A stretch of 64,000 nt of DNA from an uncultured bacterium (GTDB lineage Bacteria > Bacillota > Clostridia > Lachnospirales > Lachnospiraceae). The notes below the pieces were generated by a model. That model ran no database searches and was not told where the DNA came from. It saw nothing but the letters and a program-made list of their open reading frames with translations. Of the stretch, positions 1 through 64,000 are shown piece after piece; the first letter of the stretch is position 1; the number at the start of each line of letters is the position of its first letter. The stretch lies in NCBI GenBank assembly GCA_947177425.1, contig CAMWUN010000008.1, forward strand, positions 1-64,000, in the 5' to 3' direction. A program made the translations under genes and the position numbers.

Positions 1-10
1 TGATTCGGGA

Positions 11-88
11 GTGCAAAAATCCCATTGCCGAAGGCAATTTTCGATGGATTTTTGCATGTTACTGGTCACGGAGTGAACAGCAACATGC
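11..88. repeat. dispersed double-palindrome repeat, copy 1
   Basis: Two hairpins lie back to back. Arms at 11-22 and 47-58 (GTGCAAAAATCC against GGATTTTTGCAT) enclose an inner ATTGCC/GGCAAT stem. A second palindrome at 54-88 has the core GTTACTGGTCAC at 58-69 and its complement at 73-84. That core recurs in reverse orientation at 7113-7139, so this is a repeated element. It may extend beyond the left window edge. Confidence 0.6.
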
Positions 89-118
89 AAAAGAGTCATA
101 TTTTTTGTGCCAGGGTTA

Positions 119-145
119 TTGTTTTTTCCAGATTTTGTGTATAAT
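119..145 (+). promoter_or_regulatory. possible sigma-A promoter for the DUF4358/MBOAT cluster
   Basis: A consensus -10 box TATAAT at 140-145 lies about 150 bp upstream of the lipoprotein gene. The -35 is weak (TTGTTT at 119-124, with a short 15-bp spacer), so the call rests mainly on the -10 box. Confidence 0.35.
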
Positions 146-294
146 ATATCTGTACATCCTGTATCTGATTACAATAGTCTGTTTCACAAAGGGCAGCAGC
201 GTTTGTTACAATAAGCCGGTCCGCGAAGGGCAGCATGTTTTTCAGACACATTTCAGGGAAGGATGGTATGCAGTTTTAAAAAAGGAGTAAGACA

Positions 295-876
295 ATGAAA
301 AAATTGGCAATGTTATTGATGGCAACAGTGATGGCTTTTACCCTGTCCGGGTGCGGCGGCAGACAGGAAGGTGCTGAAACCGGTAAAGAGGGCGTGGAAT
401 CCCAATATGCGGACGCGCTTGAAGTGCTGACCGGGGTGGTTGAGGTCTATGGTGAAAGTGACCTGTTCGCCATGTATGGCGGAGATCAGGAAAATGCGGT
501 GATGGATGCGCCGGGGAAATTTGATATCAGTAAAACCGAGGAACTGGAAAACGTGTTAGGGCTTCCCAAGGCTCAGGTTTCTGACATTGAGGATGCGGCA
601 TCCATGGTGCATATGATGAATGCCAATACATTTACCGGAGCCGTATACCGTCTGAAGGAAGGCACAGATATGGACGCTTTTGCGGATTCGGTAAAATCCG
701 GTATTCTCGGGAAGCAGTGGATATGCGGACAGCCAGATACACTGGTCATCATAAATGTGGACGGCAGATATGTGATAACGGCTTATGGAGAGGCCGGGAT
801 TATGGAGATTTTCAAAAATAATGCGTTAACTGCCCTTGAGGGAGCGCAGGTGATAACGGAAGCGCCCATCGCCTAA
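295..876 (+). CDS. DUF4358-like lipoprotein
   Basis: 193 residues. The N-terminus is a lipoprotein signal: MKK, a hydrophobic stretch and the lipobox LSGC, with Cys near residue 20, so the protein should be anchored outside the membrane. The rest resembles DUF4358 proteins, small Firmicutes lipoproteins often found beside MBOAT and DHHW genes, as here. The start has a good AAGGAG site. The function is unknown; the neighbours suggest a role in envelope polymer O-acylation, which is inference. Confidence 0.7.
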   Translation: MKKLAMLLMATVMAFTLSGCGGRQEGAETGKEGVESQYADALEVLTGVVEVYGESDLFAMYGGDQENAVMDAPGKFDISKTEELENVLGLPKAQVSDIEDAASMVHMMNANTFTGAVYRLKEGTDMDAFADSVKSGILGKQWICGQPDTLVIINVDGRYVITAYGEAGIMEIFKNNALTALEGAQVITEAPIA

Positions 877-932
877 GGGAGAACTTCTGATAACGGAAGT
901 CCCGTGTATTTTTTCATCCGGAGAAAAATAGT

Positions 933-2330
933 ATGCTGTTTTCAGGTATTTCATTTTTATATTATTTTCTGCCTTTGACGCTGGCTGTATATTTTGCAGT
1001 GCCCAAAGGGGGCAAAAATGCAGTTCTCCTTCTTGCCAGCCTTGTGTTTTACGGGTGGGGAGAACCGAAATATGTTCTTCTGATGGGGCTTTCCATTGTG
1101 CTGGGATATGGATTCGGACTGCTGGTGGAAAAATACAGGGAAGGAAAAGCCGGAAGGATACTCTGTACGATTTCTGTCACCATTACCCTTTCTTTTCTTC
1201 TATGCTTCAAATATGCGGATTTTTTCCTTGGAAATTTTAACGCCGTGACAGGACTGGGAATGCCGCTGCTGCGTCTGGCCCTGCCCATTGGCATCAGTTT
1301 TTATACTTTCCAGATTATAAGCTATACAGTGGATGTGTATCGGGGAGAGGCCGCACAGAGGAATCTGATTCGTCTGGCGGCCTATGTGGCCATGTTCCCC
1401 CAGTTGATTGCAGGGCCCATTGTTCGTTATTCCAATATTTCAGGGCAGTTGGCTGACAGGGAACATTCCTTTCATGAGGCGGCTTTGGGAATACGCCGCT
1501 TTGTAATCGGACTGGCAAAGAAAATTCTGCTTGCCAATCAGTTGGGGGAGTTGTGCGCCACATTCCGGGCTTCGGAGGAAAAGTCGGTGTTGTTTTACTG
1601 GATGTATGCCGTTTCTTTTACCCTCCATATTTACTTTGACTTTTCCGGGTACAGCGATATGGCAGTCGGGCTGGGCAGGATCTTTGGATTCCGTTTTCCG
1701 GAGAATTTTCATTATCCATATATCTCCACAAGCATTACGGAATTCTGGAGGAGATGGCATATATCCTTAGGAACATGGTTCCGGGATTATGTTTATATTC
1801 CGCTGGGCGGAAACCGTAAAGGGCGGGGAAGACAGCTTATCAATATTCTGATTGTCTGGATGCTTACCGGATTCTGGCATGGGGCGGCCTGGAATTTTAT
1901 TTTGTGGGGGCTTTATTTTGCGGCGATTCTGACGGCTGAAAAGCTGTGGCTTCTTAAGGGACTGGAAAAGAGTCGTCTGTTGTCCCGCATATATACCCTG
2001 CTTCTGGTTATGATGAGCTTTGTGATATTTAATGGGGAGAGTCTGGAACAGGTATTTTCCGATCTGGCAGGTCTTGTGGGGGCAGGAGGGATTCCCTTTG
2101 TTTCAGCAGAAGCAGTGTATGCCCTGCAAAGTTTTGGCGTCCTTCTCCTGGCAGGAGGGATTGGGGCTACGCCGGCGGTCTTCATTTTGGCAAAGAGAAT
2201 TTCGGGAAATCCGGCAGGCGGCAGGTTTCTGAATCTGATAGAGCCTGTTGGGCTGGCAGGGCTGATGCTGGTTATGACAGCGTATCTTGTGGACGGGTCA
2301 TTTAACCCTTTCCTGTACTTTCGGTTTTAA
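933..2330 (+). CDS. MBOAT family O-acyltransferase (AlgI/DltB-like)
   Basis: 465 residues, a polytopic membrane protein of normal family length. It carries the family motif FWRRWHISLGTWFRDY followed by YIPLGGNRKG, and the presumed catalytic histidine in TGFWHGAAWNF. MBOAT proteins of this type pass acyl groups across the membrane to cell-surface polysaccharide or teichoic acid. The DHHW partner 14 bp downstream is the usual extracytoplasmic accessory, so the two probably act together. The substrate cannot be told from sequence. Confidence 0.9.
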   Translation: MLFSGISFLYYFLPLTLAVYFAVPKGGKNAVLLLASLVFYGWGEPKYVLLMGLSIVLGYGFGLLVEKYREGKAGRILCTISVTITLSFLLCFKYADFFLGNFNAVTGLGMPLLRLALPIGISFYTFQIISYTVDVYRGEAAQRNLIRLAAYVAMFPQLIAGPIVRYSNISGQLADREHSFHEAALGIRRFVIGLAKKILLANQLGELCATFRASEEKSVLFYWMYAVSFTLHIYFDFSGYSDMAVGLGRIFGFRFPENFHYPYISTSITEFWRRWHISLGTWFRDYVYIPLGGNRKGRGRQLINILIVWMLTGFWHGAAWNFILWGLYFAAILTAEKLWLLKGLEKSRLLSRIYTLLLVMMSFVIFNGESLEQVFSDLAGLVGAGGIPFVSAEAVYALQSFGVLLLAGGIGATPAVFILAKRISGNPAGGRFLNLIEPVGLAGLMLVMTAYLVDGSFNPFLYFRF

Positions 2331-2344
2331 GGAGGCTGTGGCAT

Positions 2345-3442
2345 ATGGATGCGGAAAAGAAAGATGTTGTACTTTGTGCCGTTTTTGCGCTGCTGCTGGC
2401 AGGAGGGTTTCTTTTGTGTGTATTTCTTCCTAAGAATAAGTACTCTGACAGCGAACGGCGTATGCTTTCACCAATGCCGGAACTGTCGGCGGAGAGCGTG
2501 TGGAAGGGACGCTTTATGTCCGGTTTTGAGGATTATGCGGCGGACGCTTTTCCTTTCAGGGACTCTTTCCGGCGGATAAAGGCATTGACGGCGCTTAAGA
2601 TTTTTTTCCGGCAGGATAATAACGGCATATATGAGGTAGACGGATTTCTGGCCGCCATGGAATATCCCATGAATGAGACTTCCCTTATACGGGCGGCGGG
2701 GCGGTTCCGCCATATCTGTGAAAAATATCTGACAGACGAAAATAAAGTTTATCTCTGCGTGATTCCCGATAAGAACTGCTTTCTGGCTGGGGGAAGCGGC
2801 CATCCGGTCATGGATTACGGGGAGTTTGAAAGGCAGATGGCAAAGCTGGCAGATTTCGCAGAGTATATTCCAATATCCGATTTGCTGGGAAGATATGATT
2901 ATTACAGAACAGATACCCACTGGCGGCAGGAAAAGATTGCAGATGTGGCAGAACGGCTGGCACTGGCAATGGGTGCAGAATTTTCACAGGACTACGATAT
3001 CTGCAGGCTGGAAAGGGATTTTTACGGCGTGTACCACGGACAGGCGGCGCTGCCTCTTCCGCCGGATGAATTATGGTATGTGACAGGAGAGGACATAAGC
3101 AATTGCGAGGTGTATGACTGGCAGAATCGGAAGGAAATACCGGTCTATGATATGGAAAAGGCGGCGGGGCGGGATCCTTACGAAATGTTTCTGTCGGGTT
3201 CCCTGTCGCTTATTACGATTAAGAACCCCGGTGCCTGGACAGACAAAAAACTGGTTATGTTCCGGGATTCCTTCGGCTCAAGCATTGCACCTTTCTTCAT
3301 CAGCAGCTACTCGCAGATAACTTTAGTGGATATCCGTTACATCCACCCGGATATGATTGACCAGTTTATAGAGTTTGACGCCTGCGATGTGCTATTCCTG
3401 TACAGCACCCTTGTACTGAATCACAGCGATATGTTAAAGTAG
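2345..3442 (+). CDS. DHHW family protein (AlgX/AlgJ-like)
   Basis: 365 residues with one N-terminal membrane anchor and an extracytoplasmic domain. The signature reads DTHW (in YYRTDTHWRQE) rather than DHHW. A later RDSFG motif matches the serine region expected of SGNH-like acyltransferases of this group. It starts 14 bp after the MBOAT gene with a GGAGG site and is almost certainly in the same operon. Inferred role: transfer of the acyl group delivered by the MBOAT protein to an extracellular glycan. Confidence 0.82.
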   Translation: MDAEKKDVVLCAVFALLLAGGFLLCVFLPKNKYSDSERRMLSPMPELSAESVWKGRFMSGFEDYAADAFPFRDSFRRIKALTALKIFFRQDNNGIYEVDGFLAAMEYPMNETSLIRAAGRFRHICEKYLTDENKVYLCVIPDKNCFLAGGSGHPVMDYGEFERQMAKLADFAEYIPISDLLGRYDYYRTDTHWRQEKIADVAERLALAMGAEFSQDYDICRLERDFYGVYHGQAALPLPPDELWYVTGEDISNCEVYDWQNRKEIPVYDMEKAAGRDPYEMFLSGSLSLITIKNPGAWTDKKLVMFRDSFGSSIAPFFISSYSQITLVDIRYIHPDMIDQFIEFDACDVLFLYSTLVLNHSDMLK

Positions 3443-3490
3443 ATGCATATATGCATCAAACGCTGCAACGCTTCGAGAGACGTTTTAGTG

Positions 3491-3532
3491 TAATAAAAAA
3501 ATAACCTACCTCCCAAAAAGAGATAGGTTATT
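3491..3532 (-). terminator. rho-independent terminator of the cold-shock gene
   Basis: A 13-bp stem (3500-3512 with 3520-3532, one mismatch) is followed, read leftward, by seven U residues. It lies about 110 bp after the csp stop codon, between that gene and the convergent DHHW gene. Confidence 0.8.
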
Positions 3533-3642
3533 CCCTTAATCCCATAAAACAATATTGCAAATTCAAAATAAAATGAGACATTTATATTAAGAAAAGGCAC
3601 ATCGTGTTACTGATTAATATGTTATAAAGAGCACGGGGCTGA

Positions 3643-3843
3643 TTATAACTTTGTTACGTTTACGGCCTGAGGTCCTTTTTCGCCGTTTACTACATCGAAC
3701 TCTACGGAAGCGCCTTCTTCAAGAGACTTAAATCCTTCCATGTTAAGTCCTGAGTAGTGTACGAACACATCATTACCTGATTCATCGGAAATGAAGCCGT
3801 AACCTTTTTGGTTGTTAAACCACTTTACTGTACCTTTGTTCAT
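3643..3843 (-). CDS. cold-shock protein (CspA family)
   Basis: 66 residues, the standard length. It has the RNA-binding motifs KGYGFI (RNP1) and VFVHYS (RNP2) of the five-stranded OB fold. CspA proteins bind single-stranded RNA and melt structure. The ATG at 3843 is chosen because GGAGG lies 8 bases upstream; the in-frame TTG further out would overlap that site. The long leader and 3' region are typical of csp genes. Confidence 0.95.
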
Positions 3844-4062
3844 TATAGATACCTCCAAAAAATTAAGTAATTACATATCACAGAACCCTGCAATACAATG
3901 CAATATAATTAGATTAACACAATCATATCAAAAAGTAAAGAAAAATGTGGTTTTTTCGGAAATTTTTTGTTGCTTTCATTAAGCCTTTTGGGCCTTAACT
4001 TGCGAAACAGGACCAGTAATGCTATGATAGATGAAACAGTTAAGCGAGCGGAGTGGATAAAG

Positions 4063-4581
4063 ATGGACGGAGATAAGAGAAGAGAGCAGATTATTAAGAT
4101 ATTATCGGATAATACCTTTCCTGTGGCGGGGACGGAACTGGCAGGAAGGCTAGGGGTGAGCCGGCAGGTGATTGTGCAGGATATTGCGCTTCTTAGGGCG
4201 GTGAACAAGAATATCCTTTCCACGAATAAGGGATATATCCTTTTCCATGAAGAAAAAAGTAAAAAGGCTTTTAAAAGGACTTATAAAGTGATGCACGGCA
4301 ACGACCGGATACGGGAGGAACTGTACAGCATTGTTGACTGCGGCGGAAGGCTTCTGGATGTGGTGGTGGAGCATCCCATTTACGGGCAGATTATGGTGGA
4401 TCTTATCATCAACAGCAGGCAGGATGTGGACAACTTTGTCATGCAGGTGGAGGAAAACTGTACAAAGCCTTTAAATGCCCTGACTGACGGCCTTCATTAC
4501 CACACGGTGGAGGCGAAGGACGAGCAGACCCTTGACAGAATCGGGGAAAAGCTGGAAGAGGGAGGATTTCTTATCATATAA
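4063..4581 (+). CDS. niaR: NiaR-type transcription repressor (HTH + 3H domain)
   Basis: 172 residues from the ATG at 4063, which has GGAGTGG just upstream. Residues 1-60 form a DeoR/HTH_11-like winged helix (ELAGRLGVSRQVIVQDI). The C-terminal half is the 3H metal-binding domain, with its histidines visible in VEHPIYGQ and DGLHYHT. NiaR proteins bind nicotinic acid and repress niacin uptake or NAD synthesis genes. The membrane-protein gene 90 bp downstream is the obvious candidate target. Confidence 0.88.
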   Translation: MDGDKRREQIIKILSDNTFPVAGTELAGRLGVSRQVIVQDIALLRAVNKNILSTNKGYILFHEEKSKKAFKRTYKVMHGNDRIREELYSIVDCGGRLLDVVVEHPIYGQIMVDLIINSRQDVDNFVMQVEENCTKPLNALTDGLHYHTVEAKDEQTLDRIGEKLEEGGFLII

Positions 4582-4584
4582 TGC

Positions 4585-4646
4585 TTGCAACTTTTTGAGG
4601 TTTGTGGTACTCTTTACAGGAAGTTTACAACTGACAAGACAGGTGT
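4585..4646 (+). promoter_or_regulatory. promoter with possible NiaR operator
   Basis: TTGCAA (4585-4590), a 17-bp spacer and TACTCT (4608-4613) form a good sigma-A promoter between niaR and the EIIC-like gene. Just downstream, TTTACA at 4624-4629 and TGTAAA at 4644-4649 face each other, and ACAGGTGT sits at 4639-4646. The position downstream of the -10 fits an operator. That NiaR binds here is inference. Confidence 0.5.
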
Positions 4647-4670
4647 AAATAAAATGGGAGAGGAGAGCAT

Positions 4671-5738
4671 ATGAAAAAGTTAAAAAGCATTTTTAGTGAA
4701 ATTTTTATTGACGGCTTAAGCGGTATGGCTTCCGGCCTGTTCGCAACGCTGATTATCGGCACCATTATCCAGCAGGTGGGAAATCTGGTTCCGGGAACAG
4801 TGGGTACTTATATTTTTATGATGGGCAAAATGGCGGCGGCAGTAACCGGGGCAGGTATTGGATGCGGGGTTGCCGTGAAATTTAAGGAAAGTCCGCTGGT
4901 AGTGCTTTCTGCGGCGACTACCGGAATGGCAGGGGCATTTGCCAGCAAGATTACGGCAGGCACAGTGCTTGCGGAAGGAGCCGTTGTCCTGGCAGGGCCA
5001 GGGGAACCGCTGGGGGCTTTCATAGCGGCGATGGCAGGCATCTATGTGGGGCGTCTGGTTTCCGGCAGGACCAAGGTGGATATTCTGGTGACACCTTTTG
5101 CATGTATCGTATCAGGTTCCGCGGTAGGCCTGATTCTGGGACCTCCCATTTCTGCTTTTATGACATGGCTGGGGGGCATTATTAACTGGGGAACCGTGCA
5201 GGCCCCCTTCCTGATGGGCATTATTGTTTCCGTGCTGATGGGGATTATTCTTACCCTTCCAATCAGTTCCGCGGCGCTGGGGATTATTCTTGGGCTGGAA
5301 GGGATTGCGGCAGGCGCGGCCACCATAGGGTGCTGTGCCAATATGGTAGGATTTGCAGTGGCTTCTTACAGGGAAAATAAGGTAAACGGCCTGCTGGCCC
5401 AGGGTCTTGGCACCAGCATGCTGCAGATTGGCAATATTGTGAAAAAGCCCGTTATCTGGATGCCTGCAATTATTGCAAGCGCAGTGCTGGGACCGGTATC
5501 CACCATGCTGGTACACATGACGAACAATCCTACCGGATCCGGTATGGGTACGGCGGGGCTTGTGGGGCAGATCAACACTTATCAGACTATGGTGGGGCAG
5601 GGATATTCCCCTGCAGTGGTGCTGGCGGAAATTGCAGTGATGCACTTTATTCTTCCCGCCATCCTGGCCCTGGGCGTGTCGGAATTTATGCGCAAAAAAG
5701 GCTGGATAAAGGATGGGGATATGAAACTTTCTGTATAA
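4671..5738 (+). CDS. PTS EIIC-like membrane transporter (PTS_EIIC_2 type)
   Basis: 355 residues, about eight to ten hydrophobic segments rich in Gly and Ala, with a short basic N-terminus. Overall it resembles the PTS_EIIC_2 group of stand-alone membrane components, which lack adjoining EIIA/EIIB genes; none is present here. It follows niaR by 90 bp with its own promoter and a GGAG site. Members are annotated as sugar PTS permeases. The neighbourhood raises the alternative of a niacin or related vitamin transporter, which is inference from context only. Confidence 0.68.
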   Translation: MKKLKSIFSEIFIDGLSGMASGLFATLIIGTIIQQVGNLVPGTVGTYIFMMGKMAAAVTGAGIGCGVAVKFKESPLVVLSAATTGMAGAFASKITAGTVLAEGAVVLAGPGEPLGAFIAAMAGIYVGRLVSGRTKVDILVTPFACIVSGSAVGLILGPPISAFMTWLGGIINWGTVQAPFLMGIIVSVLMGIILTLPISSAALGIILGLEGIAAGAATIGCCANMVGFAVASYRENKVNGLLAQGLGTSMLQIGNIVKKPVIWMPAIIASAVLGPVSTMLVHMTNNPTGSGMGTAGLVGQINTYQTMVGQGYSPAVVLAEIAVMHFILPAILALGVSEFMRKKGWIKDGDMKLSV

Positions 5739-5783
5739 AAATAAGCATAAATATCCTTCAATTACCAGAAATGGTAAATAAAG

Positions 5784-5812
5784 TTGCGCTAATTTGTTAC
5801 CTGTGTTAAAAT
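5784..5812 (+). promoter_or_regulatory. sigma-A promoter for the LytM-like gene
   Basis: TTGCGC (5784-5789), 17-bp spacer, TAAAAT (5807-5812). It lies 130 bp before the coding start, leaving a leader that contains the long hairpin at 5835-5901. Confidence 0.55.
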
Positions 5813-5834
5813 AAGTTATGGTTAAGGACATTAG

Positions 5835-5901
5835 AAATTTCGCTTTCGGTCTTGCAAAAGCTTCCGCATGGGGCTTTTGCAGGAATCGGAAGCAGAAATT
5901 T
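5835..5901 (+). other. long hairpin in the 5' leader
   Basis: The 27-base 5' arm (5835-5861) pairs with 5873-5901 through AAATTTC/GAAATTT at the base and an 8-bp GCAAAAGC/GCTTTTGC upper stem; the loop is about 11 bases. No U-run follows, so it is not a plain terminator. It probably folds in the leader of the downstream gene. The function is unknown. Confidence 0.55.
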
Positions 5902-5944
5902 GTTATGTCGTTTACTATAATTAACCGGAGGTGACAAGTAAATT

Positions 5945-6655
5945 ATGGAGCGACGATCTAGAAGAAAAAGCAGGTATACGCTGGTTCTTATTGCGGAAAA
6001 AGGCGACGGCACCATGAATAAACATGCCATGAACTCCGCTGTATTTGGGGTTTTTGCCGTTATATTTTTCGTATTGTTCATAGGACTCGCCTGCAAAACA
6101 GTTTATGACTCAATCATCATAAAGGACATAAGAAAAGAGGTTGTGGAGCAGACAGTTATCATTAATAATCTGACAGATGAAAATGAGGCTCTGAGCGTGG
6201 AGAATGCCACGCTGACAAACAAAATCGGCGTCTTAAGCCAGACCGTGAGCCTGAAAGCGGAAGCAGAGGATGCATTATCCCAGGAAACCATCGAAAATGC
6301 CCTTCCAAAAGGATTTCCTTTAAGCGGTTCGGCAACTATGAAGGAAGCGGAGGAAGGCGATCCCATGCTGATATTTACGGCAAGCCCCGGCACCAATGTT
6401 ATTACGTCGGGAACCGGAACGGTGGTCAGCGTGGATATGGATGAGACATATGGCACCAGAGTGATACTGGATCATGGAAACGGTTATCAGTCTGTATACC
6501 GGAACAACGGAACCGCGCTGGTAAAGAATGGCGAGACTCTGGGCAAAGGTTATATCATTTTTTCTTTGGGGGATGATAACCAGGAACTTGGCTATCAGAT
6601 TATGCAGAACGATCAGTATATTGATCCAATGACATTAATTGACATAAACGGATAA
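5945..6655 (+). CDS. membrane-anchored LytM/M23-like protein, probably inactive
   Basis: 236 residues: a basic N-terminus, one membrane helix near residues 33-55, a coiled coil around 60-110 and a C-terminal LytM-like domain. The domain keeps the fold landmarks (TYGTRVILDHGNGYQSVY, ending LGYQIM) but lacks the usual HxH and the first zinc histidine, so it should not cleave peptidoglycan. Such degenerate LytM proteins usually activate amidases or act as division/sporulation scaffolds (SpoIIQ-like layout). The GGAGG lies 13 bases before the ATG, longer than ideal. Confidence 0.72.
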   Translation: MERRSRRKSRYTLVLIAEKGDGTMNKHAMNSAVFGVFAVIFFVLFIGLACKTVYDSIIIKDIRKEVVEQTVIINNLTDENEALSVENATLTNKIGVLSQTVSLKAEAEDALSQETIENALPKGFPLSGSATMKEAEEGDPMLIFTASPGTNVITSGTGTVVSVDMDETYGTRVILDHGNGYQSVYRNNGTALVKNGETLGKGYIIFSLGDDNQELGYQIMQNDQYIDPMTLIDING

Positions 6656-6676
6656 TCCTTTGGGATTATCCGTTTT
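6646..6676 (+). terminator. rho-independent terminator
   Basis: A perfect 13-bp stem (6646-6658 with 6663-6675), TTTG loop and a short U-run. It overlaps the last codons and stop of the LytM-like gene. Confidence 0.75.
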
Positions 6677-6713
6677 AGTTACAGTAAGCTGGTTCGTGAA
6701 GTGTAGCAGTATT

Positions 6714-7004
6714 TCAGGCATTATCCAGTCTTCCGAATACCAGTTCATAGCCGTCATTGCCGTAATTAAGGGAGCGGTTGACGCGGCTGATGGTGGCAGT
6801 GGAAGCACCGGTTTTTTCAGCTATTTCAAGGTAGGTTTTCTTATCTTTTAACATGGCGGCCACTTCATAACGCTGGGAAAGCGAGAGAAGTTCGTTGACC
6901 GTACATAAGTCTTCAAAAAAACTGTAACATTCTTCTTTATTTTCCAGACATAAAACAGCCTCAAACAGATGGTCTACAGCGGACGTCTGTATTTTCTTAT
7001 TCAT
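6714..7004 (-). CDS. yerC: YerC/YecD family TrpR-related protein
   Basis: 96 residues, close to the family norm. It has the TrpR-type helix-turn-helix: SLSQRYEVAAMLKDKKTYLEIAEKTG followed by the recognition helix ASTATISRVNRSL (described here in two parts). YerC-type proteins are predicted DNA-binding regulators whose targets are poorly known. The start has GGGAGG 8-10 bases upstream. It is transcribed alone, leftward. Confidence 0.88.
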   Translation of the reverse strand: MNKKIQTSAVDHLFEAVLCLENKEECYSFFEDLCTVNELLSLSQRYEVAAMLKDKKTYLEIAEKTGASTATISRVNRSLNYGNDGYELVFGRLDNA

Positions 7005-7112
7005 AATGATGGTACCTCCCCAAATATGTATTTGCCAAATGAAATTTTATCATATTAAAGTTTTAAAGTAAAGATGCAACTTCAAAATAGCATATTATAT
7101 AACGGATATGTT

Positions 7113-7139
7113 GTTACTGTTCACTCGGTGACCAGTAAC
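7113..7139. repeat. dispersed palindromic repeat, copy 2
   Basis: A 27-bp near-palindrome, GTTACTG.TCAC facing GTGA.CAGTAAC. It is the reverse complement, with two differences, of the core at 58-84. A fragment with the same flank (GACCAGTAAtGCTATGA) occurs near 4010-4026 against GACCAGTAAcGCTATGA at 7129-7145. Confidence 0.6.
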
Positions 7140-7226
7140 GCTATGAGCGGGCTTTAGACCATGAATAGTAACGATATGTTTGACAAGCAGTCCGCAATAT
7201 ATGAAAATAGGAGAGGGGTGAATTAT

Positions 7227-7454
7227 ATGTTTTTTGGAAAAAAGGGAAAAGAGAAGCTGGCGGCGGAGTATGATAAGGAAGGGAAGAAACCTGTGATTAG
7301 GGCGAGTATCTGTACAGGGGAAAAGACGGCGGGCTTCCGTAATGTGAAAACAGGGCAGATAGAGGAGTTGATGCTGATTACCGGGGAAAAGGATCTGGAA
7401 AGATTCATGGAACTTTACGGGGTGGAGAGAGAGGAAATCGAGACAGTCTGGTAA
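7227..7454 (+). CDS. small hypothetical protein
   Basis: 75 residues from the ATG at 7227, which has GGAGAGGGG about 10 bases upstream; an earlier in-frame ATG has no such site. It is highly charged (KKGKEK at the start, acidic end), with no membrane segment or recognised domain. It lies 24 bp before the exonuclease gene and is probably cotranscribed. Confidence 0.6.
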   Translation: MFFGKKGKEKLAAEYDKEGKKPVIRASICTGEKTAGFRNVKTGQIEELMLITGEKDLERFMELYGVEREEIETVW

Positions 7455-7478
7455 GACGGGAAAGACAGAGGAAAAGAG

Positions 7479-8192
7479 ATGAAGGAACGGAACAAAGGAA
7501 AAAGGCTGAATGATTATCTGAATGACTATGTGGTATTTGACCTGGAAACCACGGGAATCAATCAGAATGTTGACAGAATTATAGAAATATCGGCGGTGAA
7601 GGTCTGCGGTCATGAGATTGTAGGGGAATATTCCACGCTGGTAAATCCATGTATGCATATACCTGCGGCGGCAACTGCCGTTAATGGGATTACAGATGAT
7701 ATGGTGGCGGATGCGCCCGGCATTAAGGAAGCTGTTGAAGGATTTGTGGCATTTATTGGCAGCAGTGTGCTTGTGGGACATAACATTCACACTTTTGACA
7801 CAAATTTTATTTATGATGCGATATGGGAAGAGATGGGGAAAGAGTTGAAAAATGATTACATCGACACCCTGTATATGGCAAGGCGGTATATCCCCCAGCT
7901 TTCCCACCACAGGCTTACAGATGTGGCGGCTTACTTTCAGATAAGTACATCAGGAGCCCATAGGGCATTGTCTGACTGCATTATGAATCAGAAATGTTAT
8001 GAGGAAATTGGGCAACTTTTTCTTGAAATGAAAAAAACAGAAAAAGAAAAACAGAAAAACAGTGGAGAGGAAAACGGGGACGACGGTAAATGCCCTTTCT
8101 GCAGCGGCCTTTTAGTGAAACGCAAAGGCAGATACGGATACTTTTACGGATGTGAAGAATTCCCCAGATGCCGGTTTACCAGAAACGCTTAA
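7479..8192 (+). CDS. DnaQ-like 3'-5' exonuclease with C-terminal topoisomerase-type zinc ribbon
   Basis: 237 residues. Residues 15-185 are a DEDDh exonuclease: Exo I FDLETTG, Exo [13 protein letters not shown], Exo III HRALSD. A charged linker leads to residues 203-235, a four-cysteine ribbon (CPFC ... [11 protein letters not shown]) of the type at the end of topoisomerase I. The ribbon would help bind single-stranded DNA, suggesting a repair or proofreading-like nuclease. The combination is uncommon but both parts are clear. Confidence 0.88.
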
Positions 8193-8250
8193 GAAAAATG
8201 AAAAATTCCAGTGTGCCGGCCGCTGGCACGGGGACCGATTGCGCAAAAAG

Positions 8251-8283
8251 CGGGAAGCATGGGTAAATACAGGCTTCCCGTTT
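8251..8283 (+). terminator. probable terminator after the exonuclease gene
   Basis: An 8-bp stem CGGGAAGC/GCTTCCCG (8251-8258 with 8273-8280) is followed by TTT. The loop is long (14 bases) and the U-run short. Confidence 0.5.
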
Positions 8284-8330
8284 CAGGCATTATAGCAGAT
8301 TGATATGTTTTGCAATATGGTCATGAAAAA

Positions 8331-8978
8331 TCAGGGCTGCGTTTTGGGGCTGGCTTCCGGGCGCCCCGCCTTTTCGGCCGGAGAAGCGGCAGTGCGGAAA
8401 GCGTCTATCATTTTCTCAATCAGCAGCTTTTTCACATAAACATCGTAGCTGAGCATGGAGATAAAAGAAAAAAGCTGGAGGAATTCCTGGTCTTCTTCGG
8501 GGGCGTCCTTAAAGGTATCATGGGAAATATTAAATTTCCTGATGATATTTTCCTTGAGGTCATCGATTTCGTCTTTTTCCAGGCTGAACACTTCTTCATA
8601 AACAGAGCCTAAGTCAGGCTGTACGCTGGTGTGGAAATACTTCTGCGTAAGGGGCTTTAGGAGAGTCTGTATGTCGCCAATGGAGAGAATCCCTTTGTAA
8701 TAGTAAATAAATATCAGTAGAATCATGTGATCCTTGCTGTACTTTTTCTTAACGGGAGGAGGAAGCAGGTCATTTTTGGCATAATTGTTAATCATGGTTT
8801 TGGTAAGAATTTTGTCTTCCTTTGGATTCCGGGTAGTGCTCCTTAATTTCTTTTCCATAAAGGTAGTCACCTGGTCCATGTACAGGTCAATATTGGGAAT
8901 ATCATCTAAGTCCACATGCTGTATTCTGCCCAGACTCTCTATAATGCTGTTCAGTAAATCTTCTTGATTGATAGTCAT
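8331..8978 (-). CDS. DUF1836 domain protein
   Basis: 215 residues from ATG 8978 (AGGGTGA about 9 bases upstream; a GTG at 8990 is also possible). The central part has a MerR-like helix-turn-helix, TKTMINNYAKNDLLPPPVKK, followed by the hydrophobic DUF1836 segment MILLIFIYYYKG. DUF1836 proteins are common in Clostridia and presumed regulators; no target is known. The C-terminal tail is low-complexity, Ala/Pro-rich. Confidence 0.8.
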   Translation of the reverse strand: MTINQEDLLNSIIESLGRIQHVDLDDIPNIDLYMDQVTTFMEKKLRSTTRNPKEDKILTKTMINNYAKNDLLPPPVKKKYSKDHMILLIFIYYYKGILSIGDIQTLLKPLTQKYFHTSVQPDLGSVYEEVFSLEKDEIDDLKENIIRKFNISHDTFKDAPEEDQEFLQLFSFISMLSYDVYVKKLLIEKMIDAFRTAASPAEKAGRPEASPKTQP

Positions 8979-9183
8979 ATAAATTTTCACCCTGTCCCTG
9001 TCATATGATAGTATTTTATTATAGAAGCATCTATGATGGTACTTGTGATATACATTATATAGTATTTAAAACTATATGACAAGTTATAAAAAATTTTAAA
9101 TTATGAGAAAAAAAATAATTTTTTGAAGACATTTAAAAACAGATTACGTTATATCAGGTGAAAGTAAGAAAGAAGAAAGCGGG

Positions 9184-9726
9184 GTGGAAGAAATAAGCAC
9201 TGTGGTGAAAACGGCCGGCTGTGCGGAAAGCAGGCTTGCCGAACTGATTGATATGTATGATAAACTTGTTTTTTCCATCTGCTATAAGCTGACCGGCGAC
9301 TACTTTACTGCGGAGGATTTGACACAGGAGACTTTCCTTTCGGCATTCCAGAAGTATGAAACTTTTGACGGAGAAAATGAAAAGGCGTGGATATGCAGGA
9401 TAGCCACCAATAAGAGCATTGACTTTTTAAGGAGCGCCAGCCGCAGAAGTGTGCCTGTGGAAGATACATTTTTTGAACTGGAGACAGAAAAAAGAGGATC
9501 CCCGGAGGATATCTGTATGGAAGAGGAAATCAAAAACCAGCTTGCCATGCGGTGTGACGGCCTGAAACCTCCTTATAATCAGGTGGCAAGGGATTATTAT
9601 CTGAAGGAATTAAGCCCGAAGGAGATTGCGGCGAAACAGGGGAAAAGCATTAAAACCATCCAGACCCAGATTTACAGGGCCAGGCAGATGCTTAAGGAGA
9701 TTTACAGAAAGGAGGAACCGGCATGA
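9184..9726 (+). CDS. ECF-type RNA polymerase sigma factor
   Basis: 180 residues with sigma region 2 (DYFTAEDLTQETFLSAF) and region 4 (KELSPKEIAAKQGKSIKTIQTQIYRAR). The GTG start is the only one covering region 1/2; its ribosome site is weak. Its stop overlaps the next start (ATGA), so it is translationally coupled to the membrane protein that follows, as in sigma/anti-sigma pairs. Confidence 0.9.
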   Translation: MEEISTVVKTAGCAESRLAELIDMYDKLVFSICYKLTGDYFTAEDLTQETFLSAFQKYETFDGENEKAWICRIATNKSIDFLRSASRRSVPVEDTFFELETEKRGSPEDICMEEEIKNQLAMRCDGLKPPYNQVARDYYLKELSPKEIAAKQGKSIKTIQTQIYRARQMLKEIYRKEEPA

Positions 9727-10193
9727 GGGAATATCCTACAGACGAAGAACTGGAACTATTTATACAACAGATGGAACAGCAGGAATTGTATGCGCCGAAG
9801 CATATGAAAGAGCAGATACTGGCGCAGGCATTTCCCAGACAAACCGTGGAGGCGCTGCCCAAGTCCGGGAGCGGGACAGGAACAGTCAGGCTCTTTACGT
9901 ATCGTCTTAAAATTGCCGCCGGGATGGCAGCCGCACTTATGATGCTGACACTTTTGCCCGGGATTCTTGGAAACGGCAGATACGCAGAGGACAGAAGCTG
10001 GGAAGAAAAAGCGGACCAGAGGGTAAAGGAATGGGAGATGGAAGAGCAGAACAAAGTGGATGTAAATTATATGCTGAATGAGGGGATGCGCAGGGCAGAC
10101 CAGAAAATCAATTTCTGGGTTGGACAGATGAATGATTTGCAGATAGAAAATCTATTTAAAAAAGATAATGGAGGTAACAATAATGAAAACTAA
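9723..10193 (+). CDS. putative membrane anti-sigma factor
   Basis: 156 residues: a cytoplasmic N-terminal part (1-60), one membrane helix (about 62-85) and a C-terminal outside part rich in charged residues. This is the usual layout of anti-sigma factors coupled to ECF sigma genes, and the start overlaps the sigma stop. There is no recognised zinc-binding anti-sigma motif (no HxxxCxxC). The role is inferred from position and topology. Confidence 0.6.
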   Translation: MREYPTDEELELFIQQMEQQELYAPKHMKEQILAQAFPRQTVEALPKSGSGTGTVRLFTYRLKIAAGMAAALMMLTLLPGILGNGRYAEDRSWEEKADQRVKEWEMEEQNKVDVNYMLNEGMRRADQKINFWVGQMNDLQIENLFKKDNGGNNNEN

Positions 10194-10773
10194 GAAAAAG
10201 AACAGATTTTTTACTTTTTGCATGTCCTGTATACCGGGAGCGGGCGAAATGTATATGGGATTTATGAAGGCAGGTGTAAGTCTGATGACCCTTTTTGTCC
10301 TGACAATCATCCTTGCAGTGTCGCTTCACCAGGGGACAATTGCCGTGTTCTGCGTGGTGGAATGGTTTTACAGTTTCTTTCATGCCAATCATCTTGCCTC
10401 TTTAAGCGATGAGGAGTTTGACCAGGTGGAGGATAAATACCTTCTGAAAATGGATGAAGTGCTGGGAATGAAGGATTCCATAGAAAAATACCATAAGTGG
10501 GTGGCTTACGTGCTTATTCTTGTGGGTATCAGCTTTTTGTGGAATACCACCGCGGAATTCTTGTACAATGTGCTGCCTAATCCATTTATGCGCCTTGCGC
10601 AGCTTATGTGGAGGGTGGGCGATTATGTGCCCAGTATTCTTGTGGGACTTGGGATTATTTTTATCGGTGTAAAAATGATTATGGGAAAGAAAGAGAACAC
10701 AGCAGATAAAATAGGGATACCGGAGAAAGAAATCATAGATATGCCCTCTGACAGTGGGAAGCAGGAGGAGTGA
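10183..10773 (+). CDS. polytopic membrane protein of the sigma operon
   Basis: 196 residues from ATG 10183 (GGAGG upstream). The opening, FFTFCMSCIPGAGEMYMGF, is typical of small TM2-like membrane proteins. Two membrane helices follow at about 25-65 and two more at about 105-170, with a charged tail. No enzymatic motif. It overlaps the previous gene by 11 bp and belongs to the same stress-response-type operon. Confidence 0.65.
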   Translation: MKTKKKNRFFTFCMSCIPGAGEMYMGFMKAGVSLMTLFVLTIILAVSLHQGTIAVFCVVEWFYSFFHANHLASLSDEEFDQVEDKYLLKMDEVLGMKDSIEKYHKWVAYVLILVGISFLWNTTAEFLYNVLPNPFMRLAQLMWRVGDYVPSILVGLGIIFIGVKMIMGKKENTADKIGIPEKEIIDMPSDSGKQEE

Positions 10774-10775
10774 CA

Positions 10776-11126
10776 ATGGGAAAACAGACAATCAGAATAC
10801 GCAGGGTAGGTTCTGTGACATTTGGGCTGGTGCTCATTGCAACAGGTGTGATATTCCTTGCCGCCTTGTTTTTTCCCAGACTGGACTACAGTCTTGTCTT
10901 ACAGTTCTGGCCGCTGATACTGATTCTTCTGGGGGTGGAAGTACTGTTTGGGTGCAGGCAGAAGAACTATGAAATATTAGACAAGGAAGGAAAAGTACTG
11001 GAACAGAACAGGATTGTTTATGATGTCCCGGCAATCCTGCTCACCATGGCCCTGGTTTTGTTTTCGGTAATCATGGCAGTTGTAAATCTGGCCCTTATTT
11101 CTTACCGGCATATAATTATCAGATAA
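10776..11126 (+). CDS. LiaF-TM/DUF5668-like membrane protein
   Basis: 116 residues, with ATG 10776 chosen because AGGAGG lies 8 bases upstream (a GTG two codons earlier is less likely). The N-terminal half has two helices with the pattern FGLVLIATGVIFL and FWPLILILLGVEVL seen in LiaF-type membrane domains. A third helix lies near the C-terminus. LiaF-like proteins inhibit envelope-stress signalling, which would suit the last gene of an ECF operon. Confidence 0.65.
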   Translation: MGKQTIRIRRVGSVTFGLVLIATGVIFLAALFFPRLDYSLVLQFWPLILILLGVEVLFGCRQKNYEILDKEGKVLEQNRIVYDVPAILLTMALVLFSVIMAVVNLALISYRHIIIR

Positions 11127-11164
11127 CAGCGGACAGCATACTTTGTGAACTGTCTTAAGTAAAA

Positions 11165-11198
11165 GAGGCTGCGCAGTAAATGCGCAGCCCCCTTTTTT
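11165..11198 (+). terminator. strong rho-independent terminator of the ECF operon
   Basis: A 9-bp perfect stem GGCTGCGCA/TGCGCAGCC (11167-11175, 11181-11189) and a TTTTTT run. Confidence 0.9.
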
Positions 11199-11241
11199 GA
11201 CATACGGATGTCTTGGGAAGCGTGTCAGTGTTTTTTCGGAA

Positions 11242-11676
11242 TTATTTTACGGCGTTTTTTGCAAATTCAGTGGTAACTAATTTGTCATAGGGAACCCGTT
11301 CGGGGAGTTCGCCTGCTTCTTCCAGAATATTCTGGAGCAGTGTGAAGGATTCTTCTTCAAATATCAGGTTGGCTTTCCAGGTGTCCTGTTCGTAGTAGCG
11401 GGTAATGATGGTGGTCAGGGTTTCTAAATCTGTTTCCTCAAACTGCGGTTTGATTACCTTGGCGATTTCTTCCGGTGTGTGCTCTGCCACATAGTCCATG
11501 CCTTTTTGCAGGGCGTTGGTAAAGGACTGGATGACTTCAGGGTTGGCTTCAATATAGCTTTGTTTGGCACTGAAAGCGGTGTAGGGGACATAACCGGAAT
11601 CTTCTCCAAGGGAAGCTACTACGTAACCGTCGCCTTTGGATTCAAGGGAAGTGGCGTGAGGCTCGAATTCAACTGT
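11242..11676 (-). pseudogene. ABC transporter substrate-binding protein, C-terminal half (split by prophage)
   Basis: 145 codons including the stop, open into the prophage junction and reading VEFEPHATSLE at its cut end. It is the continuation of the N-terminal half at 60578-61173: joining the two at the shared ACTGT restores GDFTVEFEP in frame and a 341-residue protein, normal for NMT1/THI5-type (SsuA/TauA-like) binding proteins. As it stands it has no start or signal peptide and is not functional. Precise excision would restore the gene. Confidence 0.9.
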
Positions 11677-11700
11677 GTAAGTTGTTTACTACACCAATTT
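11665..11700. other. attL, left prophage junction
   Basis: Host sequence up to the 5-bp common core ACTGT (11672-11676) joins phage sequence GTAAGTTG followed by TTTACTACACC (11685-11695). That 11-bp block is the inverted partner of GGTGTAGTAAA at attR. The serine recombinase stop codon (11689-11691) lies inside this arm. Confidence 0.85.
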
Positions 11701-13056
11701 TGTCAGAAAATTAAATCCACTGATCTGGTGGGTTTCTTTGTCAATCTGTATATCCTTTATTGTGCTTTTCCAGAAAGCCTGTTTATGCGATTTATCCAGT
11801 TTAAGGTATAATTCCTGCCAGTTTCCGCTAAAAGCCCTGATAAGGCCCCTATAGTCCTCCAGGGACACACATTTGGAAGTGTCGCACTGGGAAAGCTTTT
11901 TCTCTAAAAGTTCATATTGTTCATCGTAATAGCTTTCCTTTATCCGTCCTTTTTGAAATAAGATGTTAAGGCGGTCCATTTCCCTGCGCAGGGCTTCCGG
12001 GTCTTCCTGCTTTTGGATTTGTTGTTGTTTAAACTCTATGTCCGCAAGTTCTTCGTGGAGCCGGTCAGAAACATGCGTCAGCATATATTCCTCTATTTTG
12101 TATTCGGTAAAGTGGGCACAGCTATGCCGGCCGAATTTGTTTCCACAGCGGTATTTAATATAAATGCTTTCGCCGCCGTTTTTAAGTTTTTGCTTTTTCC
12201 GGTACCCGGTATAATTGTTTCCACACCAGGGGCACTTAATAAGGGAACTGAATATGTAAGGTTCGTAGTTGCCGGCAGAATATACTTTTGTTGTGGTAAT
12301 CTGTCTGATTTTTTCAAATTGCTCCGGCGTAATATAGGGATCACAGTAATTTAGGTTATCCTTATCTTTCCCTGCATAGGTTTCATTTTTGAAGAGACGG
12401 TCAACTTTATTGCTTGACGGCGCAGCATCCCCGTAGGTATCATTCAGATACTTGATGGTGGAGCGGATGGAATAGCAGGTAAAGTAGTGGCGGTAAGCAT
12501 CGTCTACAATATGGGAGACGGCTTCGTCCTTAACCAGCCGGTTATTTACAACCTTGTATCCATAGCAGGCACATTTTCCGCTGGTAACTTCGCCAATAGA
12601 ACGTTTATAATCAAGGACGGCCTTTATACGTTCCGAAGTCCGGTCACATTCCGCCTGGTTAACAGATAGCATGATATTAATGACCATCTGTCCATTGGCG
12701 GTAGAAGAGTCATAATTTTCAAAGATAGTCTTCCAGTAACAGTTGTGGGCCTTGAGAATTTCCTCGGTAATGTTGTAGTCTTTGATGTTGCGGAACCAGC
12801 GGTCAAGCTTCGTGACAAGAATCATGTCTATCTTATCCTGCTTAACATCCTCAAGTAACCGCAGAAGCCCCTTTCGGAATTTCATGGACTTGCGGGCAGA
12901 AATGCCCTCATCGGCATAGAAGCCGACTATTGTATAATTGTTTGCTTCCGCAAACTCCCTAAGGGCTTTCCTCTGGGCTGGCAGAGACAGGCCGTTTATG
13001 TGCTGTTCTTCTGTGCTGACGCGGATGTAAATGGCGCATCGAAGTATTTTAGACAT
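11689..13056 (-). CDS. int: large serine recombinase (phage integrase)
   Basis: 455 residues from ATG 13056 (AGGAGG upstream). The resolvase domain is at 1-150, with the nucleophile Ser in YIRVSTEEQ (about residue 14). A recombinase domain and a zinc ribbon (CPWCGNNY ... CGNKFGRHSC) follow, then a coiled coil at about 340-400. Such enzymes join attP and attB at a short core and need a separate directionality factor to excise. The gene ends 12 bp from the core, its stop inside the attP arm. It almost certainly integrated this element. Confidence 0.95.
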   Translation of the reverse strand: MSKILRCAIYIRVSTEEQHINGLSLPAQRKALREFAEANNYTIVGFYADEGISARKSMKFRKGLLRLLEDVKQDKIDMILVTKLDRWFRNIKDYNITEEILKAHNCYWKTIFENYDSSTANGQMVINIMLSVNQAECDRTSERIKAVLDYKRSIGEVTSGKCACYGYKVVNNRLVKDEAVSHIVDDAYRHYFTCYSIRSTIKYLNDTYGDAAPSSNKVDRLFKNETYAGKDKDNLNYCDPYITPEQFEKIRQITTTKVYSAGNYEPYIFSSLIKCPWCGNNYTGYRKKQKLKNGGESIYIKYRCGNKFGRHSCAHFTEYKIEEYMLTHVSDRLHEELADIEFKQQQIQKQEDPEALRREMDRLNILFQKGRIKESYYDEQYELLEKKLSQCDTSKCVSLEDYRGLIRAFSGNWQELYLKLDKSHKQAFWKSTIKDIQIDKETHQISGFNFLTKLV

Positions 13057-13106
13057 AAATATTATCCTCCTGTATGTTTTTCTGGGCATAAAAATGCCCT
13101 GACAGC

Positions 13107-13216
13107 TTGATTTAACACCAGGGAAATGATATAATCTATGCCGATAGATCTAGATATATCGGGATTCCCGGTATAGCCTGCCGCTCTGGTGATTTCGGGC
13201 ACCAGAGCGGTTTTTT
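13107..13216 (+). ncRNA. candidate small RNA with own promoter and terminator
   Basis: A strong promoter (TTGATT 13107-13112, 17-bp spacer, TATAAT 13130-13135) is followed within about 75 bases by a textbook terminator: 11-bp stem CCGCTCTGGTG/CACCAGAGCGG (13181-13191, 13200-13210) and TTTTTT. No credible coding region fits between. The 5' part can form a CCGATA/TATCGG stem. It lies directly upstream, on the same strand, of a tiny membrane-peptide gene, so an RNA antitoxin is possible but unproven. Confidence 0.55.
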
Positions 13217-13217
13217 A

Positions 13218-13246
13218 TTGTGCAGGTGTTAAGCGTGTGGTATAAT
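13218..13246 (+). promoter_or_regulatory. sigma-A promoter of the tiny membrane-peptide gene
   Basis: TTGTGC (13218-13223), 17-bp spacer, TATAAT (13241-13246), starting two bases after the upstream terminator U-run. The leader before the ATG is about 40 bases. Confidence 0.7.
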
Positions 13247-13292
13247 CTTTCTGTTGTCATACCCAATCCGGCAACGGAAAGGGGGTGCACAT

Positions 13293-13388
13293 ATGGATAT
13301 ACTGACTTCTATTTTGGTCGCTATTGTGGGTGGTGTGGCCTGCCACTACATCATCAAATGGTTAGATAGCGGCGACAATGACAACTAG
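13293..13388 (+). CDS. 31-residue membrane peptide, type I toxin-like
   Basis: Starts at ATG 13293 after a strong GGGGG site. It has one hydrophobic helix (LTSILVAIVGGVACHYII) and a charged tail KWLDSGDNDN. Size, topology and tail resemble the Fst/Ldr class of small membrane toxins and many unnamed Clostridia peptides. It has its own promoter and terminator and a candidate RNA upstream. Toxicity is inferred only. Confidence 0.6.
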   Translation: MDILTSILVAIVGGVACHYIIKWLDSGDNDN

Positions 13389-13395
13389 CCAAAAA

Positions 13396-13427
13396 GAAAA
13401 CCCCCGGAGCGCCATCCGAGGGTTTTC
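13396..13427 (+). terminator. bidirectional terminator
   Basis: A 13-bp stem with one mismatch, GAAAACCC facing GGGTTTTC. Read leftward it is followed by TTTTT, read rightward by a weaker T-rich stretch. Confidence 0.7.
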
Positions 13428-13568
13428 GCTTTGTGCTCACATGAAACACTGACTTCTTTTTGCCTACTGGCATTATAGCATATGCAAATCTGGTTTGCAA
13501 TATGCCTGAAAAGTTTTATATAGTGCATAAAGTACGATTGCAAATGTTGAAATATAATATTATTGAAT

Positions 13569-14072
13569 TTATGGGAAATCATATCCCCCATTTCCGACTT
13601 TACATCGTCCAAGACGCTTCAGCCCCATTTTCACTCCTTTTAAAAGTCCATATTTTTGAAGTGCAAGTATCATATATTGAGAACAGGATGGCTCAAAGCG
13701 GCATTTCATCCGTGTCGCTTTTGGGGCATAACGTTGGTAGATGCGGATAATGCAAATAAGTATTTCCTTTAAATGAAAGAATATATAAAATACTAAGAAG
13801 GTAAATGGAACTGATGCTGAAAAAGCGAAACTCATTCCTAAATTCAAAAGTAAGTTCAAAGCTATAATAAATATTATAGACAGAACAACAATTCGTAATA
13901 TGATTCGAGTCCAGTTAATTTGGGGACGTTCTAAAACTCTTTCATAGTAGATACTTGTTGGGTCATGCTTACCCATGTCCATAAATAGTCTTCTGGCAGT
14001 CTCTTTTGCATCATCGGCTTCGTTGCACAAAAATTCAATCTCTTTCATAATTTCCTCATAAAAAGCACGCAT
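13569..14072 (-). CDS. YidD-like domain membrane protein
   Basis: 167 residues. Two hydrophobic segments near the middle (about 55-105) precede a C-terminal domain of the YidD/DUF37 type: IYQRYAPKATRMKCRFEPSCSQY, then ALQKYGLLKGVKMGLKRLGRC and GGYD at the end. YidD assists YidC in membrane protein insertion and is normally a short protein of about 70-85 residues beside rnpA/yidC. Here it is fused to an N-terminal membrane region and carried as prophage cargo. The start has no strong ribosome site. Confidence 0.75.
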   Translation of the reverse strand: MRAFYEEIMKEIEFLCNEADDAKETARRLFMDMGKHDPTSIYYERVLERPQINWTRIILRIVVLSIIFIIALNLLLNLGMSFAFSASVPFTFLVFYIFFHLKEILICIIRIYQRYAPKATRMKCRFEPSCSQYMILALQKYGLLKGVKMGLKRLGRCKVGNGGYDFP

Positions 14073-14083
14073 AAGTTTAGCGA

Positions 14084-14305
14084 TTATATTTCTTTTTCAA
14101 AAATTAGCATGTAGTAATAAATCGGGACTGGTTGTTGTAGGCAACCCGGTTTTTCAGTTACGCTAATACTTTCCATAGAGTGATATGTCCAGCCATTAGC
14201 AGCCTCTTTGTTAATAATATCCGCAAATAAATCAAATGCCGCCTGTGTATTCCCCTTTGCAACGTTGATGCTTTTAGGTCCGGCGACAGCTTTATATTGT
14301 TTCAT
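14084..14305 (-). CDS. DUF4177-like small protein
   Basis: 73 residues from ATG 14305 (GGGGGA 7 bases upstream). It has the DUF4177-like pattern FADIINKEAANGWTYHSM near the middle and a YYYMLIFEKE ending. The function is unknown. It lies 11 bp upstream of the YidD-like gene and both may be expressed together. Confidence 0.6.
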   Translation of the reverse strand: MKQYKAVAGPKSINVAKGNTQAAFDLFADIINKEAANGWTYHSMESISVTEKPGCLQQPVPIYYYMLIFEKEI

Positions 14306-14386
14306 ATTTAGTTCCCCCTTGTCATTTGTATTTATGCGTGCTTTTATGGCAATTTTATTAAAACGCCGTAGCGGTTTAATCATTAA

Positions 14387-15457
14387 CTACTGCAGATACC
14401 GAGAGGCAACAGCAATTAAACGTTCCCTATATTGGTAGAGGTCATTCAAAGAATCTAAGTAAATTCTTTCAAAATTTTTATTTTCATCGGGTATAAGAAG
14501 TTGCATTCTCTTTCCATCAAGGCTTAGGCGGCAAATAGGTTTGCGATTGTTATTTTTGTATAATATACCAAAATAACTTTCCGTGTCCCGGTGGGTAATA
14601 TCATTAATATCAATCGTGCCGGCAAGCAGCCCTCTTACGATGAAGAATCCCTGTAGTTCTTCTTCAGTGGTAACAATTTTGCTAACAGGCTCGTTTGACT
14701 CTGGCTCCAATGCGGGAGTTTCCCCAGCTTCTTTTTCCTTCTCATTCTCGTTATTTAAAGCTGATGAAATTTTCTGGTTTAAAAGTTCGTTAATGAAGGA
14801 ATTAAAAGACTTCTTTATTATGGGTTTAAAACTGTCAATAATTTTCTGGGTCTTCACTCCTTCATAGGTAGCAGTTAATACAAAACGGGCAAAATCATCG
14901 GACGGGTTGTCTAACTCCGATTTTAAAAGATCTTTCATCAAGCTGGTATATTTCAGCTCGGATGCAACGCTAAGTATGTTATCTTGGTCAAACTCTGTTT
15001 TGCAGAACTTTTTCAAGGATGGAATCAGAGAGTCTTTCAAGTTCTCCAGATTGATTTCAAGGAATGGGGTAAGATCCATTTTATTAGATTCGTCCAGGTC
15101 GGTATAAAACTTATAAATAAGTCCGTTCGTAAGGATTCCGAACTTGGCGGAGGTAGTACCGAAATACCTAAATAGCTGGGAGGAATGCTTATCTAAAGAG
15201 TCGGTACATGATTTGCATTCAATCAATATCACAGGTTCGTCATTAATGATGATGGCATAATCAACTTTTTCTCCCTTTTTAATACCAACATCGGCTGTAT
15301 ATTCCGGGCAGAATTCCAGGGGGTTGAAAACGTCATAACCAAGCAACTGGAAGAAAGGAACAATCATGGACATTTTGGTTGCTTCCTCTGTCATAATGTT
15401 GGGCTTTACTGATGTAACTCTCTTTGCTAATGATAATAGTTCTTCGTTGAATCCCAT
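14387..15457 (-). CDS. stand-alone type I restriction HsdR_N-like nuclease-domain protein
   Basis: 356 residues. The N-terminal half is an HsdR_N-type PD-(D/E)xK domain: acidic residue in EKVDYAIIIN, then VILIECKS. The C-terminal half has no helicase motifs, unlike a full HsdR of about 1000 residues, and no HsdM/HsdS genes lie nearby. A clear GGAGG precedes the ATG. As prophage cargo beside the lysogeny region it may exclude other phages, but a DNA repair or unknown nuclease role is equally open. Confidence 0.75.
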   Translation of the reverse strand: MGFNEELLSLAKRVTSVKPNIMTEEATKMSMIVPFFQLLGYDVFNPLEFCPEYTADVGIKKGEKVDYAIIINDEPVILIECKSCTDSLDKHSSQLFRYFGTTSAKFGILTNGLIYKFYTDLDESNKMDLTPFLEINLENLKDSLIPSLKKFCKTEFDQDNILSVASELKYTSLMKDLLKSELDNPSDDFARFVLTATYEGVKTQKIIDSFKPIIKKSFNSFINELLNQKISSALNNENEKEKEAGETPALEPESNEPVSKIVTTEEELQGFFIVRGLLAGTIDINDITHRDTESYFGILYKNNNRKPICRLSLDGKRMQLLIPDENKNFERIYLDSLNDLYQYRERLIAVASRYLQ

Positions 15458-15616
15458 AAAATTTCCTCCTGCGTATTTTATTGTTTATCAATGTTTGAAA
15501 TCATGTTACAAACATGACTGAATATTAAAAGTATATCAAATAATATAAATTTTGAAAATAGCAATAATAAAAATATGAACTATAGGTAATGAAAGATTCT
15601 ACTATAAGTATAATTA

Positions 15617-15649
15617 TTCCATATATGGAAATAAATACCATATATGGTA
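15617..15649. promoter_or_regulatory. twin 14-bp palindromic operators
   Basis: TTCCATATATGGAA (15617-15630) and TACCATATATGGTA (15636-15649) are both perfect palindromes with centres 19 bp apart, followed by a half site TATGGTA. A third imperfect dyad lies at 15682-15698 (ACATAGAA/TTCTGTGT). The 368-bp AT-rich gap between the nuclease and the small gene at 15826 otherwise holds only promoter-like sequence. These look like repressor binding sites; the protein is not identified. Confidence 0.55.
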
Positions 15650-15825
15650 ATTTATGGTATCAAATATAGTCTGTTGAAATTACATAGAAATTCTGTGTAT
15701 TATATATACATAGTTGACTACTTTTGGCGTAATATTTGGAAGGATGAATAAAATTTTATTTAATGCCTTTGAGAGAGGACGCACAACAGTGTCACACAAA
15801 TACATATTGGAAAAGGGGAAAAATC

Positions 15826-15933
15826 ATGGATGAACAAAAGAAGTATATCGAATGGATAGTAGAACTTGTTATGCGAAACAAAGAAAGAGTGAAGGAAATT
15901 TATTATCTATTGATAGGATTTTTAGGGGAATAG
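15826..15933 (+). CDS. 35-residue peptide gene convergent with the repressor
   Basis: ATG 15826 follows AAGGGG. The peptide starts MDEQKKYIEWIVELV and is an amphipathic helix. Short peptides of this kind are often seen beside phage repressors in Clostridia. It ends inside the terminator that separates it from the repressor. The function is unknown; modulation of the repressor is a guess. Confidence 0.55.
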   Translation: MDEQKKYIEWIVELVMRNKERVKEIYYLLIGFLGE

Positions 15934-15952
15934 AAAGCTATTCCCCTTTTTT
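15924..15952 (+). terminator. rho-independent terminator
   Basis: A perfect 10-bp stem AGGGGAATAG/CTATTCCCCT, loop AAAG and a TTTTTT tail. It overlaps the stop codons of both convergent genes. Confidence 0.9.
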
Positions 15953-16309
15953 GTCACTGAATTTTTTAAACTCGTCATATAAATAATCCCAAAAATCATC
16001 AGAAAGACTCATCATGGTATTAAGATAGAATTTTTTAAATTCATTTTTTTCGTTGCCTAATTTACCGACATTATGAATGTAGGTCATGTCTTCAGGAATA
16101 AACATATTTTCTGGTCCGCCATTTCCGGTTCGAAGCCAGTCCTCGTTAACATTAAACTCTTTACATATCAAGGATATGACAGCGTCAATCGGAATATTAC
16201 GCCCTATTTCGTAATTTGCAATGGTACCTCTTTTTATCTTTAACTTATCTGCAAATTCTTGTTGAGTTAAATGGAGAGCTTCTCTTAAATCTTTAAGTCG
16301 TTTATTCAT
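15938..16309 (-). CDS. CI-like phage repressor (XRE helix-turn-helix)
   Basis: 123 residues. Residues 1-65 are an HTH_3 domain (LTQQEFADKLKIKRGTIANYEIGRN). The C-terminal part is short, acidic and lacks a LexA/CI peptidase dyad, so induction is not by self-cleavage. It has its own leftward promoter and faces the consensus early promoter, the classical lysogeny switch layout. Confidence 0.88.
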   Translation of the reverse strand: MNKRLKDLREALHLTQQEFADKLKIKRGTIANYEIGRNIPIDAVISLICKEFNVNEDWLRTGNGGPENMFIPEDMTYIHNVGKLGNEKNEFKKFYLNTMMSLSDDFWDYLYDEFKKFSDKKGE

Positions 16310-16332
16310 TTCTTATCACCACCTTTAGCGTA

Positions 16333-16361
16333 ATTGTAAAGCAGTTAGAAAAGAAAGTCAA
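16333..16361 (-). promoter_or_regulatory. repressor promoter (PRM-like)
   Basis: Read leftward: TTGACT (16361-16356), 17-bp spacer, TACAAT (16338-16333), about 25 bases before the repressor ATG. Confidence 0.7.
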
Positions 16362-16392
16362 CATTAATACGCAACAAACGCACAAAAACATA

Positions 16393-16421
16393 TTGACAAA
16401 TGCAACATAGTAACATATAAT
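16393..16421 (+). promoter_or_regulatory. early rightward promoter (PR-like) with direct-repeat operators
   Basis: A perfect consensus promoter: TTGACA (16393-16398), 17-bp spacer, TATAAT (16416-16421). TGCAACATA occurs at 16401-16409 and again at 16422-16430, 21 bp apart and bracketing the -10 box, a likely repressor site. Confidence 0.85.
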
Positions 16422-16453
16422 TGCAACATAAGCACAAGGAAGGAGCGTGAAAT

Positions 16454-16621
16454 ATGGGTACAACATCAGAACATACACCAGAAAAAGTGCAAAAGCGTAT
16501 AGCCCAGGCAGAGGAAATGGCGGCTATATGGGAACAAAGCGACATTGCAACCCAGATGTACTTAAAGGGCTGCATAGTTACCGCCAAGGCATTAAGCGAC
16601 AGGCGTAAAGAAGTGGTATGA
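16454..16621 (+). CDS. first early gene, small hypothetical protein
   Basis: 55 residues from ATG 16454 after GGAAGGAG. It is helical, with the end AKALSDRRKEVV. Its stop overlaps the next start. Segments of this gene reappear at 17373-17416 and 17849-17879, so it has served as a recombination anchor. It is the first gene after the early promoter. Confidence 0.65.
   Translation: MGTTSEHTPEKVQKRIAQAEEMAAIWEQSDIATQMYLKGCIVTAKALSDRRKEVV
16530..16560 (+). repeat. early-gene repeat A, copy 1
   Basis: 31 bp inside the first early gene (coding WEQSDIATQM), identical to 17849-17879. Confidence 0.8.
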
Positions 16622-16627
16622 GGAGGT
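16584..16627 (+). repeat. early-gene repeat B, copy 1
   Basis: 44 bp covering the end of the first early gene and its GAGGAGGT ribosome site. It matches 17373-17416 at 41 positions. Confidence 0.8.
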
Positions 16628-16641
16628 GGGGTGAAGATACT

Positions 16642-16836
16642 GTGAAAGCATTTAAATTTAAAAGTCTGTTCGTGGATGTGGAAAAAGAAAAGTTAGTTAT
16701 TAACGGAAAAGAAATCTCTTTTGAAGGTATTTTAGAATTCTCACTGACATGGGATTGCTTAGCTGGATGGCAGTTATCTGGAAAACGGGATTTAATCAGT
16801 GAAGTTTCTGAAACTATCGCAACTGAGACGCAATAA
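16642..16836 (+). CDS. small hypothetical protein
   Basis: 64 residues from GTG 16642, or up to 72 from the overlapping ATG at 16618. It has alternating strands (FKSLFVDVEKEKLVINGKEI) and one Trp-rich patch. Its last 23 bp overlap the end of the convergent DUF2513 gene, so its end may have been created by that insertion. No known domain. Confidence 0.45.
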   Translation: MKAFKFKSLFVDVEKEKLVINGKEISFEGILEFSLTWDCLAGWQLSGKRDLISEVSETIATETQ

Positions 16837-17215
16837 AATTGCGAAGGAATTCAGCGGAAGCCGTAGTAACAACGGATGCCATTTGACTTATGCTTGCGCT
16901 TCCGGTAATGTTAATAAATTTTTTTACAGTTTCAAAAACGACAGGAGTTCGCAGGCCAGACAAAAAAGAGTGCGCATCTGGAGTTAAGTCTATAAAGGAC
17001 ATGCCACCGTGAGGATACAATTTTCCTTGATAAAGATAACCGGATAAATATATTTGCTGGCAATGATAGGCAAGTTCGTTTATTGGATATTTTTGCAAAT
17101 TTCCTTGTTTTTGCAAATCTTCCCATGAGTCAAAAAAATATGTTACGCCAGCGTCCGTGACAATAGCTTCTAAAACAATAAGGATATCTTTTATACAATA
17201 AGGGTTTAATTTCAT
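16814..17215 (-). CDS. DUF2513-like protein
   Basis: 133 residues from ATG 17215 (GGAGAAG upstream). It shows the DUF2513 pattern: an N-terminal HTH-like part, YHCQQIYLSGYLYQG, FIDLTPDAHSFLSGLR and a C-terminal SISQMASVVTT helix. Family members occur widely in phages and islands and are of unknown function. It runs against the surrounding early genes and is bracketed by copies of repeat B, as if inserted as a cassette. Confidence 0.7.
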   Translation of the reverse strand: MKLNPYCIKDILIVLEAIVTDAGVTYFFDSWEDLQKQGNLQKYPINELAYHCQQIYLSGYLYQGKLYPHGGMSFIDLTPDAHSFLSGLRTPVVFETVKKFINITGSASISQMASVVTTASAEFLRNFIASQLR

Positions 17216-17372
17216 ATCAAGCTTCTCCGTGTAGCGTTTAATAATATTTCTAATTATAGAGCAAAAAGAAGAAGATTGAAATAGAAAATGTGAAATCGAC
17301 ATCACAGGATGGGATGATAGCGGGACAACGAATAGAAAGTGAAAGGCAAAAAGAAAAGTAGAGTCTTATATT

Positions 17373-17416
17373 CCAAGGCATTAAGTGACAGGCATAAAGA
17401 AGTGGTGTGAGGAGGT
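17373..17416 (+). repeat. early-gene repeat B, copy 2
   Basis: 44 bp, 41 identical to 16584-16627, including the GAGGAGGT ribosome site that here serves the small gene at 17426. Confidence 0.8.
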
Positions 17417-17425
17417 CAAGGCAAA

Positions 17426-17581
17426 GTGAAAATCATGATAAACGCGGAGGTGAAAGAAATTGCTGCTTTTATATCAGCGATAAAAAAGCAGCAAAGAACC
17501 GGAAATTCTAAAGACATGACTAATGATATTAGTCGTCAAATTGTAAAACATTTTCAAGAACGGATTTCAAAACCTTCTTAG
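17426..17581 (+). CDS. small hypothetical phage protein
   Basis: 51 residues from GTG 17426; GGAGG lies within the repeat-B copy. It begins MKIMINAEVKEIAAFI and has a helical, basic C-terminus. It overlaps the end of the convergent gene at 17529-17753. No domain recognised. Confidence 0.5.
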   Translation: MKIMINAEVKEIAAFISAIKKQQRTGNSKDMTNDISRQIVKHFQERISKPS

Positions 17582-17753
17582 TAATTTCCGTAGATTCGAC
17601 AAGGACGAGAGGAATGATTTTTTTTGAAGGTACATTTCCGCTTGAATCAACATATGGTTCTAATATTTTGTTAATAGATGATTCGGCAAAAATTTTGTCA
17701 GCTTCATTGTTAAATGCGGAATTAAACTTTTGAGTAAATTCACTTCTGGTCAT
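17529..17753 (-). CDS. small hypothetical protein
   Basis: 74 residues from ATG 17753 with AAGGAGA upstream. Helical, acidic, no recognised domain. Like the DUF2513 gene it runs leftward within the rightward early region, between repeat copies, and may be a second inserted cassette. Confidence 0.5.
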   Translation of the reverse strand: MTRSEFTQKFNSAFNNEADKIFAESSINKILEPYVDSSGNVPSKKIIPLVLVESTEITKKVLKSVLENVLQFDD

Positions 17754-17848
17754 GGGCGTCTCTCCTTTCTTTTGTACTCGGCTGCGGCAACAGCCTGTAC
17801 AAAAGATTATAGGGGAAATGGGGAGAACTGGCAATAAAACAAAAGGTA

Positions 17849-17879
17849 GGGAACAAAGCGACATTGCAACCCAGATGTA
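17849..17879 (+). repeat. early-gene repeat A, copy 2
   Basis: 31 bp identical to 16530-16560, but here not in an open frame: a stop follows directly. It is a scar of the first early gene. Confidence 0.8.
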
Positions 17880-17970
17880 ATTGTACGGGAAAGGATTTAT
17901 AACCCAGATCCACATTTGGAAAGGTGTACAACCGTTGGTACATAAGATTTACAGAAGGGAAGGTGAAATA

Positions 17971-18117
17971 ATGCCGGAATTTGATATGGAAGTAACAGAT
18001 GAACGATTTAATTACATGAAGAAACAGCTAATCATGCTGTATGCCGATCAAATCGGCATGGAAGTAAAAAGCGTTAAAGTAAGACCTGCAAACAAAACCA
18101 ATGAAGAGCCGGCATAA
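17971..18117 (+). CDS. small hypothetical protein
   Basis: 48 residues from ATG 17971 (GAAGGTG upstream). It starts MPEFDMEVTDERF and has a basic end. No domain. It continues the early operon. Confidence 0.5.
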   Translation: MPEFDMEVTDERFNYMKKQLIMLYADQIGMEVKSVKVRPANKTNEEPA

Positions 18118-18166
18118 GCCGGCCGGAAAGGACAAGCCAATGGTAACAGTAAAAGGAGCCCTGCGT

Positions 18167-18322
18167 ATGGAAGAACAGTTATACGGTTCTATCAGCAAAG
18201 AGTTTTTTAAAACCGGCGGCATGGGAACCGCGGATGATGAAGCATATTACAAGGCGTTTTCAGCAGTCCAGAAGCTGCGGGAGTATTTAGAGGAAAAGGA
18301 GAACCATGAAAAGAATCATTAG
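18167..18322 (+). CDS. small hypothetical protein
   Basis: 51 residues from ATG 18167, preceded by AAAGGAG at good spacing; ATG 18140 is a second possibility. Charged, helical C-terminus (KLREYLEEKENHEK). Overlaps the next gene by 17 bp. Unknown function. Confidence 0.5.
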   Translation: MEEQLYGSISKEFFKTGGMGTADDEAYYKAFSAVQKLREYLEEKENHEKNH

Positions 18323-18566
18323 ATGGTACCTCACCGGAATTGCGCTTACCGCCGCAGGCAGTCTTTTAATAGCTGCCTCTGTCAATGGGCAGGAAAAGAC
18401 AGGGGTACCGGAGGAAGTAATACAGATATCAGAAGAACCGGGACAGGCATACAGTATATGTCCCGAGACGATACAGGCCATCGCATGGGCGGAGAACCAG
18501 GCCCCATCTGGAACGGTTCATGCAGGGGCTGATTATCTGAAACGGAGGAATATATGTTTATATTAA
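18306..18566 (+). CDS. small secreted or membrane protein, possible truncated transglycosylase start
   Basis: 86 residues with an N-terminal signal/anchor (about 5-27). After it, ICPETIQAIAWAEN resembles the first helix of lytic transglycosylase or endopeptidase-like domains, but the protein ends before any catalytic core. It may be a remnant, or a small membrane protein in its own right. AAAGGAG precedes the ATG. Confidence 0.5.
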   Translation: MKRIIRWYLTGIALTAAGSLLIAASVNGQEKTGVPEEVIQISEEPGQAYSICPETIQAIAWAENQAPSGTVHAGADYLKRRNICLY

Positions 18567-18712
18567 AAACAGTGGCCCTGTGGACGCTTATCACAGGTAT
18601 AGGCGGCATAGCAGGGGCCATTGAGACAGGGACAAGCCCCGTAAATGCGGCTGTTTCATTCCTTACGGGATGTCTGCTGACGGCCGTGTGCAGTAAGCTG
18701 GGGAACTGGTGA
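18554..18712 (+). CDS. small two-helix membrane protein
   Basis: 52 residues from ATG 18554 after CGGAGG. Two hydrophobic helices (about 3-22 and 32-46) joined by a short polar turn. Overlaps the previous gene by 13 bp. Unknown function. Confidence 0.5.
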   Translation: MFILKTVALWTLITGIGGIAGAIETGTSPVNAAVSFLTGCLLTAVCSKLGNW

Positions 18713-18731
18713 GGGAAGGGAGGTGGAAAAG

Positions 18732-18872
18732 GTGGATAAATTTATAGTCATGACCATGATACGGATCAGCGGGAAGTGCAGGACCGTGAAGGTGGTCGCA
18801 ACAAAGACGCTGCCGTACAAAAGGAAAGAGCCTGCCGCGGCAGGCCCCGTCCAACTGACAGAAATAAAATAG
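18732..18872 (+). CDS. small basic hypothetical protein
   Basis: 46 residues from GTG 18732 with GGGAGG upstream. It starts MDKFIVMTMIRISGK and is Lys/Arg rich. No domain; existence supported only by the ribosome site and tight packing. Confidence 0.4.
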   Translation: MDKFIVMTMIRISGKCRTVKVVATKTLPYKRKEPAAAGPVQLTEIK

Positions 18873-19058
18873 ATATGTCTATTATGGCATACCAGAAAGG
18901 AAAAAGCAAATAAAAAGTATTAAAACCAGCAAGCTGGAGACAGAACATGCGAAACGCGTACGGAACTGTCGGAGTATGTATTGAGGGCTTCGGCCCTTCT
19001 GGAAGAAATGCATGGAAAGTGAGATGCTTCAGGACATTTTTCAGAGGAGGAGAGCAGG

Positions 19059-19370
19059 ATGCTTGGAAGAAAACGAATACCGGACAGGCTCTATGACCAG
19101 GCGGAACTGTTTGGCTGTTACATAAAAAATAAACAGTGGGCGGAAGCCAAGCGGTGTTATGACGCGGTACGGGACGAACTGTGTTCCATGCAGGCAGATG
19201 AAGAAGTAATGACTGAATTTTTCGGGGAACGGGGAGAACGCGGCGTGATCCTGAAAGAAGGGCTGTTCAGGGAAGAGTATGTGCAGAAAGCATACTTTGA
19301 GGTTTCGGTCAGAAGGGATGGCGGGTGCAGAAACAGGAAGGACGATCCCCGGCATAAAAACAGCGCATAA
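19059..19370 (+). CDS. hypothetical protein upstream of the replication block
   Basis: 103 residues after an AGGAGGAGAG site. Helical N-terminal part with RLYDQAELFGCYIKNKQWAEA, suggestive of one or two TPR-like helices. The stop falls inside the hairpin at 19363-19386. No known domain. Confidence 0.5.
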   Translation: MLGRKRIPDRLYDQAELFGCYIKNKQWAEAKRCYDAVRDELCSMQADEEVMTEFFGERGERGVILKEGLFREEYVQKAYFEVSVRRDGGCRNRKDDPRHKNSA

Positions 19371-19440
19371 GCCGAAACTTATGCGCCGGCATCCGTCTGT
19401 ATACGGACAAAATCAACTATTGAAATTATACCGTATACAG
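19363..19440. other. inverted-repeat cluster, candidate origin
   Basis: Two dyads lie just upstream of the Rep-like gene: a 9-bp hairpin GCGCATAAG/CTTATGCGC (19363-19371, 19378-19386) with a 6-base loop, and a perfect 10-bp inverted repeat CTGTATACGG/CCGTATACAG (19397-19406, 19431-19440). No U-run follows the first. The position fits a replication origin or nick site for the HUH protein, or an operator. Confidence 0.45.
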
Positions 19441-19460
19441 CCGGAAAAGTCAAGGAAAAC

Positions 19461-19482
19461 GGGGGTTAAAAACCCCCTTTTA
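19461..19482 (+). terminator. terminator before the rep gene
   Basis: Perfect 7-bp stem GGGGGTT/AACCCCC, AAA loop and TTTTAT. It separates the small early genes from the replication block. Confidence 0.75.
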
Positions 19483-19519
19483 TAACAATCTGAATATATT
19501 AAAGTTAGAGGGAAATGTT

Positions 19520-20311
19520 ATGGCTTACTGGTTGGACATATTCCGTTTTCCCGGCTCCACAGAGTATGAATACAAATGGGCCGGGAAGTATGGGGCAAAA
19601 GGGGAGAAACGGGCAAAAAAGATAAAGGCGACCCCGGAACAGATAAAAAAGCAGAACCAGCTCAACAGGGAAAAAAATGTAAGGCGGCTGATCAAGGCGA
19701 ACTTCTTCCCGGATGACCTCTGGGTAACGCTGAAATATCCCAGGGGAAAAAGAAAGCCCGTATGGGAAGTGAAAAAAGATTTCAAAAATTTCATTGAACG
19801 CCTCAGGTACCGGTATGAAAAGCGGGGACGCCCGCTTAAGTACATCTACCGGATGGAAGTGGGGAAAAGAGGCGGCATCCATATCCACATGATAGTACCC
19901 AGGATACGGGGGGAGGATACGGACCTTCTGGTACAGGAGGCATGGGAAAGCGGACGGGTTAATTTTGAAAGCATCTATGAATACGGGGGATATGAGAAGC
20001 TGGCCGCCTACATAGTGAAACAGCCGGACGAAGAGACGGAGAAGCAGCTTTCGTTTTTCCCGGAGGAAGAAAGGAAGAACTTTGTAAAATACGGGACATC
20101 CCGCAACCTTGTAAGGCCGGAGCCGGAGAAGAAATACCGGGGCAGATGGACGGTGAGAAAACTGATCAGTGAGGGACCGGAACCGTCCCCCGGTTATTAC
20201 ATAGACAAAAATACAGTAAGGACAGGGGTAAACCGGTTCACAGGCATGAGTTATCTGTATTACACGGAAGTGAAAATTGCACCGGTGCAGCGCCCGGAAG
20301 GAGGCGGGTAA
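19520..20311 (+). CDS. HUH-type rolling-circle Rep-like protein
   Basis: 263 residues. Motifs fit an HUH endonuclease: LWVTLKYP (motif 1), GGIHIHMIVP with the paired histidines (motif 2) and AAYIVKQ with the Tyr-x-x-Lys (motif 3). Such proteins nick a stem-loop origin and start replication from the free end. Inverted repeats lie 80-160 bp upstream. Its stop shares a base with the next start, so the replication genes are coupled. A single-domain Rep of this size is closest to Microviridae/plasmid-type Reps. Confidence 0.72.
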   Translation: MAYWLDIFRFPGSTEYEYKWAGKYGAKGEKRAKKIKATPEQIKKQNQLNREKNVRRLIKANFFPDDLWVTLKYPRGKRKPVWEVKKDFKNFIERLRYRYEKRGRPLKYIYRMEVGKRGGIHIHMIVPRIRGEDTDLLVQEAWESGRVNFESIYEYGGYEKLAAYIVKQPDEETEKQLSFFPEEERKNFVKYGTSRNLVRPEPEKKYRGRWTVRKLISEGPEPSPGYYIDKNTVRTGVNRFTGMSYLYYTEVKIAPVQRPEGGG

Positions 20312-20763
20312 TGTTCAGCGTGGATATTTACATAGTGATCACCCGGAAGGGGGGATTCAGGGGAAAGGCGGCGGGCATGTGGAGGATAAGATATACTACC
20401 ATGAAGGGCACTGAAGAAACAAGGGAAGACATTATCTTCAGGGAGTGCACAACAGAAAACGCCCTTACACTGGAACTTTTAAGGGATGCCCTTTCCAGGC
20501 TGACAAAAACATGTTCCGTAAGAGTAAATACTGAATGCGCGCACATTCTGAACACCATAAAAAGCCGCCGTCTCCAGACGTGGAGGGCCGGCGGATGGAT
20601 CAGTGCAAAAGGGGAGCCAGTAAAGAACATGGCCCTCTGGCAGGAAGTAGCGGCACTGATGGACCGCCACCTGGTGGAATTCGTAACAGGGAACCACAGC
20701 TACCGCAGATACATGAAGTACGAAATAAAAAGGGAACTGGAAAGGAGAAGAGACAATGTTTGA
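20311..20763 (+). CDS. RNase HI-like protein, catalytically degenerate
   Basis: 150 residues with the RNase HI outline: N-terminal VDIYIVITRKGG strand, LELLRDALSRL helix, VRVNTECAHILN, then WRAGGWISAKGEPVKN, ALWQEVAALMDRH and FVTGNHS. The first catalytic Asp (in YTDGS of true enzymes) is Val here and DS of the third motif is TE, so hydrolysis is doubtful. It lies between Rep and PcfK and may bind replication intermediates. The start overlaps the rep stop. Confidence 0.7.
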   Translation: MFSVDIYIVITRKGGFRGKAAGMWRIRYTTMKGTEETREDIIFRECTTENALTLELLRDALSRLTKTCSVRVNTECAHILNTIKSRRLQTWRAGGWISAKGEPVKNMALWQEVAALMDRHLVEFVTGNHSYRRYMKYEIKRELERRRDNV

Positions 20764-21241
20764 CAGATTCGGGGAATTTGACTCCGCACAGGAGATAAAC
20801 GAAGCGGCTGCGGCGCAGCTTGCAGAAGGGGATACGGAAGCGGTCTATGCCATTGCAGAAGAAAACGGGATAGATGCGGAAGAGGCAGACGATTTTATAA
20901 ACGGGGATGTAGGGGAACTGACAAATCCCCTTATGGCCGCCCTTGGAAAACTGGATCTGGAAGAAGCGGAATTAAAGCCGCATGATATCATGGCAGACTG
21001 GCTGGAAATCATCAGGGTGCGCTGCCAGGAAGACAGCCGGATGGCGGCGGCAGTGAGGAAGAAAGGGAAAAGTCTGGAGGGCTGCTACGGGGCGCTGCTG
21101 CGCTGGTCATACGAAAACAGCCGTGAGGTTGATAAAAGAATTGTAAGGGCAGCAGGCATACAAGTGGGAAGAATCACCGAAGGGACACCGAGAATGGCCA
21201 GGGCGAAGCAGATCATAACAGAGTATTATCTGGGAAAATGA
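20756..21241 (+). CDS. PcfK-like protein (AcrIIA9-related family)
   Basis: 161 residues. An acidic N-terminal half (DSAQEINEAAAAQL, EENGIDAEEADDFING) and a C-terminal half with WLEIIRVRCQED and ARAKQIITEYYLG match the PcfK-like family. Some members of that family are known as AcrIIA9 inhibitors of Cas9, so an anti-CRISPR role is conceivable. It overlaps the preceding gene and is followed 10 bp later by PcfJ, the usual partner. Confidence 0.7.
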   Translation: MFDRFGEFDSAQEINEAAAAQLAEGDTEAVYAIAEENGIDAEEADDFINGDVGELTNPLMAALGKLDLEEAELKPHDIMADWLEIIRVRCQEDSRMAAAVRKKGKSLEGCYGALLRWSYENSREVDKRIVRAAGIQVGRITEGTPRMARAKQIITEYYLGK

Positions 21242-21251
21242 GGGGCGCATC

Positions 21252-23192
21252 ATGAGAAAGAAACAGTTTGAGACACTTGCCCCGGAGTTTGAAGGGGAAA
21301 AGGCAGGGCAGGCGGATGAATATGCCATAGGTGCGTTTGTAAGGGACGGCATCCTTGCGGCAGATTTTTATGAGAACAAATCCGGCAGGTGGACAGCCAT
21401 GTGGAGGACACTGCTGGACAATACGGAATTCTGCAACTATGATTTCCAGAAAAAAATATGGAGCGGGGAAAAACTGGACACGGCGGGATCAAGGCACATG
21501 AGTCTTAATATATACAGGCGGGCGTCCGGGAACGGATACAGGACGCTGGGAGATGCAGAAAAGACAGTGAAAGATTTTGTCAGGCAGACAGGGGGCTACA
21601 CCTGTGCAGGTGTATGGGATACCCTGCGGTACGAAGAAGACCGCATTGCGGAGGAGAGCCGGGCAGCCGCGGAAGAGAGGAGATCCAGAAGGATACAGAA
21701 AAAAATGGCGCTTGCCCCGCCCCTTCCTGATGATTTTGACAGCTTCATAACGGACAGGCTGTTCCGCCATGACCATATCATGTATGTGTCCGGAAAAAAG
21801 GCGGTATGCACAAGGTGCGCCGGGGAGACGGAAAGGACCGGAAGCATGAAGCATAACGCGGAGGGAACCTGCCCTTCCTGCGGCAGGCCGGTCACATATA
21901 AACACACAGGCAGGATGTCAGAGCATGAAACCAGAAAAGAAGTCCTCCTGATCCAGCAGTGGGAAAATGACGTTATCCTGAGATATTTTAAATGTTCCCT
22001 GTATTCCCGGGCCGGCAGCAGGGAAAGCCTGCATTATTCAGAGAGCGTAAGGACATACCACAATAAAAGGATCGAATGCTATGACAGGCGGTATATATGT
22101 TATGCAGATTTTTGCGGAAAAGAATTCTGGAGTGACAGGATGGTCTGTGGCAGACAGGTCAGTTACGGAAGGTGCTGCCTGTACGGCGGCAACATGCAGG
22201 AGATTGCCGGGCTGCTGGGGGAGCGGGCATACCTTCCGGTAAGGGAAATGGCGGAGGAAGGGACAGTGATCCCATGGAGAAAAATACTGATGTACCCTTC
22301 CAGGGGCGCTGTTTTTGAAAAGCTGTACAAAGCGGGGCTTAAGAGACTGGCGGTGGAACATATATGCACGGGAAACGTGAAAATCCATGACGGGCAGAAG
22401 GCGCTGAAAAAAATTCTGGGAATAACATCCCCCATGCTTCTGTACATGCAGAACCATGACAGCGGCAGGAAGGTCCTGGAGGTATTCCAGGATGCAAAAA
22501 AAGACAGCCACGGACTGAATGACCGGGAGATTGCCGAACTGGCGGAAGCAGGCATCAGTGCGGGGGAACTGAAAAAGGTGTCGGCAGGCAGCAGGATCAT
22601 AAAGACGCTCCATTACCTGCAAAAGGCCGGAGGGTATTCCGGCTTAAAAAACACCTACAGCCATTATGCGGACTATATGGCCATGGTACAGGCCATGGAT
22701 TATGACCTGGAAAAAGACACCGTCAGGTACCCGGAGGATCTGAAAGCGGCCCACGATAAGGCGGTGGCGGCGTTTAACAGGCAGGAGAGTGATAAAAAGA
22801 AAAGGGAGGCCCTTAAAAAATATCCCGGCATACGGAAACGGGAAAAAGAACTGAATGAAAAATACGGCTACAGGGACGGGGATTACATGATCGTGGCGCC
22901 GGCAGACGCCGCAGACATCATAGAGGAAGGCAGGGCGCTGCACCACTGTGTGGGAGGGGACACCTACCTGTACAGGCATGATGCCGGACATACCTTTATC
23001 CTTTTCCTGCGCAGGACGCAGGCCCCGGATGAAAGATATTACACCATAGAACTGGATCCCGGAGACGGCAGTATTGTGCAGTATTACGGCTATAACGATA
23101 AAAAGCCTGATAAAGAGCAGGTGGACAGGGTGCTGGGTAAATGGAGAAGGCAGCTCAGAAGAAAGGAGAGCCGGAAAAAGACGGCAGTGTAA
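21252..23192 (+). CDS. PcfJ-like protein
   Basis: 646 residues. It has a central zinc-ribbon-like part (CTRCAGETE ... CPSCGRPV, about residues 194-220) and the PcfJ hallmark near the end, GRALHHCVGGDTY then HTFILFLRR and YYTIELD. PcfJ was named from conjugative plasmid pCF10; homologues are frequent in Clostridia prophages and their biochemical role is unknown. Here it is the largest gene of the replication block. Confidence 0.85.
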   Translation: MRKKQFETLAPEFEGEKAGQADEYAIGAFVRDGILAADFYENKSGRWTAMWRTLLDNTEFCNYDFQKKIWSGEKLDTAGSRHMSLNIYRRASGNGYRTLGDAEKTVKDFVRQTGGYTCAGVWDTLRYEEDRIAEESRAAAEERRSRRIQKKMALAPPLPDDFDSFITDRLFRHDHIMYVSGKKAVCTRCAGETERTGSMKHNAEGTCPSCGRPVTYKHTGRMSEHETRKEVLLIQQWENDVILRYFKCSLYSRAGSRESLHYSESVRTYHNKRIECYDRRYICYADFCGKEFWSDRMVCGRQVSYGRCCLYGGNMQEIAGLLGERAYLPVREMAEEGTVIPWRKILMYPSRGAVFEKLYKAGLKRLAVEHICTGNVKIHDGQKALKKILGITSPMLLYMQNHDSGRKVLEVFQDAKKDSHGLNDREIAELAEAGISAGELKKVSAGSRIIKTLHYLQKAGGYSGLKNTYSHYADYMAMVQAMDYDLEKDTVRYPEDLKAAHDKAVAAFNRQESDKKKREALKKYPGIRKREKELNEKYGYRDGDYMIVAPADAADIIEEGRALHHCVGGDTYLYRHDAGHTFILFLRRTQAPDERYYTIELDPGDGSIVQYYGYNDKKPDKEQVDRVLGKWRRQLRRKESRKKTAV

Positions 23193-23195
23193 AAT

Positions 23196-24629
23196 ATGGA
23201 AACGGTAAAAGGAGAGGTAATCAATATAAAGGAATACGGTTCATACCAGGAATATAAGGCGGCAGTGGACAGCGAGATGCAGAAGTCGGCGGAAAGCTTT
23301 GTCAGGATAGGATATCTTCTGAAGCTGGCAAGGGATACGGACATCCTTGCAGGAACCCCGTACGGGAGCGTCAATGAATTTGCACAGGCGGAATACGGGC
23401 TGGACAGATCCCAGGTATCAAGATTTATCCGTATCAATGATGAATACTCGGAGGGAGGCTATTCTGACCGGCTCATGGAGAAGTACAGGGGATACGGGTA
23501 TGCGAAACTGGCCCTCATGCTGCTTCTCCCGGAAGCCATCACGGAAGAGATCTCTGCAGACTACTCCAAAAGCGAGATACAGGCCATCAAGGAAGAGGTA
23601 GACAGGGAAAAGAAAATAACGGATATCGAAGTCATGCTGGAAGGACAGGACCGGCAGCAGGCGGCAATGGATTCCGTCCTGGACAGGGTGGTCCACCAGA
23701 TGGGGCATGACCAGCCGGAACTGTATGTGCGGATGCAGAAAGCGCGCTGTGAAGACTATCCGGATCTGTATGGGGAACCCATGGAGCCGGGGGAATACGT
23801 AAGAAAGGCAGCAGGGGTCATGTCGGAGATCCTTGCGCCTTCCGGGGAAGCGGTGCACAGCGTAAGGCTGAAAGGGACCGGGCGCATGATGCTGGTCATA
23901 AAAGGGGCGGATAAGGATATCGCGGTTGTGAATGTCAGGAGCGGGGAAAAGGAACGCTTCTGCTGGGCGCAGATGCTGGAGGCAGTGGGGGCGCTGGCTG
24001 TCCCGGAGGCATCGCCGGAACATGAAAGGGAGTGGGAGATCCTGTACGGGGAGCCGTTCCCCGCCCCGGTGATAAAAAAAGAGTCTGAAAAAAAACCGCA
24101 GCCTGTCCCGGGGAAGCAGGGCAGGGTCACAAAAGCAAAGACCGGAGGGGAGGAAAAGGCCGGCGGCGTTAAGGAAAATGGGGCGGAAGAAAAGGCCGTG
24201 CCGGAGTGCGGCACGGGCCATGGACCCGGCATGCCAGGAAGCGGACCAGAGGGAGACGGAAATCATCCTGGCACGCATGGAAATGAAAAGGAGGCTGGAA
24301 GTGTGCCGGATGACGGGGGAGGGGAACTGCCCGGACAGATGCAGTTAGAGAGAGATTTCCCCGAATACATCCCGGATCCGGGAAAAGCACCTGGAGACCC
24401 GGAAGTTGCACCGGTGCAACCGGACACGCCGGAACATGCCCCGGGGGAGGCGCATAAAGCATATATGGAAAAGTTAAGGGATTCCCTTGAGGCGGCATAT
24501 AAACTGGCGGAACTGCTGTCTTTTGAGGAAGCAGGGAAAAAACTGGATTCGGCAGCGGAGACGCTTGAAAAGCTGTCACAGCTTCCGCTGGCCAGCGGGG
24601 AGGGTGGAAATGTCCAGGAACCCGCATAG
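23196..24629 (+). CDS. DNA-binding-like protein with long acidic/proline tail
   Basis: 477 residues. Residues 20-110 look DUF3102/ParB-accessory-like, with a helix-turn-helix at YGLDRSQVSRFIRI. The middle (200-270) is a compact alpha/beta part. Residues 285-420 are low complexity (Glu, Lys, Gly, Pro), and the end is a coiled helix. It starts 4 bp after PcfJ. It may partition or load replication proteins; the role is inferred. Confidence 0.55.
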   Translation: METVKGEVINIKEYGSYQEYKAAVDSEMQKSAESFVRIGYLLKLARDTDILAGTPYGSVNEFAQAEYGLDRSQVSRFIRINDEYSEGGYSDRLMEKYRGYGYAKLALMLLLPEAITEEISADYSKSEIQAIKEEVDREKKITDIEVMLEGQDRQQAAMDSVLDRVVHQMGHDQPELYVRMQKARCEDYPDLYGEPMEPGEYVRKAAGVMSEILAPSGEAVHSVRLKGTGRMMLVIKGADKDIAVVNVRSGEKERFCWAQMLEAVGALAVPEASPEHEREWEILYGEPFPAPVIKKESEKKPQPVPGKQGRVTKAKTGGEEKAGGVKENGAEEKAVPECGTGHGPGMPGSGPEGDGNHPGTHGNEKEAGSVPDDGGGELPGQMQLERDFPEYIPDPGKAPGDPEVAPVQPDTPEHAPGEAHKAYMEKLRDSLEAAYKLAELLSFEEAGKKLDSAAETLEKLSQLPLASGEGGNVQEPA

Positions 24630-24972
24630 ATATACCCGCAGGCTTGAATTTAAACCGGAAGAGAGAAGAAAGATAGAGGAAAGGGACCACGGCGCCTGTA
24701 TCTTCTGCGAAATGGGATATGAAATGGAAGGTGCGGACTGGGCCGGCCTGCAGTTAGACGGGATCATGCATTTCATCCCCCGTTCCCATCTGGGCCGCGG
24801 GATAGAGCAGAACGGAGCCCTTGGGTGCCGCTGGCACCACAATATGCTTGACAACGGGAATAAAGGAAAGAGGAAAGAAATGCTGGGCATGTTTGAAGCC
24901 TATCTCCGCAGCATATACCCGGACTGGGACCGGGAAGAACTTGTGTACAGGAAATATGATCTGCCCTATTGA
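24610..24972 (+). CDS. HNH-like endonuclease
   Basis: 120 residues from ATG 24610 (GGAGGGTGG upstream), overlapping the previous gene by 20 bp. Zinc/HNH signature: CIFCEMGY, IMHFIPRSHLG, then NGALGCRWHHNMLDNG. The spacing matches small phage HNH proteins. It is not beside the terminase, so it is more likely tied to replication or recombination than packaging. Confidence 0.72.
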   Translation: MSRNPHRYTRRLEFKPEERRKIEERDHGACIFCEMGYEMEGADWAGLQLDGIMHFIPRSHLGRGIEQNGALGCRWHHNMLDNGNKGKRKEMLGMFEAYLRSIYPDWDREELVYRKYDLPY

Positions 24973-25067
24973 TTATTCTGTTCCCGGCAGCAGGACTCCC
25001 CGGGACAGCTTTTAACAGCCCGGCACCGGGAACCGCAGGCAGGGAAAACGGAAGGAGGAAAAAAGAA

Positions 25068-25670
25068 GTGTTCATAACAACGGCAGGGTTTAAGAGCCTG
25101 ATAAAAGAAGCATACAAAAACGGAAGGCTGGTGGCAGGGGCCACGCCGGAAGAATATTTATTTGAGGGAAGTTTCTGGGTCATAAGGGTGCACAGGGACC
25201 GTCTTCCGAAAAAGGAAAAGGCGGCAGTTGTGGAACTTACCGGTGAACTCCCGTCCCCCGGGGAAGTGTTCCAGGCGGCGAAAGGAGAAGCGAACCAGCA
25301 GGAAATGCCGGATAACAGCATATGGGACATAGGAAACATATTCAGGAACTGCAGAGAAGAAATAGCAGTAACAAGGTCCCTGTACCAGTCAGGGACAGGG
25401 ACATACCGGGTCATGCAGAACCGCAGGAACAACAACTGTTTCTTTATCAGCGAACGTTTTATCAGTATTTTTGACAGCAGGGCGCTTACAGAGGGTGAGA
25501 GCCTCCCGGAAGGGCCCAGGGCACTCACAGCCGGGAGGGGGACTCTTTACTGGAAAAACAACAATATGACGCTAGCCGTCATGCCCATTTTTCATGAAAG
25601 CAATGACGAATTAGGCATCCACCTGCGCCTGCTTGAAAATATGGAACTGCCTGTACAGAAACTTTTCTAA
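25068..25670 (+). CDS. conserved hypothetical protein of the replication block
   Basis: 200 residues from GTG 25068 (AAGGAGG upstream). No motif recognised; mixed alpha/beta with a basic centre (VMQNRRNNNCFFISERF). It lies 95 bp after the HNH gene. The function is unknown. Confidence 0.55.
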   Translation: MFITTAGFKSLIKEAYKNGRLVAGATPEEYLFEGSFWVIRVHRDRLPKKEKAAVVELTGELPSPGEVFQAAKGEANQQEMPDNSIWDIGNIFRNCREEIAVTRSLYQSGTGTYRVMQNRRNNNCFFISERFISIFDSRALTEGESLPEGPRALTAGRGTLYWKNNNMTLAVMPIFHESNDELGIHLRLLENMELPVQKLF

Positions 25671-25758
25671 AGGGCTTTCCGGGAATACCTGTCATATAGA
25701 AACCACAATGGAATGTACGGGGAGGCTTCCGGCAGGGGCCTCCCGGAAAGGAGGGGGA

Positions 25759-26163
25759 ATGGCCTTTCTGACAAAAGAACAGCTTGCCGCATGGCGGAAG
25801 CAGGGGAAAACAAACATACAGATAGCGGAAATGACGGGACAGAGCGTGGGCAGTATCAACGTCCTGTTCAGCAAATACAGGATACCGCCCAGAAGCAGGG
25901 GCATACCGCGGGAGACAAAGGCGGCCATCCTGCGTATGAAAGAGTCCGGCAGCAGTATAAGGGAGATCATGGAAAAGACCGGGCTGTCGGAATCCACGGT
26001 ATATAACCATGCAAAGGCAGCAGGACTGATACCGGACAGGGACACGGATATGGGGCTCCCGGAGGTATTCATCATGGCAGAACCGCGCAGGCCGGGGATA
26101 TCCAGGGTGGAGTACAGAGGAAAAAGATATTTGGATGTGACAGAATTTTTTATTCCGTGGTAA
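25759..26163 (+). CDS. double helix-turn-helix protein
   Basis: 134 residues from ATG 25759 (AAAGGAGG upstream). Two HTH units: KQGKTNIQIAEMTGQSVGSI and MKESGSSIREIMEKTGLSES, the second like resolvase/transposase HTH_7 domains. Probably a DNA-binding regulator or replication accessory factor; there is no catalytic domain. Confidence 0.6.
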   Translation: MAFLTKEQLAAWRKQGKTNIQIAEMTGQSVGSINVLFSKYRIPPRSRGIPRETKAAILRMKESGSSIREIMEKTGLSESTVYNHAKAAGLIPDRDTDMGLPEVFIMAEPRRPGISRVEYRGKRYLDVTEFFIPW

Positions 26164-26202
26164 AGCGCAGCCAGCAATTGAAAAAGACTGACAGAGGATT
26201 TT

Positions 26203-26343
26203 ATGATGCAGAACGAATACAGATACAACAGGCGTTTCCGTGAATATGTAGATAATTACTGTAAAAAGCACGGATGTACGGTGGAGGAAGCCCTTACCCA
26301 TGAACTGGTAAGGCAGGCTTACCAGTACTACACGGAAACATAG
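26203..26343 (+). CDS. small hypothetical protein
   Basis: 46 residues, MMQNEYRYNRRF start, helical (VEEALTHELVRQAY). AGAGGA lies upstream of the ATG. The pattern resembles short DNA-binding helices but nothing is certain. Confidence 0.5.
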   Translation: MMQNEYRYNRRFREYVDNYCKKHGCTVEEALTHELVRQAYQYYTET

Positions 26344-26358
26344 ACGGGGAAAAGGAAA

Positions 26359-26568
26359 ATGACAGGAAAAGAAGTTATAGACAGTTTCAATAATGCGTGG
26401 AGGGCGCTGGCAAAGCAGTATACAGACCGCCCGGACGAAAGTACAAGGTGCGCCATGAACCTGATTGCAAAAATGATAGGCGAAGTAGAATCCCAGGTTA
26501 ACAGGCCCCGGAAGGAAGGGCAGATAACAATGGATGAATGGCTCGCCATGCTGCAGGAGGGAATTTAG
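26359..26568 (+). CDS. small hypothetical protein
   Basis: 69 residues, helical, ending ITMDEWLAMLQEGI. Starts 16 bp after the preceding gene. No recognised domain. Confidence 0.55.
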   Translation: MTGKEVIDSFNNAWRALAKQYTDRPDESTRCAMNLIAKMIGEVESQVNRPRKEGQITMDEWLAMLQEGI

Positions 26569-26578
26569 AGGGAATGGT

Positions 26579-26821
26579 ATGGACAGAGAATACGGATTAA
26601 AACAGTTATTTGGAAGTGCGACAAAAGAAGCGTCATGGTGCAGGACATGCGCAGGCCGCGGTACCTGCACAATCAAAGAGACAGTATCCATGGAACAAAT
26701 GATGATAAACAACCCCATATGCAAATATGTGGAGGTAACAGCGAAATGCAGGAGATATATAAAAGACTCCAGTGTGCCGCCTGTTCCCAGAAATTCTTTT
26801 GAGTCTTTGTTTGGGATTTAG
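26579..26821 (+). CDS. small cysteine-containing protein
   Basis: 80 residues from ATG 26579 (GAGGG upstream). It has CRTCAGRGTC followed by two further cysteines, a possible zinc site. No family recognised. Confidence 0.5.
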   Translation: MDREYGLKQLFGSATKEASWCRTCAGRGTCTIKETVSMEQMMINNPICKYVEVTAKCRRYIKDSSVPPVPRNSFESLFGI

Positions 26822-26843
26822 TGTAAAAATATGGAGGCATACA

Positions 26844-27035
26844 GTGAGAGCTTACAGAGTGTCAAAAAAGTGTGATGATTCACTTGATGAAAAAGTTGAA
26901 TCAGTAAAAAACTATGACGTTGGGGATTTGCTATATGTGTTACGTGATATTGAAAAGTGTCCTCAAAACTATGATGAAATAATCATAAAGGGTGTTGTAA
27001 GCCGGCTTTATGATATGGGAATTAAGTGTATATAA
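26844..27035 (+). CDS. small hypothetical protein
   Basis: 63 residues from GTG 26844, chosen because GGAGG lies 8 bases before it. Contains a helix VGDLLYVLRDIEKC. Unknown function. Confidence 0.5.
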   Translation: MRAYRVSKKCDDSLDEKVESVKNYDVGDLLYVLRDIEKCPQNYDEIIIKGVVSRLYDMGIKCI

Positions 27036-27061
27036 ATCAAACATTTAGAAAGGACATAGCC

Positions 27062-27178
27062 ATGAAAGTAATCATATTGAAAACAATCGAAGGAAAAGAA
27101 TTTTCCTTTGTCAAAGGCAAAGAGTATAAAGCATTAGACGGTGATGAAACCGGAATATGTGATAGGAAAGCGGTGTAA
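27062..27178 (+). CDS. 38-residue hypothetical protein
   Basis: ATG 27062 after GAAAGGA. The peptide MKVIILKTIEGKEF forms two short strands. It ends 2 bp before the DUF5348 gene. Confidence 0.45.
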   Translation: MKVIILKTIEGKEFSFVKGKEYKALDGDETGICDRKAV

Positions 27179-27180
27179 AT

Positions 27181-27621
27181 ATGACAGATTTAAACATGGT
27201 ATTATCGGAAGCCCGGAAACTGAATGGAAGCATCAGGAACCTGCTGAGACTTTCTTCATATGAAGATTACGATGATCTGAGCGGGCTGCATATTGACTAC
27301 AGGGACGGGCAGCAGCTTTTTCTTCAGACCGAACTCCGGGAGATCATGGAGAAGCTTTCGGACGTGACGGGCAGGATTGAATATCTTTCCCGCCCGGTAA
27401 CAGAAACAAGCCGTCTGCATAAAAACAGGAACGGAAGGTATGAGACAGAGAAGGGACATTATTATACCTGTGGAAGCGGAATTGAGGCGCTGGTGAAAGA
27501 CGATTACCAGGAAGTGCCATATTGGGTGTGGACGAGCGTGGGGCATGACGGAAAGGACTATTATCTGGCAGGCCATAAAAATATACGGATGGACGGCCTG
27601 ACCGTCCGAGTGAGAGGGTAG
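27181..27621 (+). CDS. DUF5348-like protein
   Basis: 146 residues. The N-terminal helical part is followed by a C-terminal domain RNGRYETEKGHYYTCGSGIE ... WVWTSVGHDGKDYYLAGH typical of DUF5348, a family common in Clostridia phages and conjugative elements. Unknown function; a small SH3-like fold is likely. Confidence 0.7.
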   Translation: MTDLNMVLSEARKLNGSIRNLLRLSSYEDYDDLSGLHIDYRDGQQLFLQTELREIMEKLSDVTGRIEYLSRPVTETSRLHKNRNGRYETEKGHYYTCGSGIEALVKDDYQEVPYWVWTSVGHDGKDYYLAGHKNIRMDGLTVRVRG

Positions 27622-27647
27622 AATTAAATTTTAGCGGAGGTGGTGGA

Positions 27648-27914
27648 ATGATTACAGATGAACAACTGAAAGAGTTAGAAGATATATCAAGAGACAGAAT
27701 ATTAGTTGTAAATCGCTGTGAGGAATTAGGTGGATTTACGTCTCCGAAATATCTTTCTGAATTGAATAGAGCTACAAAAAAGTCGGAAGAATTTCACAGA
27801 AAAATTCAGAAGCCGGAAAGAATCATATCGGAAACACCTTACGATTATTCACAAGAAAAAATATATCATCAATTAAGCATGAAAAGGCTTGAAAAGAACG
27901 GAATACACCCATAA
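27648..27914 (+). CDS. hypothetical protein with repeated leader
   Basis: 88 residues, charged and helical. Its leader TTTAGCGGAGGTGGTGGA before the ATG is repeated before the genes at 29924 and (in part) 31225. No domain. Confidence 0.5.
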   Translation: MITDEQLKELEDISRDRILVVNRCEELGGFTSPKYLSELNRATKKSEEFHRKIQKPERIISETPYDYSQEKIYHQLSMKRLEKNGIHP

Positions 27915-28085
27915 GGGTATCGGTTGGACGGTTGATTCTGCGGAGTTCACACATTTAGAAACAAGCAGGTGTGCGTGAAAGCGGACGGCAAAAGAAGAAA
28001 GCAGAGTATTCCGTATAGCCTTTAACCTGGTACAACAATCTCACCAAACTGCGGTACAATATAGGAAATCGGGAGGGATAGAGAA

Positions 28086-28496
28086 ATGGCAAGGGAAATT
28101 TTGTTTAGGGCAAAACGGATTGATGACGGAGAATGGGTAGAGGGATTTTTATTCTCTACCAGTGAACATACTTATATAGCATATCAGAATCAATTTGACG
28201 ATGATTTATTTCTTTCTGCAAAGGAGATATTTATTGAGGTAGACCCCGAAACCGTCTGCCAGTACGCAGGTTATACGGATTTGCATAAGCAAAAAGCGTT
28301 TGAACATGATATTGTATTTTATGAAGATGGAGGATGTAATGGGCATATAACATTCAAAGAAGGTCAATTTTTAATTGAATGGGAAGAATCGAGACCCGAT
28401 TTAAAAAGCGATATACACTTCTGGTTCACACAAAGAAGAATACATATTATCGGCAATATTTTCGACAATCCAGAACTGATAGGAGACCAGCCATGA
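28086..28496 (+). CDS. YopX family protein
   Basis: 136 residues with the family opening REILFRAKRIDDGEWVEG, the middle VDPETVCQYAGYTD and the end HIIGNIFDNPEL. YopX proteins are abundant in Firmicutes phages and have no known function. GGAGGG lies upstream. Confidence 0.88.
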   Translation: MAREILFRAKRIDDGEWVEGFLFSTSEHTYIAYQNQFDDDLFLSAKEIFIEVDPETVCQYAGYTDLHKQKAFEHDIVFYEDGGCNGHITFKEGQFLIEWEESRPDLKSDIHFWFTQRRIHIIGNIFDNPELIGDQP

Positions 28497-28657
28497 CACA
28501 ATACCAATGGGTACTCTGCCCCATCTGCGGTGGCAAAACCCGAACGAAAATCAGACCGGACACCGAGGCGAAAAACCTCATTGTGTTCTGCCCGAAGTGC
28601 AAGAGGGATAGCGTGGTGGATATTAAGGATATGGAGAGTAAGGCGGTGGGCGAGTGA
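28493..28657 (+). CDS. cysteine-rich KTR-type zinc-ribbon protein
   Basis: 54 residues from ATG 28493, overlapping the YopX stop. Has CPICGGKTRTKIR and FCPKCKRD, the Cys_rich_KTR pattern. Small zinc ribbon, probably nucleic-acid binding. Confidence 0.75.
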   Translation: MTQYQWVLCPICGGKTRTKIRPDTEAKNLIVFCPKCKRDSVVDIKDMESKAVGE

Positions 28658-28854
28658 AAAAGAATATGCAAATAAGCATTACGATAGATACGGAGTGCGA
28701 TACTCCAAATGATGTAAAAGAACTTATTCTTGCATTGATGGAAGAATCGGGAGATAGAACATTTGCTATTGATTCTGTATTTATTGATGGGGAAGAAAAT
28801 TTCAGATGTGGAGTAGGCTTCATGAATACTTTAGCCAAAAAGCAGGTTAATTAA
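28654..28854 (+). CDS. small hypothetical protein
   Basis: 66 residues from GTG 28654 (ATG 28666 is the alternative), overlapping the previous stop. Alpha/beta pattern with ISITIDTECDTPNDVKELIL. No family recognised. Confidence 0.5.
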   Translation: MKKNMQISITIDTECDTPNDVKELILALMEESGDRTFAIDSVFIDGEENFRCGVGFMNTLAKKQVN

Positions 28855-28950
28855 ATATCGTTTAGTGCCAGTAACAAAGTTTCAGTGCCAGTAGATACGT
28901 GAAATTATATTGCAATATTAAACTTTGGCAGAGGTAAAAGTGAATAAAAC

Positions 28951-29898
28951 ATGAGAATTGGATTGATAGATGCTGACAGTCATAATTTCCCCAATTTGCC
29001 GTTGATGAAGTTATCTGCATGGCATAAACAGCAAGGGGATAGCGTGGAATGGTACGAGCCTTTATTACATGGCTTTCCAAATACTCCGCTTGATAAAGTA
29101 TATATATCAAAAGTATTTAGATTCACTCCTGATTATCCATATTATGTTAATGCGTTGGAAGTTTCAAAGGGGGGCAGCGGATATTGCATCAGCCTTGAAA
29201 ACGGAAAAGAGGTCTACCATAAGGAAAATGATAACCAACTTCCCTATAAGGTTGAACACATATACCCAGATTACAGCCTATATCCCAAACTGGCAAAAGA
29301 TACTGCTTATGGCTTTATGAGCCGGGGGTGCCCGAGAGGGTGCGATTTCTGCCATGTTGAAGCAAAAGAGGGACGCATGGCTTATAAAGTTGCTGATTTG
29401 TCGGAATTTTGGAGAGGGCAGAAAAACATTGTTTTACTTGATCCGAACCTGATAGCTTGTAAGGAATGGAAAGACATTCTCCAACAGCTTATTGACTCTC
29501 ATGCGTGGGTGGACTTTTCGCAAGGTATTGATATTCGCCTTATGACGGAAGAAAAAGCCGAGATGATAAAGCGTATCAGGACAAAAAACATTCATTTTGC
29601 GTGGGACAGGTACGGGGATAAGGAAAAAATTATTCCAAGATTCAAGGAATTCAAGCAGATTACACAATGGGATAAACGGAAGCTGACAGTATATGTACTG
29701 ACAAATTTCAACACTACAATAGAGCAGGATTTAGAACGGATATATATTTTGCGGGATTTAGGATACTGGCCATATGTGATGATATATGGCAAAGAGCATA
29801 CAAGACCGGGGGATACAGTCCGCAGAATGCAGAGGTGGGTTAATATGAGAGCAGTATTTGAAAGTGTGAAAAGATTTGAGGATTATAAAACAGGATAG
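28951..29898 (+). CDS. radical SAM protein
   Basis: 315 residues. An N-terminal part (1-105) resembles the cobalamin-binding-like fold often found before radical SAM domains (MRIGLIDADSHNFPNL). The cluster motif is RGCPRGCDFCHVE, a CxxxCxxC set binding 4Fe-4S. Further landmarks are VLLDPNLIA and FSQGIDIRLM. The substrate is unknown. It lies between small phage accessory genes with no maturase or peptide precursor visible, so DNA/RNA base modification or metabolism are both possible. Confidence 0.85.
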   Translation: MRIGLIDADSHNFPNLPLMKLSAWHKQQGDSVEWYEPLLHGFPNTPLDKVYISKVFRFTPDYPYYVNALEVSKGGSGYCISLENGKEVYHKENDNQLPYKVEHIYPDYSLYPKLAKDTAYGFMSRGCPRGCDFCHVEAKEGRMAYKVADLSEFWRGQKNIVLLDPNLIACKEWKDILQQLIDSHAWVDFSQGIDIRLMTEEKAEMIKRIRTKNIHFAWDRYGDKEKIIPRFKEFKQITQWDKRKLTVYVLTNFNTTIEQDLERIYILRDLGYWPYVMIYGKEHTRPGDTVRRMQRWVNMRAVFESVKRFEDYKTG

Positions 29899-29923
29899 TT
29901 TAAACTTTAGCGGAGGTGGTGGA

Positions 29924-30163
29924 ATGACAGAATGGAGAGCAGCAGATTTAATTAGACGGATAAAAGTAGAGGAAACGGCAGAGAGGTACGTGGATAGGCA
30001 CAAGGCGTTTGACCTGGCAATTAAAGCCCTTGAAGAAATTCAGCAGTACAGAGAAATTGGCACAGTCGAGGAACTAAAAAAACTAAAAGAAAGTAATTTA
30101 AGTGGTCTTGAACTTGCAATGATAGCAGCAACACAAACATTTACAAGATTTGAAGGAGTTTAA
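29924..30163 (+). CDS. small helical phage protein
   Basis: 79 residues from ATG 29924 with the repeated GCGGAGGTGGTGGA leader. The sequence DLAIKALEEIQQYREIGTVEEL is common among Clostridia phage proteins of unknown function. Confidence 0.6.
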   Translation: MTEWRAADLIRRIKVEETAERYVDRHKAFDLAIKALEEIQQYREIGTVEELKKLKESNLSGLELAMIAATQTFTRFEGV

Positions 30164-30240
30164 AATGGTACAACGGTTCCCTCTGAATCTCTTATAATAT
30201 CATTAAGGGATTTAGGGGGATTGTGGAGGGAAAGGGAAAT

Positions 30241-30693
30241 ATGAATAGACTAACAAAGTATTCAAACGACCTTATACGAAACAAGGCGGTTAATATTCTC
30301 CGCAAACTGGATAGTGAAAATGAATTAGATGGTGATAAATTGGCGCTTATCAGTTCATTTTGCTTGATAGAACGTGTGGAGAATAAGCAATTAAAAAAAT
30401 ACGAGGACTTAGAGGAACAAGGGAGACTTTTAAAACTGCCTTGTGCGGTGGGGGATACGGTTTGGTATATTTCCGAAAGAATAGAAAAACAAGGAAGAAA
30501 GAAGGTTGAGGTTTCGTTTGTTGATGAAGGAATTGTTGATAGTATCACATTAGGATGCATGATGGTTCCTCAAATCAATGTATGCAACGACGAAAACGTA
30601 TGGATGACATTTGATGGTGTTGAAGATTTCGGCAAAACCGTTTTCCTCACCAAAGAAGCAGCCGAAGCCGCATTGAAAGAAATGGAAGACTGA
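30241..30693 (+). CDS. hypothetical phage protein
   Basis: 150 residues, ATG 30241 after GGAGGGAAAGGG. It has a LPCAVGDTVWYI strand turn and ends FLTKEAAEAALKEM, a pattern seen in many Lachnospiraceae phage accessory proteins. No biochemical function known. Confidence 0.6.
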   Translation: MNRLTKYSNDLIRNKAVNILRKLDSENELDGDKLALISSFCLIERVENKQLKKYEDLEEQGRLLKLPCAVGDTVWYISERIEKQGRKKVEVSFVDEGIVDSITLGCMMVPQINVCNDENVWMTFDGVEDFGKTVFLTKEAAEAALKEMED

Positions 30694-30710
30694 TGGAGGG
30701 AATAGCGACT

Positions 30711-30845
30711 ATGAGCGCAAGAGAAATCGCGAAAATGATAGTAGAAGCACTGGAAAGCGAAAGAGAATTTTATTTGGATTGGTTGCAAAATGAAGATTAC
30801 GGTCAAATAGAAGATGAATTGACGGATTATCTTACGGCGGAATGA
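30711..30845 (+). CDS. 44-residue hypothetical protein
   Basis: ATG 30711 with GGAGGG about 11 bases upstream. Acidic helix (MSAREIAKMIVEALESE). Unknown. Confidence 0.45.
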   Translation: MSAREIAKMIVEALESEREFYLDWLQNEDYGQIEDELTDYLTAE

Positions 30846-30871
30846 GCGAATGACGGGGAAAGGATAGGGAT

Positions 30872-31000
30872 ATGGACGAAGAAAAATACACAGTCGAGCA
30901 GATTATTGATGCTATTGTACAGGCAGATGAAGAAATCATTGTTGCCATATCACATAAGGATAGAGAAATGCTTAAAGATGTACTGAAAGATTTCCTGTAA
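30872..31000 (+). CDS. 42-residue hypothetical protein
   Basis: ATG 30872 after AAAGGA. Acidic helical peptide (YTVEQIIDAIVQADEEI). Unknown. Confidence 0.4.
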   Translation: MDEEKYTVEQIIDAIVQADEEIIVAISHKDREMLKDVLKDFL

Positions 31001-31048
31001 GCAGTTTAATGAAAGTATAAGTCGAATAAAGATTTAGGAGAACTAACT

Positions 31049-31228
31049 ATGAATGAAGATATGAAAAAGGGAGCGGTAATAGCACTGCAAGGGGTCAAGG
31101 AAGAAATGGCCACTATTGTAGCGGAACTCAATAGAAAGGGATTTGAGGAACCAAAAGGTTTTTCAGTTCTTGGCCAATTTGTTGAAGACAGGATGAATGA
31201 ATTAAACTTTAGCGGAGGTTTGGATTGA
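31049..31228 (+). CDS. 59-residue hypothetical protein
   Basis: ATG 31049 after TTAGGAG. Helical; its C-terminus (ELNFSGG) is encoded by a copy of the repeated leader that doubles as ribosome site of the next gene, so its end was probably acquired by recombination. Confidence 0.45.
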   Translation: MNEDMKKGAVIALQGVKEEMATIVAELNRKGFEEPKGFSVLGQFVEDRMNELNFSGGLD

Positions 31229-31527
31229 AGAGATTAACAGTAAAAATAGATGACGAAACTTATATTCCACGGGCACTGTGCGGTATTGGAAGAGACGGAG
31301 AAGTAGATGATTATGACGGATGTGCGGATTATTGCGAATGTAGCTGTGAGGGAGAATGTTGCGAATGCGGAATTCAACATTGCTTTAATCGCTTAGCTGC
31401 ATACGAAAATATGCATGAAAAAATCATAAAGCGAATTAAAGAGATAAAGGCAACAAGTTATTTTCCACATAACTTTACTGGCCAGATGGTTGAGGATCTT
31501 GAATGGGCGCTTAGTCAGATAAACTGA
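31225..31527 (+). CDS. cysteine-rich hypothetical protein
   Basis: 100 residues from TTG 31225, which overlaps the preceding stop and has GCGGAGG 7 bases upstream. Nine cysteines sit in DGCADYCECSCEGECCECGIQHC (given here only as a cluster at about residues 31-53), suggesting metal binding. No family assigned. Confidence 0.55.
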   Translation: MKRLTVKIDDETYIPRALCGIGRDGEVDDYDGCADYCECSCEGECCECGIQHCFNRLAAYENMHEKIIKRIKEIKATSYFPHNFTGQMVEDLEWALSQIN

Positions 31528-31616
31528 CCTTTAGCGTAGCAAAACAAGGAAAAGCGTACCGAATTTGCCATAAATGAATCAGTATGGCAGCAGGCGCAGA
31601 AGAGGAAGGAAAGAGT

Positions 31617-32009
31617 ATGACAAAGAAGGAACTGGCAGAAAAGCTTAATGGAACGGAATATGCCGGATACAGAATATTCAGCAGGGAGATTGTGCAGCAG
31701 GCAAAAGAAAGCGGTCTTGTTATCGTCTATGGCGCATCAGATGACTTGATGGAATTTGAAGGAGCGTTTGAGGACGAAGGAGGTTGTTTTTGTGGCGGCA
31801 CAGTTTATTTTGACAGAAATGGCGTATCAATGGATGATACCGAAAGAGATTACTCAATTACAGCAAGGTGGTGTAATGGGGAAGATGAAGAGGGAAATCC
31901 TGCAACATGGAGTTATGAGACAGATATTCCTCATGAGACATTTAAAATATGGGAAGACGGGGATCTTTTCTGTATCGGACTGGTATTTGCAATTGAGGAT
32001 ATTCAATAA
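31617..32009 (+). CDS. hypothetical acidic protein
   Basis: 130 residues from ATG 31617 (GGAAGGAAAG upstream). Pattern KELAEKLNGTEYAGY then GLVIVYGASDDLMEFEGA is frequent in Firmicutes phage proteins of unknown function. Acidic, no membrane segment. Confidence 0.6.
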   Translation: MTKKELAEKLNGTEYAGYRIFSREIVQQAKESGLVIVYGASDDLMEFEGAFEDEGGCFCGGTVYFDRNGVSMDDTERDYSITARWCNGEDEEGNPATWSYETDIPHETFKIWEDGDLFCIGLVFAIEDIQ

Positions 32010-32078
32010 AGCTTCTGAATATATAAAGGAAAATTTTTGTAGATTTTCAGAAGGAAACAATTTACAGGAGATAGGGAA

Positions 32079-32330
32079 ATGGTAGAAAAATGGCTGAAAT
32101 GGGAAAACGGAAAAGAGTGGGGAGAAATACAGTGCCCCATGCTGGATGATGAGTATGTAATGACATACTATCCCGAAGGAGTCCCCTGTTATTACTCATA
32201 CACAGCACCATTCATATGTGACGGCGATGTATGTTATTACAGATATGACCATGATGAAGGCTGGTGGGATGAAGATACGTTGTTCTGTATGGGAGAATAC
32301 GCAGAGGGCGTGATAATTAAATTTGGATGA
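32079..32330 (+). CDS. hypothetical aromatic-rich protein
   Basis: 83 residues, rich in Tyr and Trp (EGVPCYYSYTAPF, DHDEGWWDEDT). AGGAGA upstream. No domain recognised. Confidence 0.5.
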   Translation: MVEKWLKWENGKEWGEIQCPMLDDEYVMTYYPEGVPCYYSYTAPFICDGDVCYYRYDHDEGWWDEDTLFCMGEYAEGVIIKFG

Positions 32331-32351
32331 GTTGGAGGAAGGAGATACATA

Positions 32352-32729
32352 ATGAGCCAGGTAGTAGAAATAACCATAGATTTAACAAATCCGAACTGCA
32401 AGCCCCGTATAGAAGCTTTTGAGATAACCAAAATAGGGGAAAAGTATATTCACTGTGAAGGCAGGCGATTCTATATCCCCAACATGAACGAAGTAAAGTA
32501 CAGGGGCTTTTTAAGGTATACCTACCGCTACCAGACAGAGGAAACGGATTACAGGAAGATAATGGAGTCCAGGGAAACAAAGGAGGCATTGAAGGGAATC
32601 ATGGAATACCTTACAGGTGATTTGAAATGTTACCAGCGCAGGTTAGAGGGGCATATGGAGTACTGCCGCCGGAATTTATGGTGCCAGGAGGCAGCAGGCG
32701 TAAAATCAGATACGGAGGAAACAGCATGA
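32352..32729 (+). CDS. hypothetical phage protein
   Basis: 125 residues. Strand-rich N-terminus (VVEITIDLTNPNCKP), helical C-terminus. The end overlaps the ASCH gene start. Unknown function. Confidence 0.5.
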   Translation: MSQVVEITIDLTNPNCKPRIEAFEITKIGEKYIHCEGRRFYIPNMNEVKYRGFLRYTYRYQTEETDYRKIMESRETKEALKGIMEYLTGDLKCYQRRLEGHMEYCRRNLWCQEAAGVKSDTEETA

Positions 32730-33160
32730 AAGCACTGACCATATGGCAGCCGTGGTCCGGAACCGTGGCAGCAGGAATAAAACACAATGAGACGCGAAGC
32801 TGGTACACGAACTACAGAGGGCCGCTTGCCATCCACGCGGCAAAGCAGGCAATTCAGACAGGATGGTGCAGGTATACAAGTGATGAAGCGGCGGAAGTGA
32901 TTTGCAGGCGTATGGGACTGCCGGAGATATTCAACGGGCCGGAGATATTTCCATCGGGAGTGATTCTGGCCACAGCGAATCTGACTGACTGTATAAAAAT
33001 CACCCCGAAATATATATCCACCCTTCCCCAAGATGAAATTGCGCTGGGAGATTACACAATAGGAAGGTATGCATGGGTATTGGAAGATATAAAGAAACTG
33101 TCCCGGCCTGTTCCGGCAAAAGGCAGGCAGGGGCTTTGGAACTGGGAGGGAGAGTATTAG
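32726..33160 (+). CDS. ASCH domain protein
   Basis: 144 residues from ATG 32726. ASCH/PUA-like pattern: MKALTIWQPWSGTVAAGIK, NETRSW, GPLAIHAAK, FPSGVILATANL and a W-rich end GLWNWEG. ASCH proteins bind RNA or modified nucleosides; phage copies are common. Probably an accessory RNA-binding or nucleoside-processing role. Confidence 0.85.
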   Translation: MKALTIWQPWSGTVAAGIKHNETRSWYTNYRGPLAIHAAKQAIQTGWCRYTSDEAAEVICRRMGLPEIFNGPEIFPSGVILATANLTDCIKITPKYISTLPQDEIALGDYTIGRYAWVLEDIKKLSRPVPAKGRQGLWNWEGEY

Positions 33161-33194
33161 ATTGACTTTTACAGAAAGTGCAGGAGGGGGAAAA

Positions 33195-33623
33195 GTGAAT
33201 CAGGAAAAGAAGGCTATATCTGAAATCGAACTGAAAAAAGAATATCTTAAGGGCTATGAAAAAGCAGTCCGCCAGATGAAACGCAGTGAACTTAAAATAA
33301 AGGAAATACGCCTGAACAGGATATGCCCTTCTGTAATCAATGATGGAATGCCCCACGCTTCATCCCAGAATGATTTATCCAGTTATGCCGCACTGCTTGA
33401 GCAGGAAGAAAAGAGGTATATGAAATACAGGTACCAGCGGATAAAAAAGTGCAAAGAGATAACTGACCGGATAGAACGGCTTTCTGATGAAGATGAAAAA
33501 GATGTTTTGATGTATCGGTACATAAAACTGATGAAGTGGGAGGATATTTGTGTGGAAATAGGACATAGCTGGCAGCATACTCACAGAATTCATGCAAAGG
33601 CATTAAAAAATTTTAAGATGTGA
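33195..33623 (+). CDS. sigma-like late transcription regulator
   Basis: 142 residues from GTG 33195 (AGGAGGGGG upstream; an earlier TTG is less likely). The C-terminal half matches sigma region 4 / ArpU-type phage regulators: DVLMYRYIKLMKWEDICVEIG then HSWQHTHRIHAKALK. It sits directly before the packaging genes, the usual place of a late-gene activator. Confidence 0.75.
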   Translation: MNQEKKAISEIELKKEYLKGYEKAVRQMKRSELKIKEIRLNRICPSVINDGMPHASSQNDLSSYAALLEQEEKRYMKYRYQRIKKCKEITDRIERLSDEDEKDVLMYRYIKLMKWEDICVEIGHSWQHTHRIHAKALKNFKM

Positions 33624-33688
33624 TAGAATGTGACTGTATAGCTATGGTATGGTGTAGATGCAGAAAAATCCCCCAATACATTTTTATA

Positions 33689-33722
33689 AATATCCAGTCA
33701 TTTTTGTGGCTGGGTATTTTTG
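33689..33722 (+). terminator. terminator between regulator and cargo gene
   Basis: A 12-bp stem with G-U pairs (33689-33700 with 33707-33718), TTTTTG loop and TTTT. Confidence 0.6.
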
Positions 33723-33725
33723 TAT

Positions 33726-33737
33726 TACCTATAGGTA
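33726..33737. promoter_or_regulatory. 12-bp palindrome upstream of the DUF2806 gene
   Basis: TACCTATAGGTA, a perfect dyad between the terminator and the cargo gene; a TACAAT -10-like box follows at 33762-33767. Possibly an operator. Confidence 0.35.
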
Positions 33738-33796
33738 TGTAGTAAATTGTTATATTTTGGTTTACAATAAAGAAAAACGAATTTGGGGGAACTATT

Positions 33797-34729
33797 GTGG
33801 AAAATTTTAATTTACTTCCTAAAGAGGCATTTGAATCAATGGCGAGTATTGTAAATAATCTATTAGAAAAGATATCTTTAGCAACTGGCTACATAATTAC
33901 ACCAAAAGGTAAAAAGAAAGATATGGAGGAGGCTGTATCATTTTTCATTAGCGAGATAAAGAATAACGATTCAATGTCAGATTTAGCAAAAGCAGCATGT
34001 ATAAGTAATGCACGAAGAATGATTAGAGAATATTTTAATCAATATGATATATTGTGTATTGCAATGGATAATTTGGATGAAACTGCTAATCCTGATTCAA
34101 TAAATGATGATTGGTTGATTGATTTTTTGGAAAAAGCTGGTTGTGTAAATGATAAGGATATAAAGCTTATTTTTGGGAAAATATTAGCTGATGCATGTAA
34201 TAATGGGGCTACAAAGAACTCGAAATCATTGATGCATAAGCTATATTTAATGGATGGAGAAATTGCAAAAGCATTACAAAGATTAAAACGATATGTAGTA
34301 CAGTTAGAAGCAATTGATTTTGATGGAAATAAAGTAGATGAGGATTATAATATATTATTTTTTAATAATTATAGTGGATGGGATGAAAAATATTCTCAGG
34401 AGGACTTAGAATTAATTGAGCTTGAGGCGTTAGGTATTATAAAAAATAAAACTTATTCAATAGGATTTATAAGTGAAGATAATAGTGATGGACCAAAGAG
34501 CATTAAAGAGATCAAGGTCTTTTATAAAGATAGTTATATATCAATAACGGGGGATAAGAAAGGTAATTTCGATAATTTAAGTTCTACTATACTTTTAGAA
34601 GCTGGAACAGTTTGTTTAACGAGAGATGGTAGATTTTTAATGAGAATTATTGAGGATACCGAATATTCAGAAGAATATTTGGATGATGTTAAATGTGTAT
34701 TTAAAGCAATGGGATATAAAATTCAGTAA
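33797..34729 (+). CDS. DUF2806-like protein, AT-rich cargo gene
   Basis: 310 residues from GTG 33797 (GGGGG upstream). The middle, DDWLIDFLEKAGCVNDKDIKLIFGKILAD, then NSKSLMHKLYLMDGEIAKAL, fits DUF2806. The gene is much richer in A and T than both neighbours, has a terminator before it, and lies between the late regulator and small terminase, a common position for lysogenic-conversion or exclusion genes. The function is unknown; phage exclusion is inference. Confidence 0.65.
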   Translation: MENFNLLPKEAFESMASIVNNLLEKISLATGYIITPKGKKKDMEEAVSFFISEIKNNDSMSDLAKAACISNARRMIREYFNQYDILCIAMDNLDETANPDSINDDWLIDFLEKAGCVNDKDIKLIFGKILADACNNGATKNSKSLMHKLYLMDGEIAKALQRLKRYVVQLEAIDFDGNKVDEDYNILFFNNYSGWDEKYSQEDLELIELEALGIIKNKTYSIGFISEDNSDGPKSIKEIKVFYKDSYISITGDKKGNFDNLSSTILLEAGTVCLTRDGRFLMRIIEDTEYSEEYLDDVKCVFKAMGYKIQ

Positions 34730-34784
34730 ATATAAGTGAGGATGTGATATTTTTCCCAAAACAAACGAATGAGAGGTGGTGAGT

Positions 34785-35594
34785 GTGCCGCGAAAGCCGG
34801 ATGAAAAAATAGAGCAGGCAAGGGACTTATACCTTAATGGTTCAAAATTAATTGAGATAGCCAATGATTTAGGAATTCCGGAAGGGACTGTGCGAAGCTG
34901 GAAAAACAGATATAAATGGGATGGGGATTCTAATGCAACGTTGCAAAAAAATAAATGCAACGTTGCGATAGAAAAAAAGAAGAAAAGTAAAGCTGTTGAA
35001 GAGGTAACGGATGAAGTTTTGGAAAATTCCGGTTTGACCGCAAAACAACAGCTTTTTTGCATATATTATGTCAATTCATATAACGCAACAACATCATATC
35101 AAAAAGCGTATGAATGCAAACGCGAAACAGCAATGGTGAACGGCTCAAAGATGCTAAGAAATACTAAGGTCAGAGAAGAGATTGAAAAGCTTAAAAAAGA
35201 AAAGTGTGAATATGTCTTATTTGATAAAGAAGACATATTCCAGTGGCATCTGAACATAGCGACTGCAAGCATAACAGATTTTGTATCCTTTGGCAGGGAA
35301 AAGGTCCAGCTCACCAATATGTTTGGCCCTGTTGTGGACAAGGAAACAAAAGAGCCTGTTATGAAGGAAGTAAATTATGTGAAATTTAAAGAGTCGGACG
35401 ATGTAGACGGCAGACTGATTAAAAAAGTGAAGATGGGAAAAGACGGGGCAAGCATTGAATTATACGATGCATATAAATCAATGGAATGGCTTAGCAGGAA
35501 TATGGATTCGGGAACAGAAAGGCAGCAGAGCATAGCGAGCCAGATTATTGAAGCATACGGGAAAAGGAAGGATGGCGAGCCGGATGACGGGTGA
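34785..35594 (+). CDS. terS: terminase small subunit
   Basis: 269 residues from GTG 34785 with GAGAGGTGG upstream. N-terminal HTH (YLNGSKLIEIANDLGIPEGTVRSW), then the Terminase_2 domain: LTAKQQLFCIYYV, YNATTSYQKAY, GSKMLRNTKVREEI. It binds the packaging start site. The extra N-terminal HTH domain is typical of PBSX-like TerS. Ends inside the TerL start region. Confidence 0.9.
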   Translation: MPRKPDEKIEQARDLYLNGSKLIEIANDLGIPEGTVRSWKNRYKWDGDSNATLQKNKCNVAIEKKKKSKAVEEVTDEVLENSGLTAKQQLFCIYYVNSYNATTSYQKAYECKRETAMVNGSKMLRNTKVREEIEKLKKEKCEYVLFDKEDIFQWHLNIATASITDFVSFGREKVQLTNMFGPVVDKETKEPVMKEVNYVKFKESDDVDGRLIKKVKMGKDGASIELYDAYKSMEWLSRNMDSGTERQQSIASQIIEAYGKRKDGEPDDG

Positions 35595-37011
35595 AGAAAT
35601 ATTATTTTATGCAAAGAAGCCTGTCTATTTCGTTGAAGATATCTTGAGGGCGAAGCCGGACGATAACCAGAAAGCGATTTTAAGGAGTGTGGCAGAAGAG
35701 CCAATGACAAGTGTACGGTCAGGGCACGGCATAGGAAAAAGTGCAGTGGAAAGCTGGACGCTGCTATGGTTTTTGCTTACAAGACCTTTTCCGAAAATAC
35801 CATGCACAGCACCGACACAACATCAACTTTTTGATATTCTCTGGGCGGAGACGCATAAATGGATGAGGAATAATCCGCAGATTGAAAAAGAGATTACATG
35901 GACAAAGGAAAAGATATACATGAACGGGTACCCGGAGGAATGGTTTGCAGTGGCACGGACGGCAACTATTCCTGATGCGTTGCAGGGATTTCATGCAGAA
36001 CACCTTTTATATATAATAGACGAAGCATCCGGCGTCAAGGATGTTGTATTTGAGCCTGTACTTGGTGCAATGACTACAGAAAATACCAAGCTGCTGATGT
36101 GTGGGAATCCGACTAAAATAACAGGATTCTTTTACGACAGCCATCATAAAAACAGGGAACAGTACAGGGCACTTCATGTAGACGGAAGGAACAGCATCAG
36201 GGTAGACCATGCTTTTGTTCATAAAATCGTGGACATGTATGGAGAAGATTCAGACGTATTCAGGGTAAGGGTGGCCGGGGAATTTCCCAAAGCCATGCCG
36301 GACAGTTTTATATGGCTGCACTGGTGCGAAAAAGCGGCAAAGACTGAAATTGATATAGATGCAATAGATAGAGTAGGGATAGGTGTTGACGTGGCCAGAT
36401 ACGGGGACGATAGTTCCGTGCTGTACCCGACTATCAATCAGTGTAAGTCAGAGCAGTATGAGGAATATTTCCATAATGACACAATGGAGATTGCCGGCAG
36501 ATGCGTGATGATGATAAAGAAATACGCAAGGAAATATCTCCGCGCGAGGATAGAAATAAAGATAGACTGTGACGGGCTGGGAGTAGGCGTCTATGATAAA
36601 TTAAAACAGGATCATGACCGGATTGTAGATGAGATAATGCAGGAAAGAAAGGACAACGCCGGGCCGGATGAAGATATCCCGCAATTTGCCCTGGAAATAA
36701 TGGAATGTCATTTTGGAGGAGCCGGAGGAAAAATTGACAGTGATGACCCCGTTGAGATGGAGAACAGCACCGGACTTATGTGGGGAACTGTGCGGGAGAA
36801 ATTAAGAAAGGGAGAACTGTCCATCTGCAACAGCGATAAGCTGATAAGCCAGCTAAGTACAAGGAAATACATGGTTACCGGCGATGGTAAAATTGTATTG
36901 GAAAAAAAGGAATCAATGAAAAAGAGAGGGTTGAAATCCCCGGATATTGCCGATGCCCTCGCCTTGTCATTGTACAGGCCAAAGAGAGACAGCTATGAAT
37001 TGGAGTTTTGA
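35572..37011 (+). CDS. terL: terminase large subunit
   Basis: 479 residues from ATG 35572 (ATG 35584 is equally possible). ATPase: Walker A SGHGIGKS, Walker B LLYIIDEAS, coupling motif CGNPT. Nuclease: VDVARYGDD, CDGLGVG, SPDIADALALS. It cuts and pumps DNA into the prohead. Overlaps TerS by 23 bp. Confidence 0.93.
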   Translation: MASRMTGEEILFYAKKPVYFVEDILRAKPDDNQKAILRSVAEEPMTSVRSGHGIGKSAVESWTLLWFLLTRPFPKIPCTAPTQHQLFDILWAETHKWMRNNPQIEKEITWTKEKIYMNGYPEEWFAVARTATIPDALQGFHAEHLLYIIDEASGVKDVVFEPVLGAMTTENTKLLMCGNPTKITGFFYDSHHKNREQYRALHVDGRNSIRVDHAFVHKIVDMYGEDSDVFRVRVAGEFPKAMPDSFIWLHWCEKAAKTEIDIDAIDRVGIGVDVARYGDDSSVLYPTINQCKSEQYEEYFHNDTMEIAGRCVMMIKKYARKYLRARIEIKIDCDGLGVGVYDKLKQDHDRIVDEIMQERKDNAGPDEDIPQFALEIMECHFGGAGGKIDSDDPVEMENSTGLMWGTVREKLRKGELSICNSDKLISQLSTRKYMVTGDGKIVLEKKESMKKRGLKSPDIADALALSLYRPKRDSYELEF

Positions 37012-37013
37012 GT

Positions 37014-39116
37014 ATGGGATTCTTTAATATTTTTAGAACGGGACAGTACATAGGGAAAAGAGATAATAAAATCATACCGAGATGGTCCATACCTCCAGAA
37101 AGAAATTCGGCGGAATGGATGGCAGAATTTGGAAAAAATCCCCGTCTGGCCGTAGTTAATAAGATAGCTTCGGACTTATCATATTTGGATGGGAAGTTGT
37201 ATGAGATTGATGAGCATGGGGAAGAGAGGGAGATAAAAAAGCACCCCTTCCTTGATTTCTGGGAATGCCCCAATCCATTATTTGAGTTTACATCCAATGC
37301 CATATGGAAGCTGCAGGAAATCTACCTTCTGCTGAAAGGTGAGGGGTATTTTATTATTGAACGGAGGATAGATGGAACGCCGGCAGAACTATGGCCGGTT
37401 CCACCCCATTGGGTAATGGAGACGCCTTACCTAAATAATCCGTTCTACAAGGTGGCACTTTCCAATGGAAACTTTATGCAGGTATCCGTGGATGATATGT
37501 TTGTCATGAAGAACCTGAACCCTTCCGATCCTTTCCGGCGCGGGCTGGGACAGGCGGAGTCAATCGCGGATGAAATAGAGATTGATGAATACGCGGCGAA
37601 ATTCCAGAAGAAATTTTTTTATAACGATGCAACCCCGTCTCTGCTTGTGGGAATGCCGGGTTCCCAGCCAGAAGAAAGAACACGCTTTCTGGAAATGTGG
37701 AAAAATAAATTTATGGGTGTTAATAACAGCCATAAGGTGGCAGCAGTTGGGGCGGAAGTGACGGTAAACAAGCTTGCCGACAATATGAAAGACCTTGATA
37801 TGATAAATGGCAGACTGTTCATCCGTGACGGGGTGCTGGAACACTTTGGGGTACCAAGGGAGATTATGGGAATCACAGAGAACAGCAACCGGGCAACCGC
37901 AGAAGCATCACAATATATTTACGCAAAGAACGTGCTGACTCCCAGAATAACAGACAGGGAAAAAGCAGTCAACAGACAGCTCCTTCCCTATTTCGGCCGC
38001 AATTTGATATGGAGGTTTGATGATATCATCCCCCATGACAAAGAACATGAAAAGGCGGTGGCGATGGAAGGCTGGAATGCCGGACTGCTGACCAAGGATG
38101 AGGCAAGGGAAAAATTAAGCATGCCAGAGGCCGACAGAGGGAAAATATTTAAAGTACAGTATACGGATGTATATGTGGATGCCGATGCAGATTTAACCCG
38201 GCTGACCAGCCTTTCCGAAACAGACAGCAGCTACGAAACAGAAGAAAATGCCGATAGGGAAATAGAAATATGTGATGAGCAGAAAAACATGCGGCTGGCG
38301 GAAGAAATTGAAAAAAAACAGACAGCGGCAGCAGGCCATACAATAGAGCGGATGCGCATAGAACAGGGAAGGAAGTTCGAGTCTGCCACAATGCGGTACT
38401 TTAATAATCAGGCAAAACAGTTAAAGAAATCGCTGGGAGGTTCAGGCAAAGCAGAAAATGATATATGGAAATCCCTGCACATGACGGAAGAAGAGTTTAA
38501 CGCCCTTCCGGAGGACGAAAAGAACAGGCTGACGGAAGAATTTGTAAACGGCCTGCTTGATTGGGATAAAGAAACGGATATCTTGGAAAATATATTTACA
38601 CCCTTATGGATTGAGACATACAGCAAGGGAGCCGAGGGGACAAAGACCGTATACAGGCTGAACCAGATTGACCAGCCGAAACTGGTCGATACGGCACGCT
38701 TAAAGGGCGGCAATAGGATTGTAGGCATTACCAAGACCACAAGGGAGAATATCCGGGCCATTATTGTAGATGGACTGGAAACAGGAAAAGGCAGGAATGA
38801 ACTCACAGAATCCATAATGAAAGCAATGAATACAAGCAGTGCAAGAGCCAGAACCATAGCAGCACAGGAGTGTAATATAAGCCTTTTGGCCGGGAATTTC
38901 GACATGGCAAAAAAGGGAGGATTTTCCCGTAAGACATGGCACGTGACAAATCCGGCAAAAGCAAGAGATACACACAGGGCGTTAAATGGAAAGACAGTGG
39001 GAATTGATGAGCCATTTGTAACAACGAAAGGAAACCGGCTGATGGCTCCGTGTGACCCCGACTGCAATGTGGCGGAGGAAACCGTAAACTGCCATTGCTA
39101 TTTAACATATTCATAA
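37014..39116 (+). CDS. portal protein fused to MuF/SPP1 gp7-like head morphogenesis domain
   Basis: 700 residues. Residues 1-420 are an HK97-type portal (HPFLDFWECPNP, GEGYFIIERR, RGLGQAESIADEI, VPREIMGITENSN). A linker leads to a C-terminal MuF domain (about 585-700) with SARARTIAAQECN, WHVTNPAKARDTHRALNG and a NCHCYLTYS end. In many phages these are two genes; here one open frame covers both. The portal ring sits at the head vertex; the MuF part would be carried inside the capsid. Confidence 0.88.
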   Translation: MGFFNIFRTGQYIGKRDNKIIPRWSIPPERNSAEWMAEFGKNPRLAVVNKIASDLSYLDGKLYEIDEHGEEREIKKHPFLDFWECPNPLFEFTSNAIWKLQEIYLLLKGEGYFIIERRIDGTPAELWPVPPHWVMETPYLNNPFYKVALSNGNFMQVSVDDMFVMKNLNPSDPFRRGLGQAESIADEIEIDEYAAKFQKKFFYNDATPSLLVGMPGSQPEERTRFLEMWKNKFMGVNNSHKVAAVGAEVTVNKLADNMKDLDMINGRLFIRDGVLEHFGVPREIMGITENSNRATAEASQYIYAKNVLTPRITDREKAVNRQLLPYFGRNLIWRFDDIIPHDKEHEKAVAMEGWNAGLLTKDEAREKLSMPEADRGKIFKVQYTDVYVDADADLTRLTSLSETDSSYETEENADREIEICDEQKNMRLAEEIEKKQTAAAGHTIERMRIEQGRKFESATMRYFNNQAKQLKKSLGGSGKAENDIWKSLHMTEEEFNALPEDEKNRLTEEFVNGLLDWDKETDILENIFTPLWIETYSKGAEGTKTVYRLNQIDQPKLVDTARLKGGNRIVGITKTTRENIRAIIVDGLETGKGRNELTESIMKAMNTSSARARTIAAQECNISLLAGNFDMAKKGGFSRKTWHVTNPAKARDTHRALNGKTVGIDEPFVTTKGNRLMAPCDPDCNVAEETVNCHCYLTYS

Positions 39117-39220
39117 AAGAGTGTTTCAAGAGATTGCCACATGTGTATTATTGTTATGAAAAAGAACGCTTGGAAACAGGCGTTCTTTTTATATATAAAA
39201 AACAGGGAAAGGAGAAGGGA

Positions 39221-39862
39221 ATGAAAAGCAAGGCGTTAAAGACAATCCAGTTTAAAACGGAAGCTTTTAATGAGGAAGAGGGTATTTTTTCAGGATACGG
39301 TGCCGTGTTCGGGAATGTGGATTCGGGCGGGGATATCATCGAGCATGGAGCTTTCACCAAGACCCTGGCAAAGGGCTGGGAGCGGGTGAAAATACTTGCA
39401 CTGCATAATGATGGAATCCTGCCGATAGGCAGACCGATAGAACTTAGGGAAGATGAGAACGGACTGTATTTAAAAGCGAAGATATCCGACACGGCCACCG
39501 GGCGAGATGTAAAGACTCTGATTAAAGACGGGGTTCTAAGTGAACTGTCGATTGGATATGAGCCGGTGGTGTTTGAGTTTGACCAGAATCAGATAAGACA
39601 CTTAAAAGAGTTGGAACTGTTCGAGGTTTCTGTTGTTACATGGGCAATGAATGAACAGGCCCTGATAACGGACTATAAATCGCTGGACAAAAAAGCCGCA
39701 GAAATCAAAGAAGCGGCAGACAGGCTTGACAGGTCTTTAAAACTTGCGGCTGCTGGGCTGGCTGCGGCAGCAGGGAAAAAGAAGAAAAGTACTGCAAAAC
39801 ATAAAAACATTTTTGTGCCTAAAAGCAAAAAATCAAGAGAAATTGTAATTATCAGGAGGTAG
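39221..39862 (+). CDS. HK97-type prohead protease
   Basis: 213 residues from ATG 39221 (AAGGAGAAGG upstream). Family landmarks: FSGYGAVFGNVDSGGDII, ILALHND with the catalytic His, GVLSELSIGY with the Ser, and ELELFEVSVVT. Cleaves the capsid scaffold during maturation. The Lys-rich tail is low complexity. There is a 100-bp gap to the portal gene without features. Confidence 0.93.
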   Translation: MKSKALKTIQFKTEAFNEEEGIFSGYGAVFGNVDSGGDIIEHGAFTKTLAKGWERVKILALHNDGILPIGRPIELREDENGLYLKAKISDTATGRDVKTLIKDGVLSELSIGYEPVVFEFDQNQIRHLKELELFEVSVVTWAMNEQALITDYKSLDKKAAEIKEAADRLDRSLKLAAAGLAAAAGKKKKSTAKHKNIFVPKSKKSREIVIIRR

Positions 39863-39864
39863 AC

Positions 39865-41514
39865 ATGAAGTATATCACTTACAGAAAGAAAATGGCAAAA
39901 CAGAGAAAAGACTCAATGAGGACTACAGAGGATGACCTCAAGGGAATGATTAAGGCAGCAGTCAAGGAGGCTCTTGAAGAAGGGGAAGACAAGGACGATT
40001 CGGTGGAAGAAGACATTGTCCTGGATGACATTTCAGCGGTTGTGTCGGATGCCATCGAGGCGGTGAACGAAAAGCGGAAGTCCGCCAAGGAAGACCCCAT
40101 CGGGGAAGACATTGCAGAGGAAATCATCACAGCAATTTCCGAAGCGAAGTCGGACAGCGAAGAAAATGAAGAAAAGGACGAAGAAGTACTGGACGTTGCC
40201 GATGCCATTGCACAGGCGGTAGAAGCCGTGAACGAAAAGCGGAAATCCAGAAAAGAAGACCCTATTGGGGAAGCTGATACGGAAGAGATCTTAAGTGCCG
40301 TCACAAGCCTTATTGATGAGGCTGTAGAAGGGGAAAAGGGAAGGAAGTCCGGCAGTGTGAAGAGACAGACCAAATCTTACGGGGCATCCCACAGCAGTCC
40401 GGTACAGAGAAAATACAGCAGCATATATATGGCAGGTAGAAGTATGTCAAAGAAAAAAGATAAGAAAGAAGTACCTGCGCCTGTTCTTATGGCAAGGGCA
40501 ATCAAATGTATGGATATTTGGGGAAATGGGGATCCGGAAAAGGCGTCATATTTTGCCAGGACTAAATATGGTGATGATGAAATGTCAAGGGAATTTAAGG
40601 CTCTTTCCGCAACGATAGGAAGCGAAGGAGGCTATCTGATTCCCGAAGTGTATGCAGACCAGATTATTGAACTGCTGTACCCTAAGACAGTCATTTTTGA
40701 ATTAGGCGCACAGAAGGTACCGCTTGCAAACGGAAACCTTAATATTCCCAAAATGACGGCAGGTTCAAGAGCAATGTGGGGCGGTGAAAAGCGTAAGATA
40801 GGAGCGACCAGTCCGGCCTTTGGAAACATCAGACTTTCAGCAAAAAGGCTGCAGGCCATCATCCCCCAGACAAGAGAACTTCTTATGTCGGCCAATTATT
40901 CATCAGACCAGCTTTTTGCCAATGACCTTATGAGACGTATGCAGCTTGGCCTGGACTATGGTGCGTTTTACGGAAAAGGCGGGGAGTTTGAACCCCTCGG
41001 GCTGATGAACAACAAAAACATAGAAGTGATGGACGCAAGAAAACAGGAGAAAGAGATTGCAGATGAAAATGGGTCTGTCACCCCTGACCTGCTTGTGTAT
41101 GTACGTTCCAAGGCATTCATGAAAAATATTGACGATTCTTCGGCCGGATGGGTGATGAACAGCATGCTGGAAGGAATCTTCATGAACATGAAAACATCGA
41201 CAGGCACGTATCTTTACAGGGATGAAATGATTTCCGGCAAACTGCTGGGATTCCCGTATAAAATTTCAAACCAGATTGCAGTGAAAGACAAAATGACAGA
41301 CCTGGTATTTGGGAACTGGAGCGACATGCTCGTGGGGGATCAGATGGGACTTGAAACCTATACAACCCTTGATGGCTCCTGGACTGATGAAAACGGTGTG
41401 AGCCATAACGCATTTGATGAAAACATGGCAGCCACCAGGGCAACCATGTATGATGATATCGGGGTCAGGCATGAGGAATCCTTCCTGCGGGTAAGCAATA
41501 TAAAAGTAGAGTAA
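39865..41514 (+). CDS. HK97-fold major capsid protein with repeated scaffold region
   Basis: 549 residues, longer than the usual 300-420 because of a roughly 200-residue N-terminal acidic scaffold (delta) region. Within it a block with EAVNEKRKS and KEDPIGE occurs twice, at about 65-81 and 120-135. The capsid core begins near residue 205 (AIKCMDIWGNGDPEKA, SATIGSEGGYLIP, MWGGE, ANGNLNIPKM). The protease just upstream should remove the scaffold. Confidence 0.92.
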   Translation: MKYITYRKKMAKQRKDSMRTTEDDLKGMIKAAVKEALEEGEDKDDSVEEDIVLDDISAVVSDAIEAVNEKRKSAKEDPIGEDIAEEIITAISEAKSDSEENEEKDEEVLDVADAIAQAVEAVNEKRKSRKEDPIGEADTEEILSAVTSLIDEAVEGEKGRKSGSVKRQTKSYGASHSSPVQRKYSSIYMAGRSMSKKKDKKEVPAPVLMARAIKCMDIWGNGDPEKASYFARTKYGDDEMSREFKALSATIGSEGGYLIPEVYADQIIELLYPKTVIFELGAQKVPLANGNLNIPKMTAGSRAMWGGEKRKIGATSPAFGNIRLSAKRLQAIIPQTRELLMSANYSSDQLFANDLMRRMQLGLDYGAFYGKGGEFEPLGLMNNKNIEVMDARKQEKEIADENGSVTPDLLVYVRSKAFMKNIDDSSAGWVMNSMLEGIFMNMKTSTGTYLYRDEMISGKLLGFPYKISNQIAVKDKMTDLVFGNWSDMLVGDQMGLETYTTLDGSWTDENGVSHNAFDENMAATRATMYDDIGVRHEESFLRVSNIKVE

Positions 41515-41527
41515 TGGAGGGGTATTT

Positions 41528-41917
41528 ATGAGAAGAGCATTATTAGAAAACAACAGGGTAATAATCAATCCGGGTATCGTTGACAGGCACATGTTCCTGT
41601 CAGCAATATTTGCCATAAAGGCGGCAGAGGAGACTGCAGAGGAAACGGCTGTCGGGATTAAATTTGAACACTGTGACACAGAGGACGGAGAGTTTGAAGT
41701 GGTTACAGATACAGAACTTTGCCTTGACGCCAGAATTGATCCTAAGACAGGAACGCTGCCAGATATTGCAGTAAAAGGCGGTGAGGACGTCAATATTGAT
41801 TTAGACCTTATCGGATGCAAACGGTTTATAAAGATAACGGTTTCTATTGACGGTACTGACAGTTCATCAGTACAGACAGCAATAGTGCTGGGAGACAGCA
41901 GCGAAGTTCCGGTATAG
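41528..41917 (+). CDS. putative head decoration or structural protein
   Basis: 129 residues, beta-rich and acidic, immediately after the capsid gene (GGAGGGG site). The VDIDLDLIGCKRFIKITVSID-like stretch near the end resembles small capsid-associated proteins. No specific family; the role is inferred from position. Confidence 0.5.
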   Translation: MRRALLENNRVIINPGIVDRHMFLSAIFAIKAAEETAEETAVGIKFEHCDTEDGEFEVVTDTELCLDARIDPKTGTLPDIAVKGGEDVNIDLDLIGCKRFIKITVSIDGTDSSSVQTAIVLGDSSEVPV

Positions 41918-41926
41918 GAGGGTGTC

Positions 41927-42061
41927 ATGATCAGAAGATATAATGGTAAATCCTGCGAAAATAAAAAGCAGGAAAGGGCAAAGGACAATAAAGCCGCAGT
42001 TAAACCGGAAAGCACCGGGAAGAACACGGATGCAAAGCAGAAAGACGGAGGCGTGCGCTGA
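41927..42061 (+). CDS. 44-residue basic protein
   Basis: ATG 41927 after AGGAGGGTG. Very Lys-rich (MIRRYNGKSCENKKQ), unstructured. Lies between capsid and connector genes; such peptides are often seen in head clusters. Unknown. Confidence 0.45.
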   Translation: MIRRYNGKSCENKKQERAKDNKAAVKPESTGKNTDAKQKDGGVR

Positions 42062-42089
42062 TGCGCATGCCTTCTTTTGGGAGAGAAAT

Positions 42090-42755
42090 ATGAAAGCCAA
42101 AGAGACAATGAAATTAAGCAGTAATGCACTGACCACTCTGAAAGATACGTTAATATTTCTGGGAATGGATCCTGATAGTGAAGAAGTGACAGCATCCGTT
42201 AAAAACAATATTGCCATACTGATTAATGCGGCTTCCGCGTATATAGAAACACAGACGGGAAGGGAATTCGGAAGAAGACAGCGGACGGAAAAGTATACAG
42301 GGACAGGAAGCCAGAAACTTATTCTGAATCATTATCCCATAAAGGAAATAAAACAGATAAGAGATGTGGATTCGGGAGAAGTAATAGAAGCAAATGCCTA
42401 TTATCTGGAAGCAGAAGGAAAAAATGGAATACTGCATAAAGACGATGGATGGCCGGGGAGAGGGTATCCAGGCGGCCTTGCAAATGATGTGAATGCTTTT
42501 AAAAAGAGCATTGAAGTTACATATACGGCAGGGTATATCCTTCCTAAAGACGGTACCTGTAAAGAACCGTCAGACCTTCCCTATGACATCCAGTACGCCG
42601 TGTGGACCATGATACAACAGAAATGGAGTATTTCAGCAAGCGGTGCAGATGGATTGTCAGCTTTCAGCATATCGGATGTTTCATGGACTTTTGACAAGAC
42701 AACAAGCCCGGTTGTGGTGGATGCGGTAAATAAATATATGAGGTGGAGTATTTGA
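42090..42755 (+). CDS. head-tail connector (gp6-like)
   Basis: 221 residues from ATG 42090. It has the gp6/YqbG-type pattern: VKNNIAILINAASAYIETQTGREF, LILNHYPIKEIKQI and late IEVTYTAGY. Forms the adaptor ring under the portal. The end overlaps the next gene. Confidence 0.75.
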   Translation: MKAKETMKLSSNALTTLKDTLIFLGMDPDSEEVTASVKNNIAILINAASAYIETQTGREFGRRQRTEKYTGTGSQKLILNHYPIKEIKQIRDVDSGEVIEANAYYLEAEGKNGILHKDDGWPGRGYPGGLANDVNAFKKSIEVTYTAGYILPKDGTCKEPSDLPYDIQYAVWTMIQQKWSISASGADGLSAFSISDVSWTFDKTTSPVVVDAVNKYMRWSI

Positions 42756-43501
42756 TAATCGAAGATAGTGTGACAGAAGAATTAGACCGCATAGAAAGAA
42801 AATTGAAACGGCTGGGAAAGATGAAAATCACGATAGGCATCCAGGGAGTAGCCGGAAAGAACCAAAAAGGCGAGACTGTAAAGGCAGAGGCGGATATTAT
42901 GACAATTGCCGGGGTTCATGAATTTGGAGCCACAATTAAGGCTAAAAACGTAAAAAACCTTGCCATACCAATAGCTAAAAAGGCAGTTGGAAAAAGCCCG
43001 CTGGATTTTGACGATTTATTTTTTATCCGTTCAAAGGCTGGTTTTATATTCGGATGCATCAGCAAAAAGATTAAATCGGCAAATCCAAGAATCCCCGGCA
43101 AACCAGGCAATAAGAAGCCGCAGAAGAAGAAACCCAAAAACAATACGCAGTTACCGCAGAATGACGATGATATCGAATATCTGTTTATTTTGTTCCCATC
43201 GGTTGAAATACCGGAGAGAAGTTTTATAAGGGCAGGGTATGACAGTAATAAGGACAGAATTGCCGTGACAGTTCAGGAGGCTGTTGATGGCGTGCTCTAT
43301 AGCGGCTGGGATGCTGATACAGCAGTAAACCACGTAGGAATGAAGGTAAGGGACTACATAGTTGAATATATGATGGATGCGTCAAATTTCAAAGCCAAAG
43401 GAAGCATTGTGCAGAGTACATCGAACTGGCCGGACAATCCTTTAGTAGAAACCGGAAGATTAAGAAATTCAATAACTTATGCAATATCAGAGGAAGGATA
43501 A
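42752..43501 (+). CDS. phage virion morphogenesis / HK97 gp10-like protein
   Basis: 249 residues from TTG 42752, chosen for the GAGGTGGAG just before it (GTG 42743 is the alternative). Features IAGVHEFGATI and IPERSFIRAGY are typical of the tail-completion/gp10 group. A Lys/Pro-rich insert (about 110-135) is unusual. Probably joins head and tail. Confidence 0.75.
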   Translation: MIIEDSVTEELDRIERKLKRLGKMKITIGIQGVAGKNQKGETVKAEADIMTIAGVHEFGATIKAKNVKNLAIPIAKKAVGKSPLDFDDLFFIRSKAGFIFGCISKKIKSANPRIPGKPGNKKPQKKKPKNNTQLPQNDDDIEYLFILFPSVEIPERSFIRAGYDSNKDRIAVTVQEAVDGVLYSGWDADTAVNHVGMKVRDYIVEYMMDASNFKAKGSIVQSTSNWPDNPLVETGRLRNSITYAISEEG

Positions 43502-43878
43502 TGATACCATTTTCAAAACTTACAGCACCCACAATACCGGACTGTCTGATGCATAATATGCAGGAAATAAAAATGACAGGCGGTAGTTATGATATGGAAA
43601 ACGGCGGGCAGTGGCGTCCGGGAAAAGAAGAAAGGGAAACGTTTAAAGGCGTAGTGCTGCCAGTAGGCGATAAAGACTTGATATATATTGACGCCGGGGC
43701 CTATACCAAGACCAGCCGGAAAATATATACCAACGGACATAGGTTGCAGATAAATGGCAGAGTATTTGATCCGCAGGATGGAACAACATATGTTGTAAAG
43801 CAGGAACTTGGTTATAATTCCATCCATCCACTTAGAAGGTATCTGGTAGACGGGAAGGAAGGGACGGCACAGAAATGA
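43501..43878 (+). CDS. head-tail joining protein
   Basis: 125 residues, beta-rich, sharing its start base with the previous stop and overlapping the next gene by 4 bp. Position and size suit a head-closure or tail-terminator protein. Confidence 0.55.
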   Translation: MIPFSKLTAPTIPDCLMHNMQEIKMTGGSYDMENGGQWRPGKEERETFKGVVLPVGDKDLIYIDAGAYTKTSRKIYTNGHRLQINGRVFDPQDGTTYVVKQELGYNSIHPLRRYLVDGKEGTAQK

Positions 43879-44405
43879 ATGTAACAGAGGCGAGAAATAT
43901 ACTTGTTAGAGGACTTTATGAATATTTTTCGGAAAGCATACTGATATACAGAAGCGGGCAGGTTAATGAGGAACAGGAGCCGCCTTATATTATTTATTCT
44001 ATCTTATCAGACAATGGGAGCGGACAGGCACCGGGGCATTACAGTGTAAGGAATGCAGGAGAGGATGCGGAAGAAATACGGCAGGAACAGACTTCGGCCA
44101 CGATGTCAGTTATTGTATGCAGTCAGAACCGCCAAGAGGGTGAAGATTATATTTATGGTGAAGATGAAGCGCAGGAGCTGGCTGAAAGATGTAAGGGCTG
44201 GTTCATTCATGACGGATATGATTATTTAAGCGCAAACAATATTGTCATTGCGGATGTGACGGCAATCCAGAACAGGAATACGCTGATGGTAAGTGAGGAG
44301 GCCAATAGAAAAGGATTCGATGTCATGTTCAACTATATGGCCGAAGAAACGCGCAGCATTCCGTCTGTGCACAGAGCAAATACTAAAAGGAAGCAGGAGG
44401 TGTGA
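43875..44405 (+). CDS. neck/tail terminator protein
   Basis: 176 residues. The pattern YIIYSILSDNGSGQAPG and EEANRKGFDVMFNYM matches neck terminator proteins of contractile phages (LIC_12616-type). It would cap the tail tube. It overlaps the previous gene by 4 bp. Confidence 0.65.
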   Translation: MNVTEARNILVRGLYEYFSESILIYRSGQVNEEQEPPYIIYSILSDNGSGQAPGHYSVRNAGEDAEEIRQEQTSATMSVIVCSQNRQEGEDYIYGEDEAQELAERCKGWFIHDGYDYLSANNIVIADVTAIQNRNTLMVSEEANRKGFDVMFNYMAEETRSIPSVHRANTKRKQEV

Positions 44406-44406
44406 T

Positions 44407-45534
44407 ATGAAAGACGTAGTAGTATCGGTCAGGGTAGACGATAAGCCGGAAGTCATGAACGAACTTGAAATACTGCTGGTATCTACGGATGACAGAAAGG
44501 ATTCATCCACGGGTACCGAAGAAAGTGCATCCACAGATACCGAAGAAAGTGTATCCACGGGTACCAAAAGGGCCGCAAAAACATATACGGATTTATCAGA
44601 CATAAAGAACGATTGGGGAGAAAACAGTAAAGTGTATAAAATGGCTTCGGCACTCTTCAATCAGGGGAATGCGCAGCCGGCTCCTGAGAAATTGATTAGA
44701 AAAGTAACCGTGGCAGGGTTTGGGAAAGTAGATACACCGGACGACCTGGTCAAAAAACTGAAAGAATATGCTGAAAAAAATAACGACTGGTACATCTTCC
44801 TCACGGACAGGACAGAGGACGAATACATTATGAAGCTTTCTGAATTTGCGCAAAGTTCAGAACCTGCGGAAGCTGGTCTTGCATCAGGGGAAGAAGACCA
44901 CCGAAAAATATATTTTGCAAAAACCAGCAAAAAAAATATCGCGGACATAAAGGGGAGAAGCGTTATTGTTTATACCGAAAAAGAGGATGAGCATATTGAA
45001 GCGGCATACCTTGGGGCGGTGGCACCCTGGTACCCTAAACATGTCACATGGAAATTTAAAATGCCGCAGGGGCTGACGGTTCCGACACTTACTGCATCAG
45101 AAATAAGTACGCTGGATAAAAATCATATTAATTATGTTTCTGATGAATACAAAAATAATTACATTAAAAACGGCGTATGTGCTGACGGAGAGTGGATTGA
45201 TTCCCTGTTAGGGAACGACTGGATCGCTAAGGATATGCGGAATGAACTGTATAAGGTATTTATGGAAAATGCAGTAATTCCTTATACAGATGATGGATTT
45301 AATCTGATTGGGATGGCTGTATTTCGGACGCTGAACAGGGCTGTACAGTACGGAATCATTGCATCAGACTCTGATTCCGGCACAGGTGTCTACAGGGTTT
45401 CCATACCTGCAAGAAGCACGGCAACCGAAGAGCAGATAAGAAACCGCATTATGCCGGATATAACATGGGAAGCACAGTTGGAGGGCGCTGTCCATGGAAT
45501 CAGGACAAAGGGCGTTCTTAAGGTAAATTTATAG
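44407..45534 (+). CDS. tail sheath protein (DUF3383 type)
   Basis: 375 residues from ATG 44407 (GGAGGTG upstream). Residues near 33-55 are a Ser/Thr/Glu tandem repeat encoded by 24-bp units. The rest fits DUF3383 sheath proteins: TYTDLSDIKNDWGE, VTVAGFGKV, WYIFLTDRTED, AYLGAVAPWYPKHVTWKFK. It makes the contractile sheath, so the phage is a myovirus. Confidence 0.85.
   Translation: MKDVVVSVRVDDKPEVMNELEILLVSTDDRKDSSTGTEESASTDTEESVSTGTKRAAKTYTDLSDIKNDWGENSKVYKMASALFNQGNAQPAPEKLIRKVTVAGFGKVDTPDDLVKKLKEYAEKNNDWYIFLTDRTEDEYIMKLSEFAQSSEPAEAGLASGEEDHRKIYFAKTSKKNIADIKGRSVIVYTEKEDEHIEAAYLGAVAPWYPKHVTWKFKMPQGLTVPTLTASEISTLDKNHINYVSDEYKNNYIKNGVCADGEWIDSLLGNDWIAKDMRNELYKVFMENAVIPYTDDGFNLIGMAVFRTLNRAVQYGIIASDSDSGTGVYRVSIPARSTATEEQIRNRIMPDITWEAQLEGAVHGIRTKGVLKVNL
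44506..44569 (+). repeat. 24-bp coding tandem repeat
   Basis: Units at 44506-44529, 44530-44553 and a partial third, coding STGTEESA, STDTEESV, STGTK within the sheath gene near its N-terminus. Confidence 0.75.
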
Positions 45535-45544
45535 GAGGGCAAGG

Positions 45545-45946
45545 ATGACAGTAACAAATTATGACCCCAAAAAGGTTACAGTGAACGTTGGCGGCAGGAT
45601 CATTACCGGATTTGCAGAGTCAAGCGTAGTTACCGTATCGGCCAGTGAAGACAGGGTAACACCTACGGTAGGGGCGCAGGGGGATGTGGTGTATTCGGAG
45701 AATGCCAACGAATCCGGCACGGTGACAATGTCCCTGCAGACCACATCGGCCTCAATGGCCTATCTGAAAGGGCTGGCAGCAGGCAGAAGGGAAACAGATA
45801 TCCTGATATCTGATGCCAATACAGATACAGCAGAGACGGTCAGCGGCAGCAGATGCCGAGTAACCAGAATACCGGACAGTAAAAAAGAAAAAGCAGCAGG
45901 CTCAGTAGATGTGACGATCTTCGTGCCTAAAATTGAATACAGATGA
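45545..45946 (+). CDS. tail tube protein (DUF3277 type)
   Basis: 133 residues, starting TNYDPKKVTVNVGGRIITGF, with ESGTVTMSLQTTSASM and the end VTIFVPKIEYR, matching the KPP10/DUF3277 tube family. It directly follows the sheath gene as expected. Overlaps the chaperone start (ATGA). Confidence 0.85.
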   Translation: MTVTNYDPKKVTVNVGGRIITGFAESSVVTVSASEDRVTPTVGAQGDVVYSENANESGTVTMSLQTTSASMAYLKGLAAGRRETDILISDANTDTAETVSGSRCRVTRIPDSKKEKAAGSVDVTIFVPKIEYR

Positions 45947-46281
45947 AAAAGATGAAAGCATGGCCGGAAAGACCTAAAGGGTTAAGTGAAAGGAGTTATA
46001 GAAAATATATGGCAAAACAGAAAAAGGCAACAGTCAACGGTACGGAATATACGCTGCAGAGCGTTTCACCGCAGTGGTATATGGAAATTAATGATGAGTG
46101 TGGAATGACAGGAGGAAAGCGGAATACAGCCAAATACATAGATGAGATGTTCAAAAATGTAATAGTGTCACCGCCGGAAGTAAGGAATGAAGGAATAGGA
46201 TATTTTAATCTAAATGACGACATTGATTCCACGGAAAAGCTGTTGAAAGAAATCGAATCCTTTCTTAGGGAGCGAAAATAA
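45943..46281 (+). CDS. tail assembly chaperone, short form
   Basis: 112 residues, overlapping the tube stop. Acidic helical C-terminus (STEKLLKEIESFLRERK). Its position between tube and tape measure is diagnostic for the chaperone pair made by ribosomal frameshift. The second frame continues at 46247-46447. Confidence 0.72.
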   Translation: MKKMKAWPERPKGLSERSYRKYMAKQKKATVNGTEYTLQSVSPQWYMEINDECGMTGGKRNTAKYIDEMFKNVIVSPPEVRNEGIGYFNLNDDIDSTEKLLKEIESFLRERK

Positions 46282-46447
46282 TATTGCCAGGGCGGAAGCA
46301 AAAGCAAGGCGCAACGCTGAATTTTGGGAACTGGTATACGATGGCGCAGGGATTTCCTATACTGAACTGAAAAACATGGATCTTGCGGAGTTTCGGGAAG
46401 CAGCAGAAGCGAAAAAGCAGTTTAATAGCAGGAGGAAAGCTAAATAA
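46247..46447 (+). CDS. tail assembly chaperone, frameshift extension
   Basis: An open frame without a proper start overlaps the end of the short form (frame shifted by +1, or -2). It adds about 65 residues (ARAEAKARRNAEFWELV ... AEAKKQFNSRRKAK). In the overlap the zero frame reads TCC TTT CTT AGG GAG; CTT-AGG allows a +1 slip from CTT to TTA. No ribosome site or normal start codon serves this frame alone, so a fused long form is the best explanation. Confidence 0.6.
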   Translation, partial: KKSNPFLGSENNIARAEAKARRNAEFWELVYDGAGISYTELKNMDLAEFREAAEAKKQFNSRRKAK

Positions 46448-46485
46448 GAGGCTTCCCCCTGCTATTTTTAAAGGCAGGTGATGAT

Positions 46486-48633
46486 ATGCCGGACCAGAGG
46501 AGTCTCACTAATAAAATTGATTTTAAAACAGATGAGGCAATCAATCAGTTAGAAGCGGTCAGGGAATCCTTACAGGAAATAACAGAAGAGACTTATGAAG
46601 CAGAATATGAGATAAGTAAATATGGAAGCGAGGCAGCAGCGGCGGCGGGGGCGGCTGCTTCGGGATTCAAAGGGGCGGCAGATGAAGTACAATCTTTTGG
46701 AAGCGCGGTAGCCAGGAGTGCCGGAAAATCTTTAAAAGAGTATAATTCCCTTCCCAAGGCCATTAAAGCAGGAGTGGGAGGCGGACTGGACTATATACAG
46801 AATAAGACAAACCAGTTTGTAAAAAAGACAATAACAGGGGCAGGAAATATTACAAAAGCGTTTCTGCATCCAGTCCAGACAATAAAGGGGAAACTGGTCG
46901 ATGCGCTTGAGGAGGCCGGAACCCAAACTAAGGATACAGGGCAGAAAGCCAGGGATTCCCAGGACGATTTTGAGAAGATGGGGGATGCCGGAGAAGATGC
47001 AGGAAAAAGCATCAAAGATGCCATTAGCGGCGCAGCGGCCAAACTGGTTGCCCTGAAAGCTGGATTTGAAATTGTAAAAAAGGGCTTTGAGATTATAAAA
47101 AATCTGGGCACCGAACTGATAAATGTAGGGAAGGAAACCCAGACAGTCAATGCACAGTTTAGTGCAGTATTCAGCGGGCAGGAAATAGGCGCATGGGTGG
47201 ATAATTTTTCCGGCGCGGTAAACAGAAGCAGAACAGAAATCAAAAGCTTTTTGGTTTCAAATAAAACATTATATCAGGGGCTGGGTATTACAGGTGAAGC
47301 GGCAGACCAGCTTTCCAAGATAACCACTTCTCTGGCGTATGATATTGGAGCCGCCCTCAAATTGGATGATGCGGAAGCGCTGTCCGCGGTACAGGATTAC
47401 ATAAGCGGAAACGCTGCAGCACTGTCACAATATGGAGTACAGATTGATGATGCCGTCATAAAGCAGTCAGCCCTTGATATGGGGTTCGGAAGCAATATAG
47501 ACAGTCTGAATGAGGCCCAGATGGCGCAGGTGCGCATGAATGCCCTTCTGGAAAACAGTACGTCTATACAAAGGCAGGCGGCAGAAGGTCAGACCGGATA
47601 CGCCAACAATATCAAGAGCCTGAAAGCGGTAATGATGGATTTCGGGGAGAAAGCGGATGAAAAGTTTTCCCCCATATTTGACAAGCTGACAGGCAGTATT
47701 TTAAAGTCATGGCCAAAGATAGAACCGGCCCTGCTTAAGTTTATTGGTTATCTGGGGGATAAAGGAATCGGCGCAGCGCTCCCGGAACTGGTAAATCTGG
47801 CAGCAACGGCACTTCCACCATTCATTGAGATGCTGATGCAGGCAGCCGATGCCGCACAGCCGATAGGGACAGCGCTTCTTTCGCTGGCGACTACAGCGTT
47901 ACCGCCTCTTGTGACAGCGTTGGCACCAGTGGTGGGAATCATAGGGGAACTGGCTGGAACAGTATTACCGCCTCTGGGAGGGATAATTGCAAAAATATCA
48001 GAAACAATAATCCCGCCTTTTGTACAGATATTGGGTACACTGAATAAAACGGTCATAACGCCGCTTATGCCGGTTATATCCCAGATAGCAGACGCAGTTC
48101 TTCCAGCACTGGCAGCAGGCATGCAGGCACTGTCACCACTTCTTGAAGCGGTTTCACCAATTCTGACGGGAATCGGGACTGTGCTTGGGGATATAGTAGG
48201 ATTTCTGGCCAAAGTCGTAGAGTATGCCGCAGGCGGAATCGGAACTGTAATTGAAAAGGTAGCCGGCTTCTTTAACGGAGGAGGAAGTGCAGGAACCAGT
48301 ATTCCGCATAACGCCAGGGGAACAGATAACTTTAAAGGCGGACTGACTTATATTAACGAGCAGGGCGGTGAAATAGCCGTACTGCCGTCAGGAAGCAAAG
48401 TTATTCCAGCCGACAAAAGTGAGAAGATAGCAGAGGGCGTTGGCGGAGAATATATTACGGTACCTGTAACCATAGAACTGAATATTAATGTAAATGGACA
48501 GGCAGATGAAAAACTGATAGAAGAAATCAAAAATATTTCACAGTCCATAGCGGAAAAAGTAAGTAAGGCAGTATATGAAAAAATGGAAGCCAGAAGAATT
48601 GAAAGACAGGCAATACAGGAAGGGCTTACATAG
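46486..48633 (+). CDS. tail tape measure protein
   Basis: 715 residues. Coiled N-terminus (QLEAVRESLQEITEETYEAEYEI, quoted in part), Ala-rich helices, then hydrophobic segments with repeated LPP and ALPPL turns at about 430-560, and a C-terminal NARGTDNFKGGLTYINEQ motif found in many tape measures. It sets tail length; this short size predicts a tail of roughly 100 nm. Confidence 0.9.
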   Translation: MPDQRSLTNKIDFKTDEAINQLEAVRESLQEITEETYEAEYEISKYGSEAAAAAGAAASGFKGAADEVQSFGSAVARSAGKSLKEYNSLPKAIKAGVGGGLDYIQNKTNQFVKKTITGAGNITKAFLHPVQTIKGKLVDALEEAGTQTKDTGQKARDSQDDFEKMGDAGEDAGKSIKDAISGAAAKLVALKAGFEIVKKGFEIIKNLGTELINVGKETQTVNAQFSAVFSGQEIGAWVDNFSGAVNRSRTEIKSFLVSNKTLYQGLGITGEAADQLSKITTSLAYDIGAALKLDDAEALSAVQDYISGNAAALSQYGVQIDDAVIKQSALDMGFGSNIDSLNEAQMAQVRMNALLENSTSIQRQAAEGQTGYANNIKSLKAVMMDFGEKADEKFSPIFDKLTGSILKSWPKIEPALLKFIGYLGDKGIGAALPELVNLAATALPPFIEMLMQAADAAQPIGTALLSLATTALPPLVTALAPVVGIIGELAGTVLPPLGGIIAKISETIIPPFVQILGTLNKTVITPLMPVISQIADAVLPALAAGMQALSPLLEAVSPILTGIGTVLGDIVGFLAKVVEYAAGGIGTVIEKVAGFFNGGGSAGTSIPHNARGTDNFKGGLTYINEQGGEIAVLPSGSKVIPADKSEKIAEGVGGEYITVPVTIELNINVNGQADEKLIEEIKNISQSIAEKVSKAVYEKMEARRIERQAIQEGLT

Positions 48634-48645
48634 GGAGACAGTTAT

Positions 48646-49212
48646 ATGGCTTATGTTTTGGAGGGAAGGAAGTGCGGAACTGTCCGGTTTGAACCGGACA
48701 GCGGCACTATTCAGAAGGAAAGTGCGGCGAAATCCAGTAAGATGACGTCAAACGCTATTGAAACAGGAAGCACGATTGAGGATCATGTATATAGAAATCC
48801 CGAACAGATACAGCTAAATGGTGTAATTATCGGCGGAATGGACGGGTATAACATCCTTAACAGTATGTGGAAACAGAGAGATATAGTAACATACATTGGC
48901 AGGTTAAGGGAGAATAATCTAATCATTACCAATATCAAATTTGATGTAGATAAGAGCAACAGGGACGGGTGTGTTTTTTCAGCCATGCTCCAAAAGGCAA
49001 ACATAGTATCAAGCGCCTATGCAGACATAGGTATTGTCCAGACAATGAGCATGCAGGATGGAGTTACGGGCGTAAAAGCGGAGGGAATGAAAACTACTGT
49101 CCATGCAGGCATAATGAGCAGTGCATATGCGAAGTACACAGAATCTTATAACAGGCAGAGCAATAATGGACCGAACGCGCGGAGAACGGCAAGCTATAAT
49201 GGGTTAGGGTGA
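48646..49212 (+). CDS. Dit-like / baseplate N-terminal-domain protein
   Basis: 188 residues. The ETGSTIEDHVYRNPEQIQLNG stretch is the Dit-like N-terminal domain signature of contractile phages. Follows the tape measure. Probably connects the tube end to the hub. Confidence 0.72.
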   Translation: MAYVLEGRKCGTVRFEPDSGTIQKESAAKSSKMTSNAIETGSTIEDHVYRNPEQIQLNGVIIGGMDGYNILNSMWKQRDIVTYIGRLRENNLIITNIKFDVDKSNRDGCVFSAMLQKANIVSSAYADIGIVQTMSMQDGVTGVKAEGMKTTVHAGIMSSAYAKYTESYNRQSNNGPNARRTASYNGLG

Positions 49213-49217
49213 TGGAT

Positions 49218-49565
49218 ATGACAGATATGGGAAAAAGCTATACAGTGGAATATATTCCGGTCGATGTGGATAAAGTACCATATTCTTTTCAGATTAAACT
49301 TGGAGACAGAACATTTGTATTTACCATAAAGTACAATGAACAGGCGGGAATATTTACAGTAGATTTGAAAATAGCAGCAACGCAGGAAATCCTCTGCTAT
49401 GGGGATCCGGTACTGTTTGGGAGACAGATGTTCAATACCGTTGAGGATGAACGTTACCCACAGCCTGTTATTATTCCATACTGTCTGCATGGTAACGTTG
49501 ATAGGGTTACAAAGGAAAATCTAGGGAAAACAGTACAGCTTTATTTGCATGAAAGGAAAGGCTGA
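49218..49565 (+). CDS. baseplate plug protein
   Basis: 115 residues from ATG 49218, 8 bases after TTAGGG (ATG 49212 possible). The pattern VPYSFQIKLGDRTFVFTIKYN fits the Pam3 gp18/DUF6983 plug family that closes the baseplate hub. Confidence 0.75.
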   Translation: MTDMGKSYTVEYIPVDVDKVPYSFQIKLGDRTFVFTIKYNEQAGIFTVDLKIAATQEILCYGDPVLFGRQMFNTVEDERYPQPVIIPYCLHGNVDRVTKENLGKTVQLYLHERKG

Positions 49566-49567
49566 TT

Positions 49568-50419
49568 ATGGGACTGCTTTTTATACGAAGTGCAACATTA
49601 CAGATAGGGAACAATGTATACAGCATGAATGATGGATTTTATTTTGAGTTTGAGGTGCCTTTTTACGATTCGGAAGAACTGACAACGGTATCTTTTAAAA
49701 TCCATAATCTGAATCAGGAAACAAGAAGGTCTATTAAAAAGAGCCTTCCCATCATACTAAATGCCGGATATGAAGACGATATGGGAGTAATATTCATAGG
49801 AGTGGTCAACAGTGCATCCAGCCAGCTCCAGGACACGGAATGGATTACCGAAATATCTGCCGCCGCCATACTGAATGAATGGCTGAATACGGAGGTAAAT
49901 AAAACCTATATGCCGGGGACGGATGCTGAAAATATCCTCCGGGATCTGCTTAATATATTCGGGGTGGAAGTTGGAAGGTTTGAATTGAAGAAGAACAGGG
50001 AATATCCCAGGGGAAGAGTATGCAGCGGAAAGCTGAAAGATATTTTAAGCCAGATTGTAACAGAAGAATGCGGAAGCAGGATGCTGGTAAGGAACAACCA
50101 GATTATTATAAACGATCCGGGAGCGGCTATATATAACGGGGTATTGCTGACGCCACAGACAGGGCTGCTGATATCAGAGGGAGATAACAGTGAAGTATTG
50201 GTTGCGACTCCTGATGAAATACAGACATCAAAAGAAGAAAAAGATGAAAAGGGAGAAACGAAGAAAAAAAGGTGCCTGTTAAACCACAGGATTGGAGCGG
50301 GCGATTTTGTACAGATACAGTCAAAAGCGGAAAACGGCATATATAAAGTAATAAGTGGGTGCCACAAGGGAACGCCAGACGGCGAATGGATCACAGAGAT
50401 TGAAGTTAAACCGGCATGA
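49568..50419 (+). CDS. baseplate hub protein
   Basis: 283 residues with hub/late-control-D-like strands (FEFEVPFYDSEELTTVSFKI, GVIFIGVVNSAS) and a Lys/Glu-rich insert at about 217-238. Position between plug and spike supports the call. Confidence 0.72.
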   Translation: MGLLFIRSATLQIGNNVYSMNDGFYFEFEVPFYDSEELTTVSFKIHNLNQETRRSIKKSLPIILNAGYEDDMGVIFIGVVNSASSQLQDTEWITEISAAAILNEWLNTEVNKTYMPGTDAENILRDLLNIFGVEVGRFELKKNREYPRGRVCSGKLKDILSQIVTEECGSRMLVRNNQIIINDPGAAIYNGVLLTPQTGLLISEGDNSEVLVATPDEIQTSKEEKDEKGETKKKRCLLNHRIGAGDFVQIQSKAENGIYKVISGCHKGTPDGEWITEIEVKPA

Positions 50420-50435
50420 TTATAGGAGAATATGG

Positions 50436-50966
50436 ATGAAAAAGTCAAACCAGTACTCTTTAAACCAGTCACAGCAGAGGAAAATGGCAGAGCAGATACA
50501 TGTTGCCGATATGGTTGAGGTCATTTCCTTTTACCCGGAAGATATGACAGTGGACGTCAAGCCGCTTGTCATGGGAATTAAAGAAGAATGTTTTATATCC
50601 AGACCCCCGGTAATGAAAGTTCCGGCAGCGACGTTAAGCGGTAATGGTATATTTATCAGGCCATGGTACCGGGAAGGGGACATAGGAATTATTGTTTATC
50701 TGGATTATGACACAGACAACGTTTTTGCATCGGGAGCGGAGTCTGAACCGCTTACGACAGGGTGCCATACAGGAAAAGACGGCGTATTTATCGGCGGAAC
50801 TATCTGCGGAAGTGCACCGCCGGAAAGCTTTCCGCCTGATTCCCTGGTAATGGGAACGGAAGATAATTATATATCATTTGGCGGGGAGGGAATACAAATA
50901 CATGGGAAAGTGGAAATTGAAGGTGAGTTGAAAGTTAATGGGAAATCTGTATTGACCAAGGGGTGA
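50436..50966 (+). CDS. Gp138-type membrane-puncturing spike
   Basis: 176 residues from ATG 50436 (TAGGAG upstream). OB-fold N-terminal half (VADMVEVISFYPEDMTVDVKPL, RPWYREGDIGIIVYLDYD, given in part) and a short beta-helical end (ISFGGEGIQIHGKVEIEGE). Forms the needle tip of the contractile tail. Confidence 0.82.
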   Translation: MKKSNQYSLNQSQQRKMAEQIHVADMVEVISFYPEDMTVDVKPLVMGIKEECFISRPPVMKVPAATLSGNGIFIRPWYREGDIGIIVYLDYDTDNVFASGAESEPLTTGCHTGKDGVFIGGTICGSAPPESFPPDSLVMGTEDNYISFGGEGIQIHGKVEIEGELKVNGKSVLTKG

Positions 50967-51358
50967 TGTATTTGGAAAATGTGACATTGAAAGTCAGCGA
51001 AGAAACCAATGATTTGGTTTTTGATGATAATGGAATATTAATGACAGTAGAAGGAAGCGGAACAACCGCGCAAAACGTCAGGATGACGCTCACGGCATGG
51101 AAAGGGGATTTCCCGCTTGTAGAGGAACATGGGACGGACTATAAGAGAATATTCAATGAAAACTGTATGGAGGATGAACGGGAAGAGGTATTAAGGGAAG
51201 CCATACTGCAGGAAGAGAATGTAAAACAGATAGAGAAAATCCAGATAATAAATGATGAAAAACGAAGCATATCAGTATTGTTTGCCGGAATCTTGAAAGA
51301 CGGTGGTAAAATCGGCATGGAGGTGGAAAAAACATGGCAGGGGAAGAGTGGGGGCTGA
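50966..51358 (+). CDS. baseplate wedge protein (gp25/DUF2634-like)
   Basis: 130 residues; start may be ATG 50966 or TTG 50972. LVFDDNGILMTVEGSGTTAQNV then LTAWKGDFPLVEEHGTDY is the gp25-like signature (parts quoted). Links sheath to baseplate. Overlaps the J protein gene by 25 bp. Confidence 0.75.
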   Translation: MYLENVTLKVSEETNDLVFDDNGILMTVEGSGTTAQNVRMTLTAWKGDFPLVEEHGTDYKRIFNENCMEDEREEVLREAILQEENVKQIEKIQIINDEKRSISVLFAGILKDGGKIGMEVEKTWQGKSGG

Positions 51359-52515
51359 CACACAAAGGCTTTTACAGGCCGGAATATGTGCAGATACTAA
51401 ATGCCGTAGAATACAGGGCAAGGGAATTGTTTGGCGATAATGTGAATCTGACAGTCAGATCGCCCCTTGGAATCCTTTTAAGGATAGATGCATGGATGAT
51501 GAATATTCTGTTTGGAGTACTGGAAAAAGTATATAACAGCAGATTTGTGGACACATCGGAAGGAAGCTCCCTTTACAATCTTGGAAGGATGATAGGGATG
51601 TACTTGTTGCCGGCGGGAAAAGCAACGGGATATGTTACCATAGAAGGTGCAGAGGGAACGGTTGTCCCGGCAGGCTACCTTTTAAGTACACCCGGGGGAT
51701 TGCAGTATACGGTGATGAGGGAAGAAATAATAGGGGCGGAAGGAAAAACACTGGCCCTGGTCCAGGCAGTCCAGACAGGAAAGGAATACAACACGGATGC
51801 AGGCACCATAATCCACATAGTAAATCCAGCAGCAGTCCGGGGCATTAAGGGAGTTTACAATGAATCCCCCGTCATTAATGGAAGGGAGAGGGAGACAGAC
51901 GCAGAATACAGGAACAGATATTATAAATCGGTGGACTATGCCGGCGGTGTGAATACGGAGGCGGTAAGGGCAGCACTGTTGCAGGATGTACAGGGCGTTT
52001 ATGCGGCATACGTATATGAGAATGATTCTGATGTTTATGACCCGGTATATAAGCTGCCTCCTCACAGCATAGAAGCCGTAGTATATGGAGGACTGGATGA
52101 AGATATAGCCAGAACCATATATGAAAAGAAGGCAGGCGGAATACAGACAAATGGAAATAAGAGCGTTCCGGTAATGACAAATTCGGAACAATTGATAGAT
52201 ATTTCCTTTTCACGTCCTGATTTGATAGATGTCCATATAAGAATTTTTAATTTAGAAACAAATGAAGACTTTCCGGGAGAAGACACAATAAAAGAAGCCT
52301 TGATTAATTTTATCGGCGGCGATGCGAGCGGGGGACTTGGCATCGGTGCCGATGTTTCTTATCAGGGAATACCGGCTGTTGTCATGCAGATAAAAGGGAT
52401 TCTGGATTTTGATTTTGTTATGGGAAAAAGCGTGGAAAATCTGAACCGGGAGAAAGTTGAAATCGGAATAAGAGAAAAAGCCGTGACCGCTGCGGATAAG
52501 GTGGTGATAGGGTGA
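51334..52515 (+). CDS. baseplate J family protein
   Basis: 393 residues with Baseplate_J features: VDTSEGSSLYNLGRMIG, GTVVPAGYLLSTPGG and ETDAEYRNRYYKSVDY AGGVNTEAV. A wedge component. Overlaps both neighbours by a few bases, indicating a tight late operon. Confidence 0.9.
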   Translation: MAGEEWGLTHKGFYRPEYVQILNAVEYRARELFGDNVNLTVRSPLGILLRIDAWMMNILFGVLEKVYNSRFVDTSEGSSLYNLGRMIGMYLLPAGKATGYVTIEGAEGTVVPAGYLLSTPGGLQYTVMREEIIGAEGKTLALVQAVQTGKEYNTDAGTIIHIVNPAAVRGIKGVYNESPVINGRERETDAEYRNRYYKSVDYAGGVNTEAVRAALLQDVQGVYAAYVYENDSDVYDPVYKLPPHSIEAVVYGGLDEDIARTIYEKKAGGIQTNGNKSVPVMTNSEQLIDISFSRPDLIDVHIRIFNLETNEDFPGEDTIKEALINFIGGDASGGLGIGADVSYQGIPAVVMQIKGILDFDFVMGKSVENLNREKVEIGIREKAVTAADKVVIG

Positions 52516-53264
52516 ATTTTACGCATATGATGCTGAAAATGCTGACAAGTTCTTATAACAGGTCAGACATAAAGAGGTCAGAAAAGGGAGACCTTCCAGA
52601 AACGAACATCGGGAAAGTATTATCCTTAAGTGCATGGGGATTTGATATTATCAATTCCCATGCTGAAAAAATAATAGAATGGGATAATATAGACTATGCA
52701 CAAGGCCGGGTGCTGGACAGATACGGCGGAAATTATGGCGTATGCAGGGGAGAGGCGCCTGATGATATATATAGGGTAATGATTAAGGTAAAAGTAATTG
52801 CCATGCTTTCAGCGGGAAATCTTGATACCATTATCAATGCGGCCGCAATACTTTTTGATGTGAAAAATAACAGGGTGGAGGCACAGGAGATATTCCCTGC
52901 AAAAATCTTTCTTTTCGTGGAAGAAGAAGATTTGGACGAAATCCATAAAATGCTCTCCGAAACAATTGCACGCCTTATGTTGCGGATAAAGGCAGCAGGC
53001 GTGGGTATGAGGATATTCCGCAGGACATATTACCATGCGATGGAGACAATTTACACAGGGACTTTGTCCGAAAAATTTGCAAAAAAGTCGCTGGGACCAT
53101 CTGCCAGGGATGAAAAAGTCACATATAAAACGCCGTTAATCATGGGGGTAGGAACCAGCATTTATGTTAAAAAGAGTTATATGCCCAGCGTTTATGTTAT
53201 GTCAGAGTCAGGCGATAAGCTGGATGTCACTACAAAAAGTGGCAGAAGAATAACGGTGGGATAA
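52512..53264 (+). CDS. tail protein I-like (DUF2313/DUF2612-like) baseplate protein
   Basis: 250 residues from GTG 52512. VLDRYGGNYGVCRGEAPDDIYRVMI (in part) is the wedge-type signature LDxxGxxxGxxRxxxxDxxYR. It lies in the position of the gpI protein after J. The C-terminal 90 residues are extra and beta-rich. Confidence 0.75.
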   Translation: MNFTHMMLKMLTSSYNRSDIKRSEKGDLPETNIGKVLSLSAWGFDIINSHAEKIIEWDNIDYAQGRVLDRYGGNYGVCRGEAPDDIYRVMIKVKVIAMLSAGNLDTIINAAAILFDVKNNRVEAQEIFPAKIFLFVEEEDLDEIHKMLSETIARLMLRIKAAGVGMRIFRRTYYHAMETIYTGTLSEKFAKKSLGPSARDEKVTYKTPLIMGVGTSIYVKKSYMPSVYVMSESGDKLDVTTKSGRRITVG

Positions 53265-53300
53265 GAAAGACCAGCCAAATTATTAAAGCAGGAGAAGAGT

Positions 53301-53897
53301 ATGGAAAAAGATGCAGTTAGAAACGAAGGCACTATTATAACTAAAAAAGGTATGCAACTGATAAGCAAGCTTTTAGCATCAGGCAGTACATTAAATTTTA
53401 CAAAGGTAGAAATTGGGTCAGGCCATGCAGATGAAGGAACAGATCTTGAAAGTCTGACGCGGCTGGTATCCTATGTACGGGACGGACACATTGCAAAATG
53501 TTTTCCTTTGCCAGAAAAAAACATCGCCTCTGTTGTATGTCAGATTAGTTCGATTGGTACAATAAATGGATTTGTGGCAACGGAGGCGGGGTTATATGCG
53601 GAGGACCCGGACGAAGGGGAAATACTGTATGCGTATCTGGATATGTGGGATGATCCGCAATATATTTATGCGGAAAGCAATGCTATAAGTAAGTTTTTTG
53701 AAATTACAATGAGTGTAGTGATTTCAAAGGTTGAAAATGTAACAGCGGCTATCAGCCCATACAGCATGATTTCGCGTGAAGAATTTAATGAACTGCTTGA
53801 GCAGATAAGCAAAATGGGGAAGACAACTATTAACACAGCAGAGGCAGAGTTTGAAGAAAATGAAATTAGGCTTATAGTAAATGAAATGCCATATTAA
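53301..53897 (+). CDS. tail-collar/fibre attachment protein
   Basis: 198 residues. N-terminal ITKKGMQLISKLLASGSTLNFTKVEIGSG (in part) and ATEAGLYAEDPDEGEILYAY match phage tail-collar fibre N-terminal domains. It would connect the baseplate to the fibre encoded next. Confidence 0.75.
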   Translation: MEKDAVRNEGTIITKKGMQLISKLLASGSTLNFTKVEIGSGHADEGTDLESLTRLVSYVRDGHIAKCFPLPEKNIASVVCQISSIGTINGFVATEAGLYAEDPDEGEILYAYLDMWDDPQYIYAESNAISKFFEITMSVVISKVENVTAAISPYSMISREEFNELLEQISKMGKTTINTAEAEFEENEIRLIVNEMPY

Positions 53898-53914
53898 GGA
53901 AGGAGGTATGCGGG

Positions 53915-55366
53915 GTGGAAACAGAACAGCTATACGCAAACGGAAATCCAGTCTGCCCAACAACTAATTATGAAAATGACAATGCCGAACAGCGGATAAG
54001 AAACGCAGAGATCCTTCTTGACGAAATAGCGGAACGCGTGGCAACGCGCCTGCTGGAAAAGACAGATATTGCGGAGTGGGCGAAACAGGCACGCAAGCCG
54101 TCCTATACAGCGTCAGAAGTAGGTGCGGATGCTTCGGGAAGCGCCCAGAGGGCGCTGCTGGATGCGAAGGAATATTCTGACAGTACATACCAGCAGGCCA
54201 CAGGCTATACGGATACGGCAATTGCCCGGCTCGTAGGTTCGGCCCCGTCCACCCTTGACACGCTGGGAGAGATTGCCGCCGCAATGGAAGATAACGAGTC
54301 AGTGGTTTTGGCGCTGGAAGCTGCCATTGGAAACAAGGCGGATGAAAAAGAATACCAGGCCCATGCAGGAAACAGGACGATGCACGTTACGGCATCGGAA
54401 CGGGAAAAATGGAATGAAGCAGCAGACAGGATCCCTTCCGCGCCGGAAGATATAGGGGCCCTTCCTTCTGGTGCCAGCGCAGTTTCTGCAGACAAATGGA
54501 AAACTCCCAGGAATATAAACGGCATGAACGTGGATGGCAGTGGGAACAGGACAAATTATGGGACATGTTCCACCGCAGCGGCCACAGCAGCAAAAGTGGT
54601 ATCATGTAACGGATTCGGGCTGGTGACAGGCGCGGAGATCACAGTTAAATTTACCGTGACAAATACAGCAGCAAACCCGACGTTGAATGTCAACAGCACA
54701 GGCGCAAAGCCGGTCTGGTACCGGGGAGCGGCCATAGCTGCCGGGTATCTTGCCGCGAACCGTACATATATATTCAGGTACAATGGTACACAGTATGAAT
54801 TAGTGGGAGATATTGACACCAATGAAAAATATTCCGCCATGACAGGTGCAACGGAATCCGCAGGAGGAAAAGCCGGACTGGTTCCAGCTCCTGCCAAAGG
54901 CGCACAGGGGAAGTATTTAAGGGGTGACGGCACATGGGTCGCACCGGCCACCACCCTTGCAGGGACGGAGCAGGGAATACCGCTGGACCAGACGATGGGG
55001 AAGATACTGAATGATAAGGTTAGTGAGATAATTAGCAATTTACAATCCCTGTCAACTGCGGAAGTGATAACAATGACCGCTAATGCGTCATGGGTAAAAA
55101 AAGGTGATGTACTATGCTTTAAAATAGCAAACAGATGCTTTTTCCAATTTATAGAGGTTGAGTTTGCTAAAGAATCCGCTAATACGGAGTACAAAAAAAC
55201 ACTGTTCTGGACACTTGGTAAAAGTGTTGGCTATGAAAAGGTTTTTCTTCTATATCCGATAGACGGCGGTCAACCAATCCGGCTGCTGTGTTCTGGCAAC
55301 AAAATATATGGACATTATAGTGGTGCATATTTAAATATGGATTATTTTGGATTGCTGGTCATGTAA
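53915..55366 (+). CDS. tail fibre protein, active C-terminal variant
   Basis: 483 residues from GTG 53915 (GGAGGT upstream). Shaft: helical and collagen-poor repeats (SAPSTLDTLGEIAAAMED, MHVTASEREKW), then a beta-rich middle ending GKYLRGDGTWVAP. From about residue 371 (ISNLQSLSTAEV) to the end lies a receptor-binding-like domain. The DNA at this boundary carries the 16-bp repeat that recurs inverted at 55723-55738, so the C-terminus is probably exchangeable. Confidence 0.82.
   Translation: METEQLYANGNPVCPTTNYENDNAEQRIRNAEILLDEIAERVATRLLEKTDIAEWAKQARKPSYTASEVGADASGSAQRALLDAKEYSDSTYQQATGYTDTAIARLVGSAPSTLDTLGEIAAAMEDNESVVLALEAAIGNKADEKEYQAHAGNRTMHVTASEREKWNEAADRIPSAPEDIGALPSGASAVSADKWKTPRNINGMNVDGSGNRTNYGTCSTAAATAAKVVSCNGFGLVTGAEITVKFTVTNTAANPTLNVNSTGAKPVWYRGAAIAAGYLAANRTYIFRYNGTQYELVGDIDTNEKYSAMTGATESAGGKAGLVPAPAKGAQGKYLRGDGTWVAPATTLAGTEQGIPLDQTMGKILNDKVSEIISNLQSLSTAEVITMTANASWVKKGDVLCFKIANRCFFQFIEVEFAKESANTEYKKTLFWTLGKSVGYEKVFLLYPIDGGQPIRLLCSGNKIYGHYSGAYLNMDYFGLLVM
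55027..55042 (+). repeat. fibre inversion repeat, left copy
   Basis: GATAATTAGCAATTTA inside the fibre gene at the start of the variable C-terminal domain. It matches the complement of 55723-55738 at 15 of 16 bases. Confidence 0.65.
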
Positions 55367-55374
55367 ACTGACTA

Positions 55375-55740
55375 TTAATTTGTACAGAGTGTCAATATGA
55401 AACCACGGTACCATGTTGCATCATGCGTTTTCTCAAAAGTCCTTAAATATACACTTTTGGAATGTTCCACAGTACATTCAATTGTAACGGCTGAATCATC
55501 AGCTTGGTCATTCACCAAACCTATTGTATCGTGTGCGAAACTAAAACCAGCAGTGGTAATATCACATAATTTATAATTCGTCCAAGGTTTGAGGGCTTTA
55601 CACCCAAATGCAAGACTGAATAGTCCTATCTTTCCGATTTTATAGAGTTTACAGTACTGAAATTCCGTTACAATACTTGTATTCCAATTTGCAGTAAGCA
55701 AAGTAACCGTAGTTATGGCTGATAAATTGCTATTTATCTT
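55375..55740 (-). pseudogene. silent alternative fibre C-terminal domain (inverted cassette)
   Basis: An open frame with no start or ribosome site ends 8 bp from the fibre stop, facing it. Its first residues, INSNLSAITTVTLLTAN, align with IISNLQSLSTAEVITMTAN of the active fibre, and the remaining ~105 residues form a comparable but different domain ending FILTLCTN. Inversion of the 680-bp segment between the repeats would fuse this domain in frame to the fibre shaft. Confidence 0.7.
55723..55738 (-). repeat. fibre inversion repeat, right copy
   Basis: On the minus strand GATAAATAGCAATTTA, one mismatch from the copy at 55027-55042. With one more flanking A and G the match is 17 of 18. Confidence 0.65.
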
Positions 55741-55794
55741 ACAAAATAAATCAAAATAACCGGGGAAGTCCCGGAGAAAGAAGGTAAAAGAAGT

Positions 55795-56187
55795 ATGAAA
55801 AATATATTGGTTTTAAAAGACGGCTCCGAAATAGGGCTGGAAACAGGCGCCAGCCTGTCAGACATGAAAGTCCTGTCCGATACAAAGCCAGATATGCTGT
55901 CTGCATGGAATAAACTCACAGAAAACAATCTGTCAGAAGTGCAGATAAAAGATTGTGACGGGCTGGTAGTGGCCACATACCAGAATCTTGTCCTGGATTC
56001 GGAAACTTCCATATTAAATAAAGACGGGACCGTCCTTACCAGTTTCAGGCTCCGCGGAAAAACGGAGGTTGAAGTGCTGGGGGAGAGGGTTGCAGTGCTG
56101 GAAAACGGGTTTGAGGTACATGGCGGCGCGATCGGCGATCTGGGGCTGGCAGTCAGTGAACTGGCAGAAGAAAGGGGGCAGGCATAA
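55795..56187 (+). CDS. phage tail-region hypothetical protein
   Basis: 130 residues; GGAGAAAGAAGG upstream. Strand-turn-strand N-terminus (MKNILVLKDGSEIGLE) and LGERVAVLENGFEVHGG end. Small proteins of this form lie between fibre genes and the XkdX-like gene in many Firmicutes phages. Its exact job is unknown. Confidence 0.6.
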   Translation: MKNILVLKDGSEIGLETGASLSDMKVLSDTKPDMLSAWNKLTENNLSEVQIKDCDGLVVATYQNLVLDSETSILNKDGTVLTSFRLRGKTEVEVLGERVAVLENGFEVHGGAIGDLGLAVSELAEERGQA

Positions 56188-56315
56188 TGGGGAGATTCTA
56201 CGGACTTAAGGTACTTGATGGAAGCATGGAAGCCGGGGAGGTCCCGAAATTGTGGAGGGCAGCAACGGAACGCTGGCTGGAATCTTATGCCGCGGGGCAG
56301 GAAGGTGGGAAATAA
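56187..56315 (+). CDS. XkdX-like small protein
   Basis: 42 residues; the ATG overlaps the preceding stop. MGRFYGLKVLDGSM ... VPKLWRAATERWL fits the XkdX family, always found near phage tail fibre and holin genes. Unknown function. Confidence 0.7.
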   Translation: MGRFYGLKVLDGSMEAGEVPKLWRAATERWLESYAAGQEGGK

Positions 56316-57097
56316 TGGATAAATATGCGGTAAAAGAGATTATAAAAAGGCGTAAGGGAAGGAACTATACTTTCCCGATAGGGGCTAAAGCAACAAACAT
56401 AGAGACTGATAACACCCATCAGTTTGTAACAAAGGACGAAAAAAACAAAATAGGGGAGATCGACGGTATAAAACAGGCTTTTCAGGATGGTTGTAATGTG
56501 CTGGTGTCCGCATGTACAACCTATGGGGCGACACCGGAAAGCAACAGCCCGCCACATATCGCCGATGCCATAAGGGCTATCTATAATAAAAGATACAATG
56601 ACGGCTACAGTGCGGGAAGGCTGCAGGGGCGGAAGGATGTAATTGCAGACCCGGGAGCTTATGGGATTAATGTCGGATATACGATTGAGCAGATGAAAGT
56701 CGGTATCAGTACCCATGACTGGTCAGAATATGATATGTACTCAAAGTGCTTCACAGCCCCGAATGACGGGGTGCTGGTTGTCGGGAATACTGTCCATGCA
56801 GGGATCGGGGTGATATGGGGAGCCGAGGGAAAACATGAAATATCCGTCACACATAAGGGGCAGGTTGTTCTTGATAAGACTGTAGATGTATATGGCGGCC
56901 CGGATGGATATGCACAGAATAACCCTTATCCCATTATAACAAACCAGCAGTACCCGTTAAAAGCTGGTGAACAGCTTATTGTAAAAGCAAAATTTACCGG
57001 AAGATGGAAGACAGATGAAGACGGCAGCCATGGATCTGGAACAGCATGTTCTTTTGGCGGGGATTCTGCGCTGACCTGGGTTCATATTTACACTTAA
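56315..57097 (+). CDS. putative receptor-binding or tail-tip protein
   Basis: 260 residues; the ATG overlaps the previous stop. The N-terminal part has a HTH-like NTHQFVTKDEKNKIGEIDG stretch common in fibre proteins; the C-terminal 110 residues are a beta-rich domain (CFTAPNDGVLVVGNTVHAG). Probably a second adhesin. Confidence 0.55.
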   Translation: MDKYAVKEIIKRRKGRNYTFPIGAKATNIETDNTHQFVTKDEKNKIGEIDGIKQAFQDGCNVLVSACTTYGATPESNSPPHIADAIRAIYNKRYNDGYSAGRLQGRKDVIADPGAYGINVGYTIEQMKVGISTHDWSEYDMYSKCFTAPNDGVLVVGNTVHAGIGVIWGAEGKHEISVTHKGQVVLDKTVDVYGGPDGYAQNNPYPIITNQQYPLKAGEQLIVKAKFTGRWKTDEDGSHGSGTACSFGGDSALTWVHIYT

Positions 57098-57214
57098 AAT
57101 AAGTGATTTAATCTTTATAAAGGAATGGATATATACAGAATAGAAAATACAGGTCAGATGCAGAAATGTGTCTGGCTTTTATTTTACAAGAAAAGCGGAA
57201 AGGGGGTGAGTCTG

Positions 57215-57523
57215 GTGGAAGATGCAATTGTACGCGCGGAGCACGAAGAATTCAAACGCCGCATGGATGAAGAGAACGCGCGTCAGAACAGACGTATTGA
57301 ACTGCTGGAAAAGAGCCAGCAGCGCCTTGAAATGCTGAATATCTCTATTGAGAAACTTGCGGTCAACATGGAGAGCATGTTAAAAGAGCAGTTACAGCAG
57401 GGGGAGCGTCTGGGAGTTCTTGAGTCAAGGGACGGGGAGATGTGGCGCAAGGTGGTGGGACATGCGGTGACGGCAGTCATCAGCATTGTAATTGGATATA
57501 TTTTTTGCAGTCTGGGGATGTAA
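57215..57523 (+). CDS. XhlA-like holin accessory protein
   Basis: 102 residues from GTG 57215 (AAAGGGGGTG upstream). Long N-terminal coiled coil (RRMDEENARQNRRIELLEK) and one C-terminal membrane helix (AVTAVISIVIGYIFCSLGM). This is the haemolysin XhlA layout, which assists the holin. Confidence 0.8.
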   Translation: MEDAIVRAEHEEFKRRMDEENARQNRRIELLEKSQQRLEMLNISIEKLAVNMESMLKEQLQQGERLGVLESRDGEMWRKVVGHAVTAVISIVIGYIFCSLGM

Positions 57524-57552
57524 AACAATATTTAAAGAAAAGGAGAGAGATT

Positions 57553-57777
57553 ATGAAGAACGGAAATTATTGGACAAGATGGGCAAAGGCAGCAGGCATG
57601 AGGGCGTTTAAAACTGCGGCACAGACCGGAGCGGCCACAATCGGCACAGCCGCAGTAATGGGAGAAGTAAACTGGGTTATGGTAGGTTCTGCTTCGATGC
57701 TTGCAGCCATACTGAGCCTGCTGACATCGGCGGCGGGACTTCCCGAACTTGAGCAGGAAGGAGGAAAACAGAAATGA
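57553..57777 (+). CDS. holin (r1t-type)
   Basis: 74 residues from ATG 57553. Two hydrophobic helices (about 18-38 and 41-62) with RAFKTAAQTGAATIG and SMLAAILSLLTSAAGLP, as in r1t-type holins. It permeabilises the membrane at lysis. Located between the XhlA-like gene and the endolysin. Confidence 0.82.
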   Translation: MKNGNYWTRWAKAAGMRAFKTAAQTGAATIGTAAVMGEVNWVMVGSASMLAAILSLLTSAAGLPELEQEGGKQK

Positions 57778-57968
57778 TTGAGATAATTCTTAGAAACGGC
57801 TGCATTGTCAGATGGAAGAAGAAGCAGTGGACAAGTTATAAATATGACGGAAAGTGCTTCATTGTCATTAAGGATAATGAATGGGCAGGTATATACAACA
57901 TGGACAGCATTATATCTGTTGTTGTTAAAAAGGAGAAGAAAGCGAAGAAGCGGAGGAAGAACAGATGA
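57774..57968 (+). CDS. small basic hypothetical protein in the lysis cluster
   Basis: 64 residues; overlaps both neighbours by 4 bp. The C-terminus is a Lys/Arg run (KKEKKAKKRRKNR). Tightly coupled, so it is real; the function is unknown. Confidence 0.6.
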   Translation: MIEIILRNGCIVRWKKKQWTSYKYDGKCFIVIKDNEWAGIYNMDSIISVVVKKEKKAKKRRKNR

Positions 57969-59041
57969 AAATAGGAATCAACTGCGGACACACAGCAGGC
58001 GGCGCCGGATATGGAGCCGTTGGCATTATCAGTGAAAGTGACCATACCCGTCTTGTAGGAAGGGAACTGATGCGCCTTATGCAGGCAAAAGGGGCACAGG
58101 TGATCGACTGTACCATTGACCGGGCAGGTACACAAAATGAGTATCTTTCAAAGGTTGTGGAACTGGCAAACAGGGAAGATTTGGACTGGTTTATCGGCAT
58201 TCACTTTAATGCATCCAAAGCACATACCGGGCAGGGGGCGGAAGTCTATACCTATAAGGGCAGGCAGTACCCGGATGCAGTAAGCGTATGTAAAAATCTG
58301 GAAAATCTGGGATTCAGAAACCGCGGTGTAAAAGAAGGAACCGGCCTGTATGTAATTAGGAAGACAAAGGCAAAGTCCATGCTGATAGAAGTATGCTTCT
58401 GTGATAACCAGCAGGATATCAACATCTATGAGGCAGCAGGCGGCGCGGGTGGAATTGCGGAGGCAATATTTAAAGGGATGCAAGGGTATGTTGATGCAAC
58501 CGAAACATCGATGGGAACCGGAGAGACGCCCATCATGGGTACCAGCGTAGCATCCGCAGACCAGCTAAATGCCCTGTTACTGTCCGGGAACCCCCAGGCT
58601 GAAGATTATCTTCATCTGGCAGAAATCTTTCTGGAAGAGGGAGAAAAGGAGGGCGTAAGGGGTGATGGAGCGTTCTGCCAGAGCCTTATTGAAACGGGCT
58701 ATTTCAAATTTAGCGGTGATGTAAAGCCCTGTCAGCACAACTATGCCGGGATTGGTGCTACAGGCGGCGTGCCCGGCAATTCTTTCCCCGATGCAAGGAC
58801 AGGCGTCCGTGCACAGATACAGCACTTAAAGGCGTATGCATCCACAGAACCGCTGGTGCAGGAGTGTGTTGACCCCAGATACGAATATGTTTCCAAGGGA
58901 TGTGCCCCGACTTTTGAACAGTTGGCAGGTAAATGGGCAGTACCGGGATATTCCGGTTATGCAAGCCTAGAAGCGGCCAGACTGGCCAATGATACATATG
59001 GCCACAAGATTGTAAAATTGCTGGAAAAAACTATTGTGTAG
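57965..59041 (+). CDS. two-domain endolysin: amidase_3 plus glucosaminidase-like
   Basis: 358 residues. Residues 1-175 are an N-acetylmuramoyl-L-alanine amidase (GINCGHTAGG, IGIHFNAS, EVCFCDN with the zinc and catalytic residues). Residues 205-340 are a Bax/glucosaminidase-type domain (AEIFLEEGEKEGVRGDGAFCQSLIETGYF in part, NYAGIGATGG). Two different cuts in peptidoglycan by one enzyme. No signal peptide, so it needs the holin. Confidence 0.9.
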   Translation: MKIGINCGHTAGGAGYGAVGIISESDHTRLVGRELMRLMQAKGAQVIDCTIDRAGTQNEYLSKVVELANREDLDWFIGIHFNASKAHTGQGAEVYTYKGRQYPDAVSVCKNLENLGFRNRGVKEGTGLYVIRKTKAKSMLIEVCFCDNQQDINIYEAAGGAGGIAEAIFKGMQGYVDATETSMGTGETPIMGTSVASADQLNALLLSGNPQAEDYLHLAEIFLEEGEKEGVRGDGAFCQSLIETGYFKFSGDVKPCQHNYAGIGATGGVPGNSFPDARTGVRAQIQHLKAYASTEPLVQECVDPRYEYVSKGCAPTFEQLAGKWAVPGYSGYASLEAARLANDTYGHKIVKLLEKTIV

Positions 59042-59049
59042 AAGCAGGA

Positions 59050-59070
59050 GCGGCAGGGTTATCCTGCCGC
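59050..59070 (+). terminator. terminator-like hairpin after the endolysin
   Basis: Perfect 8-bp stem GCGGCAGG/CCTGCCGC with a 5-base loop; the following T-run is weak. Confidence 0.55.
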
Positions 59071-59080
59071 CTGTTGTATT

Positions 59081-59248
59081 CTATGCATATGCAACGTCAA
59101 CAATATCTTCCCCGCAATTAACATAGATATCTTCGCCTAATACTTCAGCTTGTTCTTCTGCGTATTTAACGGCTTGTTTTTCTGTTCCACAGAAATCATT
59201 TAAAACATTTTCTCCGTCTTCATTTGTAAACCAATATCTATTTTTCAT
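59081..59248 (-). CDS. small acidic hypothetical protein
   Basis: 55 residues from ATG 59248 (AGAAGG upstream). Starts MKNRYWFTNEDGENV, with a KQAVKYAEEQAEVLGEDI helix. Compact alpha/beta, unknown function. Last gene of a leftward module. Confidence 0.55.
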   Translation of the reverse strand: MKNRYWFTNEDGENVLNDFCGTEKQAVKYAEEQAEVLGEDIYVNCGEDIVDVAYA

Positions 59249-59303
59249 ATCCTTCTCACTTTCTCCCTGCATTACCCGGCAGGGACGGGATAAATGAATT
59301 TTA

Positions 59304-59444
59304 TCAGCACGGAGATTCTATCGTATAGTTTCCTTCTCCAAACATTTCATCCCCATATTCTCTAGCTTCTTTGTAACTCGGAAAATCTTGTGGCATTTCG
59401 TCTGAATCGTTCGGAAATACGGTGCAAAACCATTCTTCGCTCAT
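59304..59444 (-). CDS. 46-residue acidic hypothetical protein
   Basis: ATG 59444 with GAAGGGAAG upstream. MSEEWFCTVFPNDSDEM, acidic. Unknown function; part of the same leftward run. Confidence 0.5.
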   Translation of the reverse strand: MSEEWFCTVFPNDSDEMPQDFPSYKEAREYGDEMFGEGNYTIESPC

Positions 59445-59492
59445 ATCTTCCCTTCTTTCTCCCGGTGCATCCCCGCCGGGTGGGTGGTGTGA

Positions 59493-59822
59493 TTAATTTG
59501 CTAATGCGTATTGATAACGGTCGAACCAATCAAGGCGATTCATTAAGTACCAGTCTAATTCCATAGCAGCCTTTTTTGTGATATTTATATAGTTTAAGTC
59601 TAAACACTCGACTATAGATATATCTAAATACTGATTATTAAATGCAAATCCTCTAATTATAGGATTGATATAAGTAGTGCCTTTTGGCTGTGTATTGTCA
59701 TGCTCAAATATACTGCTGAAAAGTTCTGCGAAACCCCTTGCCTCGGGATTTCTGTCAAATCCTAAATCCTTACTTGCCATCATGCTCCATCTTTTTACTA
59801 TATTCTTTTCACTGATTGTCAT
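59493..59822 (-). CDS. hypothetical protein
   Basis: 109 residues from ATG 59822 (GGAGGATATGG upstream). Helical N-terminus, aromatic C-terminus (LDWYLMNRLDWFDRYQ). No domain recognised. Confidence 0.55.
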   Translation of the reverse strand: MTISEKNIVKRWSMMASKDLGFDRNPEARGFAELFSSIFEHDNTQPKGTTYINPIIRGFAFNNQYLDISIVECLDLNYINITKKAAMELDWYLMNRLDWFDRYQYALAN

Positions 59823-59850
59823 TTTCCATATCCTCCGTTCCTTTGATAAG

Positions 59851-59934
59851 TCATACAAACAATAAAATCAATCCAACCACTACAATAACCAGCCATACAA
59901 CCGCCACCACAAGCTTCATAATATTTTTTATCAT
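59851..59934 (-). CDS. possible 27-residue membrane peptide
   Basis: A single hydrophobic helix, MIKNIMKLVVAVVWLVIV and onward, ending LLFV. No ribosome site is visible, so translation is doubtful. It lies between two better-supported leftward genes. Confidence 0.25.
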   Translation of the reverse strand: MIKNIMKLVVAVVWLVIVVVGLILLFV

Positions 59935-59994
59935 ATTGATTTTACAGACAGACTATGCTATTTTTTAGGTAGGGGAGGTTTCCCTCCCCGGGAC

Positions 59995-60108
59995 CTATCG
60001 GATACTCTCTATAATCATTTTGATGACTGCTATGAGAGTTCCAATCTCTAAGGCAAGTTGTGTAAGTGCTCGTACCACTTTTATCAGCTTGCCTATTTTT
60101 TTGTCCAT
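59995..60108 (-). CDS. 37-residue amphipathic membrane peptide
   Basis: ATG 60108 with a strong AAAGGAGG 7-8 bases upstream. MDKKIGKLIKVVRALTQLAL then a hydrophobic end TLIAVIKMIIESIR. Size and composition recall small phage superinfection or toxin peptides. Divergent from the ribbon-helix-helix gene. A stable GC hairpin (59971-59993) lies just beyond its stop. Confidence 0.5.
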   Translation of the reverse strand: MDKKIGKLIKVVRALTQLALEIGTLIAVIKMIIESIR

Positions 60109-60151
60109 CTGTACGCCTCCTTTCTTCTTCTAATGATATTAGTATATAATA

Positions 60152-60230
60152 TATATACCCATATATCAATATTGAAATATAACAAATTTTTATCTATATG
60201 TTTGGTTATTTTGTATATATACCCATATAT
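60152..60230. promoter_or_regulatory. divergent control region with duplicated operator
   Basis: TATATACCCATATAT occurs at 60152-60166 and again at 60216-60230, 64 bp apart, in the AT-rich gap between the divergent genes. Both promoters lie here. Likely sites for the ribbon-helix-helix protein, by position only. Confidence 0.5.
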
Positions 60231-60264
60231 AAAACTATGATATGCTATACGCAGGAGGTGTGAT

Positions 60265-60474
60265 ATGGGAAGAAAGTATACGGAGGCGCAGGCGAAAGCT
60301 ACAAAAAAGTATCTTTCTGGTATAGGTGAATGTAAATTAAGGGTAAGCAAAGAAAAGAAAGAATACTATATGTCAGTTGCAAAAGAAGCAGGGATGAGCC
60401 TGAATGAATATATTATTCAGGCCGTTGAAGAAAAAATTGCAAAAGAAAAGGGGAAACAGTCAGCGGAGCCGTAA
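60265..60474 (+). CDS. ribbon-helix-helix-like regulator
   Basis: 69 residues, GCAGGAGG upstream. CKLRVSKEKKEYYMSVAKEAG then MSLNEYIIQAVEEKI is the Arc/MetJ-type pattern (strand, helix, helix). Just inside the right junction and divergent from a small membrane peptide. It may act as an antitoxin-like or autoregulatory repressor. Confidence 0.68.
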   Translation: MGRKYTEAQAKATKKYLSGIGECKLRVSKEKKEYYMSVAKEAGMSLNEYIIQAVEEKIAKEKGKQSAEP

Positions 60475-60498
60475 ACCAGTAAAAGGTTTGCGGCTTTT
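60468..60498 (+). terminator. terminator after the ribbon-helix-helix gene
   Basis: Stem GCCGTAAACC/GGTTTGCGGC (one G-U pair), 7-base loop, TTTT; overlaps the stop codon. Confidence 0.7.
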
Positions 60499-60555
60499 CC
60501 GCATGAGCAAATACAAAAGGGGGACATATATATGTGTGCATTACACTTTTAATGA

Positions 60556-60590
60556 GGTGTAGTAAAAAGTTTATACTACTGTAAAATCCC
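60556..60590. other. attR, right prophage junction
   Basis: GGTGTAGTAAA (60556-60566), eleven further phage bases, then the ACTGT core (60578-60582) and host sequence. Joined to attL it gives a 46-bp attP with 11-bp inverted arms centred on the core. Confidence 0.85.
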
Positions 60591-61173
60591 CCTGCCCTCC
60601 AGAAAAAGCAGCCGCTGTGGAACCGAAATCAATGCTCTGATCAATGGAGAGGTCTGTCTTTGGGTCAATATTGTTTTTCTCAAGGATAAATTCAAATACC
60701 ATTTCCGGCATACCGCCTGCCCGGCCTCCAAGTACGGTGGTACCCTTAAGCATATCCCAACTGAAATTATCTATGGGTGTGCGGGAGACAAGGAAATTTC
60801 CGGCACGCTGGGTCAACTGGGCAAAGTTTACAACATAATCCTGGGTACCTCCGGCATAAGTATAGATTGTGGACTCGCTTCCCATAAAGCCAATATCGGC
60901 TTCATCGGTCAGGACTGCGGTCATGGTCTTGTCGGCGCCAAACCCCGTAACAAGGGTTAATTCAATGCCTTCCTCCTTAAAATAACCTTCCTCAATGGCA
61001 ACATACATAGGCGCATAAAAAATGGAATGGGCCACCTCATTTAAGGTGACTTCCGTAGAAGAACCGGAACTATTGCCGCCTGCAGTTTTGCTCCCGCATC
61101 CGGCTAAAGCTCCGGCGAGCAGGAGTGCGGCAAGAAAGCCTGCCTTTTTTCCAGTATTTGAAATTTTCTTCAT
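60578..61173 (-). pseudogene. ABC transporter substrate-binding lipoprotein, N-terminal half (split by prophage)
   Basis: ATG 61173 with CGGAGG upstream. Lipoprotein signal (AALLLAGALAGCG) and an NMT1/THI5-type N-terminal lobe: FYAPMYVAIEEGYFKEEGIE, DEADIGFMGSEST. After FSGGQGDFTV the phage junction adds one residue and a stop at 60571. Half a periplasmic-binding fold cannot function. No ATPase or permease gene lies on either side, so its transporter partners are elsewhere. Confidence 0.92.
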
Positions 61174-61248
61174 AATAACCTCCGTTTTTGCTTTATCATA
61201 TGTAAAAAGATGGAAAAGTCGCCTGTCCCATCCCAAATAGGTTATAAG

Positions 61249-61557
61249 AGTAACAGTTCAGCCCGCTACAGGACGGCGCGCCTCGGACAGCCGGCCAGGC
61301 AAGAGCCCCTGCCAGTCCTATGTCCGGCGGTAAGGAGGACTAAGCATCCCCGCCATAAGATTATGGGATGAGGACGCAGCCGGCGCATTTGGCCATCCAT
61401 GGCCAAGTTGCGCCTTCACCGGACATCGTGTCCGCTGACTGCTGGATAAACAGGGGGACGCTAAGTCCCGCTAACCGCCTTCCATAAGTCCCGGCATGGG
61501 CTTTTGCCTGGCCGGCTGTCCGGAGCGTGCCGTCCTGTAGTGGGCTGAACTGCTACC
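61249..61557. mobile_element. 309-bp structured element with 60-bp inverted termini and 6-bp target repeat
   Basis: Termini 61249-61308 and 61498-61557 are inverted copies (53 of 60 match). TATAAG flanks both ends directly (61243-61248, 61558-61563). Inside are further stems, the clearest TTTGGCCAT/ATGGCCAAG within GGCGCA/TGCGCC. No open reading frame. The features fit a non-autonomous MITE-like element, or a large structured RNA moved as a unit. It sits between two divergent genes and is more GC-rich than its surroundings. Confidence 0.65.
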
Positions 61558-61585
61558 TATAAGAAGTGATTTCCGTAACACGCTC

Positions 61586-61614
61586 TGGACAATAAGCGAC
61601 AAAAACTATATAAT
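61586..61614 (+). promoter_or_regulatory. sigma-A promoter of the SPFH operon
   Basis: TGGACA (61586-61591), 17-bp spacer, TATAAT (61609-61614), 47 bp before the ATG and just outside the 309-bp element. Confidence 0.75.
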
Positions 61615-61660
61615 AAAACACAATGGGGTATTGCCCTGTAAAGGTAAGGAGGAGAACGAG

Positions 61661-63007
61661 ATGGGGTTGATTAAAGCGATCACCAGTGCGGCCGGAGGCG
61701 TTATGGCCGATCAGTGGAGAGAATATTTTTACTGTGATTCACTGGAAGCCGATGTGCTGGTAGCAAAGGGAAGAAAGCGCACCAGCGGGAGAAGCGGCGG
61801 TAATAATAAAGGAGAAAACAATATTATCTCTAATGGCTCCGTAATTGCTGTCAACGAAGGACAGTGCATGATCATTGTGGATCAGGGAAAGGTTGTGGAG
61901 TTCTGTGCGGAAGCGGGAGAATTTACGTACGATATGTCAACGGAACCCAGTCTGCTGTATGGAAATCTGGGGGAAAATGTCACAAAAACATTTGCAGCCA
62001 TAGGCAGGCGTTTTACCTTTGCCGGGGATACGGCAAAGGATCAGAGAATCTACTTCTTTAATATTAAGGAAATTATGGGAAATAAATACGGCACGGCAAG
62101 CCCCGTACCGTTCCGGGTGGTAGACGAAAATATCGGCCTGGACATTGACATATCCATCAGGTGTAACGGTGAATATTCTTATAGAATTACAGACCCGCTT
62201 TTGTTTTATACAAATGTGTGCGGAAATGTGACAGACGATTATGAAAGACGTGAGATAGACAGTCAGTTAAAGGCAGAACTTATGACGGCCCTGCAGCCTG
62301 CTTTTGCAAAGATTTCTGCAATGGGCATCCGCTACAGTGCGGTTCCTGCCCATACCATGGAACTGGCAGAGGCTTTGAATGAGGTGCTTTCCGCAAAGTG
62401 GGCGCAGCTTAGGGGGATTGAGATTGTATCTTTCGGCATCAATGCCATGAAGGCATCTGCAGAAGATGAGGCCATGATTAAGGAACTGCAGAGAAATGCC
62501 GTGCTGCGTAATCCGAATATGGCTGCTGCCACGCTGGCAGGTGCACAGGCGGAGGCCATGAAAGCAGCGGCATCCAATTCTTCGGCAGGGCCTATGATGG
62601 CTTTTGCAGGAATGAATATGGCATCACAGGCAGGCGGCATGAATGCCCAGCAGTTATTCCAGATGGGACAGCAGGTTTCCACAGCGCCCATTCAGGGCGG
62701 AGACGTTGCTGCAGGGCAGGGAGTGTCATCGGAAGGATGGAGATGTACCTGCGGTAAAGTGGGAAATAAAGGGAAATTCTGTTCCGAGTGTGGTTCCCCC
62801 ATGCCGGCACCCCAGCCAGAAGGCTGGATCTGTGCCTGCGGTCATGTAAATAAAGGAAAGTTCTGTTCTGAATGTGGAGCGAAGAAGCCTTCCAGAGAAC
62901 CTTTGTATAAATGCGACAAGTGCGGCTGGGAGCCGGAAGACCCGAAGAATCCTCCCAGGTTCTGCCCGGAGTGCGGCGACCCTTTTAATGAAAATGACGC
63001 TCGGTAA
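61661..63007 (+). CDS. SPFH domain protein with triple zinc ribbon (YdjI-like)
   Basis: 448 residues from ATG 61661 (AAGGAGGAG upstream). Residues 1-330 are the SPFH/virion-core-like domain (EYFYCDSLEADVLVAKG, VVDENIGLDIDISIRCNGEYS in part). A Gly/Ala/Met-rich linker follows, then three zinc ribbons: CTCGKV..FCSECG, CACGHV..FCSECG, CDKCGW..FCPECG. Homologues of B. subtilis YdjI bind membranes and form scaffolds. The next gene is the usual partner. Confidence 0.88.
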   Translation: MGLIKAITSAAGGVMADQWREYFYCDSLEADVLVAKGRKRTSGRSGGNNKGENNIISNGSVIAVNEGQCMIIVDQGKVVEFCAEAGEFTYDMSTEPSLLYGNLGENVTKTFAAIGRRFTFAGDTAKDQRIYFFNIKEIMGNKYGTASPVPFRVVDENIGLDIDISIRCNGEYSYRITDPLLFYTNVCGNVTDDYERREIDSQLKAELMTALQPAFAKISAMGIRYSAVPAHTMELAEALNEVLSAKWAQLRGIEIVSFGINAMKASAEDEAMIKELQRNAVLRNPNMAAATLAGAQAEAMKAAASNSSAGPMMAFAGMNMASQAGGMNAQQLFQMGQQVSTAPIQGGDVAAGQGVSSEGWRCTCGKVGNKGKFCSECGSPMPAPQPEGWICACGHVNKGKFCSECGAKKPSREPLYKCDKCGWEPEDPKNPPRFCPECGDPFNENDAR

Positions 63008-63018
63008 TGGGGAAAGAG

Positions 63019-64000
63019 ATGAGTGGATTTGATACCAATCTGGATACGGAAACGGTATCCACGATGAAAGAGACAGACAGGAAATGCCCCTCCTGTGAAG
63101 GAGTCATGGATTTTGACCCGGCAACAGGAGGGTTAAGCTGTCCTTACTGCGGACATACGGAAAAGATTCCTGTCAATAAGGAGCAGCCGGAATCAGCAGA
63201 GGAACTGGCGCTGCTGGGGGCTGATAAACTGGAAAACTGTGACTGGGGAGCCGCCACCAAAACCGTAATCTGCAAGGCATGTGGGGCGGAATCGGTGTAT
63301 GATGCATTGGAAATAGCAGCGGTATGCCCTTTCTGCGGTTCCAATCAGGTTATGGAAGCCTCTGACCAAAATACCATGGCGCCGGGAGGCGTGGTTCCTT
63401 TCCAGGTGACGGACAGGCAGGCTTCCGGGCTTTTTAAGTCATGGATCAAAAAGAAGTGGTTTTGCCCGAAGCTTGCAAAGGAAAGTGCAAAGGCAAAGAA
63501 TTTTAAGGGAGTTTATCTTCCCTACTGGACTTTCGACGCATCCACAAGTTCTTCTTACAAAGGAGAATATGGAAAGGACAGGAGGAAGAAGGGGCTGGAC
63601 GGGAAAGATGTGCTGGAAACAGACTGGTACCAGGTCAAAGGTATTTATGAGGAAGCCTTTGATGATGAACTGGTCTGCGCCGCCGCTAACCATAACCAGT
63701 CCATGCTGCTTGGCCTTGAACCATACCGTACAGCAGAAAATAAGGCATACAAGCCGGAATACATAGCGGGCTTTGCGGCAGAGCGTTATGCTCTGGGTAT
63801 CAGGGACGCCTGGGAAGCAGCAAAGGAAAGTATCCGTCTGAAACTGAAAAGCAGTATTGAGAGGGAAATTATAAGCAGAAATCATGCAGATCAGGTGAGA
63901 AATTTAAAGATTGATACCACATACGGGGATATGACATACAAGTACCTTCTTCTTCCGGTGTGGATATCCAGTTATAAATATAAGGACAAAATATATCAGT
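63019..64000 (+). CDS. TFIIB-type zinc-ribbon protein, YdjG-like (cut by window edge)
   Basis: 327 codons visible, open at the right edge. Two zinc ribbons at the start, CPSCEGVMDFD ... CPYCGH and CKACGAES ... CPFCGSNQ, then a domain with GVYLPYWTFDA and YKYLLLPVWISSY. This is the YdjG-like partner of SPFH/YdjI proteins; later membrane segments are expected beyond the window. Starts 11 bp after the SPFH gene. Confidence 0.85.
   Translation, partial: MSGFDTNLDTETVSTMKETDRKCPSCEGVMDFDPATGGLSCPYCGHTEKIPVNKEQPESAEELALLGADKLENCDWGAATKTVICKACGAESVYDALEIAAVCPFCGSNQVMEASDQNTMAPGGVVPFQVTDRQASGLFKSWIKKKWFCPKLAKESAKAKNFKGVYLPYWTFDASTSSSYKGEYGKDRRKKGLDGKDVLETDWYQVKGIYEEAFDDELVCAAANHNQSMLLGLEPYRTAENKAYKPEYIAGFAAERYALGIRDAWEAAKESIRLKLKSSIEREIISRNHADQVRNLKIDTTYGDMTYKYLLLPVWISSYKYKDKIYQ

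What the first reader, a model, noticed from the sequence alone, without database searches (positions are those of the whole stretch)
53915..55740. Probable invertible tail-fibre C-terminus (host-range switch)
Seen: the fibre gene (plus) and a start-less open frame (minus) end 8 bp apart, facing each other. Their first residues align (IISNLQSLSTAEVITMTAN against INSNLSAITTVTLLTAN), and at that point the DNA carries GATAAnTAGCAATTTA as inverted repeats (55027-55042, 55723-55738; 15 of 16). Known: Mu, P1 and some Bacteroides phages switch fibres by inversion. Inference: flipping the 680 bp would replace the receptor-binding end. No dedicated invertase is encoded nearby, which makes the source of the recombinase an open and interesting point.
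Basis: partly seen in the sequence, partly recalled or inferred. Interest (0 to 1): 0.78.

Follow-up and report, generated by a model that had tools for sequence, protein, structure and literature searches.

The report
Phage tail-fibre switch missing its recombinase
A gut-bacterium prophage carries two interchangeable ends for its tail fibre, and a close relative carries the same fibre with the other end plus the enzyme that probably swaps them, so this copy looks like a host-range switch that has lost its own switching enzyme.

Summary
Fibre gene 53915-55366 (+) and a frame without ATG, 55375-55740 (-), converge 8 bp apart, with 15-of-16 inverted repeats at 55027-55042 and 55723-55738.

A close relative settles the interpretation. 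In a prophage of Lachnospiraceae bacterium 1XD21-87 (L167) the same fibre (94.6% DNA identity) runs up to the repeat and continues into the homologue of the window's MINUS cassette; the homologue of its PLUS cassette lies silent at the far end. So inversion here has happened in nature. L167 has four sites, four cassettes and, between the pairs, a XerA-like tyrosine recombinase gene. Distant relatives show that layout around tail fibres or type I restriction hsdS genes.

The window keeps the two outer sites and one pair but not the recombinase; no close copy was found in its genome. Best explanation: a reduced tyrosine-recombinase fibre shufflon, formed by deletion between like-oriented sites, now locked or dependent on an enzyme in trans. 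Past inversion is shown by comparison; loss and locking are inferred; no reads were examined.

The parts
53915..55366 (+). tail-fibre gene (GTG start, 483 aa); constant part up to about 55042, then the expressed C-terminal cassette
   Evidence: tail and tail-fibre PHROGs, best phrog_1197 E 6.3e-11; 94.6% DNA identity to L167 over window 53856-55042
55027..55042 (+). left crossover site GATAATTAGCAATTTA (fibre side)
   Evidence: counterpart of L167 site 1 at 7113-7128
55043..55366 (+). expressed C-terminal cassette ('D type'), 84% aa identical to the cassette that is silent in L167 (frame ending at 9355, site 9676-9691)
   Evidence: dN/dS 0.13
55375..55740 (-). silent C-terminal cassette without ATG ('A type'), 84% aa identical to the cassette expressed on the fibre in L167
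   Evidence: dN/dS 0.20
55723..55738 (-). right crossover site GATAAATAGCAATTTA; with its neighbours it forms the dyad GATAAAT-AGCA-ATTTATC
   Evidence: outer flank matches L167 site 4
55741..56187 (+). first sequence outside the switch: short spacer and gene 55795-56187; window 55723-56682 is 98.1% identical to L167, up to the end of the L167 contig
11689..13089 (-). large serine integrase, the only match to PF00239 or PF00589 on this contig; probably the prophage integrase, not the fibre invertase

Best explanation
The locus is a reduced tail-fibre shufflon of a contractile-tailed Lachnospiraceae prophage. A constant fibre N-part is joined at a short crossover site to one of two alternative C-terminal cassettes that face each other; recombination between the inverted sites swaps which one is expressed. 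The site type is that of a XerA-like tyrosine recombinase. In relatives that gene lies between two convergent cassette pairs (site, pair, site, recombinase, site, pair, site). In the window the recombinase and one pair are missing while the outermost site flanks remain, as recombination between two like-oriented sites would leave. With the enzyme gone, the prophage is most likely locked on its present fibre end. Shown by comparison: past inversion at this site, the crossover region, the recombinase gene in relatives, its absence from the window's contig. Inferred: that this enzyme acts on these sites, the direction (loss, not gain), deletion by the enzyme itself, present locking, and the effect on host range.
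For: (1) L167 carries the opposite arrangement. Its fibre is 94.6% identical up to window 55042, the last base of the site, then continues into the homologue of the window's minus cassette (86.9% DNA, 84% aa); the homologue of the window's plus cassette is silent at the far end (84% aa). (2) Crossover mapping: the fibre-side flank keeps T and the far flank keeps A at position 6 of the site in both phages, while bases after TTTA follow the cassette, so exchange lies inside TAGCAATTTA; in L208 and L209 the bases after AGCAA already differ between cassettes, which suggests TAGCAA. (3) L167 has sites at four places in alternating orientation (7 matches with up to 3 mismatches; 0 of 200 shuffles reach 7) and a recombinase frame between the pairs (NF040815 243.4 bits against cut-off 220). 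(4) L171 in IMG/VR, with a 78%-identical recombinase, has three copies of GATAAACAGCAATTTA and start-less cassettes. (5) Of 20 regions fetched around relatives of the recombinase, 13 show a 12-mer repeated in both orientations beside the gene; sites in four alternating places are seen in L211, L213, L215, L216, L218 and L219 with fibre-like cassettes, and in L223, L225, L226 and L227 with hsdS-like ones. (6) Own genome, all 15 candidates scored: 3 matches at E<=1e-3, 25-35% identical, none near the 76% and 65% of the best relatives. (7) dS is 0.055-0.086 in the backbone and 0.42-0.74 in the cassettes, dN/dS 0.13-0.20 in the cassettes: both cassettes look like selected coding sequence, exchanged apart from the backbone.
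Against: The window's pair is D-like with A-like, whereas L167 pairs A with B and C with D (minus cassette 84% aa to A, 68% to C). One deletion from L167 as it stands does not give the window; an extra cassette exchange is needed. Only one close relative is held, so polarity rests on the layout of distant relatives. The recombinase could lie in the missing part of the draft genome (95.3% complete). The sites look intact, so use in trans is not excluded. No reads were examined. In 7 of the 20 recombinase regions the 12-mer filter found no repeated site; some of these show inverted repeats by a looser look. The architecture was seen in only 1 of the 19 other fibre-relative loci (L011), and in none of four larger regions of G133 and G027.
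Confidence: 0.78

Rival explanations
1. The two-cassette switch is still active, served in trans by a recombinase of the host or of another prophage in the same cell.
For: Sites and both cassettes are intact and the silent cassette shows purifying selection. The genome holds 13 PF00589 and 19 PF00239 matches. Trans action was proposed for a recombinase-less inverted locus of a bifidobacterial prophage (PMC6109161, section 8 read).
Against: No close copy of the L167 recombinase in the own genome. In the roughly 3.4-kb surroundings of the own recombinases I saw no inverted pair of TAAA-N6-TTTA sites.
Confidence: 0.22
2. The two-cassette form without recombinase is ancestral; the L167 lineage later gained the recombinase and a second pair.
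For: A and C in L167 are paralogues (75-76% in the aligned blocks), so a cassette was duplicated at some time. Only one close relative is held.
Against: Four alternating sites around the recombinase recur in distant relatives (fibre-like L211, L213, L215, L216, L218, L219; hsdS-like L172, L173, L223, L225, L226, L227), so the array with an internal recombinase is probably older than the window-L167 split (backbone dS 0.055-0.086).
Confidence: 0.12
3. The draft assembly dropped the recombinase and the second pair, which exist in the real prophage or in part of the population.
For: The genome is a 142-contig draft, and shufflons are known to assemble poorly from short reads (recalled).
Against: The region is continuous, the repeats are only 16-17 bp, and no other contig of the draft carries a close copy of the recombinase.
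Confidence: 0.07
4. The prophage's own large serine integrase carries out the inversion.
For: It is the only PF00239 or PF00589 match on the contig. L085's 9.2-kb record also shows a large serine recombinase near an invertible fibre.
Against: Large serine integrases act on distinct attP/attB sites and need a directionality factor for the reverse (recalled). The site type matches loci that carry a tyrosine recombinase.
Confidence: 0.03
5. Two unrelated convergent genes with a chance repeat.
For: The repeat is short: 2 of 2000 codon shuffles do as well, and loose matches to the motif are not enriched in the window.
Against: In L167 the homologue of the minus-strand frame is fused to the fibre at exactly this repeat.
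Confidence: 0.01

Closest known systems
Rin shufflon of Bifidobacterium prophages (PMC6109161: passages, section 8 read); also reported in Eggerthella lenta prophages (PMC8778435, passages)
   Same: Constant receptor-binding protein N-part, alternative C-terminal cassettes, short crossover sites, XerD-like tyrosine recombinase, orientation variants among relatives
   Different: There the recombinase flanks the cassettes on one side and the site is an asymmetric 11-bp sequence (TTCCCTAACCC). Here the site is an AT-rich near-dyad, cassettes come in convergent pairs, the recombinase (in relatives) is in the middle of the array, and the window lacks it
Recombinase-less inverted locus of Bb423phi2 against 689b-1 (PMC6109161, section 8)
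   Same: A segment of about 500 bp (here about 700) inverted between two related prophages at a short repeat, no recombinase beside it
   Different: There the enzyme is unknown; here a close relative reveals the likely original enzyme inside the array
hsdS (type I restriction) inversion systems with a tyrosine recombinase, e.g. pneumococcal PsrA (search listing only)
   Same: L172-L174, L223 and L225-L227 carry recombinases about 43-44% identical to the L167 enzyme and a like site type, TAAAYGATAATTTA; six of these seven show four alternating sites (not L174). Methylase_S confirmed for L172, L173 and L223, the others by eye
   Different: Cassettes are DNA-recognition domains, not fibre ends. 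PsrA itself was not compared here
Mu Gin, P1 Cin, p15B Min (serine invertases; named in PMC6109161, details recalled)
   Same: Alternative tail-fibre ends exchanged by inversion
   Different: Serine enzyme; no small serine invertase on this contig

Membership tests
Tyrosine-recombinase phage fibre/RBP shufflon (Rin-like) | constant fibre part with a crossover site inside the gene | tested here: met
Tyrosine-recombinase phage fibre/RBP shufflon (Rin-like) | at least one further C-terminal cassette without its own ATG, in frame at an inverted copy of the site | tested here: met
Tyrosine-recombinase phage fibre/RBP shufflon (Rin-like) | alternative arrangement seen in a relative, with the junction at the site | tested here: met
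   L167
Tyrosine-recombinase phage fibre/RBP shufflon (Rin-like) | dedicated tyrosine recombinase beside or within the array | tested here: not met
   none on the window's contig, no close copy in its genome; present in L167, L171, L208, L209. The window is therefore called a reduced derivative, not a full member
Tyrosine-recombinase phage fibre/RBP shufflon (Rin-like) | switching within one clone | not testable with these tools
   no reads available
Tyrosine-recombinase phage fibre/RBP shufflon (Rin-like) | sequence relation of the recombinase to Bifidobacterium Rin | not tested
   Rin sequence not fetched
Gin/Cin/Min serine inversion systems | small serine invertase gene next to the segment | tested here: not met
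   the only match on the contig is the large serine integrase about 42 kb away

The most novel reading that the evidence does not exclude
In Lachnospiraceae prophages the fibre-shufflon recombinase lies between like-oriented copies of its own site, so the same reaction that shuffles host range can now and then excise the recombinase itself and freeze the phage on one fibre; the window would be such a frozen product. The same kind of recombinase-and-site module is used both for phage tail fibres and for hsdS of type I restriction systems, so attack and defence diversity in these bacteria would run on one kind of engine.
Probability: 0.4. Interest if true: 0.66.

Novelty: new variant of a known kind. 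Interest (0 to 1): 0.55.

Why it matters
The authors of PMC6109161 (section 8) ask how an armless tyrosine recombinase flips inverted sites while avoiding deletion between direct ones. This locus and L167 look like the after and the before of such a deletion, which makes the question testable with natural sites and one enzyme. The work also describes a set of Lachnospiraceae fibre shufflons with a recognisable site and a central recombinase, and links them by recombinase and site to hsdS switches. I found no paper on Lachnospiraceae fibre shufflons in the searches. These cover open-licence PMC only, and asked for six terms at once, so this is weak evidence of absence.

Tried and rejected
No close relative of the fibre, the minus cassette, the upstream tail protein or the downstream gene was confirmed in IMG/VR; the phage collection gave 2 partial fibre matches and none for the minus cassette. 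In 299 family genomes the fibre matched 21, the own included, mostly over parts of it; the minus cassette matched the own genome only. The detector for fibre, convergent frame and repeat found the architecture in 1 of the 19 loci L010-L028 (L011). The motif GATAAWTAGCAATTTA with up to 2 mismatches gave 11 places in the own genome against 3 for the reversed control; 3 of the 11 are this locus.

AlphaFold2 models of both cassettes were poor (mean pLDDT 40.8 and 39.2), so no fold search was run and no fold is claimed. Neither the Pfam nor the PHROGs scan gave a family for the cassettes. BLASTP between the two cassettes gave nothing.

I first suspected that the shared core TAAAYNC.AATTT in IMG/VR fibres meant one enzyme. 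The detector found the architecture in 6 of the 80 loci (L070, L072, L073, L075, L076, L085; L072 and L076 show the same repeat at the same place), and I dropped its other hits there (such as L078, L080, L107, L117, L126, L135), whose frames end far apart or overlap, as probable chance. The six records carry different recombinases (tyrosine in those of L070, L073, L075; serine in those of L072, L076, L085), so part of the likeness is probably coding (LNTNL/INSNL), and I do not count these loci as the same system. A host recombinase with matching sites beside it was sought and not found.

Full report
WHAT IS THERE. The fibre gene runs from GTG 53915 to 55366 (+). A frame on the other strand is open over 55375-55740 and holds no ATG. 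Their ends are 8 bp apart and face each other. The repeat GATAAnTAGCAATTTA occurs at 55027-55042 (+) and 55723-55738 (-), 15 of 16. Both copies sit in the same codon phase. GC falls from 53.4% in the constant fibre part to 36.4% in the segment and rises to 47.9% outside. Of 2000 codon shuffles, 2 gave an equally good in-phase match; loose matches to the motif (up to 3 mismatches) are not more common in the window than by chance (31 of 100 shuffles reach the count). The fibre matches tail and tail-fibre PHROGs; the C-terminal ends match no family. The prophage has terminase, portal, major head, tail sheath, tape measure, baseplate, holin and endolysin genes, so it is a contractile-tailed phage with a seemingly complete structural set. 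Its integrase is a large serine recombinase at 11689-13089.

THE CLOSE RELATIVE. One scan of the GTDB species genomes with the fibre gave one locus, L167, contig QXWO01000045.1 of Lachnospiraceae bacterium 1XD21-87. Window 53856-55042 matches it at 94.6%, ending at the last base of the left site; window 55723-56682 matches at 98.1%, starting at the right site. Between these points L167 differs: its fibre continues into the homologue of the window's minus cassette (86.9% DNA identity over 381 nt; 84% aa), while the homologue of the window's plus cassette is silent at the far end (84% aa). So the two phages show the two orientations of one switch.

WHERE THE CROSSOVER LIES. At position 6 of the site both phages have T on the fibre side and A on the far side, whichever cassette is attached. 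Bases just after TTTA follow the cassette: CAA or CAG with the D type, TCN with the others. Exchange is therefore within TAGCAATTTA. In L208 and L209 the bases after AGCAA vary between cassettes, which points to TAGCAA. The mismatch between the window's arms is the same as between L167's outer sites, so it is not decay after loss of the enzyme. Several sites have the form of a short dyad around a central spacer, as tyrosine recombinase sites do (recalled, not tested).

THE ENZYME. L167 has sites at four places in alternating orientation (7113+, 7801-, 8980+, 9676-): cassette A (on the fibre) facing B, then the recombinase frame 7748-8860 (about 327 aa from its first ATG), then C facing D. The protein has the Phage_integrase and SAM-like N-terminal domains and passes the NCBIfam cut-off of NF040815, XerA type (243.4 against 220 bits). 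L171 in IMG/VR holds a 78%-identical enzyme with three GATAAACAGCAATTTA sites and start-less cassettes. That this enzyme acts on these sites is inferred from position and from the recurring pairing of enzyme and site type; no assay exists here.

THE WIDER GROUP. With the enzyme as query, 57 of 397 family genomes match at E<=1e-40; the own genome does not (which scored 5 of its 15 candidates; one search scored all 15 and found 3 distant matches). I fetched 20 of the first 21 places in that list, leaving out one of G393. A 12-mer repeated in both orientations beside the gene was found in 13 of 20 by a filter that required TTTA or ATTT in the 12-mer, so it leans to AT-rich sites; the repeat of L221 is of another kind. 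Reading the frames at the sites, I judge L208, L209, L211, L213, L215, L216, L218 and L219 fibre-like; only L208 and L219 were tested against Pfam and PHROGs, with tail or tail-fibre matches, the rest are by eye. L223, L225, L226 and L227 are hsdS-like; Methylase_S was confirmed for L223, and for L172 and L173 from the phage collection, the rest by eye. Of the seven regions that the filter missed, L210, L212, L214 and L220 look fibre-like and L224 hsdS-like by eye; L217 and L222 are unclear. On a quick FastTree tree the hsdS enzymes form one group (0.947; 1.000 with L222 added) apart from the fibre enzymes; several deep nodes are weak, one at 0.13. Sites differ between groups but share the AT-rich form: fibre TAAATAGCAATTTA, hsdS TAAAYGATAATTTA.

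WHAT HAPPENED TO THE WINDOW. It keeps the flanks of L167's first and fourth sites but has one pair and no recombinase. In L167 sites 1 and 3, and sites 2 and 4, are direct repeats; recombination between either two removes the recombinase and one pair. That would leave the window's anatomy in one step. It does not fit to the letter: the window's pair is D-like with A-like, and its minus cassette is nearer to A (84% aa) than to C (68%). Cassettes seem to be exchanged apart from the backbone: dS is 0.42 and 0.74 for the two cassettes against 0.086 and 0.055 for the constant fibre part and the downstream gene, so a cassette swap is plausible, but it is an added assumption. dN/dS of 0.20 for the silent and 0.13 for the expressed cassette says that both have been used as protein, possibly mostly before the loss.

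IS IT STILL SWITCHING? Unknown. In the own genome the nearest relatives of the enzyme are 25-35% identical; the examined surroundings of the own recombinases show no matching inverted pair. The genome is a draft (95.3% complete). I think locking is more likely than action in trans, about 3 to 1 (judgement).

COMPARISON WITH THE KNOWN. The Rin shufflon of Bifidobacterium prophages is the closest described system that I found; the same paper reports a recombinase-less inverted locus and asks why armless recombinases do not delete between direct sites (PMC6109161: passages, section 8). A Rin system is also reported in Eggerthella lenta (PMC8778435, passages). A genome-wide survey of inversions reports hsdS switches in 13 species and prophage inversions, particularly at tail fibres, in 4 species of Proteobacteria (PMC5903667, passages). 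The window works like a Rin-type switch in anatomy and history but fails the test of carrying the recombinase, so I file it as a reduced derivative.

SCORES. What looks new is the before-and-after pair, the central-recombinase array in Lachnospiraceae phages, and the link to hsdS switches.

Noticed in passing
L064 (G051:C173:34000-44340), 5845-7270 and 9187-9824: Another Lachnospiraceae prophage with a perfect 21-bp inverted repeat at its fibre and a convergent start-less frame, plus two further start-less cassettes beyond the lysis genes; a tyrosine recombinase on the same contig (L062 16610-17737) lies about 22 kb away and is only 28% identical to the L167 enzyme.
   Followed up: partly
L172, L173, L174, L223-L227: hsdS (type I restriction) cassette arrays whose tyrosine recombinase and site type resemble those of the fibre shufflons; three (L172-L174) come from records filed as human faecal phage.
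   Followed up: partly
L220 (G264, same genus as the window's host), 5500-9050: A locus with an endolysin 69% identical to the window's carries a 45%-identical recombinase inside inverted repeats at a gene related (35-40%) to window 56252-57097, a different gene from the window's fibre.
   Followed up: partly
L072 and L076 (IMG/VR): Fibre switches with the same 39-nt repeat in records that carry a small serine recombinase (197-aa frame; the record of L076 also a 465-aa frame) and no PF00589 match: the same fibre architecture with another enzyme class.
   Followed up: partly
G000 contig C70 (L037, L038): Two tyrosine recombinase genes on opposite strands lie in a long inverted repeat (alignment score 218 by my script) in the host genome.
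   Followed up: no
window 28951-29898: A radical SAM protein (phrog_9298, E 7e-110) in the prophage.
   Followed up: no
window 14387-15457 (-): Protein matching phrog_4225 'endonuclease' (E 4e-140) near the integrase; its role in the prophage is unclear.
   Followed up: no
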